From contig JAFYJN010000050.1 of assembly GCA_017538105.1 (NCBI GenBank), positions 1 through 64,000 of the forward strand: a stretch of 64,000 nucleotides of DNA. The letters are read 5' to 3'. Below are positions 1 to 64,000 of this stretch, piece after piece. The notes under the pieces are model-generated. The model was not told the DNA's origin and searched no databases. It was given only the letters and a program-made list of their open reading frames with translations. Each line of letters starts with the position of its first letter. The stretch's first letter is position 1. The position numbers were made by a program, and so were the translations under genes. The stretch is from Prevotella sp. (GTDB taxonomy: Bacteria > Bacteroidota > Bacteroidia > Bacteroidales > Bacteroidaceae).

Positions 1-2
1 AC

Positions 3-122
3 ATTTTCTCTCAGGCGGTAGGGCTCGTTCTCTTTGAGAGAATACCCTTATCTGAATTGTTTAAGCAAATCGATAATTCTAAATTAGAACCGGAAAATGA
101 TGGCCAATTAAGGTTTTGGTAA
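3..122 (+). CDS. C-terminal fragment of an upstream gene
   Basis: One forward frame is open from the window edge to a TAA at 120-122. It gives 39 residues that end in a mixed hydrophobic and charged tail (…EPENDGQLRFW). The other two forward frames stop early, and the composition looks like a normal protein end. The family cannot be told from so short a piece. A regulator of the following xylan region would be a natural neighbour, but nothing here shows that. Confidence 0.45.
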   Translation: MFSQAVGLVLFERIPLSELFKQIDNSKLEPENDGQLRFW

Positions 123-193
123 TTTATTCCGGACACTAGTGATCCGAGATTAAATATTCAACACCAATAAACTAAAAACATTTTTTAAGAATT

Positions 194-3100
194 ATGAGAA
201 AAAGAACAATTTCTTTATTGTTGATGCTCGTTGCCTTGATTGGCAACACGATGGCCTACGACAAAGGAAAACTCGTGGAAAGACACATCTTTAGGCTGAT
301 GTCCCCGGATGATGGAGACATTGGCAATGGCAATTTTTCTATCGAATGGAATGGAAACTCATTGGTATCCATTTCACAAACTGGTGCTTTCGGAAGTCAA
401 AAAGTACACAAGCAGACCTACCTGAACTGGTTTGACCATAGCGCACGCTTTATCATCCAGACTCCAGGAAACTGGATTATGAGCAAGAACGACCGTACCG
501 ACCTCGGTTTCGGGCTCATGAACAACGGAAGCGGTTACGATGGCTTCCGTATTACTGGTCTAAAGGCCGGCGACATCGTCCGTTTCGAGTATTGGAAGAA
601 TGATGTAACCGACCAAAACAATCCTCCTAGGTTCGACAACACGAACGCTAGTTTTGAAGGTACACAAGTGAATCGGAATGATGGGGTCTACGGAACCAGA
701 GACTATGTTATCGTCAACGATGGCGATCTCGATATCCAATGCCCTCCCCGTATGTTGCTCACTTCGGTGACCATCACGCACGCCACCTACAAAAAAGCCA
801 CCTTTAATATTGAAGAGGTGACCAAGAACGGCAACACCGGTTACAAATACACTCTCACCGGTTCGGGTGTGCTGGAGGAAAAACGCGGTGCCGTGCCTTA
901 TATCACCATGCGCTTCGGCCATGACGATGATATGACGGTGGTCAGGGACTTCGGCAATGGCAACTACGCCGCCTCATGTATCATCGACCCCGACCATAAT
1001 CTTGACATCTCTGACCCGAGTGTCAGGTTGACCCAGAACTACAAAAAACGTTACCAAAACCAAAACGGACAGTATGTGCGTTGGCAAGCAACAGAAAATT
1101 GGTATTATAATGTGGGCGACGAGAACGAACAGAACGCCGTGAAGGCTTTGGCGCAAAATGAGGTGAACTTCCTCAAGGGACAGGAATTTACCGTATACGA
1201 AACCGATAACTACTGGAAAGAAGACAAGGATTGGATTCTTGAAAGAAGCCGAGGCTATAAATGGTTTGATAATTTTGAAAACATTTGGCCTCTCTATGGT
1301 ACTTATTTCTATTTCTTCCCGGAGGTTAAGGGTAAACTGAGTGTGAAATTCTACTGTGAAGGTAATGGGGAACATATGCCTTTCTGGTGGAAAGCGCAGG
1401 ATGGAGTAGTCACAGACCAATTCATTACTGGCGTGAATAATGCAACAGGTACGAATATTTATGAATACAATGACATTGAAGTAGTGCGCGGCGGTGCCTA
1501 TTATCTCTGCGCGAACCCGACATTGATAGAATCGGAGCACCCCGTAGTGCGACTTATCTCCTATGAGTTTATCCCCGACTTCAAAGTGGAACCTCTTTAT
1601 AAGGTGGTAGACAACGCAACAACCGCCGTGAGTGCAGCCTGCACTATCAAGGGTGGTCCGTACACGGATCTGACCGTTGACAAGAATCGGAAGATAACGA
1701 TCAATGGCGAGGAGGCTCCAGAAGTGAAGTTCCTGGGCAACATCAAAGATGCAACCTTCTCCATCACCACCAACGGAAACGATCAGGTGCTCAACATTTC
1801 CAATATCACCTATAAGGAAGGGGCTGACGTGAACAAGGGCGGTGCCATCGTGGTGAACCTCCACTGCACTGCCGGTAAGGCCACCTTCGTGCTCACCGTG
1901 GCTTACTCCGCCGAGAAAGCGGTGATGCAGGTGGACGCCGATGGCTATGCCCAGCGTGTGAAGGATCCCGACACCCAAACCAACCCCAATGGCAAGGAGG
2001 TCAAGAGATGGGACTTCTACACCAATGAATTGGCTTTAGGACAATACAAAGATGGTAGTGGAACCTATCCCTCCGACGAATGGAAGAGCAGTCCCCAACT
2101 CTATAAGGAGGTGCACAAGTTCGATGGCATGACCACAGACTGGATGAACACATACGCTGACCTTACGAATGAAGGCAAGGAACCCATCTTCAAGAGTGTG
2201 TACGACATGGAAGGTGACAATGCAGACATGATTCAGGAAACCGAAGGTTTGATTTTCATGACCGAAACGAACCTCATAGGTCTCTACAACGAGAACGAGG
2301 CTACGGGTGACATGACATCACGTGACCGTTATATCGGCCTTATGGGTACCGCCGACTGGGACTTCACCAATCACCATCGTAAGTTGATTATCCCCTTCCT
2401 AAAGGCCGGTGACCGCGTGGTGATGAAGTTGGGCACCTACGGCAATGTAGATAACACGGTAACCACCGAAACAGCGACATTGAAGATGACCAACGCATTA
2501 GATGCCGTGGGTAATCCCATCACCGGCGACTATGTGATCGGCGGTTCGGGAGTAAATACTGGCAATGACACCAACGGCGGAGAAGACATTACGGACAAGA
2601 GCCAACCCTGGGGTGAGTACCACTTTATCGTGGCTGCCGATGGTACAAACGTAAACAATGACTTCGCTTTGGAAGTGAAAGATGCCAAGCTCTTGAAAAT
2701 CTACTCCATCGTTATCTACAAGCACGATGAGACAATCCTCACCGAGAACGAGGTATTGGGCAAAAATGGCAAACGACAAATTCTGAACACAACGGAATAT
2801 ACGACTTCCGACAACGTATCAGTACACCTGCACTATCGCGGATTGGATGAACCCATGAACTATACGGAAGACATCGTAGCCAAGACAGGCAATCTGACAG
2901 ACGCAGATGTTACACCTTCGCAGGATGAGACAACCAAATGGTACACTTACACCGTCAATAAGAACTCCAAAAAATTCGGTGTGTTCAAAGCTCGTGTGGG
3001 TGTGCAGACCATTGGTGAGGATTACGTCACCGACTATGCCGACCTCATGATTCCCGTGGGCTACCGCGAGACAATGACCTATCCCTACACCTGGGACTTC

Positions 3101-4438
3101 ACCGACCTGAAGAAATATGTAGCAATAGGTTCTGGTAGTAACGCTGATGGCATTGATGCAAGCGGTAACGAATTGAAAGTGACCGAGGAAGACCTGAAGA
3201 TATGGAATGAATACGGACTGCGCGTCACTCCCGAGGAGTGGGATGGTAATATCTTCGTTTCAGGTGGCCAGCTCTATGGTGGCACGACCATGTTCGACGA
3301 GACCCGTGGTATCGGTATCACCCACGACAATAATAATAAGGTGATGACCATGACCGGCACGAATGCCGACGAAAGCGGCGCCCTGGCCGTCGGCAACGGC
3401 ACCATCGGCTTCATCGTACCGCAACTGGACAAGAGTGAAGCCATCTACGTACGCGCCAAGGCTGTGGGTGACACCCAGAAAGCAACTTACCAGGTAAGCG
3501 ATGGCACTACCACCTATACATATAACGACGCAAACGCCACAGCATTTACCCCGATAGCAGCACAGGATGAAAGCGGCGATGTCATCTTCGCGATGGCCAT
3601 GTCGGACGAACTCACGAAGAAATGCGACGTGAAACTCACGTTCCAGGGTTATGAGGTGAAGAAGATCGCCGTGTCGGACGACTTCAAGCAGTTGAGCGAC
3701 AAGGGCTGGGCGACTGAGAGCCGCGGCCGCATCATCGACCCCGAACTGACAAGTTACATGACAGGTGTTCCCTTCGAGAACCTAGTTATCACCAGTATCA
3801 ATTATGCTGATAAAACGATAGGTTATGAAGTGGTGGATGACGAAGCTGCAGGTGACCTAATGCCTGCCTGCGCAGCCGATGGTGGCAGCGAGGCCTATAT
3901 CCTCCACAACACCAATAACGGTGTGGTTGAGATACTGAATGGCGGATTCCACCTCTTTGTTCCAGATATGCACGACTATGTAGAGGGTGCCACGACAGGC
4001 CTAAAGACTGCGAAAGACATGAGTGCCACACTGATGAAGGCACAGCTCAACGCAGGCACCGTGGACCGCGAAGTCAATGGTTATATCAACTTCGTGCTGA
4101 CAGACACGTGGACACACCTCAAACCAGACGGCACACCCTATGGTCGTCCGGAAACCAGCGAAGAAGCCTTCTACCAAGTACCGAAGGGTGGCATCGAGAG
4201 CGGCGGTCACCAAGGTTACCTGCCCGTTGCCAAGAGCGAAATGGCCAACGCACCGAGATTCACCTTCATGTTCATGGGTGACGATGATACTACGGGCATC
4301 GAAGAGACCATCTCCACCATCGGTGAAGAGAACGATGAAACCGCCACTTACTTCAACCTCAACGGCCAGAAGTTGAACGGCAGACCCACACAACGAGGTA
4401 TCTACATCGTCAACGGCAAGAAAGTCGTGAAGAAGTAA
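194..4438 (+). CDS. Large secreted multi-domain protein with Prevotella-type C-terminal tail
   Basis: This 1414-residue protein starts with a signal peptide (MRKRTISLLLMLVALIGNTMA). No catalytic family is recognised. Trp-Asp-Phe strands that open beta-rich modules recur: RWDFYTNELALGQY near residue 610, ADWDFTNHHRK near 720 and YTWDFTDLKKY near 965. This suggests several beta-sandwich domains. It ends with a TGIEET segment, a NLNGQKL strand and GIYIVNGKKVVKK. The same composite end is seen on five other secreted proteins in this window and resembles a short type IX secretion or sorting tail. The gene lies just before a small LWDE-type ORF and a terminator, so it is probably its own transcription unit next to the xylan operon. 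A role in surface glycan binding is possible but is inferred only from position and build. Confidence 0.8.
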   Translation: MRKRTISLLLMLVALIGNTMAYDKGKLVERHIFRLMSPDDGDIGNGNFSIEWNGNSLVSISQTGAFGSQKVHKQTYLNWFDHSARFIIQTPGNWIMSKNDRTDLGFGLMNNGSGYDGFRITGLKAGDIVRFEYWKNDVTDQNNPPRFDNTNASFEGTQVNRNDGVYGTRDYVIVNDGDLDIQCPPRMLLTSVTITHATYKKATFNIEEVTKNGNTGYKYTLTGSGVLEEKRGAVPYITMRFGHDDDMTVVRDFGNGNYAASCIIDPDHNLDISDPSVRLTQNYKKRYQNQNGQYVRWQATENWYYNVGDENEQNAVKALAQNEVNFLKGQEFTVYETDNYWKEDKDWILERSRGYKWFDNFENIWPLYGTYFYFFPEVKGKLSVKFYCEGNGEHMPFWWKAQDGVVTDQFITGVNNATGTNIYEYNDIEVVRGGAYYLCANPTLIESEHPVVRLISYEFIPDFKVEPLYKVVDNATTAVSAACTIKGGPYTDLTVDKNRKITINGEEAPEVKFLGNIKDATFSITTNGNDQVLNISNITYKEGADVNKGGAIVVNLHCTAGKATFVLTVAYSAEKAVMQVDADGYAQRVKDPDTQTNPNGKEVKRWDFYTNELALGQYKDGSGTYPSDEWKSSPQLYKEVHKFDGMTTDWMNTYADLTNEGKEPIFKSVYDMEGDNADMIQETEGLIFMTETNLIGLYNENEATGDMTSRDRYIGLMGTADWDFTNHHRKLIIPFLKAGDRVVMKLGTYGNVDNTVTTETATLKMTNALDAVGNPITGDYVIGGSGVNTGNDTNGGEDITDKSQPWGEYHFIVAADGTNVNNDFALEVKDAKLLKIYSIVIYKHDETILTENEVLGKNGKRQILNTTEYTTSDNVSVHLHYRGLDEPMNYTEDIVAKTGNLTDADVTPSQDETTKWYTYTVNKNSKKFGVFKARVGVQTIGEDYVTDYADLMIPVGYRETMTYPYTWDFTDLKKYVAIGSGSNADGIDASGNELKVTEEDLKIWNEYGLRVTPEEWDGNIFVSGGQLYGGTTMFDETRGIGITHDNNNKVMTMTGTNADESGALAVGNGTIGFIVPQLDKSEAIYVRAKAVGDTQKATYQVSDGTTTYTYNDANATAFTPIAAQDESGDVIFAMAMSDELTKKCDVKLTFQGYEVKKIAVSDDFKQLSDKGWATESRGRIIDPELTSYMTGVPFENLVITSINYADKTIGYEVVDDEAAGDLMPACAADGGSEAYILHNTNNGVVEILNGGFHLFVPDMHDYVEGATTGLKTAKDMSATLMKAQLNAGTVDREVNGYINFVLTDTWTHLKPDGTPYGRPETSEEAFYQVPKGGIESGGHQGYLPVAKSEMANAPRFTFMFMGDDDTTGIEETISTIGEENDETATYFNLNGQKLNGRPTQRGIYIVNGKKVVKK

Positions 4439-4440
4439 AT

Positions 4441-4564
4441 ACCCACCCCAACCCTCCCCAAGGGAGGGTGAAGGAAAGGGAACCCATAGTTCTTATAATA
4501 CATTCTAATAATAACTAACCCTGCCACTTCAGAAATCCTCCCTCTGGGAGGACGAAGGTGGGTA
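4441..4564. repeat. Inverted pair of C/G-rich palindromic intergenic repeats
   Basis: A CCCACCCC stretch leads to CCCTCCCC/AGGGAGGG at 4452-4468. About 65 bases later a mirror copy has TCCTCCC-tct-GGGAGGA at 4536-4552 followed by GGTGGG. Each half can form a hairpin, and the pair is in inverted order. The same family occurs at about a dozen other gaps in the window. Confidence 0.8.
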
Positions 4565-4576
4565 AACAAGACGACA

Positions 4577-4762
4577 ATGAAAAAAGAATATATAGCACCC
4601 ATAGCTGGATACACGGAAAGAATGACCAGTGACAACAGCAACCGTCCTGGATTTGGAGTAACGTCTCGTGGCGCTGTCACAATGCATACCAATGACAGTT
4701 TCTTCGAGGAAGACACCAACGAAGAGAATTGGGCACAGGTAGGTAGCCTGTGGGATGAGTAA
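4577..4762 (+). CDS. Small acidic protein of the MKKEYIAP…LWDE type
   Basis: This is a 61-residue ORF with ATG at 4577. It begins MKKEYIAP, has a Ser/Thr/Asn-rich middle, and ends in an acidic stretch and SLWDE. Short proteins with an MKK-x-Y-x-x-P start and a Trp-acid end are common as unnamed proteins in Prevotella and Bacteroides, which supports a real gene (recalled from family knowledge, not searched). It has no obvious signal peptide or enzyme motif. It follows the 1414-residue secreted protein by 138 bases of palindromic repeats and is followed by more of them and by the terminator at 4988, so it may be the last gene of that unit. Function unknown. Confidence 0.65.
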   Translation: MKKEYIAPIAGYTERMTSDNSNRPGFGVTSRGAVTMHTNDSFFEEDTNEENWAQVGSLWDE

Positions 4763-4768
4763 AAAGAA

Positions 4769-4858
4769 ACCCACCCAGAAACCCACCCCGGCCCTCCCAA
4801 AGGGAGGGTGTAGGAAGAAGCCCCACCCTAGCCCTCCCCAGTAGGGAGGGTGTGGAAG
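4769..4858. repeat. Two tandem C/G-rich palindromic repeats
   Basis: Two copies of the CCCACCC…CCCTCCC/GGGAGGGTG unit stand head to tail (about 4779-4815 and 4821-4858). They are the same family as 4441-4564 and begin only seven bases after the small ORF. Confidence 0.8.
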
Positions 4859-4860
4859 AG

Positions 4861-4960
4861 GGTGATACTAAGATAAAAAGATAGTAATGGTAAAAGTAAT
4901 AGTAAAAGTAATATTAAGGTAAAAGATAGTAATAATTTGCATTAGCGTAATTCTTAGGTT
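4861..4960. repeat. A/T-rich degenerate tandem repeat
   Basis: Units like GGTAAAAGTAATA and AAGATAGTAAT recur in diverged form over about 100 bases just before the terminator. No ORF is supported here. The style resembles the short-tandem-repeat arms found elsewhere in the window, but no GGACAATA boundary is seen. Confidence 0.5.
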
Positions 4961-4987
4961 CAGTTTTTAGTTTAATTTACTTGAGAG

Positions 4988-5016
4988 AAGTGGGCAGATG
5001 TTTCTGCCCACTTTTT
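4988..5016 (+). terminator. Rho-independent terminator
   Basis: A perfect 11-bp stem AAGTGGGCAGA / TCTGCCCACTT with loop TGTT is followed by a T run. It closes the transcription unit of the large secreted protein and the small ORF. Confidence 0.85.
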
Positions 5017-5020
5017 AAAA

Positions 5021-5552
5021 GCCTCCCCCTAGCCCCCTCCAAAGGAAGGGGAATGGTGAGAGAAAAGATGGGGGAAAAAGGGAAAAATGATGACTTGGGA
5101 GGGGGAAAATGATGAAAGAAACCGCGTCGAACGGCAAAAAGCCTGCTTTTGGGACAAATCCAAAACCAACACCAGTTACAGCCCTTTATATTTTATTTTT
5201 TGTAACATAAATTATCAATATGTCACATTTGGCGAAAACCATGTTACATTTAACCTATATATATTATATATATTATTTGTACTTTTGCAAACGAATTGTT
5301 GACGAGCTGAAAAGTTGACAACTAATTAGCTTAAGACTTAATAACAAAACCGAAGAAAATAGCGCTGTTGACCGTTGGACCTAATAACAAGTTGACTAAA
5401 CTAAAACAGACCAAAAAGCGGGACATAGCGACAGCAAACATACAACAACCCACGCTTCACATAAAATACATGAATCCACTTGAAAAAGTGTTTGCTTGTA
5501 TTGGATGGGGAAATTTTGACTATTTAAGATTCAAATATATAAAAAACAAGGT
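5021..5552. other. Intergenic region and long leader of the xylan operon
   Basis: The stretch opens with another C/G palindrome (about 5021-5054), then turns A/T rich. Two short open frames here (5087-5302 and 5368-5556) have no protein-like composition and are not called. From the -7 box at 5280 to the susC start there are about 260 bases, so the mRNA would have a long untranslated leader. No known riboswitch was recognised in it. Confidence 0.6.
5280..5287 (+). promoter_or_regulatory. Bacteroidetes -7 promoter box for the xus operon
   Basis: TACTTTTG matches TAnnTTTG and lies in a very A/T-rich region. A clear -33 TTTG at the usual spacing is not visible. An activator-dependent promoter (hybrid two-component system, as in known xylan loci) would fit a weak -33. 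Confidence 0.55.
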
Positions 5553-8500
5553 ATGATGAAACAGCTATCAAGACTCTTGAGACGGTCTCTGCCATTATTG
5601 TTGATGCTGATGCTCCCGTTGGCCATTGCGCTGGCGCAGGATGGCGGTGTCACAGTTACTGGTAAGATCGTTGACAGTTCAGGCGAGCCGGTTATCGGTG
5701 CTTCTGTTGTTGTGAAGGGAAATGCTGGCATTGGCACGGTATCCGACATTGACGGTAATTTCCAGCTGAAGGTTCCTTCTGAACAATCGACCATCGTGGT
5801 CAGTTATGTAGGAATGAACACGGAAGAACAACGTGTAGGAAAGCGCCGCAATTTCTCAATCACCCTTCAGGACGACGACAAAGTGCTTTCCGAAGTGGTC
5901 GTCGTTGGTTATGGCCAGCAGAAGAAAGCATCGGTCGTGGGTGCCATCACGCAGACAACCGGCGAGGTGCTGGAGCGTGCAGCAGGTATCGGCAGTGTGA
6001 GTGCCGCCCTTACCGGTAACCTTCCAGGTATCGCCACCATCGCATCAACGGGTCAGCCCGGTGAGGAAGACCCACGTATCTACATCCGCGGTGCCGCCGC
6101 TTGGAACCAGGATGCGCAGCCGCTGATCCTCGTGGACGGTGTGGAGCGCGAAATCAAGTCGGTTGACGTCACTTCCGTGGCTACGGTGTCGGTGCTGAAA
6201 GACGCGTCGGCTACCGCCGTCTATGGTGTGAAAGGTGCCAACGGTGTGATCCTGATCACCACGAAGCGCGGTCAGGAAGGTAAGGCCAAGATTGACGTGG
6301 GCTTCAATGCCACCCTGAAGGCCGTATCCAAGCTCCCGCGCAAGTATGACTCTTACGATGCCTATATGCTCCGCAACCAGGCCATCGAGCATGAGCTTGC
6401 CATCGGCGGTGCAGCGTCGTGGGCTTACTATCGTCCGCAGACGTTCATCAACAATTTCCGCAACCAGGACCACACGGTGAAGCCGAACTATGACATCAAC
6501 GGCAACTACCTGGGCGACTACAGCCAGGCCGAGCGCTATCCCAACGTGGACTGGCAGGACGAGATGTTCAAGAGTACCGCCTTGTCGTACAATACTTACA
6601 TCAACTTCGGCGGCGGTACGAAGTTCGTGAAATACTTCGTGGCCTTCGACTACCAGAACGAAGGTGACATGACCCGTCTGTGGGACAACCGCCAGGGTTA
6701 TGAAGGCGGTTATACTTACAACCGTCTGAACGTGCGCTCTAACCTCGACTTCCAGATTACCAAGACCACTCAGTTCAGGGTCAGTCTGGCGGGCAGCAAC
6801 GCGCAGCAGAAGACCCCCCGTTATTATTATGGTAATAGCGGCGAGTGGTTCCAGCAGCAGAAATGGGCCGGTGCCTATGGCATGGCTCCCAACCTCTTCC
6901 CTGTACAGTTCTCGAACGGTGCATGGGGATACTATCCTTTGGTATCGAACATCGAAAACTCTCCGATGAGTGTGGCCACGGCCGGTTACACGGTGAGTGC
7001 CATCACGCGCGTCTTCACTGACTTCGCCTTGGAGCAGAACCTCGACTTCATCACCAAGGGCCTTGTGGCACGAGGCACCATTTCATGGGACAATCAGTTC
7101 AACGAGGGTGACCGCGGTATCAATGCCGAGGGACACAAGAACTACCGAGCCTACATGCTCCCCGAGGATGGTCAGATGCTTTTCGAGACCCCCATCTTCA
7201 CCAACACTGGCTTTGACTTCTATGAGAGCCGCGACTGGCGAACCAGCGCGGGTAGTGTGAATTACACCTCACGTGCCACGGAAATGTCGCTCCAGCTGTT
7301 CTGGGGCCGCCAGTTCGGTGACCACAACGTGACGCTCATGGGTAACTGGAAGCGCCGCATCAACGCTGGCAATGCCGACCTCGAGAACCGTCGCGAAGAC
7401 TGGGTGTTCCGTACCACCTACGATTTCAAGAGCCGCTATTTCGCGGAGTTCAACGGCGCCTACAACGGCTCGCAGAAGTTCTCTCCCGACAACCGTTTCG
7501 TATTCTTCTGCTCAGGAGCAGCAGGCTGGATGATGTCGGAAGAGAAATTCATGGAGCCTCTGAAGGAAAAAGGCATCATCGACATGTTAAAGATCCGCGG
7601 TTCCTACGGTGAGATTGGTGATGACAATGCCGGTGCCCGTTGGGCCTATCTGTCCAACTGGGAAGTTATCGGTCCCTACACTATCTCCATCGATGGTAGC
7701 GGCAGTCCGTTCACGGGCTATAGGGAGGCGAACCTTGCCAGTCCCGACCTCCGCTGGGCAACCGTGAGGAAGATGAACATCGGTTTCGACTATGCTTTCC
7801 TGCGTGGTATGTTTGCGGGTAGTTTCGACGTGTTCCACGATGACCGTTACGACATCTTCATTTCCGGTAGCAACCGTTCGGTGCCCTCCTACTTCGGTGC
7901 CTACACCACCCCCGACATCAACAAGGGTGAGATCAAGAACACCGGTTTTGAATTAGAGATTCGCTTCAACAAAGTGCTGCAGAACGGCATGCGTTTCTGG
8001 GCCAACACCAACTACACCTACGCCCACAACAAGATTATCCTGAAGGACGACCCGAAACTGCTTCCCAGCTACCGCAAGGCCGAGGGTTATTCGCAAGGAC
8101 AGTACATCTCGTTCATCGACAACGGATTTATCGGAACCTACGATGAATTATATAGTACGCCGGCGCGCGAGAAAGACGACAGCCAGGTGCTCATCGGCGA
8201 CCATTATATCGTTGACTTCAACGGTGACGGTGTCGTTGACGAGACAAACGACCAGGCACCTTTCGGATACACTGGCAACCCCGAACACACCTACAACGCC
8301 ACTATCGGTTGGGAATGGAAAGGTTGGAGTATGTTTGCACAGTTGTATGGCGTGACTGGTGTCACCCGTGACGTGGGCCTTCCTTCTTTCAACAACAAAC
8401 TGCTCACCGCCTATGACAACGGTACATGGTGGAATCCTGTTGACAACTCAGGTGTCGTTGTTCCGCCTCGCTTCACCACACAGGTGTCGTACAACGATGG

Positions 8501-8744
8501 TACACAGTATCTCTTCGACGGTTCCTATTTCCGTCTGAAGAACGTGGAGATTGCCTACACCTGGACGAAGGGCTGGGTCAAGAAACTTGGTTTCACGAGC
8601 CTGAAGATCTACGTCAACGGCAACAACCTCTTCCTCATCACCAAGATGCCCGACGACCGCGAGAGTAACTACGGCTGGAGCGGCGGCGGCGGTGCCTACC
8701 CCACTGTGAGACGTTATAACTTCGGATTTAAGTTGTATATTTGA
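5553..8744 (+). CDS. xusA: SusC-like TonB-dependent outer-membrane transporter (XusA type)
   Basis: This 1063-residue protein should import xylo-oligosaccharides across the outer membrane with TonB energy. Domains in order: signal peptide (about 1-28), a carboxypeptidase-regulatory-like beta-sandwich (about 32-108, VTGKIVDSSGEPVIGASVVV), the SusC plug with SEVVVVGYGQQKKASVVGAI near 115-135, and a long TonB receptor barrel ending in an aromatic-rich strand (NFGFKLYI). It is the first gene of a five-gene run with gaps of only 17 to 41 bases (xusA-B-C-D-E). The gene order copies the xylan utilisation system known from Prevotella bryantii and Bacteroides. Substrate is inferred from that order and from the GH10/GH30/GH43/CE6 neighbours. 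The start ATG ATG at 5553 gives a good signal peptide. Confidence 0.92.
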   Translation: MMKQLSRLLRRSLPLLLMLMLPLAIALAQDGGVTVTGKIVDSSGEPVIGASVVVKGNAGIGTVSDIDGNFQLKVPSEQSTIVVSYVGMNTEEQRVGKRRNFSITLQDDDKVLSEVVVVGYGQQKKASVVGAITQTTGEVLERAAGIGSVSAALTGNLPGIATIASTGQPGEEDPRIYIRGAAAWNQDAQPLILVDGVEREIKSVDVTSVATVSVLKDASATAVYGVKGANGVILITTKRGQEGKAKIDVGFNATLKAVSKLPRKYDSYDAYMLRNQAIEHELAIGGAASWAYYRPQTFINNFRNQDHTVKPNYDINGNYLGDYSQAERYPNVDWQDEMFKSTALSYNTYINFGGGTKFVKYFVAFDYQNEGDMTRLWDNRQGYEGGYTYNRLNVRSNLDFQITKTTQFRVSLAGSNAQQKTPRYYYGNSGEWFQQQKWAGAYGMAPNLFPVQFSNGAWGYYPLVSNIENSPMSVATAGYTVSAITRVFTDFALEQNLDFITKGLVARGTISWDNQFNEGDRGINAEGHKNYRAYMLPEDGQMLFETPIFTNTGFDFYESRDWRTSAGSVNYTSRATEMSLQLFWGRQFGDHNVTLMGNWKRRINAGNADLENRREDWVFRTTYDFKSRYFAEFNGAYNGSQKFSPDNRFVFFCSGAAGWMMSEEKFMEPLKEKGIIDMLKIRGSYGEIGDDNAGARWAYLSNWEVIGPYTISIDGSGSPFTGYREANLASPDLRWATVRKMNIGFDYAFLRGMFAGSFDVFHDDRYDIFISGSNRSVPSYFGAYTTPDINKGEIKNTGFELEIRFNKVLQNGMRFWANTNYTYAHNKIILKDDPKLLPSYRKAEGYSQGQYISFIDNGFIGTYDELYSTPAREKDDSQVLIGDHYIVDFNGDGVVDETNDQAPFGYTGNPEHTYNATIGWEWKGWSMFAQLYGVTGVTRDVGLPSFNNKLLTAYDNGTWWNPVDNSGVVVPPRFTTQVSYNDGTQYLFDGSYFRLKNVEIAYTWTKGWVKKLGFTSLKIYVNGNNLFLITKMPDDRESNYGWSGGGGAYPTVRRYNFGFKLYI

Positions 8745-8768
8745 TGACTGATAATTGAAGACAGAAGT

Positions 8769-10781
8769 ATGAAACACTATATATTAAATATGAAATCCCT
8801 TTTGTGCGGTTCGATGCTGCTGTTGGCCGCAGGAGCTTCCCTTACCTCCTGCACCGATTGGCTTGAAAAAGACCCCGAGGCTATCGTGGCTGAGGACGAG
8901 GCATTCAAGAACTACCGCAATTTCCAGGGATATATCGAGGAAATCTACAACATGATTCCCGATAAGGAAAAAGTGAACTACTGTACCGCCTGGAATTTCG
9001 GCGACGATGCAGTACACAACCCCGAAGGCTATGCACACATGGACCATCAGGTGGACCTGGGTAACTACCGCAACTGGTACACCAACTCACAGTGCTGGCT
9101 GAACGGTGACAGGAGCTCGCTATGGAGAAACTCCTGGTACAGTATCCGCAAGTGCAACATGGGTATTGAGAAGATCAAGTCGCTCGTCGGTACTGACGAA
9201 GAGCGCGACCTCCTGCTCGGACAGTTGTATTTCTTCCGTGCTTGGTGGCATTTCGAACTGATGTGCTACTTCGGCGGTCTGCCTTACATCGACCAAGCCT
9301 TTGAGGCTGCGTCGATTCCCGAACTGCCGCGCCTTTCCTTCCAGGAATGTGCCGACCGCTGTGCCGAGGACTTCCTGATGGCCTACGACCTCCTCCCCTT
9401 CGACTGGGACGAGACATTGGCTGGCCAGCAGACATTCGGCAAGAACGACCTTCGCGTCAACAAGTTCATGGCCCTCTGCTACCTGGGCAAGTGCTATCTC
9501 TGGGCTGGTTCTCCCCTCATGAAAGAGTTTGAGAAGACCAAGGATGGCGGTGTCGCCCAACTGTTAGGTGCCAGTGCCAACGGCAAGACCTACGATTATG
9601 ACGTGGCCTATTGCAAGAAGGCTGCCGAGGCTTTAGGCAAGGCGCTTGACTTGGTGAACAAAGGCACCGTGAAGTACAAGCTTGCAGAATATAAATATTC
9701 CAATATCTACGACCACGAGCGTGATGAAAATGCCGAGTCGTGCTACGCCGACATATTCTGGACAGAAAAGCAGAACTGGAACATGCCCGGTTCCACCGAG
9801 GCCATCTTCCGCGGTGCCTACCCGGGAGTGAACTCCGCCAACTGGAACTGTGCCAAGATTTTCGGTCCGAAGGTGGCCGGTCTGGTACACCATGACAACA
9901 TCATCCACCATCCGACGGCGAACCTCATCGACCAGTACGGAATGGCTAATGGCCAGCCCATCTATCTGGTGCAGAACGGTGAATACGTGCTGAACCCCGC
10001 CTCGGGATGGGATCCTGAACATCCCTACAAAGACCGCGACCCCCGTTTCTATCATGACATCGTGTTCGACGGTTTCCACTATGTGCTCAATACCGATGGT
10101 TTGACTGCCGCCCAGAAGAAACTTGAATACTGTGACCTCTTCACCGGTGGTGCCATGCGTGACGTGGACCATGGCAGCAGCACGGGCTATTTCATCCAGA
10201 AACTGGTGCCTCACCAGAACAACGAAGGAGACAGATGGTATGATTGGGACCACGCCTTCCAGTGCTACCTTCCTTACATGCGCCTTGCCGACATCTATCT
10301 GATGTATGCCGAGGCCCAGGCAGCCATCGCCACAACTGCCTCCGACCTGAAAGACAAGCCCACCTATTGTCCGAGCCTCTCGGCAGTAGATGCCATCAAT
10401 GCGCTGCGCGACCGCGTGAATACCGACGACTATCCTATGGAGCATGTGCAGCCCAACCTCATGGACACCCGCGAGCACTTCATTGATGAAGTACGCCGTG
10501 AGCGTGCCGTGGAGCTGTCGTTCGAAGGCTTCCGCTGGTGCGACCTTCAGCGTTGGTTGCTCCTCACCGAGCCGCCTTACACAGTGAAATACTCTCATGA
10601 GTTCGAGCGTCTAGAAGAGGCCTCGTGGTTCAAGGAACACGACCCGAAAGACGCGAAGGTGGGCAACTTCCACAAGGAAGAGCTGATTACCAGGCCTCTG
10701 ATAGAAAAGCACTACTGGTTCCCCCTTCCCGACAAGGATATTTATCTTTACGAAGGATTCCCACAAAATCCCGGATGGTAA
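8769..10781 (+). CDS. xusB: SusD-like surface lipoprotein (XusB type)
   Basis: This 670-residue protein is the likely partner lid of the upstream SusC. The signal peptide ends in a lipobox (SLTSC, Cys near residue 28), followed by an acidic patch that fits surface export. The body shows SusD hallmarks: the TPR-like helical part with FFRAWWHFELMCYFGGLPY near 155-175, a long variable middle, and the RagB/SusD end with RRERAVELSFEGFRWCDLQRW near 575-595. It begins 24 bases after xusA stops. It is larger than the usual 500-600 residues, which fits a complex, branched ligand. Binding of xylan chains is inferred from the locus, not seen in residues. Confidence 0.92.
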   Translation: MKHYILNMKSLLCGSMLLLAAGASLTSCTDWLEKDPEAIVAEDEAFKNYRNFQGYIEEIYNMIPDKEKVNYCTAWNFGDDAVHNPEGYAHMDHQVDLGNYRNWYTNSQCWLNGDRSSLWRNSWYSIRKCNMGIEKIKSLVGTDEERDLLLGQLYFFRAWWHFELMCYFGGLPYIDQAFEAASIPELPRLSFQECADRCAEDFLMAYDLLPFDWDETLAGQQTFGKNDLRVNKFMALCYLGKCYLWAGSPLMKEFEKTKDGGVAQLLGASANGKTYDYDVAYCKKAAEALGKALDLVNKGTVKYKLAEYKYSNIYDHERDENAESCYADIFWTEKQNWNMPGSTEAIFRGAYPGVNSANWNCAKIFGPKVAGLVHHDNIIHHPTANLIDQYGMANGQPIYLVQNGEYVLNPASGWDPEHPYKDRDPRFYHDIVFDGFHYVLNTDGLTAAQKKLEYCDLFTGGAMRDVDHGSSTGYFIQKLVPHQNNEGDRWYDWDHAFQCYLPYMRLADIYLMYAEAQAAIATTASDLKDKPTYCPSLSAVDAINALRDRVNTDDYPMEHVQPNLMDTREHFIDEVRRERAVELSFEGFRWCDLQRWLLLTEPPYTVKYSHEFERLEEASWFKEHDPKDAKVGNFHKEELITRPLIEKHYWFPLPDKDIYLYEGFPQNPGW

Positions 10782-10798
10782 CAGATGAAACTTAGAAC

Positions 10799-13708
10799 AT
10801 GAAGATTATGAAAAAGATACAGACAAACATTTTTCTCTTTGCCGTATTAGCCGGGGTTTCACTGTCGGGTAGTGCGCAGACTGCAGAGGATGTTGATTCC
10901 ACAGTCGTTAAAAAGAAAGTGCATGTAGCTTTCAGAGACAAGGATGCCGACCATCTTCTCGGAGGTGTCTCCTACGTCGATATGGAAGAGCTGCTGAAGA
11001 AGGACCACACCATGAGCAGCTTGGAAGACTTGAATGGTCTTGTCGGCGGCTGGAACGGCAACAACCTCTGGGGCATGGACAACGACCGTCTCGACAATAA
11101 CGACAACAGCAACCTCCCCTTGGTGATTATCGACGGTATCAAACGCCCGTCGAACAACGTGCTCCCTACGGAAATTGAGCAGGTCACCTTCCTGAAAGGT
11201 GCTCAAGCCGTGGTGCTCTACGGCCCCAAGGCCGCCAAGGGAGCCATCGTCATCACCACCAAACGCGGTAAGGTGGACGGCCTTCAGATTGACGTCAACG
11301 CCAATACTGGCTTCCATGTCGCCAAGGCTTTCCCCGAGTATCTCGGCTCGGCAGAATACATGACTCTTTACAACGAGGCACGTGCCAATGACGGTCAAGA
11401 ACCCAGATACAGCCAGGCGGACATCTACAATCATGCCTCCGGGTTGAATCCCTACCGTTATCCCAACATCAATTACTATTCCGACGAGTATGTGCGCAAG
11501 GTATATAACCGTTCCGACGCGACCGTGGAGGTACAGGGTGGCGGCCAACGTGCCCACTTCTATACGAACATCAACTACTATCGTCTGGAAGACCTCCTCA
11601 ACTTCGGTCCTGCCAAGGACAACTATACCGACCGCTTCAGCGTGCGTGGTAACGTTGACCTGATGATCAATAGGCTCGTCAAGGGATTTGCCAATGCCAG
11701 CGCCACCTTCTACAATGCACACCAGAACAAAGGCAACTTCTGGCAAGAGGCAGCTACCATGCGCCCGAACTTCCCCGAGAATGCAGCGCCGCTGATTCCC
11801 ATCGACATGGTTGATCCCAATGCCACCCAGGCACTGGCCATCCTTGGCAAGTCGCTGAACCTGCTCGACGGAAAGTATTTCCCCGGCGGCACGAAGGCCA
11901 CCCAGGAAAATATCATCGCCAACTGCTACTTCGGCGGCCGTACCCAAGCCGTCAGCCGTCAGTTCCAGTTCGATGCCGGTATCAACTATGACATGGACAA
12001 GTTCGTGAAAGGCTTGTCTTTCAAGACCATTTTCGCCATCGACTACGCTGCCAACTACAGCCTTTCGTACAACAACAAGTACGCGGTGTTCATCCCCACA
12101 TGGAGTAACTACGACTCCGAGGACGCCATCGTGGCTCTCACCCAGCAGAACGACGAAATCGTGACCGGCCACATGTCCATGGGGGACACCAAATACCGCC
12201 AGACCATCAGCTGGAACGGTCATTTCGACTACGACCACATCTTCAGCGGTCGTCACCATGTCACGGGTATGCTGCTTGCCAACATGTACACCACCACGTC
12301 GAGCGGCACCTACCACCGTTACACCAATGCCAATATAGGCTTGCAGGCGGGCTACGACTTCATGGAGCGTTATTTTGCCGACATCTCGGTAGCAGGTGTA
12401 CATTCCGCACGCCTTCCCGAAGGCAACCGCAATGCCCTCTCGCCCTCCTTCACCCTGGGCTGGAACATTGCCAAGGAGCCTTTCATGCAGGGCAGTTTTG
12501 TGGATGACCTCTTGCTCAGCGCTTCATACAGCGACCTGAACGAGGATGCCGACGTGTATATGGGCGATAAGGAATACTATCTCTACGACGCTTTGTGGGC
12601 TACAGCCGGCAGCGGCTTCCAATGGAATGAAGGCACGACGGCCGACCTCACCTATTCGACAGCAGGTAGCAACCCCGCCTTGGACTTCATCCACCGCAAG
12701 GAGTTCTCCGTGAACCTCCGTGGCTCGTTCTTCAACAAACTGCTCAGGGCCGAATTGACGTTCTTCAATACGGATATGAACGGTTATATCATCAAGAATC
12801 CCACCACGTTCCCCTCACACCTGGCGAACGGTCTTTCCAGCGGTACGTTCAAGCCTGCCATCAACAACGATATCCTGAACCGCAAAGGTCTTGACTTCAG
12901 CGTATCTGCACAGAAGCAGCTCGGCCAGGTGTTTGCGCAAGTGGGTGTTGTGGGCACCTATCTCACGACAGAATACAAGAAGTATGATGAACTGCCCGAG
13001 TACGACAACCTGAAAGTTGAAGGTCATTCCTTAGACGCTATCCGCGGTTACAGATGTTTGGGCTTCTACTCGGCCGACGACTTCACCTATGACGAATCAG
13101 GCAAGGTGAAAGACGTGAGACCTGACCTCCCAAAGCCGAGAATCGGCGGTACCATCAGGCCTGGTGACCTGAAATACGAGGATGTCAACGGCGACGGTAT
13201 CATCTCCGACAAAGACTTGGTGGACCTTGGCAAGAGCGGTGCCTACGGCGCTCCCCTCACGCTGGGCGTCAACCTCACGCTGAAGTACAAGAACTTCACG
13301 CTCTTCATGTTGGGCAACGGCCAGTTCGGTGCCTATGGTATGAAGAACAACACCTACTACTATATGCAGTATGAAGACAAGTACTCGGTGAATGCTCGCG
13401 GCCGCTGGACTCCTGAAACGGCAGACATTGCCACTCATCCCCGTCTAACAACATCAACCCATGCCAACAATGGTGCCGCTTCCACCTTCTGGATGTACAG
13501 CACCGACCGTTTCGACCTCCGCAAGGTACAGCTCACCTACGACTTCCCGCAGGACATGTTCCAGGGCAAATGGGTGAAAGCGCTGTCGGTCTATCTTAAC
13601 GGAAACGACCTCCTGACCTTCTCAAAGAACAGGAAGATCATGGAGACCAGCGTCGGCTACGCGCCCCAGACCCGTTTCTATAATCTTGGTGTGAAGGTAA
13701 CCCTTTAA
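10799..13708 (+). CDS. xusC: Second SusC-like TonB-dependent transporter (XusC type), without N-terminal extension domain
   Basis: This 969-residue outer-membrane transporter is about 94 residues shorter than XusA. After the signal peptide (cleavage near SGSAQ, residue 27) it goes almost straight into the plug (LPLVIIDGIKRPSNNVLPTE near 105-125, then VTFLKGAQAVVLYGPKAAKGAIVITTKR). It lacks the carboxypeptidase-regulatory-like sandwich present in XusA. The barrel ends in FYNLGVKVTL. A calcium-type loop DVNGDGIISDKD lies near 800-810, a feature often seen in SusC proteins. It starts 17 bases after xusB. A different oligosaccharide length or side-chain pattern from that of XusA/XusB is a reasonable guess. 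Confidence 0.92.
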   Translation: MKIMKKIQTNIFLFAVLAGVSLSGSAQTAEDVDSTVVKKKVHVAFRDKDADHLLGGVSYVDMEELLKKDHTMSSLEDLNGLVGGWNGNNLWGMDNDRLDNNDNSNLPLVIIDGIKRPSNNVLPTEIEQVTFLKGAQAVVLYGPKAAKGAIVITTKRGKVDGLQIDVNANTGFHVAKAFPEYLGSAEYMTLYNEARANDGQEPRYSQADIYNHASGLNPYRYPNINYYSDEYVRKVYNRSDATVEVQGGGQRAHFYTNINYYRLEDLLNFGPAKDNYTDRFSVRGNVDLMINRLVKGFANASATFYNAHQNKGNFWQEAATMRPNFPENAAPLIPIDMVDPNATQALAILGKSLNLLDGKYFPGGTKATQENIIANCYFGGRTQAVSRQFQFDAGINYDMDKFVKGLSFKTIFAIDYAANYSLSYNNKYAVFIPTWSNYDSEDAIVALTQQNDEIVTGHMSMGDTKYRQTISWNGHFDYDHIFSGRHHVTGMLLANMYTTTSSGTYHRYTNANIGLQAGYDFMERYFADISVAGVHSARLPEGNRNALSPSFTLGWNIAKEPFMQGSFVDDLLLSASYSDLNEDADVYMGDKEYYLYDALWATAGSGFQWNEGTTADLTYSTAGSNPALDFIHRKEFSVNLRGSFFNKLLRAELTFFNTDMNGYIIKNPTTFPSHLANGLSSGTFKPAINNDILNRKGLDFSVSAQKQLGQVFAQVGVVGTYLTTEYKKYDELPEYDNLKVEGHSLDAIRGYRCLGFYSADDFTYDESGKVKDVRPDLPKPRIGGTIRPGDLKYEDVNGDGIISDKDLVDLGKSGAYGAPLTLGVNLTLKYKNFTLFMLGNGQFGAYGMKNNTYYYMQYEDKYSVNARGRWTPETADIATHPRLTTSTHANNGAASTFWMYSTDRFDLRKVQLTYDFPQDMFQGKWVKALSVYLNGNDLLTFSKNRKIMETSVGYAPQTRFYNLGVKVTL

Positions 13709-13745
13709 TTGATAATTGGCAATCAACAACTGATAATTGAAAATT

Positions 13746-15596
13746 ATGATGACTACTATATATAATAAGGTATCGGCAGCGTTGTGCTGCACACTCCTTC
13801 TTTGCACACTCTGTGTCATGACATCATGCGACGACATGTTCGAACCTGCTGACGAGAACAACCGTCCGGAGGAGGCCATGTACGAGGAGTCACAGTATGC
13901 CCACGGCCTGCTGATGTATGGATATGGGCGTCTTCCTTACCTGACCACCACGACGACGGATGTCGCCACCGACGACGCCGCCTATAACGTGTCGAGCAAC
14001 GCTTACAGCCTCATGGCCACCAGTTCGTGGACTGCCGACGAGGGCCACAACCCCGTGTCGCAGTGGAATGCCTGCAAGGACGGCATCCAGTATATCAACC
14101 TCTTCCTCACCAAGGTGGACAAAGTGAAGTGGGCTCCCAGTGCCGAATCCAAGCAGCAGATGTTCATCGATCGTCTGAAGGGTGAAGCCTATGGCCTTCG
14201 TGCCGTACTCTATTACCATCTGCTTCAGGCTCACGGTGGCTATGCCGACGACGGTGTTCTCTATGGCGTGCCCTTGCTGACCGAACCAGAAGACGGTAGC
14301 TCCGACTTCAACCAGCCGCGTGCCACCTTTGCCGACTGCGTGAAGCAGTGCTTTGAGGACTGCGACAACGCCATGGCCCTGTTGCCTGCTGACTATGAAG
14401 ATATCAGCAGCAACGACGAAATCCCAGAAAAGTACCTGGCACTCGGCGCCAACTACTCCAATTACAACCTCATCTTCGGCAGCAGGTCCAAGAACCTGAT
14501 GTCCGGCAAGATTGCCGAGGCTGTCAAGGCACAGGTCGCCCTGCTTGCCGCCAGTCCCGCCTTCCGCGACCAGAGCGGTGTCACCTCCGCCGAGGCTGCC
14601 ACCATGTGTGCGAATGTCCTCAAACGCATCGGTGGACTGGAGGGTTTCGACCCCACCGGCAACATCTGGTACAAGAACAAGACGAAACTGGAGCCCAGCG
14701 CATCGGAAATGCCTGAGATTCTCTGGCGTGCCGACCGCAGTAAGAATGCCACGCAGGAACGTGATAACTTCCCTCCCTCGCTCTATGGCAACGGTCGTGT
14801 CAATCCTTCGCAGAATCTCGTGGATGCCTTCCCCATGCGCAATGGTCTTCCCATCACCGATTCCCGTTCGGGATATAATCCGAAAGACCCGTATGCCAAC
14901 CGCGACCCGCGTCTGAAGGACAACGTGCTCTACAACGGAACGCGTTTCAGACAGGTCGTCATCATCACGGGCACCTATCCCAATGAAGATGGTAAGAACG
15001 ACGACAACATCAAGCATCTCGCCACATCCACTATTACTGGTTATTACCTGCTGAAACTTCTCCGCGACGATGTCAATCCCCAGGGTAGTTCCACCATCGA
15101 GCAACAGCACATCTATCCGCGCATCCGTTACACCGAAATCTTCTTAGCCTATGCCGAGGCAGCGAACGATGCGTGGGGACCCAAGAGCGACCCCACAGGT
15201 GTCGGTTTCACGGCTTACGACGTCATCAAGGCCATCCGCGAACGTGCCGGTCTGGGCACCAACGAGATTGGCCAGCCTCTTCCCGAAGGCGATACCTACT
15301 TGGAAGAGTGCGCCGCTGACCAAGCGAAGATGACCAACCTCATCCGTAACGAGCGCCGTCTGGAGCTCTGCTTTGAGAACAAACGTTTCTGGGACCTCCG
15401 CCGTTGGATGCTTCCTCTGAACGAAGGTATCAAGGGCATGCAGGTTGACCGCAACGAGGAAACGGGTGAACTCACCTATACTATCATTGACGTGGAGAAT
15501 CGTAATTACGACAGTTCCTATCAGTGGTACGGCCCGATTCCCAAGAGTGAAGTCCTGAAATGGAGCAATCTCAAGCAAAACAAGGGTTGGCAATAA
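13746..15596 (+). CDS. xusD: Second SusD-like surface lipoprotein (XusD type)
   Basis: This 616-residue lid protein is paired with XusC. The open frame reaches back to a TTG at 13737, but ATG at 13746 gives a standard signal peptide and is preferred. The lipobox is LCVMTSC, followed by acidic DDMFEPADE. The SusD signature is present: GEAYGLRAVLYYHLLQAHGGYAD near 155-180 and RNERRLELCFENKRFWDLRRWMLPL near 540-565. It ends in a typical GPIPKSEVLKWSNLKQNKGW. The gap from xusC is 37 bases. It should capture xylan fragments for the XusC channel. Confidence 0.92.
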   Translation: MMTTIYNKVSAALCCTLLLCTLCVMTSCDDMFEPADENNRPEEAMYEESQYAHGLLMYGYGRLPYLTTTTTDVATDDAAYNVSSNAYSLMATSSWTADEGHNPVSQWNACKDGIQYINLFLTKVDKVKWAPSAESKQQMFIDRLKGEAYGLRAVLYYHLLQAHGGYADDGVLYGVPLLTEPEDGSSDFNQPRATFADCVKQCFEDCDNAMALLPADYEDISSNDEIPEKYLALGANYSNYNLIFGSRSKNLMSGKIAEAVKAQVALLAASPAFRDQSGVTSAEAATMCANVLKRIGGLEGFDPTGNIWYKNKTKLEPSASEMPEILWRADRSKNATQERDNFPPSLYGNGRVNPSQNLVDAFPMRNGLPITDSRSGYNPKDPYANRDPRLKDNVLYNGTRFRQVVIITGTYPNEDGKNDDNIKHLATSTITGYYLLKLLRDDVNPQGSSTIEQQHIYPRIRYTEIFLAYAEAANDAWGPKSDPTGVGFTAYDVIKAIRERAGLGTNEIGQPLPEGDTYLEECAADQAKMTNLIRNERRLELCFENKRFWDLRRWMLPLNEGIKGMQVDRNEETGELTYTIIDVENRNYDSSYQWYGPIPKSEVLKWSNLKQNKGWQ

Positions 15597-15637
15597 TGAG
15601 CAAAGCGTATTGAGAATGAATTAAGAGTTAAGATATT

Positions 15638-16765
15638 ATGATGATACTCAAGAAATATTTTTACGGAATAGTACTGGGAGCCGTGTCTCTCGCATTCACC
15701 TCGTGTTATAATGCCGATACCGACTTCCCCGACTATGAAGGAGGAACAACAGCCTACTTCGCCTACCAGTATCCGGTACGCACACTCGTGCTTGGCAACG
15801 ACATTTATGACAACACGCTCGACAACGCGCACAAGTGTCAGATATGGGCTACCATGGGCGGTGCCTATGGAGGCCGCAACGCCACGGTGCATTTCGTCGT
15901 CGACGAGTCACTCTGTGACAACCTCTATTTCGTTGACGAGGGCGGCAACGCCTCAACGCCTGTGATGCCCATGCCAACGGCCTACTACACCCTTTCGGGC
16001 AACACCATTTCCTACAACGGCGAACCTCGAGGCTATGTAGAAGTGCAGTTCACCGATGCGTTCTTCAACGATGAGAAAGCCATCGAGAACACCTACGTCA
16101 TTCCGTTGCGGATGACTGACGTGAAAGGCATCGACCAAATTCTCGTGGGCACACCGCGTCAAGGCTTCTCGCCAGTACGCCAAAATGCTGAAGAATGGGC
16201 AACGCTCCCCAAGGACTATGTGCTCTACTGTGTGAAGTACATGAACCCCTGGCAAGGCAAATACATTCGCCGCGGCGTTGACAACGTGACAGAGAAAGGT
16301 ACCACTACCACCGTCGTCCGCAAGGACATGTCGTTCATCAACACCGACCCCGAGCGTTACACGGAGAACCCTGTGAACCAGAACGATGAGGTGTGTGGCA
16401 TTACCACGAAGAACATGTCGCAGGCCATCTTCCCCGTATCGTTCAAGACTTCGGGAGCCTCGATATCCTGCAATCTCATCCTCACCTTCAACGGTAACAC
16501 CTGCACCATTTCCACCGATGATGAGAACGTGACGGCCAGCGGCTCGGGCGAGTTCATCACCAAGGGAACGGAGCGTCCTGAATATAAGGACTATCAGTGG
16601 GGAAACATGAATGGCGAACCTGTGCAGCGCGACATTCTCCGCCTGTCTTACCAAGTCAATTTTGCAGACAAAGACATTCAAGTGTCCACAGCCGACACGT
16701 TGGTTGTCCAGACACGAGAGTCAAACAAGAGAGAATTCTTCTCTCCCAAATTTGTTAAACCATAA
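15638..16765 (+). CDS. xusE: Surface lipoprotein with DUF1735 and DUF5627-like domains (XusE type)
   Basis: This 375-residue protein has a lipoprotein signal (LAFTSC, Cys near residue 24). Residues about 30-150 look like the DUF1735 (BT_3987-type) beta-sandwich common in PUL surface glycan-binding proteins: HFVVDESLCDNL, then a proline-rich link and YYTLSGNTISY. The second half (about 180-375) has the build of the DUF5627 partner domain, with GTPRQGFSPVR and KDYVLYCVKYMNPWQGKYIRRG. It lies 41 bases after xusD and 15 bases before the GH10-like gene, the place of xusE in known xylan loci. A non-catalytic xylan-holding role on the cell surface is inferred. Confidence 0.85.
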   Translation: MMILKKYFYGIVLGAVSLAFTSCYNADTDFPDYEGGTTAYFAYQYPVRTLVLGNDIYDNTLDNAHKCQIWATMGGAYGGRNATVHFVVDESLCDNLYFVDEGGNASTPVMPMPTAYYTLSGNTISYNGEPRGYVEVQFTDAFFNDEKAIENTYVIPLRMTDVKGIDQILVGTPRQGFSPVRQNAEEWATLPKDYVLYCVKYMNPWQGKYIRRGVDNVTEKGTTTTVVRKDMSFINTDPERYTENPVNQNDEVCGITTKNMSQAIFPVSFKTSGASISCNLILTFNGNTCTISTDDENVTASGSGEFITKGTERPEYKDYQWGNMNGEPVQRDILRLSYQVNFADKDIQVSTADTLVVQTRESNKREFFSPKFVKP

Positions 16766-16772
16766 AAGGAGG
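16766..16772 (+). promoter_or_regulatory. Strong Shine-Dalgarno sequence
   Basis: AAGGAGG stands eight bases before the ATG at 16781. Such a full anti-16S match is rare in this genome type and at the other starts in this window, so this gene may be translated more strongly than its operon mates. Confidence 0.7.
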
Positions 16773-16780
16773 CTTAGGAT

Positions 16781-18430
16781 ATGAAAATGTATTTAAAAAA
16801 CGGTCTCTTCATGTTGGCTGCCGGCTTATTTGCCGTTGCCTGTGCCGACTATAATGTGACCGATGATTTCATTGCCCAACCAGACCCCAGTAGCGTTGTT
16901 CCTTACAGCGACCTGCAGCCTGTCAAGTCGTATATCGACAGAGCCAACTATCCGAATCTGTCACTTGGCGCTACGCTCAAAGTGTCGGAATTCAACAAGC
17001 AGGAAATGGCTCACGCCGCTGCTGTCACCAACTTCGACAATATCGCCTTCGGCACCACGCTGATGTCGGGTTCTATTATCAATGCCCGTGGCGTGATGAA
17101 CTTCCTCGACATGAGCGATCTGCTCGACCATGTGGAAGAGATTGGCTATGAGGTGTATGGCAGTCCCATTGCGGCCAATGCCAACCAGGCTGATGACTGG
17201 CTGAACATGCTGACGGCCCCCATCGAGATTCCCGTGGACTACGTGGAGGGCCAGGAAGTCGATTACACGACGATGACCACGTTCGAAGGTACCGTAGAGA
17301 AGGGTTCGGCTTCCATCGTGGAATATGACGGTGCGAACGCCCTTAAGGTCGGTACTGCCTCGAATGTCCGCATCATCGAAGGTTTCGAGGTGGACCCCAA
17401 CGCCAAATACACCACTACTTTCTGGGCAAAGGCCGACAAGCAGGCTTCATTCGACATCACCTTTTCAGGCAACCATGTCGATGGTACCGGTCCTAACGGC
17501 AAATGGGTGGTAAAACCCGGCAAATGGACCAAGATCGTGGTCGAGTCGAAGAGCTCACCCGACGAGACGGAAGGTTACCTGAGAATAGAGAACTCGCGTT
17601 CGGCAGTTGTCTATATCCAAAAGGCACAGGTGGGCTACTATCCTGACAACCACCGTCCGCAGACAGCCCAGGAGATTTCCGACACCATCCACTATGCCAT
17701 CAATGCCTGGTGCGACGGTCTGATGAAGATTAACAGAGGACGTATCAACCTCTTCGACCTCATCGACGAGCCCATCGACGCCAATGCTGTTCTTGACAAC
17801 GGCATGTTCGACCTGAAGCACTCCTCAGAGAAGGTCTTCTGGCAGGACATCTTCGGCAGCGAGAACTATGCTCCGACAGTATCCAAGGCTGCCAGCGCCG
17901 CCTTTGAGAGACATGGAGGCAATCCCTCCGAGCTGAAGTTCTTCATCAGCGAGATTGGTCTGGAAGATCAGCAAAAGATGGAGAGCCTGAAATATTGGAT
18001 TGGCATCTGGGATTCCAAGGGAGCCAAGATCGACGGCATCAACGCCAAGCTGAGCCTTACCTATAGCGAGGACGCTACCAAGCAGGCCGCCAACGAGGCC
18101 TCTCTCGACAAACTGCTCGACGAACTCGCCTCTACCGGCAAGCTCGTCCGCCTCTCCAACTTCGACATCAAATACCAGGATGCAGAAGGAGGAAATGTCT
18201 CGGCCAAGGATATCACTGAAGCCCAGCGTCAGCAGTTGGCGGACTACTACGGCTACGTCATCAAGAGCTATATGGCCAAGATTCCTCACGACAAGCAGGC
18301 CGGCATCTGCAAGGGCAACATGGCTGACACCTCCGACCCCGTGGGTCTCTGGTCTATCGACAAGGATAGCCGCGACTGGGTGCGTACAGCCACCTACAAG
18401 GCGTTCTGCGATGCGTTGAGCGGAAAGTAA
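16781..18430 (+). CDS. GH10-like surface protein with inserted carbohydrate-binding module; nucleophile lost
   Basis: This 549-residue lipoprotein (VACADYN, Cys near 21) occupies the place of Xyn10C in XUS loci. The GH10 barrel is split. The N-terminal strands (about 55-150: LGATLKVSEFNK, NARGVMNFLDMSDLLDHVEEIGYEVYGSPI) are followed by a beta-sandwich insert (about 165-295, CBM4/22-like) and the C-terminal half (about 300-549). The acid/base Glu is kept in FDLIDEP (E330). The segment matching the usual T-E-L-D nucleophile motif reads L-S-N-F-D, so Glu is replaced by Asn at residue 460. The normal GHtLvWH motif after strand 3 is also gone (YGSPIAANANQADDW). It is therefore read as a non-catalytic xylan-binding protein, probably a surface glycan-binding protein. 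Homology to GH10 is clear to me; loss of activity is inferred. Confidence 0.8.
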   Translation: MKMYLKNGLFMLAAGLFAVACADYNVTDDFIAQPDPSSVVPYSDLQPVKSYIDRANYPNLSLGATLKVSEFNKQEMAHAAAVTNFDNIAFGTTLMSGSIINARGVMNFLDMSDLLDHVEEIGYEVYGSPIAANANQADDWLNMLTAPIEIPVDYVEGQEVDYTTMTTFEGTVEKGSASIVEYDGANALKVGTASNVRIIEGFEVDPNAKYTTTFWAKADKQASFDITFSGNHVDGTGPNGKWVVKPGKWTKIVVESKSSPDETEGYLRIENSRSAVVYIQKAQVGYYPDNHRPQTAQEISDTIHYAINAWCDGLMKINRGRINLFDLIDEPIDANAVLDNGMFDLKHSSEKVFWQDIFGSENYAPTVSKAASAAFERHGGNPSELKFFISEIGLEDQQKMESLKYWIGIWDSKGAKIDGINAKLSLTYSEDATKQAANEASLDKLLDELASTGKLVRLSNFDIKYQDAEGGNVSAKDITEAQRQQLADYYGYVIKSYMAKIPHDKQAGICKGNMADTSDPVGLWSIDKDSRDWVRTATYKAFCDALSGK

Positions 18431-18438
18431 TACTCTGA

Positions 18439-18588
18439 GGGAGTTAAATAGGGAGTTAAAAAGGAAGTTAAAATGGAAGTTAATCGCTTTGCGATGGACA
18501 AATGACTGAAGTTAAAAAGGAAGTTAATCTCTTCGCGATGGACAATAGATGAGCGATATGCTTTCTAACTCCCTATTTATTACTTCCG
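18439..18588. repeat. Tandem-repeat hairpin element, GGAAGTTAAAAT alphabet
   Basis: Units such as GGGAGTTAAATA and GGAAGTTAAAAT run rightwards from about 18439, interrupted by CGCTTTGCGATGG and CTTCGCGATGG. They end at GGACAATA (18540-18547). After a short loop, inverted units (TAACTCCCTATTTATTACTTCC) follow to about 18588, so the whole can fold back. It fills the gap between the GH10-like gene and the next CBM protein. Confidence 0.75.
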
Positions 18589-18654
18589 AGTAACAAACAC
18601 GAATTATCTTTTAACTAATTATTTTTTTCTTTAGTACTAATCAAATTATTAATT

Positions 18655-20823
18655 ATGAAAAAACTATTTACTCTGATTGCTCTCATGGCATGTTGCCTTG
18701 GAGCAAAGGCCGAATGGGTAGAAGATTACAGTGTCGACTACTCAACGTATTCTGGCTTCCCATTCTACGTGATGGGTTATGTACCAGAGTGGTTCGGCGG
18801 TGTCATGACCGACTTCGGTGCCATGTACAAGTACGTACAAGTCACTGACGACGCTGAAGAGACCAGCTCTGTCATCGTTAAGACTCAAAACGGTGTTGAG
18901 TATTACAAAATTGAACTCGAGTCACCGGGATGGCATCAGTATTTCATTGCCGACGGTATCCCCACAGAGATTGGACAATCCTATACCGTGAAGGCATTGG
19001 TTAAGGCTTCTGAAGCCGTCACCATCAATGTCAACATGGGATGGGGCTGGGGAGATGGCCAGCAGGCTAGCGCCTCTGTTTCCATTCCCGCCAGCGACGA
19101 TTTCCAAGAGGTAGAATGGGAATACGGTGAAATCAACGGTTCCTCCTGTAACCTCGTCGCTCAGCCGGGTACTGCCACAGCAGTCATTGAGTGGAAATCG
19201 CTTACCGTTTCTCACAACGCGAAGGATGTACGTCCTGTTGAATGGATTGAGTTGATTCAAAATGGTGATGCCGAGAAATCCTGGGCAGAAATGGGTCTTG
19301 CCGATGTGGCTTACAACGACATGGAAAACAACTTCAAGATCTGTGCTTGGGGTAAGGAAAGAGCTGTGAACATGAATGATGACGGCGGTTGGGATCCGTT
19401 CCCCGCTACCATCGAAGCAGAAAATGGAAATCCTTCGAACCATGTATTTGTCGTTCATGGTAAGGAAGCTATCACTGAAGGTGACGCTTCTGCTTGGGAC
19501 AACCAGTTCTGGATCCAATGTCCGCAGGAGATGAAGGCTGGCACACAGGTCAAGCTGAAATTCCGTTACAAGGCTTCTAAGGAAGTGACAGTAGCTACCC
19601 AGACTCACTATCAGACACCGTCCAACTACCTCATTTGGCACTGTGCCGGTGACGTTTCCTTCACAGAAGAATGGCAGACTTATGACCAGACTGTCACATT
19701 CTCAGACGATATGGGCGGTGGTTGGTCCTGCGCATTCCAGCTGAACCAGAATGACAAGGAAGCTATTGACTTCTATTTCGATGACCTCTCCTGGCAGGTT
19801 ATGAAACTCGACGAGGGTTACTTCGTAGCCGCTTCCAACACGAATACCGGCCTTGCGTATGACTTCGACAACGCCACAGAATTTACTCAGGACGATGACT
19901 TGCTGGTTGCCACAGTAGGTACCGCCGGCAAACAAGACACCTGGGTCAATGAGGTGATGATTTCCACGGTTCGTGGTTACGATGCTTCGTTCAGGGGTGC
20001 CACCATCAAACCTTCCGGCACCGTTGACGGCGATCCCGACACATGGCTCGACTACACAGCGAGCAGCAATGCCAAGATCAAACTGCCTGCAGCCGGTGTA
20101 TGGACCATCTCCCTCGACATCGAAGGCAATCAGATGAACTTCGTGAAAGTGGAAGGCGAAGAGAACAAGGAACCCATCGAGATCAATCCCAACCCGTATG
20201 TGGTTATCGTGAATGGTGTTGAGAGAGACGACCTCGCTGATCAGACCAACCAGGACGGTTCTATTACCGTCAGGGAAGAAGAAGGTGGCACTGGCCAGAC
20301 TTGGGACAACCAGTTCTTCATCAAGGCCAACCGTCCACTCGATGCTGGTGAGGAGACTGTGATTTCGTTCAAGTATAAAGGCTCGAGAGACGCCACTGTT
20401 ACCACTCAGAGCCACGGCGAACCGGGTGCTTACATGCACTGGCAGGCTATCGGCAATATTGACTTCACCACTGAGGAGCAAGATTTCTCTTATGACTTCA
20501 CCATCCCCAGCCAAGCCAACGGCATGCAGACCATCGCCTTCAACATGGCTGAGATCAAGGAAGCCTGCGACTATACCATCTGGGATGTGGTTTGGAAGCT
20601 GAAGGACAACACTGAGTCGCTCATCAACCAGGAGGGCGGTGCCAACTACTACATCAAGGTAGGTGCCGGTTCTAATCCCGAGGTTGCCGATGGTATCGAA
20701 GAAGTTGTTACCGACGGTGCTGTCAAGGGCAATGGCGCTATCTACAACATCGCCGGTCAGCGTGTGACAGGTAGCTACAAGGGCGTTGTCATCAAGAATG
20801 GCAAGAAGTATATCGCCAAGTAA
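18655..20823 (+). CDS. Secreted multi-domain carbohydrate-binding protein
   Basis: This 722-residue protein starts with a signal peptide (MKKLFTLIALMACCLGAKA). No catalytic motif is seen. Three jelly-roll modules of the CBM4/9/22 kind can be traced: residues about 25-190 (YFIADGIPTEIGQSYTVKALVKAS), about 200-380 and about 515-665. The last two share WDNQFxIxxxxxxxAGxxxxxxFxYKxSxxxTVxTQxH, so they are copies of one domain. Between them (about 385-510) is a SusE/F-like sandwich with WTISLDIEGNQMNFVKVEG. It ends with DGIEEV, IYNIAGQRV and a VVIKNGKKYIAK tail. It lies after the GH10-like gene and before a strong terminator. A role as an extracellular xylan-binding protein is inferred. Confidence 0.8.
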   Translation: MKKLFTLIALMACCLGAKAEWVEDYSVDYSTYSGFPFYVMGYVPEWFGGVMTDFGAMYKYVQVTDDAEETSSVIVKTQNGVEYYKIELESPGWHQYFIADGIPTEIGQSYTVKALVKASEAVTINVNMGWGWGDGQQASASVSIPASDDFQEVEWEYGEINGSSCNLVAQPGTATAVIEWKSLTVSHNAKDVRPVEWIELIQNGDAEKSWAEMGLADVAYNDMENNFKICAWGKERAVNMNDDGGWDPFPATIEAENGNPSNHVFVVHGKEAITEGDASAWDNQFWIQCPQEMKAGTQVKLKFRYKASKEVTVATQTHYQTPSNYLIWHCAGDVSFTEEWQTYDQTVTFSDDMGGGWSCAFQLNQNDKEAIDFYFDDLSWQVMKLDEGYFVAASNTNTGLAYDFDNATEFTQDDDLLVATVGTAGKQDTWVNEVMISTVRGYDASFRGATIKPSGTVDGDPDTWLDYTASSNAKIKLPAAGVWTISLDIEGNQMNFVKVEGEENKEPIEINPNPYVVIVNGVERDDLADQTNQDGSITVREEEGGTGQTWDNQFFIKANRPLDAGEETVISFKYKGSRDATVTTQSHGEPGAYMHWQAIGNIDFTTEEQDFSYDFTIPSQANGMQTIAFNMAEIKEACDYTIWDVVWKLKDNTESLINQEGGANYYIKVGAGSNPEVADGIEEVVTDGAVKGNGAIYNIAGQRVTGSYKGVVIKNGKKYIAK

Positions 20824-20835
20824 GACGAAACTGTT

Positions 20836-20865
20836 CATGTCCGGTTGCCTTGAGCAACCGGCATG
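20836..20865 (+). other. Hairpin upstream of terminator
   Basis: CCGGTTGC / GCAACCGG (8 bp, loop CTTGA), flanked by CATG on both sides, lies just after the CBM-protein stop. It is followed by a small palindrome CTTCGC-tac-GCGAAG. It may stabilise the 3' end together with the terminator at 20899. Confidence 0.55.
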
Positions 20866-20898
20866 ACACTTCGCTACGCGAAGGCATTTACAATGTAA

Positions 20899-20929
20899 AA
20901 AATCCGGACTTGTTGCAAGTCCGGATTTT
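20899..20929 (+). terminator. Rho-independent terminator (bidirectional shape)
   Basis: A perfect 14-bp stem AAAATCCGGACTTG / CAAGTCCGGATTTT with a three-base loop ends the CBM-protein unit. The T run is inside the stem, as is common in Bacteroidetes. Confidence 0.9.
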
Positions 20930-20956
20930 CTACCAACAAACTAATTAGCAACATCT

Positions 20957-22486
20957 ATGAGAAAAATCATCACTTCTGTCATCATGCTGGCAGCCGTGAC
21001 TATAGTAAACGCCAAGCAAAAGGTTACCATCAACATTAGCGCCACCCCACTCCAGACGATAACGGGCTTTGGCGCCGCCTGCTGTTACGGGGCCATGGAA
21101 CCCTTCGCCAAAGACACCAACCCCGTGAAGTTGCTCTATGGCGATGAGTCGGCTATCGGCCTGAACATCATGCGCATGGAGATCTCTCCCAACTTCGTGG
21201 GCGATGTCGTTGTCCCGGAATGGGGCAATTGGGACACCCCCTACGATTGGAACGGCTCGCTGCCCTCGGCGAAGATTGTCAAGGAGCGTGGCGGCATCGT
21301 CTTCGGCACGCCTTGGTCACCTCCCGGCGATTATAAGACCAACGGCACGGCACAGGGCGGCAACGCCGACGACCAAGGCAACCAGGAAGGGCGCTTGCGT
21401 CTGGACTGCTATGACAAGTTTTTCCCCTGGCTGAACATGTTCCTGCAGTGGATGCATGACCATGGCGTTGACGTGGATGCCGTTTCGATACAGAATGAGC
21501 CAGACTGGTGGGTAAGTTATTCCGGTTGTCTCTATACACCCGATGAGCAGCTCAACCTCGTGAAGAACTATGCCCACATGCTTGACAGAACGACGTATAA
21601 CGGTGTGCGCCTGATCAGCGCAGAGCCGTTGGGTTTCGACCCGAGCTATTCCAACAAACTGCTGAACGACCCTACTGCCCGTGAACAGATCGACATCATA
21701 GCGGGGCATATCTACGGCCACCCACCCCTCAACAACCTGAAGAGTGCGGCTTCATTGGCCAAGATGTACGGTAAGGAGGTATGGATGACGGAGCACTCCG
21801 TGTCCGACAATATCGGTGACCGCCTGCCTACTTGGCAGGAGCAGTTGGAGTTTGCCGAGGAGGTGAACGAGTGCCTGCAGGCGGGCTGCACGGGCTATAT
21901 CTACTGGTACATGCGTGCCCACTGGGCCTTCGTCAGCACCGGCGAGTCAAAATACGGCGAGGCGAACAGGGTGAAGAACAGACTGTTGCCCCGTGCTTAC
22001 GTGATGTCGCACTTCTCGAAGTATGTCACCGGCTCCACCCTATTGGAGTCGACATGCAGTTTCGACCTGACGACCAATGCCAACATCGAGACCTCAGCCT
22101 TCATCAAGGGCGACTCGCTCATCGTCTTAGCCATCAACAGACTCGAAAACGACCGCGACTTCATCATCAAACTGCCCTATAACGTGACTAGCGGTGAAGT
22201 GGTGCTGTCGCTGAGCAACGACAGCGAGGAACTCTGCCAGAAGAGCACAATCGACATCAGCGAACCTTCGCAACGACTCGTCGTCGATCTGCCAGGAGAG
22301 AGCGTGGCCACCTATATCTTCAAACTTGAGAACAGCTCCACGCCCGTCCAGGAAGTGATGGCATCCGGCCAAATTGGCCAAACCGTTTATTACGATCTGC
22401 AAGGGCGGCGTCTGAACACTCCGCGTGGCTTCTGCATAGAACGCCATGCTGACGGCACCACCAGAAAAGTATTCATGAATGAGTAA
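20957..22486 (+). CDS. GH30 endo-xylanase, probably GH30_8 glucuronoxylanase
   Basis: This 509-residue secreted enzyme should cut the beta-1,4-xylan backbone near glucuronic-acid branches. The signal peptide (about 1-19) leads into a GH30 barrel: ITGFGAACCYGAM at the start, acid/base Glu in SIQNEPDWW (E181) and nucleophile Glu in VWMTEHSV (E279). An Arg in YIYWYMRAHW sits where GH30_8 enzymes hold the Arg that reads the glucuronate. The side beta-domain is formed by both ends of the catalytic part (about 20-40 and 365-455). The tail YYDLQGRRLNTPRGF is a diverged form of the C-terminal sorting-like end shared in this region. The next gene starts inside its stop region (8-base overlap), so they are co-translated. 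Subfamily is a judgement from motifs. Confidence 0.88.
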   Translation: MRKIITSVIMLAAVTIVNAKQKVTINISATPLQTITGFGAACCYGAMEPFAKDTNPVKLLYGDESAIGLNIMRMEISPNFVGDVVVPEWGNWDTPYDWNGSLPSAKIVKERGGIVFGTPWSPPGDYKTNGTAQGGNADDQGNQEGRLRLDCYDKFFPWLNMFLQWMHDHGVDVDAVSIQNEPDWWVSYSGCLYTPDEQLNLVKNYAHMLDRTTYNGVRLISAEPLGFDPSYSNKLLNDPTAREQIDIIAGHIYGHPPLNNLKSAASLAKMYGKEVWMTEHSVSDNIGDRLPTWQEQLEFAEEVNECLQAGCTGYIYWYMRAHWAFVSTGESKYGEANRVKNRLLPRAYVMSHFSKYVTGSTLLESTCSFDLTTNANIETSAFIKGDSLIVLAINRLENDRDFIIKLPYNVTSGEVVLSLSNDSEELCQKSTIDISEPSQRLVVDLPGESVATYIFKLENSSTPVQEVMASGQIGQTVYYDLQGRRLNTPRGFCIERHADGTTRKVFMNE

Positions 22487-24332
22487 AATTCTCAAACAAG
22501 TCATCAACAAGTGCAAAAGCCATGCCACTTTAGTAGCATGGCTTTCGGCATTGCTTGTCGCAGCCGTTCTGCTGCTGATTTTCGAGTACCATGTACTGTG
22601 GAAAATCCAGGAGCAGAACCTGTTCTTAAACACCTCGCTGTTCTTCCGCGAGCTGATGACGGTGCCGGGAGGCCTGCTGACGTATGTGGGCTGTTTCCTC
22701 ACCCAGTTGCTCTACCACCCCGTTCTCGGCGTGGCCGTGCTGTGCGCCCTGTGGTGGCTGCTGATGGCCCTGATGCGCCGTACGTTCCGCGTCGGCGAGC
22801 CGTGGTCGGTGCTGCTGCTCGTGCCTGTGGCCCTGCTGCTGTCGGCCAACGTCGATATGGGCTATTGGATTTACCCCATCAAACTGAAAGGTTGGTATTT
22901 TGACGCCACCGTGGGCATGATAGCTATTGTCCTGCTACTCTGGGCCTACCGTCTGTTGTCAGCCAAGAGGTGGGCACGCAGGGTGTTGGTCGTGGCGACG
23001 GTCATCATCGGTTATCCGCTGTTTGGCTCTTACGCCTTAGCAGCCTCGTTGCTGATGGCCCTTTGGAGCTGGCGCATCGACAAACGCCGCGGGCAGGCTG
23101 CCGCCGACACCCTGTTGGCGCTGCTGGCCGTGGTGGCCGTGCCACTGCTCTGTTACCGGTATGTGTATTACCAGACGAACATCGCCAACATGTGGTGGAC
23201 GGCCCTACCCACCTTCAAGATATTGGAAGAGAATCCGACGTACTATATTCCCTACGCGCTGTTGGGCCTGTGCTTGGTAGTACTCACCCTTGGCCGCTGG
23301 GAGCCTGCTGAAGGAAAAAGCCACAAACCTAAAGTCTGGCGTCAGCGCGCCGTCATTGGCGTGGTGCTGGCAGCCACGGTGCTTGGTGTGTGGAAAGCCT
23401 GGATGAAGGACGAGAACTTCCACCACGAGGCTGCGATGCAGCATTTTATTGACCAGACCCGCTGGGAGGATGTGTTGCAGGAAGCCGCACGCCAGAAAGA
23501 TGACCCGACGCGTTCAGTGGTGGTGATGAGAAATCTGGCCCTCTCGCGCCTGGGACGGCAGAGCACCGAGATGTACCGCTATCGAAACGGTTCCAAAAAG
23601 CCCGACTCCCCGTTCCCCATCCAGATGTCGATGGTTGCCGGAAGCCTGATTTACTACCATTACGGCATGCTCAACGACAGCCACCACATGTGCGTCGAGG
23701 CCGGCGTGGAGTACGGCTGGCGTCCCGATCATCTGAAAGACATGGCCCGTTGTGCGTTGCTCGCCGGCGAGAAGAACATCGTCTATAAGTACACCTCCCT
23801 GCTCAAGCACACCATGTTCCACGGCGACTGGGCGGAACATATGGAGCAATTGGCACAGAACCCGGAATTGATGCGGAAAGACCCGGAAACCGGTCCCATT
23901 CTGCACATGTTGCAATGGCCCGACATGGTCGGTATCGACCATGGCTACGCCGAGAGATACCTGATGAACCATTTGGCAGACATGGACAGCAACGATCCCT
24001 ACTTTCAGGAGCAATGCCTATTGGCCACACTGTGGACAAAGAACAGCCAGCAGTTCTGGCGCCGGTTTGCCGCTTACCTGAATCTGCATCCGGGACAGCC
24101 CATACCACGGTACTATCAGGAAGCAGCCTTGCTCTTTACTGACACGGAAGGGAACGCGCCGTTTGAAGTGCCCATCGATGACAGCGTAAAGAATACCTAT
24201 CAGGGGTTGACAAACCAGCTGCCCCGCTACGATGGCATGGACATTGAAGTCGTTCGCGACATTTTCCGCGACCAATACAGCGACACTTACTTCTATGAAT
24301 ATTTCATGATGGAAGGTCTGGTTTACCTTTAA
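22479..24332 (+). CDS. DUF6057-type membrane protein
   Basis: This 617-residue protein has an N-terminal membrane part and a soluble C-terminal part. Hydrophobic segments are clear at about 18-38, 65-100, 105-130, 145-165, 170-200, 205-230, 255-275 and 288-305. The remaining 300 residues are helical with repeat-like pairs, e.g. MRNLALSRLGRQSTEMYRYRNG, so TPR-like folding is likely. I recognise the pattern of the uncharacterised DUF6057 family found in Bacteroidetes polysaccharide loci. It overlaps the GH30 stop by eight bases (ATGAGTAA) and is followed after nine bases by a PD40 lipoprotein, so the three are one operon. No enzymatic motif is seen. An envelope role linked to glycan use is inferred only from context. 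Confidence 0.75.
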   Translation: MSKILKQVINKCKSHATLVAWLSALLVAAVLLLIFEYHVLWKIQEQNLFLNTSLFFRELMTVPGGLLTYVGCFLTQLLYHPVLGVAVLCALWWLLMALMRRTFRVGEPWSVLLLVPVALLLSANVDMGYWIYPIKLKGWYFDATVGMIAIVLLLWAYRLLSAKRWARRVLVVATVIIGYPLFGSYALAASLLMALWSWRIDKRRGQAAADTLLALLAVVAVPLLCYRYVYYQTNIANMWWTALPTFKILEENPTYYIPYALLGLCLVVLTLGRWEPAEGKSHKPKVWRQRAVIGVVLAATVLGVWKAWMKDENFHHEAAMQHFIDQTRWEDVLQEAARQKDDPTRSVVVMRNLALSRLGRQSTEMYRYRNGSKKPDSPFPIQMSMVAGSLIYYHYGMLNDSHHMCVEAGVEYGWRPDHLKDMARCALLAGEKNIVYKYTSLLKHTMFHGDWAEHMEQLAQNPELMRKDPETGPILHMLQWPDMVGIDHGYAERYLMNHLADMDSNDPYFQEQCLLATLWTKNSQQFWRRFAAYLNLHPGQPIPRYYQEAALLFTDTEGNAPFEVPIDDSVKNTYQGLTNQLPRYDGMDIEVVRDIFRDQYSDTYFYEYFMMEGLVYL

Positions 24333-24341
24333 CCAAGAACG

Positions 24342-25841
24342 ATGAGACTACAATATCTATTTCCCATTTTTGTGCTTCTCTCTTGCGGAACACGAGTACC
24401 CGACGACTTTACCGCATCCGACGAACAACCCGACATCTACCCCGACTACAAAGAGGTGACGGTGCCGGTAAACATGGCTCCGCTGACCTTTGAGATGCAG
24501 CGTGAAGCAGAGGATATGGTGGCCCGCTTTACGGTGGGCAACGAGGAGTTGCTGTGCGGTGGCGACAACATACAACCGGGAGCCGACGACTGGCAACGGC
24601 TCGTGTCCCAAGCCGTGGAAGGAGCCATCAACGTGGAGGTGTATGCCCGCCACGATGGCCAATGGACGAAATACAAACCCTTCAACATCTACGTGTCGGG
24701 CGACAGCATCGACCCCTACCTGAGCTATCGCCTCATCAGTCCCTCCTACGTCAGCTACGAGGAGCTGACCATCAGCCAGCGTTGTCTGGAGAATTACGAC
24801 GAGAGCGTGATTTACGACAACATTCTCTGTAGCCTGGAAGGAGATGGCAAGGGACAGTGCATCAACTGCCACAATTACCAGCAGTATAACCCCGAACGCA
24901 TGCAGTTTCATGCCCGCCAAAACCTCGGTGGCACGGTCATCGCCTATGATGGCCACATCAAGAAAATCAACATGCGCAACGACTCCATCCTGTCGGCCGG
25001 TGTCTATCCCGCCTGGCATCCGTGGCTGAAACTGATTGTCTATTCAACGAACAAGACGAGCCAGACATTCCAGGTGACCGACCCGAACAAGATAGAGGTG
25101 TTTGACTCGGAGAGCGACCTGATAGCCTATGACGTGGAACGCAACGAGGTGACCAATATCGAGAACGACCCTGCGGAATTGGAGGTGTTCCCCTTCTGGG
25201 CACCCGACGGCAAGACGCTGTACTACTGTAGTGCGCACTTCGAATATGCCGACTCTAACCACATAGGAGATATTATCAGACGGCGGAGAGAGGTGAAATA
25301 CAACATCTACCGCAAGTCGTTCGACCCAGAGACGATGACCTTCGGCGAGCGTGAACTGGTGTTCGATGCAGCCGGTATGGACATGAGTGCCACGCTGCCC
25401 CGGGTGTCGCCCGACGGCCGTTGGCTGGTCTTTACCATGGGTAAGTATGGTGTCTTCCACATCTGGCACCGCGATGCCGACCTTTGGGTGATGGACCTCA
25501 GCACGAACACGCCTCGCGCCTTGGACGAGGTGAACTCAAAAGACACCGAGAGCTACCACTCGTGGTCGAGCAACGGACGTTGGCTGGTGTTCAGCAGCCG
25601 TCGCTACGACGGTGAGTATTCGCGCCCGTTCTTCGTCCATTTCGGAAAGGACGGCCGTTGGGGCAAGCCCTTCGAACTGCCCAGCAGCTACCCCGACTAT
25701 CACCGCCAACTGATGAAGAGCTACAACATACCTGAATTCATGAAGGGTGCCGTGCAGATACGTCCCCAGACCTTCGCCGATGCCTTAAAGGGTGATGGCG
25801 AGCCTGTGAAATATGTGCCACATCTGTCCCCTCAACACTAA
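24342..25841 (+). CDS. TolB/PD40-like beta-propeller lipoprotein with CxxCH motif
   Basis: This 499-residue protein has a short lipoprotein signal (FPIFVLLSCG, Cys near 15). The N-terminal 170 residues form a beta-rich domain. A CINCH motif (about residues 173-177) follows, the classic covalent haem c signature, with a His further on in RMQFHAR as a possible distal ligand. Then come WD40-like PD40 blades: YPAWHPWLKLIVYS, FPFWAPDGKTLYY, PRVSPDGRWLVF and YHSWSSNGRWLVF. It is translated right after the DUF6057 gene. PD40 proteins of this kind with a CxNCH stretch recur next to DUF6057 as far as I recall. Whether haem is bound cannot be settled from sequence: the two Cys could instead form a disulfide or bind metal. 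Confidence 0.75.
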   Translation: MRLQYLFPIFVLLSCGTRVPDDFTASDEQPDIYPDYKEVTVPVNMAPLTFEMQREAEDMVARFTVGNEELLCGGDNIQPGADDWQRLVSQAVEGAINVEVYARHDGQWTKYKPFNIYVSGDSIDPYLSYRLISPSYVSYEELTISQRCLENYDESVIYDNILCSLEGDGKGQCINCHNYQQYNPERMQFHARQNLGGTVIAYDGHIKKINMRNDSILSAGVYPAWHPWLKLIVYSTNKTSQTFQVTDPNKIEVFDSESDLIAYDVERNEVTNIENDPAELEVFPFWAPDGKTLYYCSAHFEYADSNHIGDIIRRRREVKYNIYRKSFDPETMTFGERELVFDAAGMDMSATLPRVSPDGRWLVFTMGKYGVFHIWHRDADLWVMDLSTNTPRALDEVNSKDTESYHSWSSNGRWLVFSSRRYDGEYSRPFFVHFGKDGRWGKPFELPSSYPDYHRQLMKSYNIPEFMKGAVQIRPQTFADALKGDGEPVKYVPHLSPQH

Positions 25842-25848
25842 AAATAGC

Positions 25849-25975
25849 CCCTAAAAGCCCCCCACCTGCTTCCCCGAGGGGGAGAGAGAATATCAAACAC
25901 AGTAATTGAAAACACTAAACACTCAACACACTACGCCCTCCCCTCGGGGAGGGACGGGGGATGGGGCTCCTAAAA
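25849..25975. repeat. Palindromic C/G repeats with AACACTAAACACTCAACAC block
   Basis: A CCCCGAGGGGGAGAGAGAATA segment is followed by AACACTAAACACTCAACACACTACG and a CCCTCCCCTCGGGGAGGG palindrome ending in GGGGCTC. The second half recurs nearly unchanged at about 60757-60825 after the AAA ATPase gene. Confidence 0.75.
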
Positions 25976-25984
25976 TCAAAACCT

Positions 25985-26968
25985 ATGAATAGTACTATTT
26001 TGAAACCGCTGCTCACAGCAGTCCTGTTTTTCGTCTGCGCGGCCATGGCCGACGCACAGTTGCCCAATGAGAAATTCGGCAAGCCGTCGAGTATGGAATG
26101 GGATTATGTTGGTTGGAACGATTGTTCCGATGCCGACGCCATTATCCTGTACAAGTCCATGAAAGTGACCTACCAGATATCCGACCAGGTATCGACCAAC
26201 TATGAGGGCTCCGATGTGAGCTACGACAATCTCGCCGATTTCGGCAAGAACCAAATCGACAATGGCAGCATCCTGGTGAATTACGAATTCAACCTCCGTG
26301 TCAAGATTCTGAAGCCTGAAGGCAAGCGTCATGCCGATGTCGATATCACCTATTTCAATGCCGATAATGACAAGACGTTCAATCGTGACGAGTTGGAAGA
26401 GTTGAAGGTCAGGGTGTTCACCCGTAATGAGAAAGGCAAGGTAGTGAAAAAAAATGTCGACACTCGTTCCTTTGTCAGTGAACGTATCAATGACAGCTAT
26501 ATGGTCATTCACGTGGTTGTGCCTGAAGCAGAAGCCGGCAGCATCGTTGAATACACATACAAAATCACCAGCTACCGTCCCGCTTTCCTTTATGACTGGG
26601 TATTTCAGGAGAGCATCCCCACCTTGCGCACCAAATGCGACATCGACATTCCTGCTTTCCTGCAATTTAACATGAACGTCCCCATCCACCAGCTTATCAA
26701 GCCAAGCGTGGAAGTGGGCAGGCTGGCATACGACCAATACAGGCCCGACATGAAACGCGCAAAAACGTTCCCCACCAACCATTACATCATCGTTGGCGAC
26801 TATATCCTGCCCGAAGACCACGCCTTCCGGAGCAAGAAGGACAGCACGGCCGACAATGACGAGTCGCGTGAAAAGCCGATAGCCCCCTTCACCAGTAAAC
26901 TCACCACCCCACATGACAACATTCCCGCGCCCATACCCGAAGGTCATACGCACCTGAAAGTGAAATAA
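25985..26968 (+). CDS. DUF3857 domain protein lacking a transglutaminase part
   Basis: This 327-residue exported protein is read from ATG 25985; an ATG eight codons earlier lies in the repeat and is less likely. The signal peptide ends near ADAQ (residue 25). The rest matches the DUF3857 beta-sandwich that usually precedes a transglutaminase-like domain in Bacteroidetes: YKSMKVTYQISDQ, then YMVIHVVVPEAEAGSIVEYTYKITS and FQESIPTLRTKCDIDIP. The transglutaminase domain with its Cys-His-Asp triad is missing: the protein stops after a Pro-rich end (HDNIPAPIPEGHTHLKVK). It may be a stand-alone form or a shortened gene. Position between two xylan units suggests an envelope function, but nothing specific is seen. 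Confidence 0.7.
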   Translation: MNSTILKPLLTAVLFFVCAAMADAQLPNEKFGKPSSMEWDYVGWNDCSDADAIILYKSMKVTYQISDQVSTNYEGSDVSYDNLADFGKNQIDNGSILVNYEFNLRVKILKPEGKRHADVDITYFNADNDKTFNRDELEELKVRVFTRNEKGKVVKKNVDTRSFVSERINDSYMVIHVVVPEAEAGSIVEYTYKITSYRPAFLYDWVFQESIPTLRTKCDIDIPAFLQFNMNVPIHQLIKPSVEVGRLAYDQYRPDMKRAKTFPTNHYIIVGDYILPEDHAFRSKKDSTADNDESREKPIAPFTSKLTTPHDNIPAPIPEGHTHLKVK

Positions 26969-27048
26969 GTTTGCCACGCTTATCACCCGATGTTACAAGA
27001 AGTAAAGAATAAGGCATAAAAAGCAACGAATAAATGTGGAAAACTGCG

Positions 27049-27056
27049 TACCTTTG
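27049..27056 (+). promoter_or_regulatory. Bacteroidetes -7 promoter box
   Basis: TACCTTTG, followed by CAG, is the standard start context in this phylum. It stands 30 bases before the CE6 esterase start and should drive the CE6-GH10 pair. Confidence 0.75.
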
Positions 27057-27085
27057 CAGCCTGAAAAGATAACAATTGACAAACT

Positions 27086-28582
27086 ATGAAGAAACTACTT
27101 ATGTTGGTGGCGGTGCTGTCGGTCACCTGCCTTCAGGAAGCAAAAGCCGACGTAGACCCAAATTTCTATGTCTACCTCTGTTTCGGACAGTCGAACATGG
27201 AAGGTAACGCGCAGTGGGAAGCCCAGGACGTGGGCAATGTTGACGAGCGGTTCCAGATGCTGGCTACCTGCAACTTCGACAGTCCCAAACGCACCAAGGG
27301 CAATTGGTATAAGGCCGTGTGCCCTATTGTCAGTCCTGTGGGAAAACTCGGTCCCTCCGATTATTTCGGACGTACAATGGTGAAGGCACTGCCCGACAAG
27401 AAGGTGGGTGTGATAGCCGTAGCCATGGGAGGCAGTCCCATTGAGATGTTCGACAAAGACCTTTATCAGGCGAAGCTCGCAAACAATCCTAATGAGTGGT
27501 GGGCACAACTCGCCAACAGATACTATGGCGGAAACCCCTACGGACGACTGATAGAAATGGCCAAGAAGGCCCAGGAGGTGGGTGTCATCAAGGGCATCTT
27601 GCTGCATCAGGGTTGCTCGAACTGCGGCGACCCGAACTGGCCCAACATGGTGAAAAAGATTTACAACGACATGCTTACCGACCTCGGCCTGAATGCTGAG
27701 GACGTGCCCTTGCTCGTGGGTGAGGTGGAATATGAGGACATGGGTGGCGGCTGTTCTGGGCATAACGTCCAGGTGGACCGTATTCCCGATGTCATCCCTA
27801 CCGGTCATGTGGTGTCGGCGAAGAACCTTCCCGGCAACGGCGCTGACCCCTGGCACTTCTCTGCCCAGGGCTACCGCATCTTAGGACAGCGTTATGCCAA
27901 GGTGGCCCTGAACCTGATGGGCATTGACATTGAGATCGACAAGCCCGAGATGGAACAGAAGGAATGGACGGTTGACGAACGTCTCACCGGCAGTTTGTCA
28001 GACTTGTCGGGCAAGTTGTTTGCCATCGTCAATGAAGAGGAGGAAATGGCTTTCTACGGTCCCGGTGCCCAGATGGTGGGCTACGACATCTTCAAGAATG
28101 CTTTCGACGTTTACAATGAGGGCTATTTCTTCAAGATAGGCCGTATCACCGGCGGACGCACGCTGCGCCTCTTCAATGCCGACGGTGACGAATACAAGGT
28201 GGCTGGAGGCTCTGCCTATCTGAACTCACAGGATGTGGATGGCGACTGCTGCTTCTTCAACGGTCTGAACAACCAGAGGGGTTATGCCATCCCCGACGGA
28301 GCCGTATGGGATATACAGTATGTGGAAGGCAAAGGCTGGTCGCTGAGAAATGTTGGTACCGGCAAGTACCTGAAGACCAACGATACAGCCAAATACGACG
28401 AACCCACCTACTTCACCTTCTGCACGCTGAAGGAAGTGACGACCGGCATAGAGGCCGTACCCTACGCCCTGCAACCGACACTCGGAGACCAATGGTACAT
28501 GATGGATGGCCGCCAACTCAAGGGCCAGCCTTCGACTCCGGGATTATATATCCATAATGGTAGGAAGATTGTGGTTAGATAG
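27086..28582 (+). CDS. CE6-type acetylxylan esterase (SGNH hydrolase)
   Basis: This 498-residue secreted esterase should remove acetyl groups from xylan. After the signal peptide (about 1-21) the sialate O-acetylesterase/CE6 fold begins: nucleophile Ser in FGQSNMEG (S36), oxyanion region VAMGGSPIEMFD, ILLHQGCSN, and the Asp/His pair in DPWHFSAQGYR (D254, H257). The second half (about 285-450) is a beta-rich accessory domain that may bind carbohydrate. It ends with TTGIEAV, YMMDGRQL and GLYIHNGRKIVVR, the shared tail. It has its own promoter and lies 27 bases before the active GH10 xylanase, so both are likely made together and deacetylation would help the xylanase. Confidence 0.85.
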   Translation: MKKLLMLVAVLSVTCLQEAKADVDPNFYVYLCFGQSNMEGNAQWEAQDVGNVDERFQMLATCNFDSPKRTKGNWYKAVCPIVSPVGKLGPSDYFGRTMVKALPDKKVGVIAVAMGGSPIEMFDKDLYQAKLANNPNEWWAQLANRYYGGNPYGRLIEMAKKAQEVGVIKGILLHQGCSNCGDPNWPNMVKKIYNDMLTDLGLNAEDVPLLVGEVEYEDMGGGCSGHNVQVDRIPDVIPTGHVVSAKNLPGNGADPWHFSAQGYRILGQRYAKVALNLMGIDIEIDKPEMEQKEWTVDERLTGSLSDLSGKLFAIVNEEEEMAFYGPGAQMVGYDIFKNAFDVYNEGYFFKIGRITGGRTLRLFNADGDEYKVAGGSAYLNSQDVDGDCCFFNGLNNQRGYAIPDGAVWDIQYVEGKGWSLRNVGTGKYLKTNDTAKYDEPTYFTFCTLKEVTTGIEAVPYALQPTLGDQWYMMDGRQLKGQPSTPGLYIHNGRKIVVR

Positions 28583-28609
28583 TGATAATAAATATAACAG
28601 ATAAACTTT

Positions 28610-30853
28610 ATGAAACGCATCACAAAAACTTACGTCTTAGTGTGCTTGCTGTCGGCAGTATCCATGTCGGCATCAGCGCAGTTGAGTAGCAATCCCGACA
28701 AGTTTTTGGGTAACATCACCACCTCTGGTCAGATAGACTGGGGTTCGGAGAGGTTCTACCAGCTGTGGAACCAGATTACTCCCGAGAATGAAAGCAAGTG
28801 GAACTCGGTGCAGGGTGGCGGCCAGAACAGTTGGAACTGGGGCAGCATCGATAACATTGACAACTATGCCAAGAACCACCATTTCCCCTTCAAGTTCCAT
28901 GCTCTGGTGTGGGGAGCCCAATATCCCGGCTGGATAAGGGACCTGTCTTTGGGGGCCCGCTATAATGCCATCGTGAAATGGATGGATGAGGTGAAGAAGC
29001 GCTATCCTGATTTGGCCTTGATCGATGTGGTGAACGAGGCCATCACAGGGCATCAGCAAGACACCCCCTACTTCATCGAGGCACTTGGCGGTACGGGCAA
29101 GACGGGCTATGACTGGCTTCTCAAGGCCTTTGAACTGGCCGGAGAACGTTGGCCGGACGCCATCCTTATCTACAACGACTTCAACACCTTCCAGTGGAAC
29201 ACCGATCAATTTATCGACTTGGTGCGTACGCTGCGCGACGCCGGAGTGCCTATCGATGCCTACGGCTGTCAGAGCCACGACCTGACAGATTGCAGCGAGA
29301 CTAGTTTCCAGAATGCGATGGTGAAGCTTCAGAATGCGCTGAAGATGCCTATGTACAGCACGGAGTACGATATCGGCACTGACAATGACAACCTCCAGCT
29401 GCAACGTTTCAAAGAACAGATACCCTACATGTGGGAGGCTGACTACTGCGCGGGCATCACCCTTTGGGGCTATATCCGCCATCATACTTGGACGACCAAC
29501 GGCAACAGCGGTATCATCGAGGAAGACGGTACCGACCGTCCCGCCATGGAATGGTTGCGTACCTATATGCAGAGCGATGCCGCCAAGAATGCCCCAAGTC
29601 CATTCCCCGGCATGAAGAAGGAAGCTTCTATTTATGTGCATCCGGCAGCGCTGAAGGTGGCCAAGGAAGACGTGATGCCCATCAAGGTGCGCGCCAGCAT
29701 GGCAACGAAGGAGATAGAGAAGATAGACCTTTATGTGGGAGATGAGCTGATTGCCACCATGACGGAGGCTCCCTACCTCGCGGAATACACCTCGAGCACG
29801 AGTGGTTGGAAGACGCTGAAGGCTGTGGTCACCACCACTGACGGCTCTGTCTATGAGCGCCTGTCACGTTTCCAGGTGCTCGCCTCTACCACCAAGCGCG
29901 AACCTTTCAACGAGGTAGTGCCTGAACTGCCCGGCACCATCATCGCCGAGGAATTCGACAAAGGAACATCGGGCGTAGCGTATAGTAACGTGTCACGCTC
30001 CACCTTCAATTCCACAACTCTCAAAACCAATGCATGGATGGAGTACACCGTCGACGTCAAGGAAGATGGGTTCTACACCATGAATGTTGAGGTCGCCTCC
30101 ACAAAAACAGGCGGTGTGTTCCATCTGTCGGAATATTCATTCGATAACCTCGCCTTCCTGACCAATCTCACGGAAGTGCCAAATACAGGCAGCGCCACCG
30201 AATTCGTGACGTTACGCTGCCCGATGACACAAGAGCTGACGGCTGGCCGTCATAAATTCTGCCTGAATATCGACAAGGGAGGTTTCTACATCAAGAGCAT
30301 GACATTCACCCCAGTTCCCGTCATCGAGATGCCCGGTACGCTTGAAATGGAAGACTTTAATACCTGTGGCGACGGTATTGACTTCAGCAACGGCAACGGC
30401 GGCACCGTTCTCGCCAATACTAACAACGGCGAGTGGCTGGAATATCTGGTGGACGTGAAGCAGAGCGGCAAATATTCCTACGAGGCTACCGTCTCGTCGG
30501 CTGTCGATAACGCGAAGTTCTCGTTGACCCTGATTGATGGCGACGGCAACGAGAAGTCGCTGGGCTCCGTGAGCGTGCCTCAGACCGGCAGTCTGGATAA
30601 CTATCAGGTGAAGACGGGTAAAATCAGAAACACCATCAATGCCGGAAAGCAGAAACTGCGCATCACCATCACCAATGGCAGTTTCAATATCGACAAGATA
30701 AATTTCATCTGCACAGAGTCCACCGACGGCATCACCGAGGTGACTGACGACGAGGCAGGCGCCGGCGTATCCTATAACCTCTCCGGTCAGAAAGTGGGTG
30801 AGAGCTATCGTGGTATCGTGGTGCGTAAAGGTAAGAAAATTGTTGTGAAATAG
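28610..30853 (+). CDS. GH10 endo-beta-1,4-xylanase with C-terminal binding modules
   Basis: This 747-residue secreted xylanase keeps all catalytic features. Signal peptide about 1-23. The GH10 barrel (about 28-325) contains ITPENESKW, FKFHALVWGAQYPGW, acid/base Glu in LIDVVNEAI (E143), CQSHDL, and nucleophile Glu in YSTEYDIG (E252). An Ig-like domain (about 340-420, IDLYVGDELIATMTEAPY) follows, then two jelly-rolls of the CBM6/CBM35 kind (about 440-570 and 580-705; TIIAEEFDKG and TLEMEDFNTCGDGIDFSNG). The tail has DGITEV, YNLSGQKV and GIVVRKGKKIVVK. It differs clearly from the nucleophile-less GH10-like protein at 16781. It probably acts outside the cell on long xylan chains and feeds the Xus proteins. 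Confidence 0.92.
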   Translation: MKRITKTYVLVCLLSAVSMSASAQLSSNPDKFLGNITTSGQIDWGSERFYQLWNQITPENESKWNSVQGGGQNSWNWGSIDNIDNYAKNHHFPFKFHALVWGAQYPGWIRDLSLGARYNAIVKWMDEVKKRYPDLALIDVVNEAITGHQQDTPYFIEALGGTGKTGYDWLLKAFELAGERWPDAILIYNDFNTFQWNTDQFIDLVRTLRDAGVPIDAYGCQSHDLTDCSETSFQNAMVKLQNALKMPMYSTEYDIGTDNDNLQLQRFKEQIPYMWEADYCAGITLWGYIRHHTWTTNGNSGIIEEDGTDRPAMEWLRTYMQSDAAKNAPSPFPGMKKEASIYVHPAALKVAKEDVMPIKVRASMATKEIEKIDLYVGDELIATMTEAPYLAEYTSSTSGWKTLKAVVTTTDGSVYERLSRFQVLASTTKREPFNEVVPELPGTIIAEEFDKGTSGVAYSNVSRSTFNSTTLKTNAWMEYTVDVKEDGFYTMNVEVASTKTGGVFHLSEYSFDNLAFLTNLTEVPNTGSATEFVTLRCPMTQELTAGRHKFCLNIDKGGFYIKSMTFTPVPVIEMPGTLEMEDFNTCGDGIDFSNGNGGTVLANTNNGEWLEYLVDVKQSGKYSYEATVSSAVDNAKFSLTLIDGDGNEKSLGSVSVPQTGSLDNYQVKTGKIRNTINAGKQKLRITITNGSFNIDKINFICTESTDGITEVTDDEAGAGVSYNLSGQKVGESYRGIVVRKGKKIVVK

Positions 30854-30856
30854 TTT

Positions 30857-31071
30857 AGAAGTTAAAGGAGTTAAGGAGTTAAAGGAGTTAAGCCAAATGC
30901 CAGAGACGGAGTAATGGCTTAACTTCTGAGCGAAGCGATAACTTCTTAATTACACAAATGACGGAGTAATGGCTTAACTTCTGAGCGAAGCGATAACTTC
31001 TTAATTACACAAATGACGGAGTAATGGCTTAACTTCCGAGCGAAGCGATAACTTCTTAACTCCTTAACTAC
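30857..31071. repeat. Tandem-repeat hairpin element with 55-bp direct repeats
   Basis: A left array of GGAGTTAA-type units (about 30857-30892) is followed by a 55-base unit starting ACGGAGTAATGGCTTAAC, repeated at 30906-30960, 30961-31015 and, with changes, 31016-31060. Inverted units (AACTTCTTAACTCCTTAAC) close the right side. Each 55-base unit carries GAGCGAAGCG, a relative of the CGCTACGCTC segment in other elements. There is no ORF. Confidence 0.85.
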
Positions 31072-31081
31072 AGAGAAAAAA

Positions 31082-32815
31082 ATGCGAAACGAGAAAATGT
31101 ATAAGAAACTATTTGCTACGGCAGTCTTCATGGCGGCTTGCATACATGCCGGAGCACAGACCCTGGCAAACAACTATAAGGGAACGAACGACGGCAATCC
31201 CATCAGTGGCAGCGTGTTCTGCGCCGACCCTACTGCCCTCGAATACAATGGTCGTCTGTATGTCTATGGTACGAACGACCACCAGCAATTTATCAAGAAC
31301 GGTAAGACGGGCGACAACAGCTATGGAGACATCAAGTCGTTGGTGGTTTTCTCTACCGAAGACATGGTGAACTGGACTTTCCACGGCACCATCGACGCAC
31401 AGAAACTCTGTTCCACCTGGTCGGGGAACCCCTGGTACACAGGTTTCATGAACTCATGGGCTCCTTCCGTGACCTGGCGTCACAATGAAGAGACCGGCAA
31501 GGATGAGTTCTTCCTCTACTTTGCCAACACGAGCCACGGCGTGGGCGTGCTGACGGCCGAATCGCCAGTGGGTCCCTGGAAGTCGCCTCTCAAAAAGTCG
31601 CTCATCAACAAAGACACCCCGGGGGCACTTCAGTCGGCGGCTAATTTCGACCCTGGCGTGGTGATTGACGATAACGGCACGGGGTGGCTCACCTTCGGTG
31701 GTCTCGGTCCCGAGGGCAACGGCACGAACTTGCTCCCCGGCGACACCCGTATCATCAAGTTGCAGCCCTCCATGACCGCCATCGACGGCACGGCAGTCCT
31801 GTTGCCGGCTCCCTATCATTTTGAAGCCAACGAGCTGAACATGATTGGCGGCAAGTATGTCTTCACGTACTGTTCCAATTGGAGCCGCGACAACAACGAA
31901 TGGAATGCCTATACCGCCGAGCACGGCATCACGGCCCCCGTTCCGAGCACAGGTACTATGTGTTACATGGTTGCCGACGATCCTACGGACCCCAGCTCTT
32001 GGGTGTACAAAGGCGTTTACGGCCCTCATCCAGGTACCTCGGGCAACAACCACTCGCACCTTCAGAAATTCAAAGGGAAGTACTATCATATCTACCATTC
32101 GGGGGCGCTGCTTGAAGCGATGAAGAGTGCGGGCGACCTCAACAATGCCGGCGGCTACCGCTCACTCTGCGTGAATGAGGCTACGGTAAACGAGTCGACG
32201 CAGACCATCAACCAGGTTACGCTCGACCTCACTGGCGTAGAGGCAGTTGGCACGATGAACGCATTGGAACTGCAAGAGGCAGAGACCATAGCCACCTGTG
32301 GCGGCATCAACTACGAAGACTTTACCAATATCACCAAGAACGGTCGCATCAGCAATCTGGGCAACGACGCATCGGAAAACATGCAGGTGAAGATGAAAGA
32401 GGGTTCGTGGTTTATGCTGCGTCGTGTAGATTTTGGTTCTGAGGGCGCGACAAGACTCATGTTGCGTGCCAAGGGAGAGGGAACTGTCGAGGTACGTATC
32501 GGCAGGAAAGGAGCCAAGTCAGAGGCCACCTTCAACGTCTCGTCAGACGAAATGAGCGACTACACCATCGATGTTGACGCATCCCGGTTCAAGGGCACCA
32601 AGACCATCTATATCGTCGTCTCGTCCGGTTCTGCCGTTTATTTAGATGCTTGGCAGGCCTTTGATGCACAGTCGGATGGCATACATCAGGTGGAGAGTGA
32701 CACTGCCGTCAAAGCGTCGGACGATTATTACAACATTGCCGGCCAACGCATTGACCCCTCAGCCCACTACCGCGGCATCGTCATACACAACGGCAACAAG
32801 TACATAAAACGTTAA
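31082..32815 (+). CDS. GH43 family glycoside hydrolase with C-terminal CBM6-like domain
   Basis: This 577-residue secreted protein is most likely an arabinofuranosidase or xylosidase that removes side groups from xylan. The five-bladed propeller spans about 28-375. The general base Asp is in SVFCADPTAL (D49), the pKa-setting Asp in NFDPGVVID (D190), and the acid Glu probably in YHFEANELN (E248). A CBM6-like jelly-roll (about 395-520) starts at LELQEAETIATCGGI and has LDAW near its end. The tail DGIHQV, YYNIAGQRI, GIVIHNGNKYIKR is the shared end of this region. It sits alone after the 55-bp repeat element, so it may have its own promoter there. The GH43 subfamily and exact bond are not resolved from motifs. 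Confidence 0.88.
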   Translation: MRNEKMYKKLFATAVFMAACIHAGAQTLANNYKGTNDGNPISGSVFCADPTALEYNGRLYVYGTNDHQQFIKNGKTGDNSYGDIKSLVVFSTEDMVNWTFHGTIDAQKLCSTWSGNPWYTGFMNSWAPSVTWRHNEETGKDEFFLYFANTSHGVGVLTAESPVGPWKSPLKKSLINKDTPGALQSAANFDPGVVIDDNGTGWLTFGGLGPEGNGTNLLPGDTRIIKLQPSMTAIDGTAVLLPAPYHFEANELNMIGGKYVFTYCSNWSRDNNEWNAYTAEHGITAPVPSTGTMCYMVADDPTDPSSWVYKGVYGPHPGTSGNNHSHLQKFKGKYYHIYHSGALLEAMKSAGDLNNAGGYRSLCVNEATVNESTQTINQVTLDLTGVEAVGTMNALELQEAETIATCGGINYEDFTNITKNGRISNLGNDASENMQVKMKEGSWFMLRRVDFGSEGATRLMLRAKGEGTVEVRIGRKGAKSEATFNVSSDEMSDYTIDVDASRFKGTKTIYIVVSSGSAVYLDAWQAFDAQSDGIHQVESDTAVKASDDYYNIAGQRIDPSAHYRGIVIHNGNKYIKR

Positions 32816-32830
32816 TCTCCCTTGTGACTG

Positions 32831-32860
32831 AAGATAAAGGAAGATCAAGGACAATAACAA
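32831..32860. repeat. Short element with GAAGATAAAG units and GGACAATA boundary
   Basis: Two GAAGAT-type units lead to GGACAATA at 32849-32856 in the gap after GH43. The same alphabet occurs in inverted form at 33681-33753 after queF, so the two may be relatives. Confidence 0.6.
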
Positions 32861-32927
32861 ATATCCACTTGTAACAAATGACAAAGTAAGGGTTACCTGT
32901 ACGAATACACTTATTGTATTATTGTCG

Positions 32928-32935
32928 TATCTTTG
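32928..32935 (+). promoter_or_regulatory. Bacteroidetes -7 promoter box with no gene directly after it
   Basis: TATCTTTG followed by CAAAC has the form of a real -7 box. The next features are a stem-loop terminator about 60 bases later and a separate promoter for queF, so this box may start a short RNA. Confidence 0.6.
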
Positions 32936-32941
32936 CAAACA

Positions 32942-33026
32942 GAGAACAAGAAATATAACTTTATTCGTGCTTTTCATGAAAATGAAAGACAATTAAGAGA
33001 CTGGATCGTGAGATTCGGTCTCTTTT
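32942..33026 (+). ncRNA. Candidate small RNA of about 85 nt
   Basis: The span begins about seven bases after a good -7 box and ends in a 13-bp stem (32995-33007 with 33012-33024) capped by the GNRA-like loop GTGA and followed by TTTT. Inside is only a six-codon ORF (ATG AAA ATG AAA GAC AAT TAA), so it could also be a leader peptide. No named RNA family was recognised. The simpler reading is that the stem is just the GH43 terminator. Confidence 0.4.
32995..33026 (+). terminator. Rho-independent terminator
   Basis: AAGAGACTGGATC pairs with GATTCGGTCTCTT (two G-T pairs) over a GTGA loop, then T residues. It ends transcription from GH43 and/or the candidate small RNA. Confidence 0.8.
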
Positions 33027-33030
33027 AGTC

Positions 33031-33076
33031 TCACCCCCAACCCACCCCTACCCTCCCAGAGGGAGGGAGTAGTGAA
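33031..33076. repeat. C/G-rich palindromic repeat
   Basis: CCCACCCCTACCCTCCC / GGGAGGGAGTAG is the family unit also seen at 4779 and 41360. It lies between the terminator and the queF promoter. Confidence 0.75.
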
Positions 33077-33134
33077 GGGGCAAGGCTATAATTAGGAAAT
33101 TCTTGGAAAACTAAAGAATCTTGGAAAAAAGCGT

Positions 33135-33142
33135 TATCTTTG
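33135..33142 (+). promoter_or_regulatory. -7 promoter box of queF
   Basis: TATCTTTG lies 23 bases before the queF ATG, giving a very short leader. This leaves no room for a preQ1 riboswitch between the start point and the gene. Confidence 0.75.
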
Positions 33143-33164
33143 CAAAGAAATAAAAAGGAATGGT

Positions 33165-33626
33165 ATGAGCGATAGAAAAAATGAAAAGTTGATGGCTTTG
33201 GGCAGAACGACACAATACTCTGCCGACTACGCCCCTGAATTGTTGGAGACTTTTGAAAACCAACACCCTGATAACGACTATTGGGTGCATTTCAACTGTC
33301 CCGAGTTCACGACCCTCTGCCCCATCACAGGCCAACCCGATTTCGGTCAGATTCTCATCAGCTATATCCCCGACAAGCGGATGGTAGAGAGCAAGAGTCT
33401 GAAACTATACCTGTTCAGTTTCCGTAACCATGGCGATTTCCACGAAGACTGCGTGAACATCATCATGAAAGACCTCATCCGTCTGATGGACCCGAAATAC
33501 ATCGAGGTAAAGGGTCTGTTCCTGCCACGTGGCGGCATCAGCATCCACCCCTATGCGAACTACGGGCGCCAGGGCACAAAATACGCCGAGTGGGCTGAAG
33601 AAAGACTCAAGAATTATAAGGAGTAA
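33165..33626 (+). CDS. queF: NADPH-dependent 7-cyano-7-deazaguanine reductase
   Basis: QueF reduces preQ0 to preQ1 in the cytosol during queuosine synthesis for tRNA. The 153-residue size is that of the short, single-domain (YkvM-like) type. The catalytic Cys is in [16 protein letters not shown] (near residue 51), which binds the nitrile as a thioimide. The QueF signature [22 protein letters not shown] lies at about 74-95. It stands alone with its own -7 box and with repeats on both sides; no other queuosine genes are next to it. Start ATG 33165 is the only one that fits the promoter. Confidence 0.93.
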
Positions 33627-33635
33627 GATTACTGA

Positions 33636-33673
33636 CCCCACCCCTATCCCCTCCCCTACAAGGGAGGGGAACA
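33636..33673. repeat. C/G-rich palindromic repeat
   Basis: CCCCACCCCTATCCCCTCCCC / GGGAGGGG hairpin just after the queF stop, family as at 4441. Confidence 0.75.
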
Positions 33674-33680
33674 GGTAAGG

Positions 33681-33753
33681 TATTGTCCTTTATCTTCGCC
33701 GCTGACAAGCGGCTATCTTCCTTTATTTTCCTTTATCTTCTTTTATCTTCATA
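33681..33753. repeat. Inverse-oriented element: TATTGTCC boundary, then CTTTATCTTC array
   Basis: TATTGTCC at 33681-33688 is the reverse complement of GGACAATA. It is followed by TTTATCTTC units, one hairpin GCCGCT-gaca-AGCGGC, and more CTTTATCTTC units to about 33753. Read on the minus strand this is a GAAGATAAAG array ending at the common boundary. Confidence 0.7.
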
Positions 33754-33767
33754 ACATGCGGAATTTG

Positions 33768-33824
33768 ACCTAGGAGAACTTAGGAAAACTTTGGAGAACT
33801 TAGGAAAGCCTATAGACTCAGGAA
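33768..33824. repeat. CTTAGGAAAA tandem repeat
   Basis: Five diverged units of CTTAGGA(G/A)AA end in AAAGCCTATAGACTCAGG. The same alphabet follows the HD gene at 37381-37415 and ends AAAGCCTAATA. It lies at the 3' side of the minus-strand lipoprotein gene. Confidence 0.65.
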
Positions 33825-33833
33825 TTAACACTC

Positions 33834-34628
33834 CTATTTTGTGACCAAGGAATCGGGTTTGCGGGAATAGCCTTGCAGGCGGTCGGCAAACTTGATGACC
33901 ATGGTATCGGCCTCAAGAAGTATCAGTTCTGCCGTGTCGTTGATGAGTTCACGCGCCCTTTGGTCATTCTTACCGTCCTTGGGTCGCGAACGGTACGAGA
34001 AAATCAGTTTGCCATTATGCACATGCCATTCTGAATAGCGCTTGGCACGCGGATATTCCACTGGCGACTCATCGTCGAGCGCCCTTTTACGCGGAGGGCC
34101 ACCCACCGACTGTGCCGTGAAATCTCGTTTCAATGTAAAGCCATATTCCACGGGAATCATCAAAGTCTGCACCAAAGAGTCGAATGCCGCCTGTTCCTGT
34201 GCCGACAGTTTTATTTCATCTCCCTCGCCAAGTTGTTTCACGGTGGGAAGCACCTGATATACCCATGTACCTTTCAGCTGTTCGAGGTTGATGACGAACA
34301 ACACCTCCTTGGGGTTGTCGGGGTTCAGCACCAACGCCACCTTGTCGCCCACGGAGGGCATGCCGAAGATGCGACGCTCCTTCAACGCGCTGAGGATGCT
34401 GTAGCTCACTGGGTCGCCCCCCTTGTCGGGGAGGAAGACGAGCGAGGAGTCGCCCCCACCCTCACATGCCAGTCCATAGATTGTGGAGTCGCCCTTTGCC
34501 TCATACATCTTCACAGCACCAAGGGAAGATATTTCGTCGGCCTCATCCTGTTCGGTCGCTGGTCTTTCCCCACATGCGATGGCGAGCGCCATCAAGGCGA
34601 GAGTATAGATTAAGCTTTTACGTTTCAT
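33834..34628 (-). CDS. Lipoprotein of unknown function
   Basis: This 264-residue protein has a lipoprotein signal (MKRKSLIYTLALMALAIACGE, Cys at 20). An upstream ATG at 34652 would add eight residues and weaken the signal, so ATG 34628 is chosen. The N-terminal half has beta strands typical of a small barrel (KMYEAKGDSTIYGLACEGG, SLVFLPDKGGDPVSYSI). The middle holds GTWVYQVLPT and the C-terminal half HVHNGKLIFSYRS. No named family is recognised. It may be a periplasmic or outer-membrane beta-barrel-like lipoprotein. It is transcribed away from the carboxyltransferase at 34882, and both share the A/T-rich gap. Confidence 0.75.
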   Translation of the reverse strand: MKRKSLIYTLALMALAIACGERPATEQDEADEISSLGAVKMYEAKGDSTIYGLACEGGGDSSLVFLPDKGGDPVSYSILSALKERRIFGMPSVGDKVALVLNPDNPKEVLFVINLEQLKGTWVYQVLPTVKQLGEGDEIKLSAQEQAAFDSLVQTLMIPVEYGFTLKRDFTAQSVGGPPRKRALDDESPVEYPRAKRYSEWHVHNGKLIFSYRSRPKDGKNDQRARELINDTAELILLEADTMVIKFADRLQGYSRKPDSLVTK

Positions 34629-34668
34629 GACTTTTTTGTTCAAGTATGGCATTTACCCAACTTTTTTG

Positions 34669-34692
34669 TAGTTAAGGAGTTAAGAAGTTAGC
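34669..34692. repeat. Fragment of a GGAGTTAA tandem array
   Basis: GTAGTTAAGGAGTTAAGAAGTTAGC is a single arm of the alphabet used at 30857. It has no boundary or inverted arm and looks like a relic. Confidence 0.55.
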
Positions 34693-34840
34693 TGATTATT
34701 TCTTTTGCAAATGTATGGATTATTTTGCAAACAACACCTTTTTGCGATTAAAAAACACGCATAGAGGTTGTCATTTGTTGAAAAAGACGAAAAAAAAGAA
34801 AAAAAAACGCCCTGACATGGTTTGGATGAAAAAAAAACAT

Positions 34841-34848
34841 TATTTTTG
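34841..34848 (+). promoter_or_regulatory. -7 promoter box of the carboxyltransferase gene
   Basis: TATTTTTG followed by CA, 33 bases before the ATG at 34882. A TTTGG at 34821 is nearby but 16 bases away, shorter than the usual -33 spacing. Confidence 0.7.
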
Positions 34849-34881
34849 CATAAGACATTTGTAACTTAAAACATAATACGC

Positions 34882-36657
34882 ATGAAAAAGAAAATCCAGT
34901 TCAGTCTTGTTTACCGCGACATGTGGCAGTCATCGGGTAAATTCCAACCCCGAAAAGACCAACTTGAGCGCATAGCGCCCGCCATCATCGATATGGGATG
35001 CTTCTCCCGTGTGGAAACGAACGGCGGTGCTTTCGAGCAGGTGAATCTCCTCGCCGGCGAAAACCCCAACCATGCCGTCCGCGCCTTTTGCAAACCTTTC
35101 AACGAGGTAGGCATCAAGACCCACATGCTCGACCGCGGCCTGAACGCCCTTCGCATGTATCCCGTTCCCGACGACGTGCGTGAGCTTCAATACAAAGTGA
35201 AGCACGCCCAAGGTGTCGACATCCCCCGTATCTTCTGCGGTCTGAACGACACGCGCAACATCATACCCAGCATCAAATGGGCGAAGGCCGCAGGCATGAC
35301 ACCACAGGCCACGCTCTGCATCACCACATCGCCCGTCCACACCGTGGAATACTACAGCAACATCGCCGATGAGCTGATTGCCGCTGGTGCTGAAGAGATC
35401 TGTCTGAAAGACATGGCCGGTATTGGCCAGCCCGCGCTGCTCGGTGCCCTGACGAAGAGCATCAAGACGAAGCATCCCGACGTGATTATCCAGTACCACG
35501 GCCACAGTGGCCCCGGTCTGTCGATGGCCTCCATCCTCGAGGTGTGCAACAACGGCGGCGATATCATCGACACCGCCATCGAGCCGTTGAGCTGGGGTAA
35601 GGTACATCCCGACATCATCTCCGTGCAGAGCATGTTGAAGAATGAAGGTTTCGAGGTGGCCGACATCAATATGAACGCCTATATGAAAGCCCGTTCGCTG
35701 ACACAGGAATTCATCGACGACTGGCTGGGTTACTTCATCAACCCCGGCAACAAACACATGTCGTCACTGCTGTTGGGTTGCGGACTTCCCGGTGGTATGA
35801 TGGGTTCGATGATGGCCGACCTGGCTGGCATCCACTCCATTATCAACAAGACACTGAAAGCCAAAGGCGAGCCCGAGTTGTCAACCGATGATATGCTGGT
35901 GAAACTGTTCGACGAGGTGGCTTACGTATGGCCGCGCGTAGGTTATCCACCACTGGTGACCCCGTTCTCACAATATGTGAAGAATATCGCGCTGATGAAC
36001 CTGCTCACCATGGCTCAGGGCAAGGGCCGCTTCGTTATGATGGACGACTCGATGTGGGGAATGATTCTCGGCAAGAGCGGACGCATCCCCGGCGAAATCG
36101 ACCAAGAGCTCAAAGATTTGGCCGCCAAGCAAGGTCGCGAGTTCACCGATGCCGACCCGCACACGCTCATTCCCAATGCCCTCGACGACTTCCGCAAGGA
36201 GATGGACGAGAATGGCTGGGAATATGGTCCCGACGACGAGGAACTGTACGAGTTGGGCATGCACCCCGAGCAATACCGCAACTTCAAGACTGGTCAGGCG
36301 AAGAAGAACTTCCTAGCCGACCTTCAGAAGATGAAAGACGCCAAGCTCGGTGCCAAACTCACGCCGGAGCAGCTGAGTGCCTTCAAACATGCCAAGGCCG
36401 ACGCCGTGGTGGCTCCTGTCAAAGGACAGATTTATTGGGAGTTCAATGGCGATGGCGAGTGCGCTCCCACCGTGGAGCCATTCATTGGCAAGGAATACAA
36501 GGAAGGCGACCCCTTCTGCTATATCCAAGCTCCTTGGGGCGAAATCGTCGAAGTGCCCGCCGCACTGGGTGGCAAACTTGTGGAGATTAACGCTAAGCAA
36601 GGCAGCAAGGTACAGAAAGGCGACACCATCGCGTATATTGAGAGAAGTGAGAAATAA
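34882..36657 (+). CDS. Pyruvate carboxylase/oxaloacetate decarboxylase-type carboxyltransferase subunit without biotin lysine
   Basis: This 591-residue protein is related to pycB/oadA. The HMGL-like TIM barrel (about 5-300) shows VYRDMWQSSGK (usually RDAHQS), metal-site residues in YHGHSGPG and the active Lys in ICLKDMAGIG. The conserved carboxyltransferase C-terminal part spans about 300-470. The last 75 residues look like a biotinyl/lipoyl domain (APVKGQIYWEF … GGKLVEINAKQGSKVQKGDTIAYIE), but the hairpin that normally carries AMKM reads CYIQAPWGEIVE, so there is no lysine to carry biotin. It may work with a separate biotin carrier or have another job. It lies upstream of an HD gene and the histidine-degradation genes, with a repeat element after it. 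Confidence 0.8.
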   Translation: MKKKIQFSLVYRDMWQSSGKFQPRKDQLERIAPAIIDMGCFSRVETNGGAFEQVNLLAGENPNHAVRAFCKPFNEVGIKTHMLDRGLNALRMYPVPDDVRELQYKVKHAQGVDIPRIFCGLNDTRNIIPSIKWAKAAGMTPQATLCITTSPVHTVEYYSNIADELIAAGAEEICLKDMAGIGQPALLGALTKSIKTKHPDVIIQYHGHSGPGLSMASILEVCNNGGDIIDTAIEPLSWGKVHPDIISVQSMLKNEGFEVADINMNAYMKARSLTQEFIDDWLGYFINPGNKHMSSLLLGCGLPGGMMGSMMADLAGIHSIINKTLKAKGEPELSTDDMLVKLFDEVAYVWPRVGYPPLVTPFSQYVKNIALMNLLTMAQGKGRFVMMDDSMWGMILGKSGRIPGEIDQELKDLAAKQGREFTDADPHTLIPNALDDFRKEMDENGWEYGPDDEELYELGMHPEQYRNFKTGQAKKNFLADLQKMKDAKLGAKLTPEQLSAFKHAKADAVVAPVKGQIYWEFNGDGECAPTVEPFIGKEYKEGDPFCYIQAPWGEIVEVPAALGGKLVEINAKQGSKVQKGDTIAYIERSEK

Positions 36658-36658
36658 A

Positions 36659-36766
36659 GGAGATTGGGAGTTTGGGAGATTAGGAGTTTGGACAATAGTC
36701 TGCTAAGCATTAACTTCAAGGCTCAAATCCCAAGACTGAAAACTCAAATCTCAAGACTCAAGCCTG
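36659..36766. repeat. Tandem-repeat hairpin element, GGAGTTTG alphabet
   Basis: GGAGATTGGGAGTTTGGGAGATTAGGAGTTT runs to the boundary GGACAATA (36690-36697). After TCTGCTAAGCATTAACTTC an inverted array of CTCAAATC and CCAAGACT units follows to 36766, eight bases before the HD gene. The two arms are complementary in type though not perfectly. Confidence 0.8.
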
Positions 36767-36773
36767 AAAGGGA

Positions 36774-37313
36774 ATGGACTACGAGCAGATTATAGACCTG
36801 TATTACAACGAGGATGCTACATTGCGCAGCATCCTCGTTGACCATAGTATGCAAGTGGCGCGGCGTGCCCTGCATATCGCCGATATGCACCCCGAACTGT
36901 CTCTGGACCGCACGTTCCTCTTCGAGGCGGCGATGCTCCACGACATCGGCATCGTCCGCTGCAACGCTCCTGGCATTCACTGCTACGGCACCGAGCCGTA
37001 TATCTGCCATGGCATCATAGGCGCGGAGATGTTGCGCCATCATGGGTTGGAGCGTCACGCCCGCGTGTGCGAACGGCATACTGGGGCGGGTATCACCCAG
37101 GACGATATTCTGACTCAGAACCTTCCCCTACCCCTTCGCGACCTCCTGCCCGAGACATTGGAGGAACAGGTCATCTGTTACGCTGACAAGTTCTATTCGA
37201 AGAGTCGTCCCGCCGGATATGAGAAGACCCTTGAGCAGGCCATGAAGAGCCTGGCAAAGTTTGGCACTGCGGGCGTAGAACGTTTCAGATTATGGGCGGA
37301 GAGGTTTGAATGA
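36774..37313 (+). CDS. HD-domain hydrolase
   Basis: This 179-residue cytosolic protein has the metal-dependent HD phosphohydrolase fold. Metal ligands visible in order are His in VDHSMQVAR (near 24), the HD pair in EAAMLHDIGIV (near 56-57), His in YICHGIIGAEMLRHHG (near 82), and His in CERHTGAGIT (near 106). This spacing is like the small HDIG-type hydrolases. It ends in a helical part AMKSLAKFGTAGVERFRLW. It sits in a gap bounded by repeat elements on both sides, between the carboxyltransferase and ftcD. Substrate unknown: nucleotide phosphohydrolase activity is the usual guess for the fold. Confidence 0.85.
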   Translation: MDYEQIIDLYYNEDATLRSILVDHSMQVARRALHIADMHPELSLDRTFLFEAAMLHDIGIVRCNAPGIHCYGTEPYICHGIIGAEMLRHHGLERHARVCERHTGAGITQDDILTQNLPLPLRDLLPETLEEQVICYADKFYSKSRPAGYEKTLEQAMKSLAKFGTAGVERFRLWAERFE

Positions 37314-37420
37314 GAGAAAGTGAGAGGTGAGGGGTGAAAAAAAGAGGTGAGAGGTGAGGGGTGAGAGAATAGTCCTCTGAACCTAGGAAAACCTAGGATT
37401 ACTTAGGAAAGCCTAATACA
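37313..37420. repeat. Tandem repeats: GTGAGAGGTGAGGG array with GAGAATA boundary, then CCTAGGAAAA array
   Basis: Units GTGAGAGGTGAGGG repeat from about 37318 to 37364 and end in GAGAATA (37365-37371) followed by GTCCTCTGA. A second array of A(C/T)CTAGGAAA units follows to 37415 and ends AAAGCCTAATA. Together they fill the gap before ftcD. Confidence 0.75.
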
Positions 37421-37448
37421 ATTAGACACTAAACCTTTAAAAAACACT

Positions 37449-39158
37449 ATGAATAACCGACAAATCGTGGAGTGCGTGCCCAATTTCAGTGAGGGGCGCG
37501 ACATGAACATTATCCGACAGATTACCGATTGTATAGAAAGCGTCGAAGGCGTGAAGCTCCTTGATGTGGATCCCGGCGAGGCCACCAACCGTACGGTAGT
37601 CACCTTCGTGGGCGCTCCCGAGGCCGTGTGCGAAGCCGCCTTCCGCGCCGTGGGCAAGGCCGGCGAACTGATAGACATGCGCCGTCACCACGGTGCCCAC
37701 CCCCGCATGGGTGCCACCGACGTGCTGCCCCTCATCCCCGTGAGCGGCATCACCTTGGAGGAATGTGCCGCCTTGGCCCGCCAACTGGCTGAACGCATCG
37801 CCACCGAACACCGCATCCCCTGTTACTGTTACGAAGCCGCCGCCTACAGCGAGGAGCGCAAGAACCTTGCCGTATGCCGCACCGGCGAATATGAGGCACT
37901 GCGCGAGCGATTGTCCACCCCCGGTCAGATGCCCGACCACGGAGCGCGCCCCTTCGACGACGATGTGGCCCGTACGGGCTGTACCGCCGTGGGTGCACGC
38001 GACTTCCTCATCGCCGTGAACTTCAACCTGAATACCACCTCCACACGCCGCGCCAACGCCATCGCTTTCGATGTGCGCGAGAAAGGGCGGCCCAAACGCG
38101 AAGGAAACGCCATCACCGGCAAGCCACTGAAAGATGCCGAGGGTAACACCATCATGTTGCCCGGCACACTGAAGAGTACCAAGGCCATCGGATGGTACAT
38201 CGATGAATATGGTATCGCCCAGGTATCGATGAACATCACCAATATCAACGTCACACCGCTACATGTGGCCTTCGACGAGGTATGCCGCTGCGCCCAGAAC
38301 CGTGGCATCCGCGTGACGGGCACGGAGATAGTGGGACTCATCCCCAAGCGCACGCTCCTCGAGGCCGGCCGTTATTTCTTGGAGAAGCAACATCGTTCGA
38401 CGGGTATCCCCGAAGGCGACATCATCGACATCGCCATCCGCTCGATGGGACTGGCCGACCTGAAGCCTTTCAACCCCAAAGAGAAAGTCATCGAATTCAT
38501 GCTCGACGACGAGAGCAAAGACAAGCGGCTGGTTGACCTCACGGTGAAAAGGTTCGCCGAGGAGACATCACGTGAGTCACCCGCCCCCGGTGGTGGCACC
38601 ATCGCCGCCTATATGGGAGCCTTGGGTGCCGCCTTGGGCACGATGGTAGCCAACCTGTCCAGTCACAAGGCCGGCTGGGACGACCGATGGGAGGAGTTCA
38701 GCCACTGGGCCGACCAAGGACAGGCTTTGGAGGCACAGTTGCTACATCTCGTTGACGAAGACACACAGGCCTTCAACCGTATCATGACCGCCTTCGGCAT
38801 GCCCAAGGGTTCCGACGAGGAGAAGGCCGCCCGCAGCGCTGCCATCCAAGCCGCCACGCTCTATGCCGCCGAGGTTCCTCTTGAGACAATGCGCACCACC
38901 ATGGAGGTCTTTTCTCTCTGTCGCGCCATGGTCAAGGACGGCAATCCCAACAGCGTCACCGACGCCGGCGTGGGAACCTTGGCCGCCCGTGCCGCCGTGC
39001 TCGGCGCCGGCATGAATGTGATGATTAACGCCTCGTCGCTGAAGGACAAGGAGCAGGCACAAACCCTTATCAGCCAAGCCAAGGAACTGATGGAAAAAGC
39101 CAATGAAGAGGAGAAGGTGATAACATCAGCAGTCTTTGATATTATTAATAGGGAGTAA
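37449..39158 (+). CDS. ftcD: Bifunctional glutamate formimidoyltransferase / formimidoyl-THF cyclodeaminase
   Basis: FtcD moves the formimino group from N-formimino-glutamate to tetrahydrofolate, then deaminates it to methenyl-THF, the last step of histidine breakdown. The 569 residues hold both domains. The formiminotransferase part spans about 3-330, starts QIVECVPNFSEGRDMNII, and has the catalytic-region His in MRRHHGAHPRMGATDVLP (near 80-83). The cyclodeaminase helical part (about 360-569) starts FAEETSRESPAPGGGTIAAYMGALGAAL. This fused form matches the mammalian enzyme and many Bacteroidetes. The stop codon lies in the first repeat unit of the following element (AATAGGGAGTAA), so the last residues NRE come from it. 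With hutU, hutH and hutI it makes a full pathway that yields glutamate. Confidence 0.95.
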   Translation: MNNRQIVECVPNFSEGRDMNIIRQITDCIESVEGVKLLDVDPGEATNRTVVTFVGAPEAVCEAAFRAVGKAGELIDMRRHHGAHPRMGATDVLPLIPVSGITLEECAALARQLAERIATEHRIPCYCYEAAAYSEERKNLAVCRTGEYEALRERLSTPGQMPDHGARPFDDDVARTGCTAVGARDFLIAVNFNLNTTSTRRANAIAFDVREKGRPKREGNAITGKPLKDAEGNTIMLPGTLKSTKAIGWYIDEYGIAQVSMNITNINVTPLHVAFDEVCRCAQNRGIRVTGTEIVGLIPKRTLLEAGRYFLEKQHRSTGIPEGDIIDIAIRSMGLADLKPFNPKEKVIEFMLDDESKDKRLVDLTVKRFAEETSRESPAPGGGTIAAYMGALGAALGTMVANLSSHKAGWDDRWEEFSHWADQGQALEAQLLHLVDEDTQAFNRIMTAFGMPKGSDEEKAARSAAIQAATLYAAEVPLETMRTTMEVFSLCRAMVKDGNPNSVTDAGVGTLAARAAVLGAGMNVMINASSLKDKEQAQTLISQAKELMEKANEEEKVITSAVFDIINRE

Positions 39159-39296
39159 AAAAGGAAGTTAATTTGCTACGCTCATGGAAGTTAAAGTGGA
39201 AGTTAAAATGGACAATACTCCGCCTCTGACTAATGTCCAGCACGAAGTGCTTAACTTCCTTTTATAACTCCCACTTTAACTCCCATTTTAACTTTC
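39151..39296. repeat. Complete gene-less hairpin element with GGACAATA / TAATGTCC core
   Basis: Left arm: GGGAGTAAAAAAGGAAGTTAA, then TTGCTACGCTCATGG, then GAAGTTAAAGT and GGAAGTTAAAAT. Core: GGACAATA (39210-39217), loop CTCCGCCTCTGAC (39218-39230), TAATGTCC (39231-39238). Right arm: CTTAACTTCC, TTTATAACTCCCACTTTAACTCCCATTTTAAC to 39296. Core ends and arms are inverted relative to each other, so a long stem-loop can form. Confidence 0.85.
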
Positions 39297-39316
39297 ATCA
39301 TCAAATCAAAAATACT

Positions 39317-41332
39317 ATGACCACAAAAGCATTTCAAGAAGAGATCAGGCTCGGCATCCCCGACACGCTGCCGGAGCCAAAGGCATACGACCCCAATATC
39401 AACCATGCCCCCAAGCGCAAGGATATCCTCACCGATGACGAGAAACGGTTGGCGTTGCGCAATGCACTGCGCTATTTCCCGCCCCACCTCCATGCCACGC
39501 TGGCCAAGGAGTTCCGGCAGGAGTTGGCCGACTACGGACGTATCTATATGTACCGTTACCGTCCGTCGTACGACATCTATGCCCGTCCCATCGACGAATA
39601 TCCTGCCCGTTCGCGCCAGGCCGCGGCCATCATGCTGATGATTCAGAACAACCTCGACCCGCGCGTGGCACAACATCCCCATGAGTTGATTATCTACGGC
39701 GGCAATGGAGCCATCTTCCAAAACTGGGCGCAATACCGCTTGGTGATGCGTTACCTGAGCGAGATGACCGACGAGCAGACCCTCGTGATGTATTCGGGTC
39801 ACCCGTTGGGACTCTTCCCCTCGCATAAAGACGCGCCACGTGTGGTGGTGACCAATGGCATGGTCATCCCCAACTACTCCAAGCCCGACGACTGGGAGCG
39901 CATGAACGCCCTCGGCGTTAGCCAATACGGACAGATGACCGCCGGAAGCTACATGTATATCGGTCCGCAGGGCATCGTCCACGGCACCACGATTACCGTG
40001 CTGAATGCGGGGAGGAAAGTATTACAGGGGGCAAGGAGCAAGGAGCAAGGGGCAAGGGAGCGACAATTGCTGTTTGTGTCGTCAGGTCTCGGTGGCATGT
40101 CGGGTGCCCAGCCCAAAGCCGGCAATATCGCCGGTGTGGTGAGCGTAGTGGCCGAGATCAACCCCAAGGCGGCCCAGAAACGATATGACCAAGGATGGGT
40201 GGACGAGCTGCACGACAACCTCGACGAGCTGATACCCGCCGTCCGCAAGGCCGTGGCCGAGCGGCGCACCGTGTCGATGGCTTACGTGGGCAATGTAGTT
40301 GACCTGTGGGAGCGGTTAGCCGATGAAGATATCCGCGTGGACTTAGGCAGCGACCAGACCTCGTTGCATAACCCGTGGGCAGGCGGCTACTACCCCGTGG
40401 GGCTGACCCTCGATGAGTCGAAACGTATGATGGCCGAAGAGCCGGAGAAATTCAAGGACTGTGTGCGTGCGTCATTGCGCCGTCAAGTGGCCGCCATCAA
40501 CCGGCTGGCCGCCCGTGGCATGTATTTCTTCGACTATGGAAACGCCTTCCTGCTGGAGTCGAGCCGCGCCGGTGCCGACATCTGGGCGGATGCATCATCC
40601 AAGAAATTCCGCTATCCCTCCTACGTCCAGGACATCATGGGACCGATGTTCTTCGACTACGGCTTTGGTCCATTCCGTTGGGTATGCACCTCCGGCAACC
40701 CCGCCGACCTGGCGAAGACCGACCAGTTGGCTGGCGATGTGCTCGAAGCGATGCTGAAAGACGCTCCTGAGAGCATCAAGGGACAGTTGGCCGACAACCT
40801 GCATTGGATTCGCGAGGCAGGGCGCAACAAGTTGGTGGTGGGTTCACAGGCCCGCATCCTCTATGCCGATGCCGAGGGACGCGCAAAGATAGCCCTTGCC
40901 TTCAACGACGCCATCCGCAAGGGAGAGCTGACGGCACCTGTGGTGCTCGGTCGTGACCACCACGACGTGTCGGGCACCGACTCACCGTTCCGTGAGACGA
41001 GCAACATCTACGACGGTTCACAGTTCTGCGCCGACATGGCCGTTCAGAACGTCATCGGCGACGCTTTCCGTGGCGCCACATGGGTGAGCATCCACAATGG
41101 CGGTGGCGTAGGCTGGGGCGAGGTCATCAACGGCGGCTTCGGCATGGTGATTGACGGTTCGGAGAGTGCCGACCGCCATATCCGCGAGATGTTGTTCTGG
41201 GACGTGAACAACGGCATCGCCCGCCGCGCCTGGGCCCGTAACAGCGGCAGCCTGGAGGCTATCCGCCGCGAGATGGAACGCTCACCAGAACTAAAGGTGA
41301 CATTGCCGTATCTGGTGGAAGAGGATCTATAA
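39317..41332 (+). CDS. hutU: Urocanate hydratase
   Basis: HutU adds water to urocanate to give imidazolone propionate using tightly bound NAD. The frame opens at 39233 inside the repeat element, but ATG 39317 begins the conserved part (TKAFQEEIRLGIPDTLPEP) and is chosen, giving 671 residues. Family signatures: IIYGGNGAIFQNWAQYRL, LYVMYSGHPLGLF-like segment, TAGSYMYIGPQGIVHGT, FVSSGLGGMSGAQPKA, DLGSDQTSLHNPWAGGYYP and HNGGGVGWGEVINGGFGMV. An extra low-complexity stretch (about residues 236-248, LQGARSKEQGARERQ) lies where the family normally has a short loop before LFVSSGLGG; its DNA matches intergenic repeats. The reading frame is intact, so the enzyme may still work. It is longer than the classic 550-residue form, as seen in the Bacteroidetes type. 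Confidence 0.93.
   Translation: MTTKAFQEEIRLGIPDTLPEPKAYDPNINHAPKRKDILTDDEKRLALRNALRYFPPHLHATLAKEFRQELADYGRIYMYRYRPSYDIYARPIDEYPARSRQAAAIMLMIQNNLDPRVAQHPHELIIYGGNGAIFQNWAQYRLVMRYLSEMTDEQTLVMYSGHPLGLFPSHKDAPRVVVTNGMVIPNYSKPDDWERMNALGVSQYGQMTAGSYMYIGPQGIVHGTTITVLNAGRKVLQGARSKEQGARERQLLFVSSGLGGMSGAQPKAGNIAGVVSVVAEINPKAAQKRYDQGWVDELHDNLDELIPAVRKAVAERRTVSMAYVGNVVDLWERLADEDIRVDLGSDQTSLHNPWAGGYYPVGLTLDESKRMMAEEPEKFKDCVRASLRRQVAAINRLAARGMYFFDYGNAFLLESSRAGADIWADASSKKFRYPSYVQDIMGPMFFDYGFGPFRWVCTSGNPADLAKTDQLAGDVLEAMLKDAPESIKGQLADNLHWIREAGRNKLVVGSQARILYADAEGRAKIALAFNDAIRKGELTAPVVLGRDHHDVSGTDSPFRETSNIYDGSQFCADMAVQNVIGDAFRGATWVSIHNGGGVGWGEVINGGFGMVIDGSESADRHIREMLFWDVNNGIARRAWARNSGSLEAIRREMERSPELKVTLPYLVEEDL
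40027..40060 (+). repeat. GGGGCAAGGAGCAA array inside hutU
   Basis: Five purine-rich units of seven bases (GCAAGGA / GCAAGGG) lie in frame in hutU. The same alphabet occurs between genes at 46690-46710 and, inverted, at 52604-52620. No boundary motif follows inside the gene. Confidence 0.8.
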
Positions 41333-41336
41333 AGGA

Positions 41337-41465
41337 CCCACCCTAAAACCCATCCTAAAACCCACCCCGGCCCTCCCAAAGGGAGGGAGAAGAAGGGAGG
41401 GAGTAGATTGAGAACACTAAACACTCATCAATAAACACTAAACACTCATCACTAAACACTCAAGA
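41337..41465. repeat. C/G palindrome and AACACTAAACACTCATC tandem repeat
   Basis: Three CCCA(C/T)CC(T/C) starts lead to a CCCTCCCAAAGGGAGGG palindrome (about 41371-41388). From 41411 a tandem of AACACTAAACACTCATC units (three copies) runs up to the hutH ATG, so its leader is made of repeat. Confidence 0.75.
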
Positions 41466-41466
41466 G

Positions 41467-42957
41467 ATGATTCATAAGATCAGTGCGGGTCACCTGACCC
41501 AAGACAAGATAGACGAGATTATCACCCAAGGCTATAAATTGGAGTTGGGCGACGACTCACGCCAGCGTATCGCACATTGCCGCGAATACCTTGACCATAA
41601 GATTGCCACGTCGAAAGAGCCTATCTATGGTGTGACGACAGGCTTCGGCTCACTGTGCGACATCAGCATCGACGCTGACCAACTGGCACAGTTGCAGATC
41701 AACCTGATGATGTCACACGCCTGTGGCACTGGCGACCGTGTGCCCAACGACATCGTGAAGATTATGATTCTGCTGAAGATACAGTCGTTGAGTTATGGCT
41801 ATTCCGGCTGTCAGCTGTGCACCGTGGAGCGGCTCATCGATTTCTTCAACAACGACATCTACCCCATCGTTTATCAACAAGGCTCCGTGGGAGCCTCCGG
41901 CGACCTCGTTCCGCTCGCCCACCTCTGTCTGCCACTCGTAGGACTGGGTGAGGTGGAATACCACGGAGAACGCATGAGCGGCGGTGCCATCCTCAAGAAG
42001 ATGGGTTGGGAACCTATCCGTTTGGCCTCGAAAGAAGGACTGGCGCTGCTCAACGGCACGCAGAACATGAGTGCCCATGCCGTGTGGTCGCTCATCCAGG
42101 CCAAGCGTCTCACCGAATGGTCCGACATCATCGCCGCCATGTCGCTCGATGCCTACGACGGACGCATCGAACCGTTCAACCTTGCCGTCCATCTGGTGCG
42201 CTCACACAATGGTCAGATAGCCACGGCGGCACGTTTCAACGAGCTGTTGCGCGACAGCGAGCTGATACACCAACCGAAGGTGAACGTGCAAGACCCCTAC
42301 TCTTTCCGTTGCATCCCACAGGTGCATGGCGCGGTGAAAGACACCCTGTCGTATGTGAAATCGGTGGTCGACATCGAAATCAATGCCACGACAGACAATC
42401 CCACCGTCTGTCCCGACGAAGACCTCATCATCTCCGCCGGCAATTTCCACGGTGAGCCGATAGCCATGCCCATGGACTTCCTATGCATCGCCATGAACGA
42501 GTTGGGCAGCATCTCCGAACGTCGCCAATATAAGTTGGTGTCTGGCAACCGCGGCCTCCCCTCATTCCTCGTGGCCAAGCCCGGACTGAACAGCGGTTTC
42601 ATGATACCCCAATACACGTCGGCCTCCATCGTGAGCCAGAGCAAGACGCTCTGTATGCCATCGTCTGCCGACAGCATCCCCACCTCGCAGGGACAGGAAG
42701 ACCATGTGAGCATGGGCGCCAATGCTGGCACGAAGCTGATGCGTATCGTGCAGAACACCGAGCGCGTGTTGGCCATCGAGCTGTTCACCGCCGCCCAGGC
42801 CCTTGAGTTCCGTCGCCCACTGAAATCATCTACCGCCGTGGAGCGTCTGCATGCCGCCTACCGCAAGGTGGTGCCTTTCATCGACCACGATGAAGTGATG
42901 TATCCACATATCGCCAACACGGTGAAGTTTATGAGGAGTTTTAGGCTGGGAGGTTAG
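41467..42957 (+). CDS. hutH: Histidine ammonia-lyase
   Basis: HutH removes ammonia from histidine to give urocanate. The 496-residue protein has the self-made MIO cofactor triad Ala143-Ser144-Gly145 in GSVGASGDLVPLAHL, preceded by YGVTTGFGSLCD (the conserved Tyr-Gly-Val-x-T-G-x-Gly near 55). Other signatures are LLNGTQNMSAHAVW, FRCIPQVHGAVKD, NATTDNPTVCPDEDLIISAGNFHG and GQEDHVSMGA. The position of the triad equals that of well-studied HutH enzymes. The C-terminus is short and its last residues (RLGG) are coded by the start of a GGGAG repeat array. Its leader is also repeat. It lies between hutU and hutI in the pathway cluster. Confidence 0.95.
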   Translation: MIHKISAGHLTQDKIDEIITQGYKLELGDDSRQRIAHCREYLDHKIATSKEPIYGVTTGFGSLCDISIDADQLAQLQINLMMSHACGTGDRVPNDIVKIMILLKIQSLSYGYSGCQLCTVERLIDFFNNDIYPIVYQQGSVGASGDLVPLAHLCLPLVGLGEVEYHGERMSGGAILKKMGWEPIRLASKEGLALLNGTQNMSAHAVWSLIQAKRLTEWSDIIAAMSLDAYDGRIEPFNLAVHLVRSHNGQIATAARFNELLRDSELIHQPKVNVQDPYSFRCIPQVHGAVKDTLSYVKSVVDIEINATTDNPTVCPDEDLIISAGNFHGEPIAMPMDFLCIAMNELGSISERRQYKLVSGNRGLPSFLVAKPGLNSGFMIPQYTSASIVSQSKTLCMPSSADSIPTSQGQEDHVSMGANAGTKLMRIVQNTERVLAIELFTAAQALEFRRPLKSSTAVERLHAAYRKVVPFIDHDEVMYPHIANTVKFMRSFRLGG

Positions 42958-43019
42958 GAGATTGGGAGTATGGGAGTTTAGGAGTCTGGGAGTCTGGGAG
43001 TCTGGGAGTTTGGACAATA
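42943..43019. repeat. GGGAGTCTG tandem array with GGACAATA boundary
   Basis: Units of GGGAGTNT(G/A) run from the hutH stop to the boundary GGACAATA (43012-43019). An A/T-rich stretch with AAGCATAAAGCATAAATTTC follows directly into hutI. No clear inverted arm is seen, so this is a half element. Confidence 0.8.
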
Positions 43020-43048
43020 GTTTGATAAGCATAAAGCATAAATTTCAA

Positions 43049-44302
43049 ATGCAAATACTCATTCATCATATCGGTCTGTTGGCAGGTATCCTGCCCATCG
43101 ACAAACAACGGCTCATGGGCGAAGAGATGGCCCACATGGAGACCATCACCGACGCTTTCCTGTTGATTGAAGACGGTAGCATCCGTTGTTTCGGTCCTAT
43201 GCGACAAGCTGACGGCGAGTGGGCCAAGGAGATGCAGGATGCCCTTTGGGACCCCTCCACCGAGGTCATCGACGCCAAGGGAGGTGCCGTCCTGCCAGCA
43301 TGGTGCGACAGCCACACCCACATCGTCTATGCCGGCAGTCGCGAGGGCGAGTTCACCGACAAGATACGCGGTCTGAGTTATGAAGAGATAGCGGCACGGG
43401 GCGGGGGCATCCTCAACTCCGCCGACCTGTTGCACGAGACGAGCGAGGAGATGTTGTATGCCCAAGCCAAACGGCGTCTCGACGACATGGAGCACAGCGG
43501 CACTGGCTGTGTGGAGATCAAGAGCGGCTATGGACTGAACACCGACGATGAGCTGAAGATGTTGCGCGTCATCAAAGAGCTGAAACGCACATCGAAAGTG
43601 AAAATCGTGGCAACGTTCCTCGGTGCCCATGCCGTGGGACGGGCCTACAGAGGACGACAGTCGGAATATGTCGACCTGGTGGTGCGTGAGATGATTCCCG
43701 CCGTGGGACGCGAGGGTCTGGCCGAGTTCATCGACGTGTTCTGCGACCGTGGATTCTTCACGCCCGAAGAGACACGTCGCATCCTCGAGGCAGGTGCCGA
43801 ATGGGGCATGCGCCCGAAGATCCATGCCTGCGAATTGGCCGACTCCGGCGGTGTGAAGGTGGGCGTGGCTATGGGAGCGCTCTCCGTCGACCATCTGGAG
43901 AGCATGTCGGAAGAAGATATCCCGCTGCTGAAAGCCTCGCAGACCATGCCAACGGCATTGCCCGGCACGTCATTTTTCCTGAACATGCCCTATGCCCCAG
44001 TACGAAAGATGGTGGATGCTGGCCTGGGCGTTGCCATCGCCTCAGACAACAACCCCGGCAGCACGCCGTCGGGTAACATGAAATTCGTGGTTTCGTTGGC
44101 TTGCATAAAACAACGGCTGTTGCCCGAGGAAGCCATCAACGCCGCCACCATCAACGGGGCGGCAGCCATGGGGCTGTCCGCTGATTACGGCAGCATCACC
44201 GTGGGGAAGAAAGCCCACTGCTTCATCACCCGTCCTATCCCGTCGTTGGCGTATATACCGTATTCATATACCGAGCCGTTGATAGAGAGGGTGATATTGT
44301 AA
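43049..44302 (+). CDS. hutI: Imidazolonepropionase
   Basis: HutI opens imidazolone propionate to N-formimino-glutamate. The frame is open from 42962 through the repeat array, but ATG 43049 starts the conserved beta strand MQILIHHIGLL and is chosen, giving 417 residues. The amidohydrolase metal site is clear: CDSHTHIVYAGSREGEF (near 80-96), later HAVGRAYRG and KIHACELAD, and the Asp in IASDNNPGSTPSGNMKF (near 335). CVEIKSGYGLNTDDELKML is the HutI signature. It completes the hut set; FtcD handles the product, so no hutG is needed. The order here is ftcD, hutU, hutH, hutI with a repeat element in each gap. Confidence 0.94.
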   Translation: MQILIHHIGLLAGILPIDKQRLMGEEMAHMETITDAFLLIEDGSIRCFGPMRQADGEWAKEMQDALWDPSTEVIDAKGGAVLPAWCDSHTHIVYAGSREGEFTDKIRGLSYEEIAARGGGILNSADLLHETSEEMLYAQAKRRLDDMEHSGTGCVEIKSGYGLNTDDELKMLRVIKELKRTSKVKIVATFLGAHAVGRAYRGRQSEYVDLVVREMIPAVGREGLAEFIDVFCDRGFFTPEETRRILEAGAEWGMRPKIHACELADSGGVKVGVAMGALSVDHLESMSEEDIPLLKASQTMPTALPGTSFFLNMPYAPVRKMVDAGLGVAIASDNNPGSTPSGNMKFVVSLACIKQRLLPEEAINAATINGAAAMGLSADYGSITVGKKAHCFITRPIPSLAYIPYSYTEPLIERVIL

Positions 44303-44518
44303 TGATTTTCACAACCCCGTTGTGGTTTTTCACAACCACCCCGCCCCCTCCTTGCCTGGAGGGGTTGCTTTTCACAACCACCCCGCCCCCTCCTTGCCTA
44401 AGGAGGGGCACCTACCCACCCCAAGCCCCTCCCAACATCGGGAGGGGATGTAACCGCTCCTACCCGTCGCTCATTCATTAAGGTACTGCTCCCTTTTACT
44501 GCCGGTCGCAGTATTATT
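44303..44518. repeat. Cluster of C/G-rich palindromic repeats
   Basis: Two near-identical units TTTTCACAACCACCCCGCCC with CCTCCTTGCCT…GGAGGGG (about 44329-44366 and 44370-44408) are followed by CCCACCCCAAGCCCCTCCC / GGGAGGGG (about 44414-44449). The rest to the vsr stop holds CGGTCGCAGTATTA and nothing else I can name. Confidence 0.7.
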
Positions 44519-45202
44519 TTACGCAACAGAGTTGCGATTTTTTGTGTTCGCTCCGCTCACTCCCCCTCGGGGGAGCAGGTGATGGCTCCTACACCCTCCC
44601 TTGGGGAGGGACGGGGTGGGTGTTAGCAGGAGAGGGGCTTTATCTGTTGGGTGTTTCGGGGATACTCTCCGCTGCCATGTCGGGGGAGGGGGAGTCTTCG
44701 GGAAGGGAGTAATAGGTGGTGTGAGAGGAGAGATTGGGGTGAGAGGAGTGAGAAGTGTGGGAGAAGAGAGAATCGATAGGTCTTGAAGATAGATGCGGTG
44801 GAGGGTGAGTTCCAGTGATTGAAGAGTCTGTTCGTACCGTTTTTTCGTCAGTTCGCATCCCCAGACAGTGATGCTATGCCATCCCATCGCCGCCAGCCGC
44901 TGTTGCACCTCCACATCGCGCTGGCGGTTACGGTTGATTTTCCGTTGCCAGAAATCAGTGTTCGTCTTGGGCAGGCGGAACGCGCCACAGTCATGTCCAT
45001 GCCAGAAACAGCCGTTGACGAAGATACACGTACGGTATTTGCGCAGCACCAAGTCGGGATGACCTGGCAGCCGCGGCGAGTTGAGACGGTAACGGAAGCC
45101 ACAGGCGAAGAGATAACGCCTCACCAACAATTCCGGTTTTGTGTCGCGGCTATGTATGGCCGCCATGATGCGGCTACGCTGTTCTTGGCTAATGCTGTCC
45201 AT
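44519..45202 (-). CDS. vsr: Vsr-type mismatch endonuclease with repeat-coded C-terminal tail
   Basis: Vsr nicks DNA next to T-G mismatches that arise when methylated cytosine loses ammonia. The core (about residues 1-145) has the family motifs RIMAAIHSRDTKPELLVRRYLF, LPGHPDLVLRKYRTCIFVNGCFWHGHDC and WQRKINRNRQRD, then GWHSITVWGCEL. Normal Vsr proteins end about here; this frame goes on for 80 more residues rich in Pro, Thr and Leu. The DNA for that tail is the GTGAGAGGAG array and C/G palindromes at 44560-44770, which seem to have replaced the original end. No cytosine methylase gene is adjacent. It overlaps the end of the symporter gene by 14 bases, so the two are co-transcribed. Confidence 0.85.
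   Translation of the reverse strand: MDSISQEQRSRIMAAIHSRDTKPELLVRRYLFACGFRYRLNSPRLPGHPDLVLRKYRTCIFVNGCFWHGHDCGAFRLPKTNTDFWQRKINRNRQRDVEVQQRLAAMGWHSITVWGCELTKKRYEQTLQSLELTLHRIYLQDLSILSSPTLLTPLTPISPLTPPITPFPKTPPPPTWQRRVSPKHPTDKAPLLLTPTPSLPKGGCRSHHLLPRGGVSGANTKNRNSVA
44522..44543 (+). terminator. Terminator-like hairpin
   Basis: CGCAAC-aga-GTTGCG followed by ATTTTTT. It would end rightward transcription from hutI and lies inside the last codons of the vsr frame. Confidence 0.65.
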
Positions 45203-46619
45203 GACCTATCGATTTGGAGAGGAACAATCCCATGAAAGTGAGCAAGCCATTGAGCATCAACAGTTCGTAACCGAAGCGGTAGCCCGTTAGATGCGTGGTG
45301 AGTTGGTCTATGGCAAAGCAGATGAGCGGCGAGGCCACGGCGATATACGGCACGAGGCGGTCGTTGACCCCGCGGTGGGTGAACAGCGAGAAGGCGAACA
45401 GTCCGAGCAACGGCCCATAGGTATATCCACAGAGCACATAGATGGCATCGATGATGCTCGACGAGTTGACCACACGGAACAAGAGGATGAAAAACACGAA
45501 CACCACCGCCATGACGATGTGAACACGTCGACGCAACCGTTCGTCGGCCGGTTTTTTCCGTATATCGACACAGAACGATGTCGTCATCGCCGTGAGCGCC
45601 GAGTCGGCCGACGAGAACGACGCCGCCACGATGCCAATGGTGAAGAAGATGACGACCGCCGTCCCCAAGCGTCCCGATGCCGCGAACATCGGCAATAGGT
45701 CATCGCCGGCGGCAGGAAGGGCCAGTCCCTGTTTCCCCGCCAGCATCACCAGCAGCACGCCGAGGAAGAGGAAGAGCAGGTTGGCCGGCACGAAGGCGAA
45801 GCCATAGGAGCACATGTCTTTCTGCGCCTCGCGCAATGTCTTGCACGTCAGGTTCTTCTGCATCATGTCCTGGTCGAGACCCGTCATGACGATGACGATG
45901 AAGACACCACTGAGGAACTGTTTCCAGAAATTCTGTCGCGACAGCCAGTCGTCGAACACGAAGATACGGCTGTGGTCATCCGCCGCCACGGCCTGTATGG
46001 CCTCGCCCACGTTCATATTGAGCGCCCCAGCCACATGAATGATGATGAGCACAAGGGCCGTGAACATACAGGTGGTCTGGATAGTGTCTGTCCACACCAG
46101 CGTCTTGATGCCTCCCCTACGTGTGTAGAGCCAGATGAGGGCCACCATGACCACCACGGTGAGCGGGAAAGGCACCCCCACCCCATCGAGCACGAACCGT
46201 TGGAGGATGATACACACCACATAGAAACGTGCCGCAGCCCCTGTCATCTTCGACAACAGGAAGAACGATGCCCCCGTGGTGTAAGCCCTTGGTCCGAGCC
46301 GTCTGTCGAGGTAGGAATAGATGGTGGTAAGGTTATAGCGGTAGTAGATAGGCAGGAGGATAAACGCCACAGCGAAATAGCCAAGGATAAAACCCAAGCA
46401 TGTCTGCATATACGTCATGTTGATGCCCGTGACCATGCCTGGAACGCTGACGAAGGTGACTCCCGAGATGGAAGCGCCCACCATGCCGAAAGCCACCATA
46501 TACCATGGCGACCGACGGTTGCCACGGAAGAACGTGTCGTTGTCGGAACGTCGTGTCGTGATGCGGCTGAAGAGCAACAACACGGCAAAATAAGCCAATA
46601 TGGTGACAATTATTATCAT
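45189..46619 (-). CDS. Sodium:solute symporter family transporter
   Basis: This 476-residue inner-membrane carrier has about twelve or thirteen hydrophobic helices. The SSS-family regions are visible: GNRRSPWYMVAFGMVGASISGVTFVSVPGMV in helices 1-2, YYRYNLTTIYSYLDRRLGPRAYTTGASFF in helices 2-3, GGIKTLVWTDTIQTTCMF in helices 5-6, and TVVIFFTIGIVAASFSSADSALTAMTTSF near helix 8-9, whose Ser/Ala residues line the second sodium site in this family. The substrate cannot be told. Its place next to the hut genes allows histidine or urocanate as a guess, but it is on the other strand. A -7 box on the minus strand at 46635-46628 lies 16 bases before the start. Confidence 0.88.
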   Translation of the reverse strand: MIIIVTILAYFAVLLLFSRITTRRSDNDTFFRGNRRSPWYMVAFGMVGASISGVTFVSVPGMVTGINMTYMQTCLGFILGYFAVAFILLPIYYRYNLTTIYSYLDRRLGPRAYTTGASFFLLSKMTGAAARFYVVCIILQRFVLDGVGVPFPLTVVVMVALIWLYTRRGGIKTLVWTDTIQTTCMFTALVLIIIHVAGALNMNVGEAIQAVAADDHSRIFVFDDWLSRQNFWKQFLSGVFIVIVMTGLDQDMMQKNLTCKTLREAQKDMCSYGFAFVPANLLFLFLGVLLVMLAGKQGLALPAAGDDLLPMFAASGRLGTAVVIFFTIGIVAASFSSADSALTAMTTSFCVDIRKKPADERLRRRVHIVMAVVFVFFILLFRVVNSSSIIDAIYVLCGYTYGPLLGLFAFSLFTHRGVNDRLVPYIAVASPLICFAIDQLTTHLTGYRFGYELLMLNGLLTFMGLFLSKSIGHGQH

Positions 46620-46627
46620 TTAATATG

Positions 46628-46635
46628 CAAAAGTA
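46628..46635 (-). promoter_or_regulatory. -7 promoter box of the symporter-vsr unit
   Basis: On the minus strand TACTTTTG followed by CAT lies just before the symporter ATG at 46619, giving a leader of only a few bases. Confidence 0.7.
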
Positions 46636-46668
46636 GTACATTTATTTTGTATTACCCCCATTTTTGCT

Positions 46669-46676
46669 TACTTTTG
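46669..46676 (+). promoter_or_regulatory. Possible -7 box for the TrpB2 gene
   Basis: TACTTTTG on the plus strand, about 120 bases before the ATG at 46798. The RNA would begin just before the repeat element that follows. Confidence 0.55.
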
Positions 46677-46689
46677 TGCCCAAAATAAA

Positions 46690-46797
46690 GGGGCAAGGGG
46701 CAAGGAGCAAGAGAATAGCCTGAGGAGTTTTTTAGGGAGTAATAGGAGAACTCAATAACTTATAAACTCAATAACTTATAAACTTATATACTCACTT
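46690..46797. repeat. GGGGCAAGGAGCAA array, GAGAATA boundary, and AACTCAATAACTTATA tandem repeat
   Basis: Four seven-base GCAAGG-type units end in GAGAATA (46711-46717) followed by GCCTGAGGAG. Then TTTTTTAGGGAGTAATAGGAG and two and a half copies of AACTCAATAACTTATAA run to the ATG of the next gene. Confidence 0.75.
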
Positions 46798-48144
46798 ATG
46801 ACCAAGCAGAAAAAGTACATTTTACAGGAGAACGAAATTCCCACACAGTGGTACAACATCCAGGCCGACATGGTGAACAAACCCATGCCGCCTATCCATC
46901 CCGCCACCAAAGAACCTTTGAAGGTGGAAGATCTGGCACATATCTTCCCCTTGGAGTGCTGTAAACAAGAGTTAGACCAAGAGCACGCCTGGATAGACAT
47001 CCCCGAGGACGTGCTAGAGAAATACAAGTACTATCGTGCCACGCCGCTCGTGCGTGCCTATGCCTTGGAGGAAGCCCTCGGCACTCCCGCCCATATCTAT
47101 TTCAAGAATGAGAGCACCAACCCACTTGGTTCGCACAAAATCAACTCTGTCCTGCCCCAATGCTACTATGCCAAGCAGGAAGGAACGAGCAACGTGACCA
47201 CCGAGACCGGTGCCGGCCAATGGGGAGCCGCCTTGAGCTACGCCGCCCGTGTCTACGGATTGGAATGTGCCGTCTACCAGGTGAAGATTAGTATGCGGCA
47301 GAAGCCCTACCGCAGCAGTATCATGCGCACCTTCGGTGCCACGGTGGAAGGGTCACCATCGATGTCGACCCGTGCCGGCAAGGACATCATCACCAACGAC
47401 CCCAACCATCAAGGCTCGTTGGGCACCGCCATCTCCGAAGCTGTGGAGTTGGCCACCACCACTCCCAACTGCAAATACACCCTCGGCTCGGTGCTCAACC
47501 ACGTGGGTCTGCACCAGACCATCATCGGCTTGGAGGCTGAGAAGCAGATGGCCATGGCCGGTGAATATCCCGACATGGTGATTGCCTGTTTCGGTGGCGG
47601 CAGCAACTTCGGCGGTATCGCCTTCCCCTTCATGCGTCACAATATCCTCGACGGCAAGACCACCGAGTTCATCGCCGCAGAGCCCAACAGCTGTCCGAAG
47701 CTCACCCGTGGCGAGTTCCGCTATGACTTCGGCGACGAGGCCGGTTATACACCCTTGCTGCCCATGTACACGCTGGGCCATAACTTCAAGCCCGCCAACA
47801 TCCATGCCGGTGGTCTGCGCTACCATGGTGCCGGAGTCATCGTGTCGCAGCTGATCAAAGACGGTCTGATGCGCGGCGTTGACATCCCCCAATTGGAGTC
47901 GTTCGATGCCGGTGTGCTCTTTGCCCGCACCGAGGGAATCATCCCCGCACCGGAGAGTAGCCACGCCATCGCCGCCACCATCCGTGAAGCCCTAAAATGC
48001 AAGGAGACAGGCGAAGAGAAAGTCATCCTCTTCAACCTGAGCGGTCACGGACTGATTGACATGACGGCCTACGACAGCTTCCTCAGTGGCGACCTGCGCA
48101 ACTACGAACTTACTGACGAGGAAATTAAGAAGAATTTGGGGTAA
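46798..48144 (+). CDS. TrpB2-like PLP-dependent enzyme (tryptophan synthase beta homologue)
   Basis: This 448-residue cytosolic PLP enzyme belongs to the longer TrpB2 class. The N-terminal extra part (WYNIQADMVNKPMPPIHP, then PLKVEDLAHIFPLE) is typical of that class. The PLP lysine is in NPLGSHKINSVLPQ (near 115), followed by TETGAGQWGAALSYA. The phosphate-binding glycine run is CFGGGSNFGGIAFPF (near 262). The C-terminal NLSGHGLIDMTAYD matches TrpB. No trpA or other trp gene is nearby, so it probably salvages indole with serine or acts on a related substrate; that is inferred. It has its own likely promoter, and the bidirectional terminator at 48233 follows. Confidence 0.9.
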   Translation: MTKQKKYILQENEIPTQWYNIQADMVNKPMPPIHPATKEPLKVEDLAHIFPLECCKQELDQEHAWIDIPEDVLEKYKYYRATPLVRAYALEEALGTPAHIYFKNESTNPLGSHKINSVLPQCYYAKQEGTSNVTTETGAGQWGAALSYAARVYGLECAVYQVKISMRQKPYRSSIMRTFGATVEGSPSMSTRAGKDIITNDPNHQGSLGTAISEAVELATTTPNCKYTLGSVLNHVGLHQTIIGLEAEKQMAMAGEYPDMVIACFGGGSNFGGIAFPFMRHNILDGKTTEFIAAEPNSCPKLTRGEFRYDFGDEAGYTPLLPMYTLGHNFKPANIHAGGLRYHGAGVIVSQLIKDGLMRGVDIPQLESFDAGVLFARTEGIIPAPESSHAIAATIREALKCKETGEEKVILFNLSGHGLIDMTAYDSFLSGDLRNYELTDEEIKKNLG

Positions 48145-48146
48145 TA

Positions 48147-48215
48147 CCTCCCCCCTGAAAACCTCCCCCCAACCCCCTCCCAAGGAGGGGGAGTCTAAAA
48201 AGGAAGGGGGGGCAT
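48147..48215. repeat. C/G-rich palindromic repeats
   Basis: CCTCCCCCC units and CCCCCTCCC / GGAGGGGG (about 48171-48191), then GGAAGGGGGGG. Same family as at 5021. Confidence 0.7.
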
Positions 48216-48232
48216 AAGGAAGGGGAATTGAA

Positions 48233-48272
48233 AAATCCGGAAAGGACGACGATGGTCGTCCCTTCCGGATTT
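48233..48272. terminator. Bidirectional terminator between converging genes
   Basis: An 18-bp stem AAATCCGGAAAGGACGAC / GTCGTCCCTTCCGGATTT (one G-T pair) with loop GATG. It can end both the TrpB2 gene (plus) and mfd (minus). Confidence 0.9.
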
Positions 48273-48298
48273 ATAGGTTTTTCTGCATTTGGTTCTTG

Positions 48299-51200
48299 CT
48301 ATTCCTGATTTCCCTTGTCTATCTGTCGAAGGGTGAATACCGCCTCGCCCACGGTGGTGATATCGTTGACGACCATTGAGCGGTGTCCGTTCACCTCTTT
48401 CATCTTGCAGCGCCGTTGATTGTCGACAGCGAAATGGAGCACTTTGCCAAACTGTTCGCCGTGGTAGTAGGGACTGTCGGAGCGGCTCACGAACTGCATC
48501 TGCATGCGTTGGTTTTTGAGGATGATTTTCTCACACCCCAGCCGTCGACCGATACGTCGGAGCGGCACCACCTGCATCAACTCTTCCCCCTGATGGGGCA
48601 CTGGTCCGAAGCGGTCCTCCAGTCGTTTGCGGTACGCGTCCAGGTCGGCGTCGCTGACGATATTGTCGAGCTCGCGATAAAGGAGCATGCGCTCACTGCT
48701 TCCCGGCACATAGGTATCGGGGAAGAACATCTCCATGTCGCTCTCCAGGGCACAGTCATCGACGAAGCCCTCGCCTGTCACCTGTCGTCCCGCCTCTATA
48801 TCCTCGGCATAGAGGTCGCTGAACTCCTCGTTTTTCAGTTCGGTGACCGCCTGTGAGAGGATTTTCTGGTATGTCTCATAGCCCAGGTCTTCCATGAACC
48901 CGCTCTGCTCCGCCCCCAGCAGGTTGCCCGCGCCGCGTATATCAAGGTCTTGCATGGCCAGGTTGAATCCGCTTCCCAGTTCCGAGAATGTCTCCAGCGC
49001 CTCCAGCCGTCGCCTCGCCTCCGGTGGGAGCAACGACTTGGGCGGAGCCAGCAGATAACAGAACGCCTTGCGGTTGGAGCGTCCCACACGTCCGCGCATC
49101 TGGTGTAGGTCTGACAGTCCGAAACGGTGAGCGTCGTTGATGATGATGGTGTTGGCGTTGGGAATGTCGACCCCGTTTTCCACGATGGTTGTCGACAGTA
49201 GCACGTCGTAGTCGTAGTTGATGAAACCCATGATGACATCCTCCAACTCCTCCGGTTTCATCCTTCCATGGCCGATGGCCACCCGCGCGTCGGGCACATG
49301 TTTGTTGATGAGGCGCGCTATCTCCTCGAGGTTGGAGATACGGTCGTTGACGAAGAACACCTGTCCGTTACGGCTTAGCTCAAAGCCTATGGCGTCGGCG
49401 ATGACCTCATGGTTGAAGGTGGCCAGTTCGGTGTGTATGGGATAGCGGTTGGGCGGCGGCGTACGTATGATGCTCATGTCGCGCGCCCCCATGAGTGAGA
49501 ACTGCAAGGTGCGGGGTATGGGGGTCGCCGACATGGTGAGCGTGTCGATGTTCGTCTTCATCTGCCGTATCTTCTCCTTCGTGGCCACGCCGAATTTCTG
49601 TTCCTCGTCGATGATGAGCAGTCCGATGTCTTTCCATTTCACCGTCTTTCCGATGAGTTTATGCGTGCCGATGAGGATATCTATCTTTCCCTCCGCCAGG
49701 TCGGCGAGGATCTCCTTTGTCTTTTTCGTGCTGCGCGCCCTCGACAGGTATTCCACGCGCACGGGCAGGTCGCGCAAGCGTTCCGAGAAGGTCTGGTAAT
49801 GCTGGAACGCCAGCACCGTGGTGGGCACGAGCACCGCCACCTGTTTGGAGTCGCATGCCGCCTTGAACGCCGCGCGTATGGCCACCTCCGTCTTGCCGAA
49901 GCCCACGTCGCCGCACACCAGGCGGTCCATGGGCCGTGCCTGCTGCATATCGTTTTTCACCTCGTTGGTGGCCCTGAGCTGGTCGGGCGTATCCTCGTAG
50001 AGGAAGCTCGCCTCCAGCTCATGCTGCAAATAATTGTCGGGCGAGAAGGCGAATCCCTTCTCGTTGCGTCGCCGCGCGTAGAGTCGGATGAGGTCGCGTG
50101 CGATGTCCTTGATGCGTTTCTTCGTCCGCTCTTTCATCCGTTCCCACGCCCCCGTTCCTATGGTGCTCAGTCGTGGCGGCTCTCCCGTGTCGCTTCGCCG
50201 GTACTTGGAGATTTTGTAGAGCGAGTGGATGGACACATCGACCATGTCGCCACGTTGGTAGACGATGCGTATCATCTCCTGGTAGCTGTCGCCCGATGGC
50301 ACGCGCACCAGTCCCGCGAACTTGCCGATGCCGAAGTCCACATGCACGATGAAGTCGCCAGGCTCCATCTCCTGTATCTCCTTCATCGTAAGGGCCATCT
50401 TGCCCACGCGCGCCGCGTCCGACTTCAGGTTGTACTTATGGAAACGGTCGAATATCTGGTGGTCGGTGAAGAAGCACGCCTTCAGGTCGTGGTCGACGAA
50501 GCCCTCGTGCAGCGTATGGTCGACAGCCGTGAAAGGCAATGCCGATGGAGCCTCCTCGCTATCGTCGGTCGATTGGTTGAAGATGTCGCGCAGTCGCTGT
50601 ATCTGTTTGGCGCTGTCGGCGAGGATATACAACCGGTAGTCTTTTCCGAGATAGTCGTTGAGTGTCTGTGTGAGCAGCGGCAGGTTCTTGTGGAACAGCG
50701 GCTGTGGACTGACATGAAACTCCACCACCGCGTCGGGAGCCACTTTGGGACGGGTGCCGAAGGTGACCCATCGGAAACGTTCCGTCGCCTCGGCGAAAGC
50801 CGTGCCGCTGAGCAGCGCATGTTCGCGTTGCATCTCCATGGCTATCTGCCGCCGTTCCATCTCCGTGGCCATCTCCATACGTTCCGCCATGGCCTGGTTG
50901 GAGAATCCCTCGTCGTAAATCTGTGCGATGGTGTCGCGCACATAGGCATAGTCGTGCATGACCAGCAACGCCCCGTCGGGCAGGAAGTCGAAGAGTGGTA
51001 TGCGCCGTTCCGCCATGTCTGTCAGCTCCGGCACGATGTCTACCCGTTCCTTCTGTTCCTTCGACAGCTGATCCTGCACCTCGAACGAGCGTATGGTGTC
51101 TATCTCGTCGTCGAAGAAATCGATGCGGAAGGGCAGTTCGCCACTGAAGGAATATACGTCGAGGATGCTGCCGCGTATGGCGAACTGTCCCGGCTCATAC

Positions 51201-51715
51201 ACATAGTCCTGTTCATGGAATCCCAGCTGCAGGAGATGTTTCCGCAGCTTGTTCATGTCCACCACGTCGCCTTTGTGAAGCGAGATGACCTTCTCGTCGA
51301 GTTGCCGTTTCGACACCACCAGCTCGGCCACCGCCTCGGGATGGGTCACCACGAGCAATGGCGTTGGTGCCCCTTTTGCCGTCAGGCGCGTGAGCACCTC
51401 GGTACGCAGTATCTCGTTGGCAGCATCGCGCTGCCCATATTTCACCGCCCTACGGTACGACGAAGGGAAGAAGAGCACCTCGTATGCCTTCGTCTGTTCA
51501 ATGTCGTGGTAGAAATAGCCCGCCTCATCGGCATCCTGGAGGATGAAGAGCACCACCGGCTGCCGTTTCATCACCGTCGGCAGCACCACGGGTGTCGCCG
51601 ACGCCATCAGTCCTTCGGCGTGGATACGTCGAAGCTTTCGGTCGTCGATCATCTTGGCCAATGCCTTTCCCGTTGGCGACTGGCCATATAATTGAAGAAG
51701 TTCGTTGATTTTCAT
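48299..51715 (-). CDS. mfd: Transcription-repair coupling factor
   Basis: Mfd pushes stalled RNA polymerase off damaged DNA and brings in UvrA. The frame could start at 51760, but ATG 51715 (MKINELLQLYGQSP) overlaps the stop of the upstream gene as ATGA and is chosen, giving 1138 residues. Domains: a UvrB-like N-terminal part (about 1-400, VLFILQDADEAGYFYHDIEQ), the polymerase-binding RID/CarD domain (EPGDFIVHVDFGIGKFAGL near 445), then the RecG-like translocase with Walker A GDVGFGKTEVAIRAAF (near 605), IIDEEQKFGV (near 700), SATPIPRTLQFSLMG and QMRGRVGRSNRKAFCYLL. The C-terminal TRCF domain follows (SGFMEDLGYETYQKIL and beyond). It is the last gene of a minus-strand run and ends at the terminator at 48233. 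Confidence 0.96.
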   Translation of the reverse strand: MKINELLQLYGQSPTGKALAKMIDDRKLRRIHAEGLMASATPVVLPTVMKRQPVVLFILQDADEAGYFYHDIEQTKAYEVLFFPSSYRRAVKYGQRDAANEILRTEVLTRLTAKGAPTPLLVVTHPEAVAELVVSKRQLDEKVISLHKGDVVDMNKLRKHLLQLGFHEQDYVYEPGQFAIRGSILDVYSFSGELPFRIDFFDDEIDTIRSFEVQDQLSKEQKERVDIVPELTDMAERRIPLFDFLPDGALLVMHDYAYVRDTIAQIYDEGFSNQAMAERMEMATEMERRQIAMEMQREHALLSGTAFAEATERFRWVTFGTRPKVAPDAVVEFHVSPQPLFHKNLPLLTQTLNDYLGKDYRLYILADSAKQIQRLRDIFNQSTDDSEEAPSALPFTAVDHTLHEGFVDHDLKACFFTDHQIFDRFHKYNLKSDAARVGKMALTMKEIQEMEPGDFIVHVDFGIGKFAGLVRVPSGDSYQEMIRIVYQRGDMVDVSIHSLYKISKYRRSDTGEPPRLSTIGTGAWERMKERTKKRIKDIARDLIRLYARRRNEKGFAFSPDNYLQHELEASFLYEDTPDQLRATNEVKNDMQQARPMDRLVCGDVGFGKTEVAIRAAFKAACDSKQVAVLVPTTVLAFQHYQTFSERLRDLPVRVEYLSRARSTKKTKEILADLAEGKIDILIGTHKLIGKTVKWKDIGLLIIDEEQKFGVATKEKIRQMKTNIDTLTMSATPIPRTLQFSLMGARDMSIIRTPPPNRYPIHTELATFNHEVIADAIGFELSRNGQVFFVNDRISNLEEIARLINKHVPDARVAIGHGRMKPEELEDVIMGFINYDYDVLLSTTIVENGVDIPNANTIIINDAHRFGLSDLHQMRGRVGRSNRKAFCYLLAPPKSLLPPEARRRLEALETFSELGSGFNLAMQDLDIRGAGNLLGAEQSGFMEDLGYETYQKILSQAVTELKNEEFSDLYAEDIEAGRQVTGEGFVDDCALESDMEMFFPDTYVPGSSERMLLYRELDNIVSDADLDAYRKRLEDRFGPVPHQGEELMQVVPLRRIGRRLGCEKIILKNQRMQMQFVSRSDSPYYHGEQFGKVLHFAVDNQRRCKMKEVNGHRSMVVNDITTVGEAVFTLRQIDKGNQE

Positions 51716-52467
51716 GCTTTGTCCGGCATAGGAGGATACTTGCGGAACCATCCGTCCCACCTGAGGCGCATCACTCCAAAGAAAGCCTCGCCGAAGATGC
51801 CACCGCTCATCTTGCTCACCCCCTCGCGCCTGTTGACGAACACCACAGGCACCTCCTTGATCTTGAATCCAATCTTATGAGCCGTATATTTCATCTCTAT
51901 CTGGAAGGCATAACCCTTGAAGCGTATCTTGTCAAGCTCGATGGTCTGCAGCACCCGCCGTTTGTAGCATTTGAAGCCCGCCGTGGTGTCGTGCACCTTG
52001 AAGCCCGTCACCAGACGTACATACTTCGATGCGAAATAGCTCATGAGCACCCGTCCTATGGGCCAGTTGACCACATTCACACCACTCACGTAACGAGAGC
52101 CGATGGCCAGGTCGAAGCCCTCGTCGTGGCAGGCGGCATATAGGCGTGGCAGGTCGTTGGGGTCGTGCGAGAAGTCGGCATCCATCTCGAACACATAGTC
52201 GTAGTCATGTTCCAATGCCCATTTGAACCCCGTGATGTAGGCCGTTCCCAGGCCCTGCTTCCCCTCACGTTCGATGATGAAGAGACGGTCGGCGAATTCC
52301 TCGTCCATGAGTCGGTGGACGATGGCCGCCGTGCCGTCGGGACTGCCGTCGTCGATGATAAGGATATGAAACGCTTTCTCCAACGAGAAGACGGCACGTA
52401 TGATTTTCTCCACGTTCTCCTTCTCGTTGTAAGTCGGTATGATGACGATGCAGTCGCTTTTGTTCAT
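51712..52467 (-). CDS. Polyprenol-phosphate glycosyltransferase (GT2, DPM1-like)
   Basis: This 251-residue enzyme should transfer mannose or another sugar from a nucleotide to polyprenyl phosphate at the inner face of the membrane. GT-A motifs are clear: CIVIIPTYNEKENVEKII (near 6-23), IIDDGSPDGTAAIV (near 36-49) and the metal-binding EMDADFSHDPNDLPRLY (near 94-110), later GSRYVSG and TAGFKCYKRRVLQ. There is no C-terminal membrane domain, so it is the soluble DPM1-like kind. Its stop overlaps the mfd start by four bases. A tandem-repeat element separates it from plsC upstream. Confidence 0.9.
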   Translation of the reverse strand: MNKSDCIVIIPTYNEKENVEKIIRAVFSLEKAFHILIIDDGSPDGTAAIVHRLMDEEFADRLFIIEREGKQGLGTAYITGFKWALEHDYDYVFEMDADFSHDPNDLPRLYAACHDEGFDLAIGSRYVSGVNVVNWPIGRVLMSYFASKYVRLVTGFKVHDTTAGFKCYKRRVLQTIELDKIRFKGYAFQIEMKYTAHKIGFKIKEVPVVFVNRREGVSKMSGGIFGEAFFGVMRLRWDGWFRKYPPMPDKA

Positions 52468-52550
52468 GAGGGAAGACTATTTAAGTAAGATAGATATAGA
52501 TTGCAAAAATAGGCAATTATTCTGAGATATTTGTTTTTTTCTTAGAAAAA

Positions 52551-52620
52551 AAGAGGTGAGGGGTGAGAGGTAAGAGGTGAGAGAATACCCCGCAGGCATT
52601 TCTCTTGCCCCTTGCTCCTT
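52551..52620. repeat. Hairpin-type element with two alphabets, GAGAATA / ATTTCTC core
   Basis: Left: AGAGGTGAGGGGTGAGAGGTAAGAGGT, boundary GAGAATA (52581-52587). Loop: CCCCGCAGGC. Then ATTTCTC (52598-52604), the near-complement of the boundary. Right: TTGCCCCTTGCTCCTT, the inverse of the GCAAGGA alphabet, touching the plsC stop. The inner stem is complementary, but the outer arms use different alphabets. Confidence 0.75.
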
Positions 52621-53377
52621 ACTGGTCAGGATTCTCCACGTAGCCCTGGAATTGTGGTTCCAGCGAGTCCATCACCGCCGAATAGCTGTCGGCCATGGTG
52701 GTGCTGACATTGTCTTCGCCCTTGGAGATGGGATAGAGGGGTTGGTGGATGGTGAGGGTCAGCGGATGCCAGTTCACAAAGTGGAAGTCGCGCGTGCGCG
52801 GCATGACATGGAACGAGCCGTTGATGGTGAGCGGCACCACCGGCAGCTGCAGCTCATCGGCCAGCAAGAACGCCCCTCTCTTGAATTTTCCCATGTGTCC
52901 AGTGAAAGTGCGCGACCCTTCGGGGAAGACCACCAGCGACACCCCTCCCTGGAGGATGTCGTGCGCCTTGTCCATCGACTCCTTGATGCGTTTGGGTCCC
53001 CTCTTGTCGACGAATATCTGTTTGCTTTTCTCACACGCCATGCCCACGAAGGGAATCTTCCTCAGCTGGTATTTCATCATCCATTTGAAGTTGCGCGGCA
53101 GGTGTCCGAAGATGAGGAAGATGTCGAACGCCCCCTGGTGGTTTGACACGAAGACATACGACTGTCCCTTCTCGAGGTTGTTTTTTCCCTCCACCTTCAC
53201 GGGCAGGAGGAGCACCTTCAGGTTGACCCATGCCCATACCTTCCCGGGATAGTAACCCCAGAAATGTCCACCACCGAGGAAACAGCCTATGGTGGTGACG
53301 AGCGCGATGAAGATGGTCCACACCAGCAATATGGGCAGGGCCACAAACAGTTGATAGATGCGATAGAGATATTTCAT
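52619..53377 (-). CDS. plsC: 1-acyl-sn-glycerol-3-phosphate acyltransferase
   Basis: PlsC adds the second fatty acid to lysophosphatidic acid at the inner membrane in phospholipid synthesis. The 252-residue protein has an N-terminal membrane helix (LFVALPILLVWTIFIALVTTIG) and the acyltransferase motifs VSNHQGAFD (H-x4-D, near 77-83), KRGPKRIKES, VVFPEGSRTF (near 140) and LPVVPLTINGS. It starts in the stop of the metallophosphoesterase gene (ATGA overlap), so the two are co-translated. Its stop codon lies at the edge of a GGAGCAAGGGGCAAG repeat. An N-acyl lipid role instead of phospholipid cannot be excluded. Confidence 0.9.
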   Translation of the reverse strand: MKYLYRIYQLFVALPILLVWTIFIALVTTIGCFLGGGHFWGYYPGKVWAWVNLKVLLLPVKVEGKNNLEKGQSYVFVSNHQGAFDIFLIFGHLPRNFKWMMKYQLRKIPFVGMACEKSKQIFVDKRGPKRIKESMDKAHDILQGGVSLVVFPEGSRTFTGHMGKFKRGAFLLADELQLPVVPLTINGSFHVMPRTRDFHFVNWHPLTLTIHQPLYPISKGEDNVSTTMADSYSAVMDSLEPQFQGYVENPDQ

Positions 53378-54564
53378 GGTTGTTGGGGTTTGTTTCCGGA
53401 ATGTAAGGTAACGAGCACCACTTCGCCCGGTATGCCGAAGCGCATGGGCAGCAGCCCGCCCAGACCGCTTGACACGAAGAGCGAGCGGTCGCCCTCGTCA
53501 TACATACCGTCGTACTCATTGTATGTCATCGCCGCCGGTGCCCATCCAAACAGGACCACCTGTCCGCCATGGGTGTGCCCAGAGAGTGTCAGCTGTGCCT
53601 TTGAACGGGGGAGAATCTCGTCATGCCATCCCCACGGGTCGTGTTGTAGCATAAGGATGAACGCCCCGTCGGGGATGCCCGCCACCGTCTTGTCGATGTC
53701 GGCACGTTTCACATTGTGTTCCTCGTCTTTCTTGCCGTGGTTCTCCATTCCCGCCACGAAGATGGAGTCGCCACCCCGGCGTATGACACGGTTCTCGTTG
53801 AGCAAGAGTGTCCATCCCAACGCCCGTTCGTCGTCCACCACCCTCCTTTCGAGCGCCACCTTTTCCGCCGAGTCGGCCTTTACATAGTCGGAATAGTCGT
53901 GGTTGCCCAAGATGGAGAACACCCCGTCGCGCGACTGCAGAGAGTTGAGCAGATGGCGGTGTGGCTCAATCTCTTCCGCCCGCATATTGATGAGGTCGCC
54001 AGCGAAGCACACCATATCGGCATCCATCGCATTGATGCTGTCGAGCGCCTGTTTCAATATCTGCTGGTCTTTACCTTGGTAGCTTCCCACATGCGCGTCG
54101 GAGAAGAGCGCGATACGGTAACCATCAAACGACCGAGGCAGCTGGGCGGAATAGAAGTCCACCTTCCTTACTCTCAGTTCGCCGAAGCCCACGAACAGAC
54201 CGTAGATGGTGGCGAAGGCCACGAACAAAGCGGCAAAGATACCCACCAGGTTCCCCCAGTTCCTTTTGGAATGAAACAGGCGCGCCACACCCCGTCCCAT
54301 GATGGAGCAGAGGGCGAAGACGGCCTTTGTGGCTACGCACACTCCTATCAGCAGGAGGAAGGCATAGAACAGGGTGCGGTCGTTGGGGATGAAGTCTTTC
54401 AACGTGGCCATCGTCACTGTGAGGGTGAGGATGAACAATCCCGGAATCCACCACGCCAGTTTTTTCCACACCGCCATTTTCCTCGGACGGATAAAATGGG
54501 CGTATATGTAGATATCCGGCAGGATGATTAGGATGAGGAACAATATGAGATGTTGTGAAACCAT
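53374..54564 (-). CDS. Membrane-anchored metallophosphoesterase
   Basis: This 396-residue protein has four N-terminal membrane helices (about 4-22, 33-52, 63-85, 103-127) and a calcineurin-like phosphoesterase domain (about 150-390). Metal ligands: LFSDAHVGSYQG, FAGDLINMRA, ILGNHDYSDY, LQHDPWG and LSGHTHGGQ. This build is like YkuE/YaeI-type enzymes, which act on phospholipid-linked or phosphodiester substrates at the membrane. The overlap with plsC suggests a lipid-related job. Upstream lies the repeat-bounded four-helix-bundle gene. Confidence 0.88.
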   Translation of the reverse strand: MVSQHLILFLILIILPDIYIYAHFIRPRKMAVWKKLAWWIPGLFILTLTVTMATLKDFIPNDRTLFYAFLLLIGVCVATKAVFALCSIMGRGVARLFHSKRNWGNLVGIFAALFVAFATIYGLFVGFGELRVRKVDFYSAQLPRSFDGYRIALFSDAHVGSYQGKDQQILKQALDSINAMDADMVCFAGDLINMRAEEIEPHRHLLNSLQSRDGVFSILGNHDYSDYVKADSAEKVALERRVVDDERALGWTLLLNENRVIRRGGDSIFVAGMENHGKKDEEHNVKRADIDKTVAGIPDGAFILMLQHDPWGWHDEILPRSKAQLTLSGHTHGGQVVLFGWAPAAMTYNEYDGMYDEGDRSLFVSSGLGGLLPMRFGIPGEVVLVTLHSGNKPQQP

Positions 54565-54722
54565 TTTTTTAAATTGGGAGTTAAAGGGGGAGTTAAAATG
54601 GAAGTTAATTCGCTACGCTCATGGGAGTTAAAGTGGACATTAGTCTTTTAATTGGGAGTTAAAGGGGGAGTTAAAATGGAAGTTAATTCGCTACGCTCAT
54701 GGGAGTTAAAAGGGACATTACC

Positions 54723-55124
54723 TTATAAATCTGTTATTCCTTTATTCTGGCTGATGGCTTCTGCGTACCCATTAAGTTTCCAACTTACTCCGCTGATAAG
54801 GAAATCAAGGCGATCGTATGTACATCGGTCGATGTAATCGATGTCTAACGAGAGGATAAGATAGTAACGACATTCCTCCAGCGACCCCTGCGCAATGTTC
54901 ATAAAACGAAGTTTATCTGCGCGGCTTAATTTACGATACCCTTCGCAGATGTTAGCAGCAATGCTCACCGCTGCACGACGGAACTGTGATGTTAGACCGT
55001 ATTGCTCGTCCACTGGAAATTGTCTGGTTATCTGATACACAGCCTTCACAAACTCATGTGCTTTCTGCCAACACTCCAAGTCAGTGAAACTGCGACTCAG
55101 TCTATTGTCCTTTTTTACTTCCAC
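54723..55124 (-). CDS. Four-helix-bundle protein (S23 / 23S rRNA intervening-sequence family)
   Basis: This 133-residue protein starts at a GTG (55124) that is part of the repeat arm; its residues 4-8 (KKDNR) are coded across the GGACAATAG boundary. The body matches the four-helix-bundle family: FTDLECWQKAHEFVKAVYQITRQFP (helix 1), LTSQFRRAAVSIAANICEGYRKLS (helix 2), FMNIAQGSLEECRYYLILS (helix 3) and a last helix near TYDRLDFLISGVSWKLNGY. These proteins are coded in 23S rRNA intervening sequences of Leptospira and others and are distant relatives of the Avd accessory protein of diversity-generating retroelements. They form basic pentamers that may hold nucleic acid. No reverse transcriptase is nearby. 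Function here is unknown; a role in the life of the surrounding repeat is my inference. Confidence 0.88.
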   Translation of the reverse strand: MEVKKDNRLSRSFTDLECWQKAHEFVKAVYQITRQFPVDEQYGLTSQFRRAAVSIAANICEGYRKLSRADKLRFMNIAQGSLEECRYYLILSLDIDYIDRCTYDRLDFLISGVSWKLNGYAEAISQNKGITDL

Positions 55125-55228
55125 TTTTACTTCCTATTTTACTTCCTATTTTACTTCCTATTTTACTTCCTATTTTACTTCCTATTTTACTTCCTATTAA
55201 CTTCCTATTAACTTCCTATTTTTATTTA
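55111..55228. repeat. TTACTTCCTATTT tandem array (left arm of the element)
   Basis: At least eight copies of a 12-13-base unit TTACTTCCTATT stand in a row on the plus strand, with two TTAACTTCCTA variants at the outer end. It includes the GTG start of the four-helix gene. Confidence 0.9.
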
Positions 55229-55230
55229 CT

Positions 55231-56046
55231 TCATTTCAGTAAAGACGCTGCGAGGAATCGTCGCATGACGGCGATGGGAATTCCACGACGTTGGGCATAG
55301 TCGGTAAGCTGGTCTTCGCCGATGGGACCGAGGTCGAAATAATGCGCCTGATGATGAGCCATCATCAGTCCCGACACCGAGGCATGAGGCCTCATGGCCC
55401 CGTTTTCCGTCAGGTGTATGCCAATCTCCTTCATTCCCAGCAGCTCACTCAGCAGGAAGTTGATGCTCGTGTCGGGCAGCGAAGGATAACCCACGGCCGG
55501 CCGTATCCCCTGGAACTCCTCGCGCAGCAGCTGATCTATGGTCAGCTGCTCGTCGGGCGCATAGCCCCACCACCGGCGGCGCACCTCCAGGTGCAACCGT
55601 TCCACGGTGGCCTCCGCCAGACGGTCGGCCAATGTTTGTGCCAGCATACGTCGGTAGTCATCGCCATCGTGCTCTTTCTCCATGGCCGCGTCGACGGTCG
55701 CCGCGAAGGCCCCCACATGGTCAGGCTTCCCCATGGTACGCGGTCGCACAAAATCGGCCAACGACAAGCATAATCCCGATGCGTCAGGCCGTTGCTGCCG
55801 CAGCATGGGCAGCCGTGTACCACCCAGCCAGATGTCATCGTCTTCCGCCCAGGCGTCGAAGAGGGCGAACACCGCATGAGTCCGGTATTGTGTCTCCCAC
55901 TGTCGCAGAAGGTCCTGCGCATCCTTGCGCAGCGCCTCGCGTGCCTCCTCCGGCTTGCCGTTCATCCCCCACGCATGGAAGAAATAGATCCAGTTGATAT
56001 ATCCGGCCACTTCCGAGAGCCGGTAGGAACACACTTTTCTCATCAT
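55231..56046 (-). CDS. Stand-alone MetH reactivation (AdoMet-binding) domain
   Basis: This 271-residue protein aligns over its whole length with the C-terminal activation domain of cobalamin-dependent methionine synthase, which binds AdoMet to re-methylate oxidised B12. Matching segments: YINWIYFFHAWGMNG, LCLSLADFVRPRTMGKPDHVGAFAATV, MLAQTLADRLAEATVERLHLEVRRRWWGYAPDEQL, then GIRPAVGYPSLPDTS (the R-P-A-x-G-Y-P AdoMet loop) and LTENGAMRPHASVSG. No cobalamin, folate or homocysteine domain is attached. It would have to work in trans with a separate, shorter MetH elsewhere. It starts in the dihydroorotase stop (four-base overlap), so the two are co-translated. Confidence 0.85.
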   Translation of the reverse strand: MMRKVCSYRLSEVAGYINWIYFFHAWGMNGKPEEAREALRKDAQDLLRQWETQYRTHAVFALFDAWAEDDDIWLGGTRLPMLRQQRPDASGLCLSLADFVRPRTMGKPDHVGAFAATVDAAMEKEHDGDDYRRMLAQTLADRLAEATVERLHLEVRRRWWGYAPDEQLTIDQLLREEFQGIRPAVGYPSLPDTSINFLLSELLGMKEIGIHLTENGAMRPHASVSGLMMAHHQAHYFDLGPIGEDQLTDYAQRRGIPIAVMRRFLAASLLK

Positions 56047-57377
56047 GGCATCCTAAACAACAGTTGTTCACCCCGCGATGCGGGTTGGAATCGTCCTTCG
56101 TCGACAATATGGGCACCATTGCAGAACGTGTGTGCCACGCGCCACCCAAAATGTTGACCGAGGAGCGGGTTCCACCCGCATTTGCTGGCGATGTCGGACT
56201 GTCGAAGCGTCCATGGTTGTCGGCGCACGATGGTGATGTCGGCCTTGTAGCCCGGTCGGAGGAATCCCCTGCGGTGAATGTCGAAGAGCCGCGCCGGATG
56301 GTGGCACATCAGCTCGACCAGCCGTTCCAATGAGAGCACCCCCTGGTCTACCAAGTCGAGCATAGACACCAGTGAGAACTGCACCATGGGCATTCCCGAG
56401 GCCGCCTTGGCACATCCCCCCTCTTTCTCCGCCAGGGTGTGCGGAGCATGGTCGGTGGCCACGGTGAAGATACGTCCGTCGGTCAACGCCTGTCGCAAGG
56501 CATTACGGTCGGCCATGGTCTTCACGCTGGGGTTGCATTTCACCCACGTGCCTTTCGAGGCATAATCGTCGTCGGTGAAGAGCAGGTGCGCCAGCACCGC
56601 TTCCGCCGTGATGCGGGGCATGGCACCATCGGTCGTCGGTGGGAAGAGCGCCAGTTCGTCGGCTGTGGACAGATGTGCCACGTGCAGGCGTGTGCCATAT
56701 TCGCGAGCCAAGTTCACGGCGAGTGTCGTCGATGCCACGCAAGCCTCACGTGAGCGTATCTCGGGATGGTGAACGACATCGGGGTCGTCGCCCCACCACC
56801 GTCTCGCCTCGGCCATATTACGGTTGATGATGGCCGTGTCCTCGCAATGCGCCATGATGGGCAGCGTGGCGTTCCGGAAGAGTCGCCGCAGCGTATGGTC
56901 ATCGTCGACGAGCATGTTTCCCGTCGACGACCCCATGAACAGTTTGATGCCCGGCACACGCGGGTCATCCTGTGGTATGCTGTCGATATTGTCGTTGGTG
57001 GCGCCGAAGAAAAAGGCATGGTTGACGTGGCTCGTTTCGGAAGCGATGCGCCATTTCTCCTCCAGCGCCTCACGCGACATGGTCTGCGGCACGGTATTGG
57101 GCATGTCGAAGAACGAGGTGACGCCGCCCAGCGCCGCCGCCTGGCTCTCGCTGCCGATGTCCGCCTTGTGCGTGAGTCCCGGCTCACGGAAATGCACATG
57201 CGTGTCGATGACACCCGGCATCACCACGCAGTCCCGGGCGTCTATCACCCTGTCGTAGCCCTCATGCGCCAGCGGCCGCTCCGTCACCTGACGGATGGCA
57301 TCACCGTCGATGACCACCGACCCTTTGAAGGACCGGCCTTCATTGACGATGGTGGCATCGGCTATCAGAATGTTCAT
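56043..57377 (-). CDS. pyrC: Dihydroorotase
   Basis: The enzyme makes dihydroorotate from carbamoyl-aspartate in pyrimidine synthesis. The 444-residue protein has the amidohydrolase metal site: GVIDTHVHFREPGLTHKADI (near 57-76), PGIKLFMGSSTGN (near 147), MAHCEDTAIINRN (near 178), LHVAHLSTADE (near 232) and TVATDHAPHTLAEKEGG (near 305). This is the class I, dihydroorotase-multifunctional type rather than the short E. coli form. It lies 17 bases after a DUF4369 lipoprotein and overlaps the MetH-like gene by four bases. No other pyr genes are close. A hydantoinase or allantoinase role is less likely given THKADI and TDHAPHT. Confidence 0.9.
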   Translation of the reverse strand: MNILIADATIVNEGRSFKGSVVIDGDAIRQVTERPLAHEGYDRVIDARDCVVMPGVIDTHVHFREPGLTHKADIGSESQAAALGGVTSFFDMPNTVPQTMSREALEEKWRIASETSHVNHAFFFGATNDNIDSIPQDDPRVPGIKLFMGSSTGNMLVDDDHTLRRLFRNATLPIMAHCEDTAIINRNMAEARRWWGDDPDVVHHPEIRSREACVASTTLAVNLAREYGTRLHVAHLSTADELALFPPTTDGAMPRITAEAVLAHLLFTDDDYASKGTWVKCNPSVKTMADRNALRQALTDGRIFTVATDHAPHTLAEKEGGCAKAASGMPMVQFSLVSMLDLVDQGVLSLERLVELMCHHPARLFDIHRRGFLRPGYKADITIVRRQPWTLRQSDIASKCGWNPLLGQHFGWRVAHTFCNGAHIVDEGRFQPASRGEQLLFRMP

Positions 57378-57393
57378 GATGGTGGAGGTTCGA

Positions 57394-58188
57394 TTACTGT
57401 GCGGCTCCTGTGGAAGCGGCTGGCGTCTCCTGTGGACCGGGCTGCTGAGCCTGTTCCTTGGCTACGCCCTGTGCTTGGTTGGGCATCGTTTCCAATCCAT
57501 TCTGTAAGTTCTGGAAATGTTGCGCCTCGCTGACGTACAGCTTCACGTAATCGTTGTTTTTGAAATTATTGGTGGCCTTGGCCATGATAGACACAATCCA
57601 AGGCTTCATCTCCGGATATTGGTAGCCGCTGGTGACAATCTGGAAGATGCCCGGTCCCAGGGCATTGTCGATATTTTCAGTGATGAATCCCGTTACGAGT
57701 TGGTCTATCTGTGCGTTGATGCGCAACGCCTCTTCGTTCACCTCCTTCATCACCTGCTGCATGTCGCTACCGTTCATGATGCCCTGGTAGGGTTTGTGCT
57801 CCAGTTCGGCCAGCTGCTGCTGGAAGGTGTCGTAGCGGTGCATGAACTGGTAGAGGCTGTCGTTGAGCGGTGTGCCGCTGAGCTGCAGCTGTCCTGTCTG
57901 GTCAATCTTGATGGTGATGTTGCCCGCCTCGAGCATCAATGGCATGAGCCTCACGTCGTCCATGAAGACGTTGCCCAGCCTGGCCGAGTCCACCGATCCC
58001 GAGAAATGGAACTTCCCGTGCACCACGTCGCACGAGTCGATGTTCTGCATCTCGCTGTTGGCGAACACTTTCAGATAGAGCATCCTCCCGTCGAGTCGCG
58101 ACACGTCGGTGGTTCCCTCGATGTTGTATGAACCCATGCATGAGGTGAAGGCGACAACGGTAAGAAATGCGTATATCAATCGTATCAT
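57394..58188 (-). CDS. DUF4369-type lipoprotein
   Basis: This 264-residue lipoprotein is read from ATG 58188 (MIRLIYAFLTVVAFTSCMG, Cys at 17); the longer frame to 58275 lacks a signal. The N-terminal DUF4369 beta-sandwich (about 20-115) shows YNIEGTTDVSRLDGRMLYLKVF, DSCDVVHGKFHFSGSVDSARLGNVFM and LMLEAGNITIKIDQTGQLQLSGTPLND. This domain is often fused to a thioredoxin-like part in Bacteroidetes, but here it is followed only by a helical region and a Gln/Pro/Ala-rich end. It has its own -7 box at 58221-58214 and lies just before dihydroorotase. Periplasmic function unknown. Confidence 0.82.
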   Translation of the reverse strand: MIRLIYAFLTVVAFTSCMGSYNIEGTTDVSRLDGRMLYLKVFANSEMQNIDSCDVVHGKFHFSGSVDSARLGNVFMDDVRLMPLMLEAGNITIKIDQTGQLQLSGTPLNDSLYQFMHRYDTFQQQLAELEHKPYQGIMNGSDMQQVMKEVNEEALRINAQIDQLVTGFITENIDNALGPGIFQIVTSGYQYPEMKPWIVSIMAKATNNFKNNDYVKLYVSEAQHFQNLQNGLETMPNQAQGVAKEQAQQPGPQETPAASTGAAQ

Positions 58189-58213
58189 AACAGGAATTGG
58201 TGTTTTAGGCATA

Positions 58214-58221
58214 CAAAAGTA
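58214..58221 (-). promoter_or_regulatory. -7 promoter box of the DUF4369-pyrC unit
   Basis: TACTTTTG on the minus strand, followed by TATGCC, lies 26 bases before the chosen ATG at 58188. This supports that start over the longer frame. Confidence 0.7.
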
Positions 58222-58290
58222 ACACCTATTCCGCAACGCAGGAAATATTTTCACGGTATTTAAAACTATTTCCATACTTTTCGGATTTTT

Positions 58291-58695
58291 TTACTCTCTG
58301 GAGAGCTCTTTTGACAGTCTGTGCATGGAATACACCTCGAGGACGACGGCAATGAGCAATGTGAGCACCCATTTGTTGTAGACATATTGGATGTACGTCT
58401 CGAGGTTGGGGAACCACGGTCGCATGAACATGTGTACGAAATCGACCATGAGCACGCCGGTGATAATGAAGAACACGCCCGCCAACACCTGCATACGGCG
58501 CAGACGACGTATGGTGATGTTGGTGCCTTCATATCGCTGCAGCCACTGCATCATCGCGAAGGCCAGGGCCCCGGCGAGGAAAATCCAACAAGCCCACTGT
58601 TGGGCGAACTGAAGGGCGAACATGCCCGCGCCGACCACCATGCCCATGCCTCCGAGCATGAAGACCACTGTCTGCCATTTACTGAGCTGCCGCAT
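58291..58695 (-). CDS. Small four-helix membrane protein
   Basis: This 134-residue protein starts at ATG 58695 (MRQLSKWQTVVFMLGG); codons upstream belong to the overlapping ftsB-like gene end. Four hydrophobic helices lie at about 9-29, 34-50, 68-86 and 102-122, with short basic loops (RLRRMQ). It follows the septum-type gene with a 17-base overlap, an arrangement I recall from Bacteroidetes. No named function is known to me. An inner-membrane position is likely. Confidence 0.75.
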   Translation of the reverse strand: MRQLSKWQTVVFMLGGMGMVVGAGMFALQFAQQWACWIFLAGALAFAMMQWLQRYEGTNITIRRLRRMQVLAGVFFIITGVLMVDFVHMFMRPWFPNLETYIQYVYNKWVLTLLIAVVLEVYSMHRLSKELSRE

Positions 58696-59011
58696 CGGTC
58701 TCCTCCTCCCTGATGTCATCGCTGAGGACAAAAATATCCTCATCGTCGGCTTTCATGAAATAACGCTCGCGCGCAATCTTCTCTATGGCGACAGGGTTAT
58801 GATCCAGCTCCGCCAGGCGGATGCTGTCAGCCATGAACTGCGCGTTCAACTCTTCTATCTCAGCCTTCAACTCCTCTATCTGTCTGTTGTATTTATATTT
58901 GCTGAGATAGCTGTTCTCATCAACGAAGCCCACGATGGCCACGCCGATGACGATGACGATGATATACTTGAAACGACCCAAAAAGCGGCCGACACGTCCC
59001 ATGACACTCAT
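58679..59011 (-). CDS. FtsB/DivIC-like septum formation initiator
   Basis: This 110-residue protein has the FtsB plan: short cytosolic start, one membrane helix (KYIIVIVIGVAIVGFVDENSYL), then a coiled coil (NRQIEELKAEIEELNAQFMADSIRLAELDHNP) and the end motif VAIEKIARERYFMKADDEDIFVL, which is the DivIC signature for binding FtsL/FtsQ in the divisome. ATG 59011 is used since the earlier ATG at 59032 lies in the -7 box. The C-terminus overlaps the next gene by 17 bases. Confidence 0.85.
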   Translation of the reverse strand: MSVMGRVGRFLGRFKYIIVIVIGVAIVGFVDENSYLSKYKYNRQIEELKAEIEELNAQFMADSIRLAELDHNPVAIEKIARERYFMKADDEDIFVLSDDIREEETDAAAQ

Positions 59012-59029
59012 TGTACAATAATTTGAGTG

Positions 59030-59037
59030 CAAAGATA
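59030..59037 (-). promoter_or_regulatory. -7 promoter box of the ftsB-like gene
   Basis: TATCTTTG followed by CACTC on the minus strand, 18 bases before ATG 59011. It covers the alternative start at 59032 and so rules it out. Confidence 0.75.
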
Positions 59038-59340
59038 AGGAAAATTATAAAATTAAAAGATAAGGAAAATTATAAAATTATAAAAATAAAAGATTAAAAG
59101 ATTATAAAAAAGGGTGACACCCACCATAACACCCACCCCATCCCTCCCAGAGGAGAATACCCACCCCGACCCTCCCAAAGGGAGGGAGAAGATTAACACA
59201 ACGAATTCCACTAATTACACGGATTCCTTATGTCTTTTCACACGAATTGCCATAAATGGCCAATAATTATCATAAATGACGGGCGTTCTCGCCCGTTAGT
59301 GGAGTATTATTGACTACAAATTACACGGATTTTCACTGTT
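59038..59340. repeat. Intergenic stretch with A/T tandem repeat, C/G palindromes and a hairpin
   Basis: Two copies of ATAAGGAAAATTATAAAATTA (from 59035) are followed by ATAAAAGATTAAAAG units to 59108. Two C/G palindrome units (about 59122-59155 and 59160-59192) follow; the first ends in GAGGAGAATA. Then comes A/T-rich sequence with ACGGGCG-ttct-CGCCCGT (59279-59296). No gene is supported. Confidence 0.65.
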
Positions 59341-59346
59341 GAAAAA

Positions 59347-59411
59347 ACAACAAGGAACAACACATAACAACTAATTACAACACTTTGTTGTGCTATGTTG
59401 TTCATTGTTGT
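59347..59411. repeat. Imperfect inverted repeat of ACAACA/TGTTGT units
   Basis: A 25-base left arm (59347-59371) and right arm (59387-59411) are inverted copies with about four mismatches, each made of ACAAC-type short units. TGTTCATTGTTGTCTGAAAA at its end recurs at about 60847-60866, on the other side of the ATPase gene. Confidence 0.7.
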
Positions 59412-59543
59412 CTGAAAAGAAATACAAATATCACGAATTTGCGGGCGGGCACAATGGCACCGCCCCTATGGGAGGAACACTAAACACTTTTTTTGCTTAA
59501 TGTTTTTTTTATCCAAAAAAGATAATCTTTTTAGGATAATTAT

Positions 59544-59574
59544 TTTGTCGTTTATATGGAAATGTGTATTTTTG
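59544..59574 (+). promoter_or_regulatory. Complete Bacteroidetes promoter for the AAA ATPase gene
   Basis: TTTG (59544-59547), 19 bases, TATTTTTG (59567-59574). This is the best -33/-7 pair in the window. It covers a GTG at 59564 that would otherwise be a start, so the gene must begin at ATG 59600. Confidence 0.8.
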
Positions 59575-59599
59575 CATCGATAAACAAATAGTAACATCC

Positions 59600-60727
59600 A
59601 TGATAGACAACCCATTTATTACTTTCGGTTACGAGTCGGCCGACTATTTTTGTGACCGTGAAGAAGAGACACGCCGATTAATCAGTCTGCTCACCAACGG
59701 CAACCACACAGCCCTGATTTCACCACGCCGAATGGGCAAGACGGGATTACTACATCACTGTTTCGCACAGCCCGAAATAGAGGAATCGTATTTCACATTC
59801 CTTATAGACATCTATGCCACCAAGAATCTTCAAGATATGGTATTCCAGATGGGACGAAGCATCGTAAAAAGACTGAAGTCAAAAGGCAAGTCATTTATCG
59901 ACACCTTTCTTCTATACGTCACCTCCCTCCGTACCGGTATTTCGTTTGACGGTCAAGGCAATGCCAGTTGGAATATCAACATCGGCGACATCAAATCACC
60001 GGCATTCACCCTCGACGAGATTTTCAATTATCTTCAATCGGCAGACAAACGTTGCATTGTGGCTATCGATGAGTTTCAGTCAATTGTGAACTACCCGGAA
60101 AAGAACACCGAGGCTCTTTTGCGCACTTATATCCAACAATGCCGCAATGCTGTCTTCGTCTTTTCCGGTTCACAACAGAGTCTAATGAACGAAATGTTTT
60201 CATCCCCCGCCCGTCCATTTTACCAAAGCGTATCGATGATATTTCTAAGCCCTGTGAACGAGCAGAAATATGATTTCTTCGCGAAGGATTTGTTTTCCCG
60301 TTATCAAAAGACATTAAAAGATGGAGTGTTGAGTTATATATACAATCGTTACGACGGCATTACTTGGTACATACAGAAGTTGCTGAACCAATTATTCGCA
60401 GGAACCGCAGTGGGAAGCGAGGCCTGTCTGGACGATGTCAAACTAAGCGAGCAGCTTATCCTCTCACAAAATGAAGAATCCTATAAAGACACCCTTTTCC
60501 AACTCACCATCAAGCAAAGAGACCTTTTTACAGCCATAGCCCATGAAGGGAAAGCCACGCAGATAACCGGCGGTCCTTTTATTAAACGTCACCACCTCAC
60601 ATCAGCAAGCAGCGTTCAGAAAGCTGCAGAGGTGCTGATTGCCAAGCAACTGCTGACCTGTCATTATGGAGAGTATGAAATATACGACAAATTCATGGCG
60701 AAATGGATACAAGATGAGTTGTCTTAA
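59600..60727 (+). CDS. AAA-type ATPase (ATPase_2-like)
   Basis: This 375-residue protein belongs to the group of stand-alone P-loop ATPases common in Bacteroidetes and archaea. It begins DNPFITFGYESADYFCDREEET, a typical opening. Walker A is in ISPRRMGKTGLLHH (near 44-52) and Walker B in CIVAIDEFQSI (near 155). FVFSGSQQSLM with GSQ is the sensor-1-like part. A winged-helix region forms the last 80 residues (QRDLFTAIAHEG, then SSVQKAAEVLIAKQLL). No nuclease or other effector domain is fused, and no partner gene is next to it. It is flanked by related repeats, and its codon use is more A/T-rich than its neighbours, so it may have been gained by transfer. Role unknown. Confidence 0.85.
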   Translation: MIDNPFITFGYESADYFCDREEETRRLISLLTNGNHTALISPRRMGKTGLLHHCFAQPEIEESYFTFLIDIYATKNLQDMVFQMGRSIVKRLKSKGKSFIDTFLLYVTSLRTGISFDGQGNASWNINIGDIKSPAFTLDEIFNYLQSADKRCIVAIDEFQSIVNYPEKNTEALLRTYIQQCRNAVFVFSGSQQSLMNEMFSSPARPFYQSVSMIFLSPVNEQKYDFFAKDLFSRYQKTLKDGVLSYIYNRYDGITWYIQKLLNQLFAGTAVGSEACLDDVKLSEQLILSQNEESYKDTLFQLTIKQRDLFTAIAHEGKATQITGGPFIKRHHLTSASSVQKAAEVLIAKQLLTCHYGEYEIYDKFMAKWIQDELS

Positions 60728-61031
60728 GTTGATGTTGTTCATCGATAGTGAACAACGAACCAACACTAAACACTAAACATTCAACACTCTACGCCCTCCC
60801 CTCGGGGAGGGATGGGGAAGGGGCTCATCACAACATGTTGTGCATGTTCATTGTTGTCTGAAAAAAAACCACTAATTACGCTTGTTATTTTCGACAAAGG
60901 GACAAAAGGACTTAAAAAACGATGAGGGATGAGCACAGGATTTTCCTTATATTTATTAAGGTGGAGAAAAAAAACGAAAAAAAATAGAGATTTTTTTGCA
61001 TGATGATGAATGAAAATAAAAAAGAATTTTA
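60728..61031. repeat. Intergenic region with AACACTAAACAC / CCCTCCCC-GGGGAGGG element
   Basis: From about 60757 to 60825 it repeats the block seen at 25905-25975: AACACTAAACACTAAAC, ATTCAACACTCTACG, CCCTCCCCTCGGGGAGGG, GGGGCTC. Next is CACAACATGTTGTG (60829-60842) and TGTTCATTGTTGTCTGAAAA (as at 59400). The remainder is A/T-rich without an ORF. Confidence 0.75.
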
Positions 61032-61039
61032 TACCTTTG
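61032..61039 (+). promoter_or_regulatory. -7 promoter box of nrdDG
   Basis: TACCTTTG followed by CAG. Transcription would start near 61046, exactly at the first of the two hairpins in the leader. Confidence 0.75.
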
Positions 61040-61046
61040 CAGTCGT

Positions 61047-61117
61047 AAAAAGTTTTCCAAAACGGGAAACTTTTTTAGGCGGGAAAGCAAAAAAGTTTTC
61101 CAAAACGGAAAACTTTT
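61047..61117 (+). promoter_or_regulatory. Twin hairpins in the nrdD leader
   Basis: Two copies of AGTTTTCC-AAAAC-GG(G)AAAACT: 61047-61075 (12 bp with one wobble, then a T run) and 61091-61117 (11 bp, perfect). Both have the loop AAAAC. They could be repressor sites in DNA, or attenuator or protective stems in RNA. They do not look like NrdR boxes. Confidence 0.65.
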
Positions 61118-61143
61118 CATGATAAAGACATAATCAACCTTAT

Positions 61144-63243
61144 ATGATGGAAATCAAAAATTTTACAATCACAAAGCGTGACGGCTCAAAAGACCGCTTC
61201 TCACTCGACAAGATTATGAACGCCATAGTGAAGGCGTTTGAGAGTGTGGGAGAGCCTGCCGATCTTGGCACCATCTCTAAGATTCTCAGCCACTTAGATA
61301 TTCAGGAGGGTATCAAGGTGGAAGATATCCAGAACCAGGTGGAAGAGGCCCTGATGCGCACAGGGTTCTACAAGGTGGCCAAATCATTCATGCTCTACCG
61401 TCAGCAACACTCCGAGGATAGGGAGACTATAGCGAAGTTGCAATTTTTGTCAGAGTACTGCGACTCGGTGAACGCGGCCACCGGTTCGAAGTACGACGCC
61501 AACGCCAATGTTGAACATAAAAATATTGCGACGCTCATCGGCGAGTTGCCGAAATCGAACTTCATCCGCCTGAACCGTCGTCTGCTGACCGACCGCATCA
61601 AGAAGATGTACGGCAAGCAGCTGGCCGACGAATACATCGACAAACTAACACACCACTTTATATATAAGAACGACGAGACCAGCCTGGCCAACTACTGCGC
61701 CTCGATTACCATGTACCCCTGGCTCATCGGCGGCACGCTCTCCATCGGCGGCAACTCGACGGCCCCCACGAACTTGCGCAGTTTCTGCGGCGGCTTCGTG
61801 AACATGGTGTTCATGGTGTCGAGCATGTTGTCGGGTGCCTGCGCCACACCAGAGTTCCTAATGTACATGAACTATTTCATTGGCAAGGAATATGGTCTCG
61901 ACTATTACAAACGTGCCGACGAGCAGGTGGACCTGAGTCTGAAGAAGCGCACGCTGGACAAGGTGATCACCGACTATTTCGAGCAGATAGTGTACACGCT
62001 GAACCAGCCCACGGGAGCGCGCAACTACCAAGCGGTGTTCTGGAACGTGGCTTACTACGACCGTTATTACTTCGAGAGCATTTTTGGAGACTTCTATTTC
62101 CCCGACGGCACGAAGCCCGACTGGGAAGGTCTGTCATGGCTGCAGAAACGGTTCATGAAATGGTTCAACAAGGAACGCACGAAGACGATGCTCACCTTCC
62201 CCGTGGAGACGATGGCACTGCTGACCACCAAGGAAGGGGAGCCGATGGACCAGGAATGGGGCGAGTTCACCGCGGAGATGTATGCCGAGGGACACTCCTT
62301 CTTCACCTACATGAGCGACAACGCCGACTCACTGAGCTCGTGCTGCCGTCTGCGCAACGAGATTACCGACAACGGCTTCAGCTACACGCTGGGCGCCGGC
62401 GGTGTGTCGACGGGCTCGAAGAGCGTGCTCACCATCAACCTGAACCGCTGCGTCCAATATGCGGTGAACCACAAGATGGACTACAAGGAATACCTGGGTG
62501 AGATCATCGACCTCTGCCATAAGGTGCAGCTGGCGTACAACGAGAACCTGAAGGAGTTGCAGGCCCACGGCATGCTGCCCCTGTTCGACGCCGGATACAT
62601 CAACATCGCCCGCCAGTACCTGACCATCGGCATCAACGGCCTGGTGGAAGCCGCCGAGTTCATGGGCCTGAAGATAACGCCGAACGACGACTACCTGCAT
62701 TTCGTACAGGGTATCCTCGGTCTGATAGAGAAATACAACAAGCTATACCGCACAAAGGACGTGATGTTCAACTGCGAGATGATTCCTGCGGAGAACGTGG
62801 GCGTGAAACATGCCAAATGGGACCGCGAAGACGGCTATTTCGTGCCCCGCGACTGCTACAACAGCTATTTCTATGTGGTGGAGGACGACTCGCTGACCAT
62901 CATCGACAAGTTCAAGCTGCACGGCGCTCCCTATATTGAGCACCTCACGGGTGGCTCGGCGCTGCACATGAACCTGGAGGAGCACCTGAGCAAGCAGCAG
63001 TACATGCACCTGCTGAAGGTGGCCGCCCAGGAAGGGTGCAACTACTTCACGTTCAACATCCCCAACACGGTGTGCAACGATTGTGGCCACATCGACAAGC
63101 GTTACCTGAAAGAGTGCCCGCAATGCCACTCAAAGAATGTTGACTACATGACGCGCATCATCGGTTACCTGAAGCGTGTGAGCAACTTCTCACAAGCCCG
63201 TCAGGAAGAGGCAGCGCGCCGATTCTACGCCCATCCCGAATAA
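61144..63243 (+). CDS. nrdD: Anaerobic ribonucleoside-triphosphate reductase
   Basis: NrdD makes deoxyribonucleotides without oxygen through a glycyl radical. The 699-residue protein has an ATP-cone regulatory domain (about 3-90, TITKRDGSKDRFSLDKIMNAIVKAF), the ten-stranded barrel with LSSCCRLRNEI and SCCRL-type active Cys (near 400), and a C-terminal zinc site CNDCGHIDKRYLKECPQC (near 645-662). The glycyl radical residue is in TRIIGYLKRVSNF (G674). The leader has twin hairpins. The activase gene nrdG follows after a 104-base gap with an unusual folded segment. Fits an obligate anaerobe. Confidence 0.96.
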   Translation: MMEIKNFTITKRDGSKDRFSLDKIMNAIVKAFESVGEPADLGTISKILSHLDIQEGIKVEDIQNQVEEALMRTGFYKVAKSFMLYRQQHSEDRETIAKLQFLSEYCDSVNAATGSKYDANANVEHKNIATLIGELPKSNFIRLNRRLLTDRIKKMYGKQLADEYIDKLTHHFIYKNDETSLANYCASITMYPWLIGGTLSIGGNSTAPTNLRSFCGGFVNMVFMVSSMLSGACATPEFLMYMNYFIGKEYGLDYYKRADEQVDLSLKKRTLDKVITDYFEQIVYTLNQPTGARNYQAVFWNVAYYDRYYFESIFGDFYFPDGTKPDWEGLSWLQKRFMKWFNKERTKTMLTFPVETMALLTTKEGEPMDQEWGEFTAEMYAEGHSFFTYMSDNADSLSSCCRLRNEITDNGFSYTLGAGGVSTGSKSVLTINLNRCVQYAVNHKMDYKEYLGEIIDLCHKVQLAYNENLKELQAHGMLPLFDAGYINIARQYLTIGINGLVEAAEFMGLKITPNDDYLHFVQGILGLIEKYNKLYRTKDVMFNCEMIPAENVGVKHAKWDREDGYFVPRDCYNSYFYVVEDDSLTIIDKFKLHGAPYIEHLTGGSALHMNLEEHLSKQQYMHLLKVAAQEGCNYFTFNIPNTVCNDCGHIDKRYLKECPQCHSKNVDYMTRIIGYLKRVSNFSQARQEEAARRFYAHPE

Positions 63244-63247
63244 TTTT

Positions 63248-63330
63248 ATTATCCCGAATGTTAGAATGAGAGTTTTTAACAACTCTCAAAATCAGAAATA
63301 ATATTCTGATATTCTAACATTCGGGATAAT
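63248..63330. repeat. Perfect three-way-junction palindrome between nrdD and nrdG
   Basis: An outer 20-bp perfect inverted repeat (63248-63267 with 63311-63330) encloses two more perfect hairpins: GAGAGTT-tttaac-AACTCTC (63268-63287) and ATCAGAA-ataata-TTCTGAT (63291-63310), with only AAA between them. All 83 bases but three linker and twelve loop bases are paired. It may be an RNA processing or stability element, or a small mobile cruciform. Confidence 0.85.
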
Positions 63331-63347
63331 CAGATGATGCCAGAACC

Positions 63348-63815
63348 ATGCTGAAATATGTGAACACCGGTATCGTGTTTCAGGAGATACCCGACGAGGT
63401 GACGTTGGCAATCAACATCTCCAACTGTCCCTGCCATTGCCCGGGGTGCCACAGCCACTACCTCTGGGAAGACATCGGTCTGCCTTTGGATACCGACGCC
63501 ATCGACGCCTTCGTGGACGAGTATGGTAACGACATCACATGCATCGCCATGATGGGCGGCGACGGTGACCCCCGAGGTGTGAATATTCTGGCACAATACA
63601 TCCACGAGGAGCACCCTCAGTTCAAGGTGGCATGGTACAGTGGCAGGTTGCGCATACCCTCCATTGTCAACAAGGCCGATTTTGACTACCTCAAAATCGG
63701 CCCTTATATCCGTCATCTGGGACCCCTTAGTAAGCCGACGACGAACCAGCGGATATATATGAAATGTAAGGGAGGGGAATTTGAGGATATCACGTATAGG
63801 TTTTGGAGGAGGTAA
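63348..63815 (+). CDS. nrdG: Anaerobic ribonucleotide reductase activating protein
   Basis: NrdG is a radical-SAM enzyme that puts the glycyl radical on NrdD. The 155-residue size is normal. The iron-sulfur motif is C-x3-C-x2-C in NCPCHCPGCHSHYLWE (Cys 27, 31 and 34). The SAM-binding GGE-like motif is MMGGDGDP (near 67), and FDYLKIGPYIRHLGPLSKPTTNQRIYM is the NrdG-type end. The last codons (TGG AGG AGG TAA) lie at the start of a purine-rich repeat array. It is transcribed with nrdD across the folded segment, which may set the ratio of the two proteins. Confidence 0.94.
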   Translation: MLKYVNTGIVFQEIPDEVTLAINISNCPCHCPGCHSHYLWEDIGLPLDTDAIDAFVDEYGNDITCIAMMGGDGDPRGVNILAQYIHEEHPQFKVAWYSGRLRIPSIVNKADFDYLKIGPYIRHLGPLSKPTTNQRIYMKCKGGEFEDITYRFWRR

Positions 63816-63946
63816 TTAAAAGGTAAAAAGGTAAAAGGGTAAAGGGAGGGAAAGGAAGGTCAAGGGAGGTAGAGGGAGGGAAAGGAAGGTCAAGGGAGGT
63901 AGAGGAAGGGAAAGAAAGGTAGAGGGAGGTAAAGGAAGGTAATAGT
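63816..63946. repeat. Purine-rich tandem array (30-bp unit) with AATAG end
   Basis: GGTAAAAA units turn into GGGAGGGAAAGGAAGGTCAA with GGGAGGTAGA, a 30-base unit present twice and then in two shortened forms. The array ends in GGTAATAGT (63938-63946) right at the next ATG. Same style as the other elements, with a diverged boundary. Confidence 0.75.
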
Positions 63947-64000
63947 ATGGACAAACATTTAGGCCACGGCATTTTTTGTGCGATAATCTCTTTTTTGTGG
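63947..64000 (+). CDS. Start of a further gene, possibly an EamA-type transporter
   Basis: ATG 63947 opens 18 codons to the window edge: MDKHLGHGIFCAIISFLW. A short charged start followed by a hydrophobic helix ending in Leu-Trp is the usual beginning of EamA/DMT permeases, but the piece is too short to be sure. Its ATG touches the end of the repeat array, which would then form its whole leader. Confidence 0.5.
   Translation, partial: MDKHLGHGIFCAIISFLW

Follow-up and report, generated by a model that had tools for sequence, protein, structure and literature searches.

The stretch of DNA analysed here, a 64,000-nucleotide window from the genome of a Prevotella species, carries a gene of the S23 family, a family whose members frequently have "four helix bundle protein" as their sole annotation. 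The gene is framed by short tandem arrays that are inverted relative to each other, and it raises the question of what such a gene, otherwise met in intervening sequences (IVSs) of 23S rRNA, is doing between protein genes. One described counterpart is the 23S IVS of Coxiella, in which tandem heptamers precede S23, a 28-bp stem is formed, RNase III cuts the insert in vitro, and S23 is probably not expressed (PMC4990558, in the text available to us). In 2016, when 23S rRNA IVSs had been known for more than 25 years, the same source termed their function and origin unclear, and cited older ideas that they are remnants of transposition or mobile elements with a mobility ORF. An earlier note on the window, made from the sequence alone, took the locus for the gene-carrying member of a dispersed, IVS-like family of intergenic elements.

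Results

Architecture of the window element

The succession read in the earlier note (array, core end, S23 ORF, core end, inverted arrays) is present at 54568-55222 (Table 1), with the corrections that the gene is on the minus strand, that it starts within an array, and that GGACAATA is coding. Profile searches placed the encoded protein above the cut-offs of both family models (PF05635, 126.4 bits vs 33.8; TIGR02436, 114.8 bits vs 24) and gave 2GSC and 2RLD as solved relatives; a single-sequence structure prediction was poor (pLDDT 53) and was left unused. The GTG start codon is located within the 5' arm array, which TRF resolved at 55108-55222 into a 12-base unit with 9.8 copies and 92% matches, and which begins 8 bases past the stop codon of the upstream gene. 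GGACAATA extends from the end of S23 codon 5 to the first base of codon 8, TAATGTCC lies two bases past the S23 stop codon, and a further copy of GGACATTA is found at 54635 within the 3' arm. The site is between two protein genes and not in an rRNA gene. No match was obtained in sequence searches of the S23 protein against phages or in DNA searches of the element against plasmids.

Table 1 Features of the window element, its neighbours and the gene-less copy.
Feature	Position	Strand	Remarks
Upstream host gene, B12-dependent methionine synthase activation domain protein	55231..56046	minus	ORF and profile search
5' arm, 12-base tandem array, AATAGGAAGTAA-type	55108..55222	minus	Upstream of S23 on coding strand
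5' core end GGACAATA	55103..55110	minus	Plus-strand TATTGTCC
S23 / four-helix-bundle ORF	54723..55124	minus	133 aa, GTG start, PF05635/TIGR02436
3' core end TAATGTCC	54713..54720	minus	Plus-strand GGACATTA
3' arm, inverted array, two 78-base copies	54568..54720	minus	TTTTAACTCCC / TTAACTTCC units, marker ATGAGCGTAGCGAAT
Downstream host gene, calcineurin-like metallophosphoesterase	53374..54564	minus	ORF and profile search
Gene-less copy	39146..39300	plus	Arms as in gene-bearing copy (GGAAGTTAA-type); GGACAATA 39210-39217, 13-base loop 39218-39230, TAATGTCC 39231-39238

The gene-less copy and its local family

The gene-less copy has the same kind of arms, the core ends and the exact 13-base loop that had been reported for it, and its direction is mixed, with the core reading plus and the 3' arm marker reading minus. 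We folded both forms as RNA, and the hairpin supposed at the outset was strong in the gene-less copy (z −4.0, 0 of 200 shuffles as good) and weak in the whole gene-bearing element (z −1.65, 2 of 20 shuffles folding equally well), the arms of which are moderately complementary (score 15.5).

A BLAST search with the gene-less copy returned 74 matches in its own genome (E ≤ 0.001; self and partial matches counted), and the arm marker ATGAGCGAAGCGAATTAACT, with at most two mismatches, occurred 45 times vs 0 for its reversed control, which together indicate a local repeat family that is not due to chance. The marker occurrences represent about 33 distinct places, defined by the 3' arm marker and not by the full two-arm structure; 24 were viewed and 23 counted for orientation, the count being made without nine marker places that include the window gene-less copy and the window S23 element. 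Among these 23, places without S23 were sense in 12 cases vs antisense in 1 (P = 0.003), and 12 vs 2 when the window gene-less copy was included by its arm marker (P = 0.013). A strict hairpin scan, which misses imperfect arms and was left out of the counts, found 10 hairpins in 464 kb of the genome, of which three were judged by eye to have repeat arms; a Markov control of 204 kb gave none.

The window also holds tandem arrays with other units, at 30905-31059, 36659-36691, 42946-43013, 59031-59109 and 63818-63942; two of the further arrays end in GGACAATA (36690, 43012) and are perhaps gene-less relatives. We considered a universal core motif and rejected it, since only one subfamily has the A.A or T.T mismatch of GGACAATA/TAATGTCC.

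Complementary arms around S23 genes of other genomes

We then turned to a set of 60 related genomes, 48 of them with S23, from which 113 loci (part of the matches listed) provided 116 S23 genes; 4 were dropped for short flanks, leaving 112 usable. The complementarity score between a gene's own flanks was at least 15 for 92 of the 112, compared with 3.2% of mispaired flanks of the same set and with 2 of 325 ordinary ORFs, all of at least 100 codons and all from the Prevotella genome itself; a score of at least 18 was reached by 77 of the 112 vs none of the 325. The window S23 is absent from the own-genome ORFs reaching a score of 13. For 70 genes the own partner arm was the best of all 112, and 20 genes had no clear arms. 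The expectation that such arms would accompany S23 genes elsewhere thus stood for their design and failed for their exact sequence: the 92 genes have arms of the same design with other units, while GGACAATA/TAATGTCC-type core ends occur on both sides in 5 of the 112 (expectation under independence, 0.5). Arms with the exact GGAAGTTAA/GGACAATA sequence form a local subfamily.

Arms were periodic (P ≤ 0.01) in 79 of the 92, most often with periods of 7 (27), 8 (21) or 14 (19); 46 of the 79 have a period of 7 or 14, the window copy having a 12-base unit instead. Base composition is biased, 5' arms being poor in C (7%) and 3' arms poor in G (7%), and the unit sequences vary from locus to locus and from lineage to lineage.

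A second set drew on named genomes (the best 80 of 581 candidates), of which 74 were usable after six were dropped for short flanks, among them the archaeal record L360. By their record titles these include Cyanobacteria, Acidobacteria, Planctomycetes, Nitrospira, Chloroflexota, Patescibacteria-type candidates and Rhizobiales. Complementary flanks were found for 54 of the 74 genes (mispaired flanks, 3.8%), and 20 were without clear arms. The plasmid set comprised 14 loci (11 cyanobacterial), of which 13 scored at least 15 and the remaining one 14.5. Between L144 and L145, copy number differs by whole units in one arm only. On cyanobacterial plasmids, S23 elements were also seen within CRISPR-Cas gene runs, between cas10 and a cmr3-type gene (L147) and between cas6 and cas4 (L151), and in L144 S23 lies two genes ahead of a TrbI/VirB10 gene.

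Orientation and placement between genes

Orientation was scored at 107 of the 112 loci, those with an ORF on both sides, taking the longest ORFs and not annotated genes as the flanking genes here, for the named genomes and the marker places, and in the distances below. Both neighbours ran in the direction of the element at 96 loci and both opposite at 2, with 9 mixed; the element is therefore sense to both neighbours in 96 of the 98 cases between co-directional genes. The named genomes gave 47 sense, 1 antisense and 17 mixed, with one side unread in 9 of the 74. Over 88 elements, the 5' arm started a median of 1.5 nt past the upstream stop codon (quartiles −6 and 12), and the 3' arm ended a median of 12 nt ahead of the next ATG (quartiles 4 and 37). 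One of the few antisense cases, L152, lies between two nrd (ribonucleotide reductase) genes.

Occupied and empty sites

Empty sites in relatives, which the earlier note had proposed to look for, exist both at the window site and in the gap between frdA and frdB. The latter was surveyed in 59 rows, among which three genomes are double (L182/L012, L195/L001, L208/L006), one row (L009) comes from another family, and ten were known to be occupied beforehand; frdB was found in 67 of 80 genomes, 11 of which fall outside the survey, and L187 has no frdA in reach. The gap was empty (1-46 bp) in 33 rows, held an S23 element (445-586 bp) in 19, other inserts (101-222 bp) in 6, and a decayed element (230 bp) in 1. 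The closest pair of empty and occupied gaps, L194 and L001, share 96% flank identity. No arrays were seen in the empty frd gaps inspected, and L183 holds a small palindrome. At the window site, occupancy of which was judged by eye from the first 140 bases past the stop codon, 28 of 30 loci have both host genes without the element, the carriers being the Prevotella genome itself and G019.

The decayed element (L260, in G099) consists of arms and a broken S23 gene, and might be a step from a gene-bearing to a gene-less form. The other inserts comprise GC-rich sequences of 101-112 bp without S23 that look like inverted repeats by eye (L188, L190), and sequences of 207-222 bp seemingly with a small ORF (L181, L184, L185).

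Over all 111 loci compared, 86 sites were not linked by both flanks. Furthermore, L006 and L207 carry different elements between flanks that agree at every one of their last 36 and first 30 positions. We identified no target-site duplication at element sites. By sequence comparison, S23 hairpin units are inserts that fit as a whole between an upstream stop codon and the following gene start.

Descent of the elements

On a tree of all S23 sequences, a quick build from few columns, sequences grouped by site: 10 sites required 11 changes, compared with 24.1 for shuffled labels (0 of 200 as low), and counted per site there was one change in six sites and two in four. For 34 of 41 sequences the nearest S23 neighbour occupied the same site. 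A nearest neighbour within the same genome was the case for only 8 of 118 (shuffled labels 2.9, maximum 12), and gene-bearing jumps to new sites are accordingly little seen.

At the frd site, we compared the S23 tree with a host tree of 500 bases, using clades picked after the trees were seen. None of the four host clades tested withstood the S23 data (AU p 0.0005-0.003), and the host data rejected two of four S23 clades, with p of 0.06 and 0.09 for the remaining two. Arm types, assigned by eye, required 4 changes on the S23 tree vs 7 on the host tree. Thus different elements were gained or replaced at this one site within very similar flanks, and arms and gene moved jointly, arm type following S23 lineage.

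The protein itself is under purifying selection, and judged by its evolution the S23 gene is functional. Seven of 12 S23 pairs were unsaturated; six of them had dN/dS of 0.03-0.07 and the seventh 0.17. The window S23 gave 0.06 against L015, and the five saturated pairs had pN/pS of 0.10-0.35. The stretch from the upstream stop codon to the S23 start was well kept in one lineage (44-48 of 48 bases in three pairs with S23 dS of 1.1-2.2), and kept at 57 of 69 bases in another pair (dS 1.8); for a third lineage, which was saturated, the figure was 80 of 114. The 3' side of the element was more variable (42 of 123 to 32 of 37 bases kept), and different lineages at the same site were largely unlike on both sides of the element. 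We also counted base pairs in the arms of 98 elements and found no excess of G.U over A.C mismatches (126 vs 167), nor in any class of pairing strength, so that arm pairing is without a mark of selection at the RNA level.

Comparison with known systems

A direct link to rRNA IVSs is provided by one case, L153 from Azospirillum, in which S23 lies in an LSU rRNA gene between array arms (score 23.5); it was the only one of the sampled loci compared whose flanks matched 23S rRNA. The earlier note's placement of the window element in a dispersed, IVS-like family is borne out, and the pattern reaches beyond what the note put forward. The intergenic elements share with rRNA IVSs an S23 frame in the loop between complementary ends (across the class; moderately so in the window copy), sense orientation and patchy presence at conserved sites, and with the Coxiella IVS the tandem repeats before S23 (PMC4990558). 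They differ from rRNA IVSs in lying between protein genes, in having arms whose sequence varies by lineage, and in occupying several sites per genome, with dispersed gene-less relatives.

The comparison with REP repeats and their RAYT genes, also drawn in the earlier note, stands as far as dispersed palindromes with one gene-bearing form are concerned. Unlike RAYTs, which belong to the tyrosine transposases, S23 is a four-helix bundle, and its gene-bearing copies keep to a site. Because profile searches of the window S23 gave no match to transposase families at E ≤ 0.001 and so few nearest neighbours lie in the same genome, the analogy is the weaker one. STRR repeats of cyanobacteria are heptanucleotide intergenic tandem repeats, and similar heptamer-like units frame S23 on cyanobacterial plasmids. 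The TAACTGA heptanucleotide repeats are likewise intergenic and built of tandem units about 7 bases long, but are described, in the text available, with no linked gene (PMC4679880), whereas S23 elements combine a gene with an inverted partner array. The BrickBuilt MITE of Porphyromonas gingivalis resembles the elements in being intergenic, built of tandem units and from the Bacteroidales, and differs in its 23-base units and in ends resembling known IS elements; the terms "S23" and "four helix" are absent from the text of its description (PMC4596501).

The Avd proteins of diversity-generating retroelements (PMC10053308, as far as accessible) are related to S23 by profile. The window S23 matched the bAvd profile with E 3.4e-5 (24.7 bits, below the cut-off of 40) and DivGenRetAVD with 35.2 bits (below the cut-off of 80); unlike Avd, it thus stays under both curated cut-offs, and its two adjacent genes are not reverse transcriptases. 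In Flavobacterium columnare, two "four helix bundle" genes are listed as phage elements between guanylate kinase and nicotinate mononucleotide adenylyltransferase genes (PMC5524665, Table 5), a gene order that would suit an S23 element in an operon gap. In open-access literature, partly covered, we found no description of an S23 hairpin family outside rRNA, which agrees with the earlier note.

Discussion

We hold with high confidence that the S23 elements are, as a description, site-faithful and sense-oriented inserts of the IVS kind, and have much less confidence in the mechanism proposed for them. The window element is probably a mobile element of the 23S rRNA IVS kind residing in a protein operon, and from the comparison of sequences we read the intergenic S23 elements as what would be a large intergenic branch of rRNA intervening sequences. 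In the mechanism that we propose, the element would be co-transcribed with its host operon, and its arms would pair, so that the S23 frame comes to lie in the loop. The stem would be cut by a double-strand RNase (RNase III in rRNA IVSs), and the insert would split two messages while harming neither product, which would account for its tolerance at stop codons and within rRNA loops. S23, itself related to Avd, would be the element's own mobility factor, delivering the hairpin to the corresponding site of genomes without the element, and gene-less copies might use it in trans; the moving form could be either RNA, with a reverse transcriptase acting in trans to copy it, or DNA in the form of a hairpin.

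A rival account works at the level of DNA, with template switching in imperfect palindromes and slippage of short repeats, not selection on RNA, keeping the arms complementary, operon DNA spreading the unit passively by homologous recombination, and S23 acting as a selfish passenger or a DNA-hairpin protein. The lack of a G.U excess and the whole-unit change in one arm only (L144 vs L145) agree with such a process, and recombination through the flanks would also give site faithfulness. A DNA process alone does not, however, predict the strong sense bias, which holds at 12 to 1 also for places without S23, and it fits poorly with the different elements of L006 and L207 (36 and 30 identical flank bases); we regard it as possible but rather unlikely.

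S23 and its hairpin could instead be kept as a part of the operon that is useful to the host, for example to set the ratio of upstream to downstream product via mRNA processing; the purifying selection on S23, the well-kept 5' arm of one lineage and the frd-site clade that takes in L009, from another family of the order, speak for this. Such a host function is hard to reconcile with the patchy presence within one genus, the 86 sites not linked by both flanks, the decayed copy L260 and the antisense copy L152 between two nrd genes, and appears improbable to us. That common intergenic arrays flank S23 by mere chance has very little to commend it: many arrays do occur elsewhere in the window, but complementary flanks mark 92 of 112 S23 genes vs 2 of 325 ordinary ORFs (own genome only), for 70 genes none of the 112 candidate arms pairs better than the gene's own partner, and the empty frd gaps inspected hold no arrays (L183, a small palindrome).

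Returning to the IVS-type mobile element, a wider reading can be put forward to which we give roughly even weight for and against: S23 elements would form one widespread mobile class, a short-repeat hairpin with one gene that is placed in sense at operon stop codons and returns to the same site across species. Special or gene-less variants of this class would then include the rRNA IVSs and some of the heptamer (STRR-like) repeats found in many phyla, while S23 would represent a novel mobility factor acting via the transcript. We know of no agreed role for short tandem repeats between bacterial genes, and S23 elements may link these repeats with rRNA IVSs. The S23 family appears to be part of hairpin-framed operon elements in many phyla, which would make S23, otherwise an oddity of rRNA, a testable candidate mobility factor, and the frdA/frdB gap, filled in some close relatives and vacant in others, offers a ready system for testing it.
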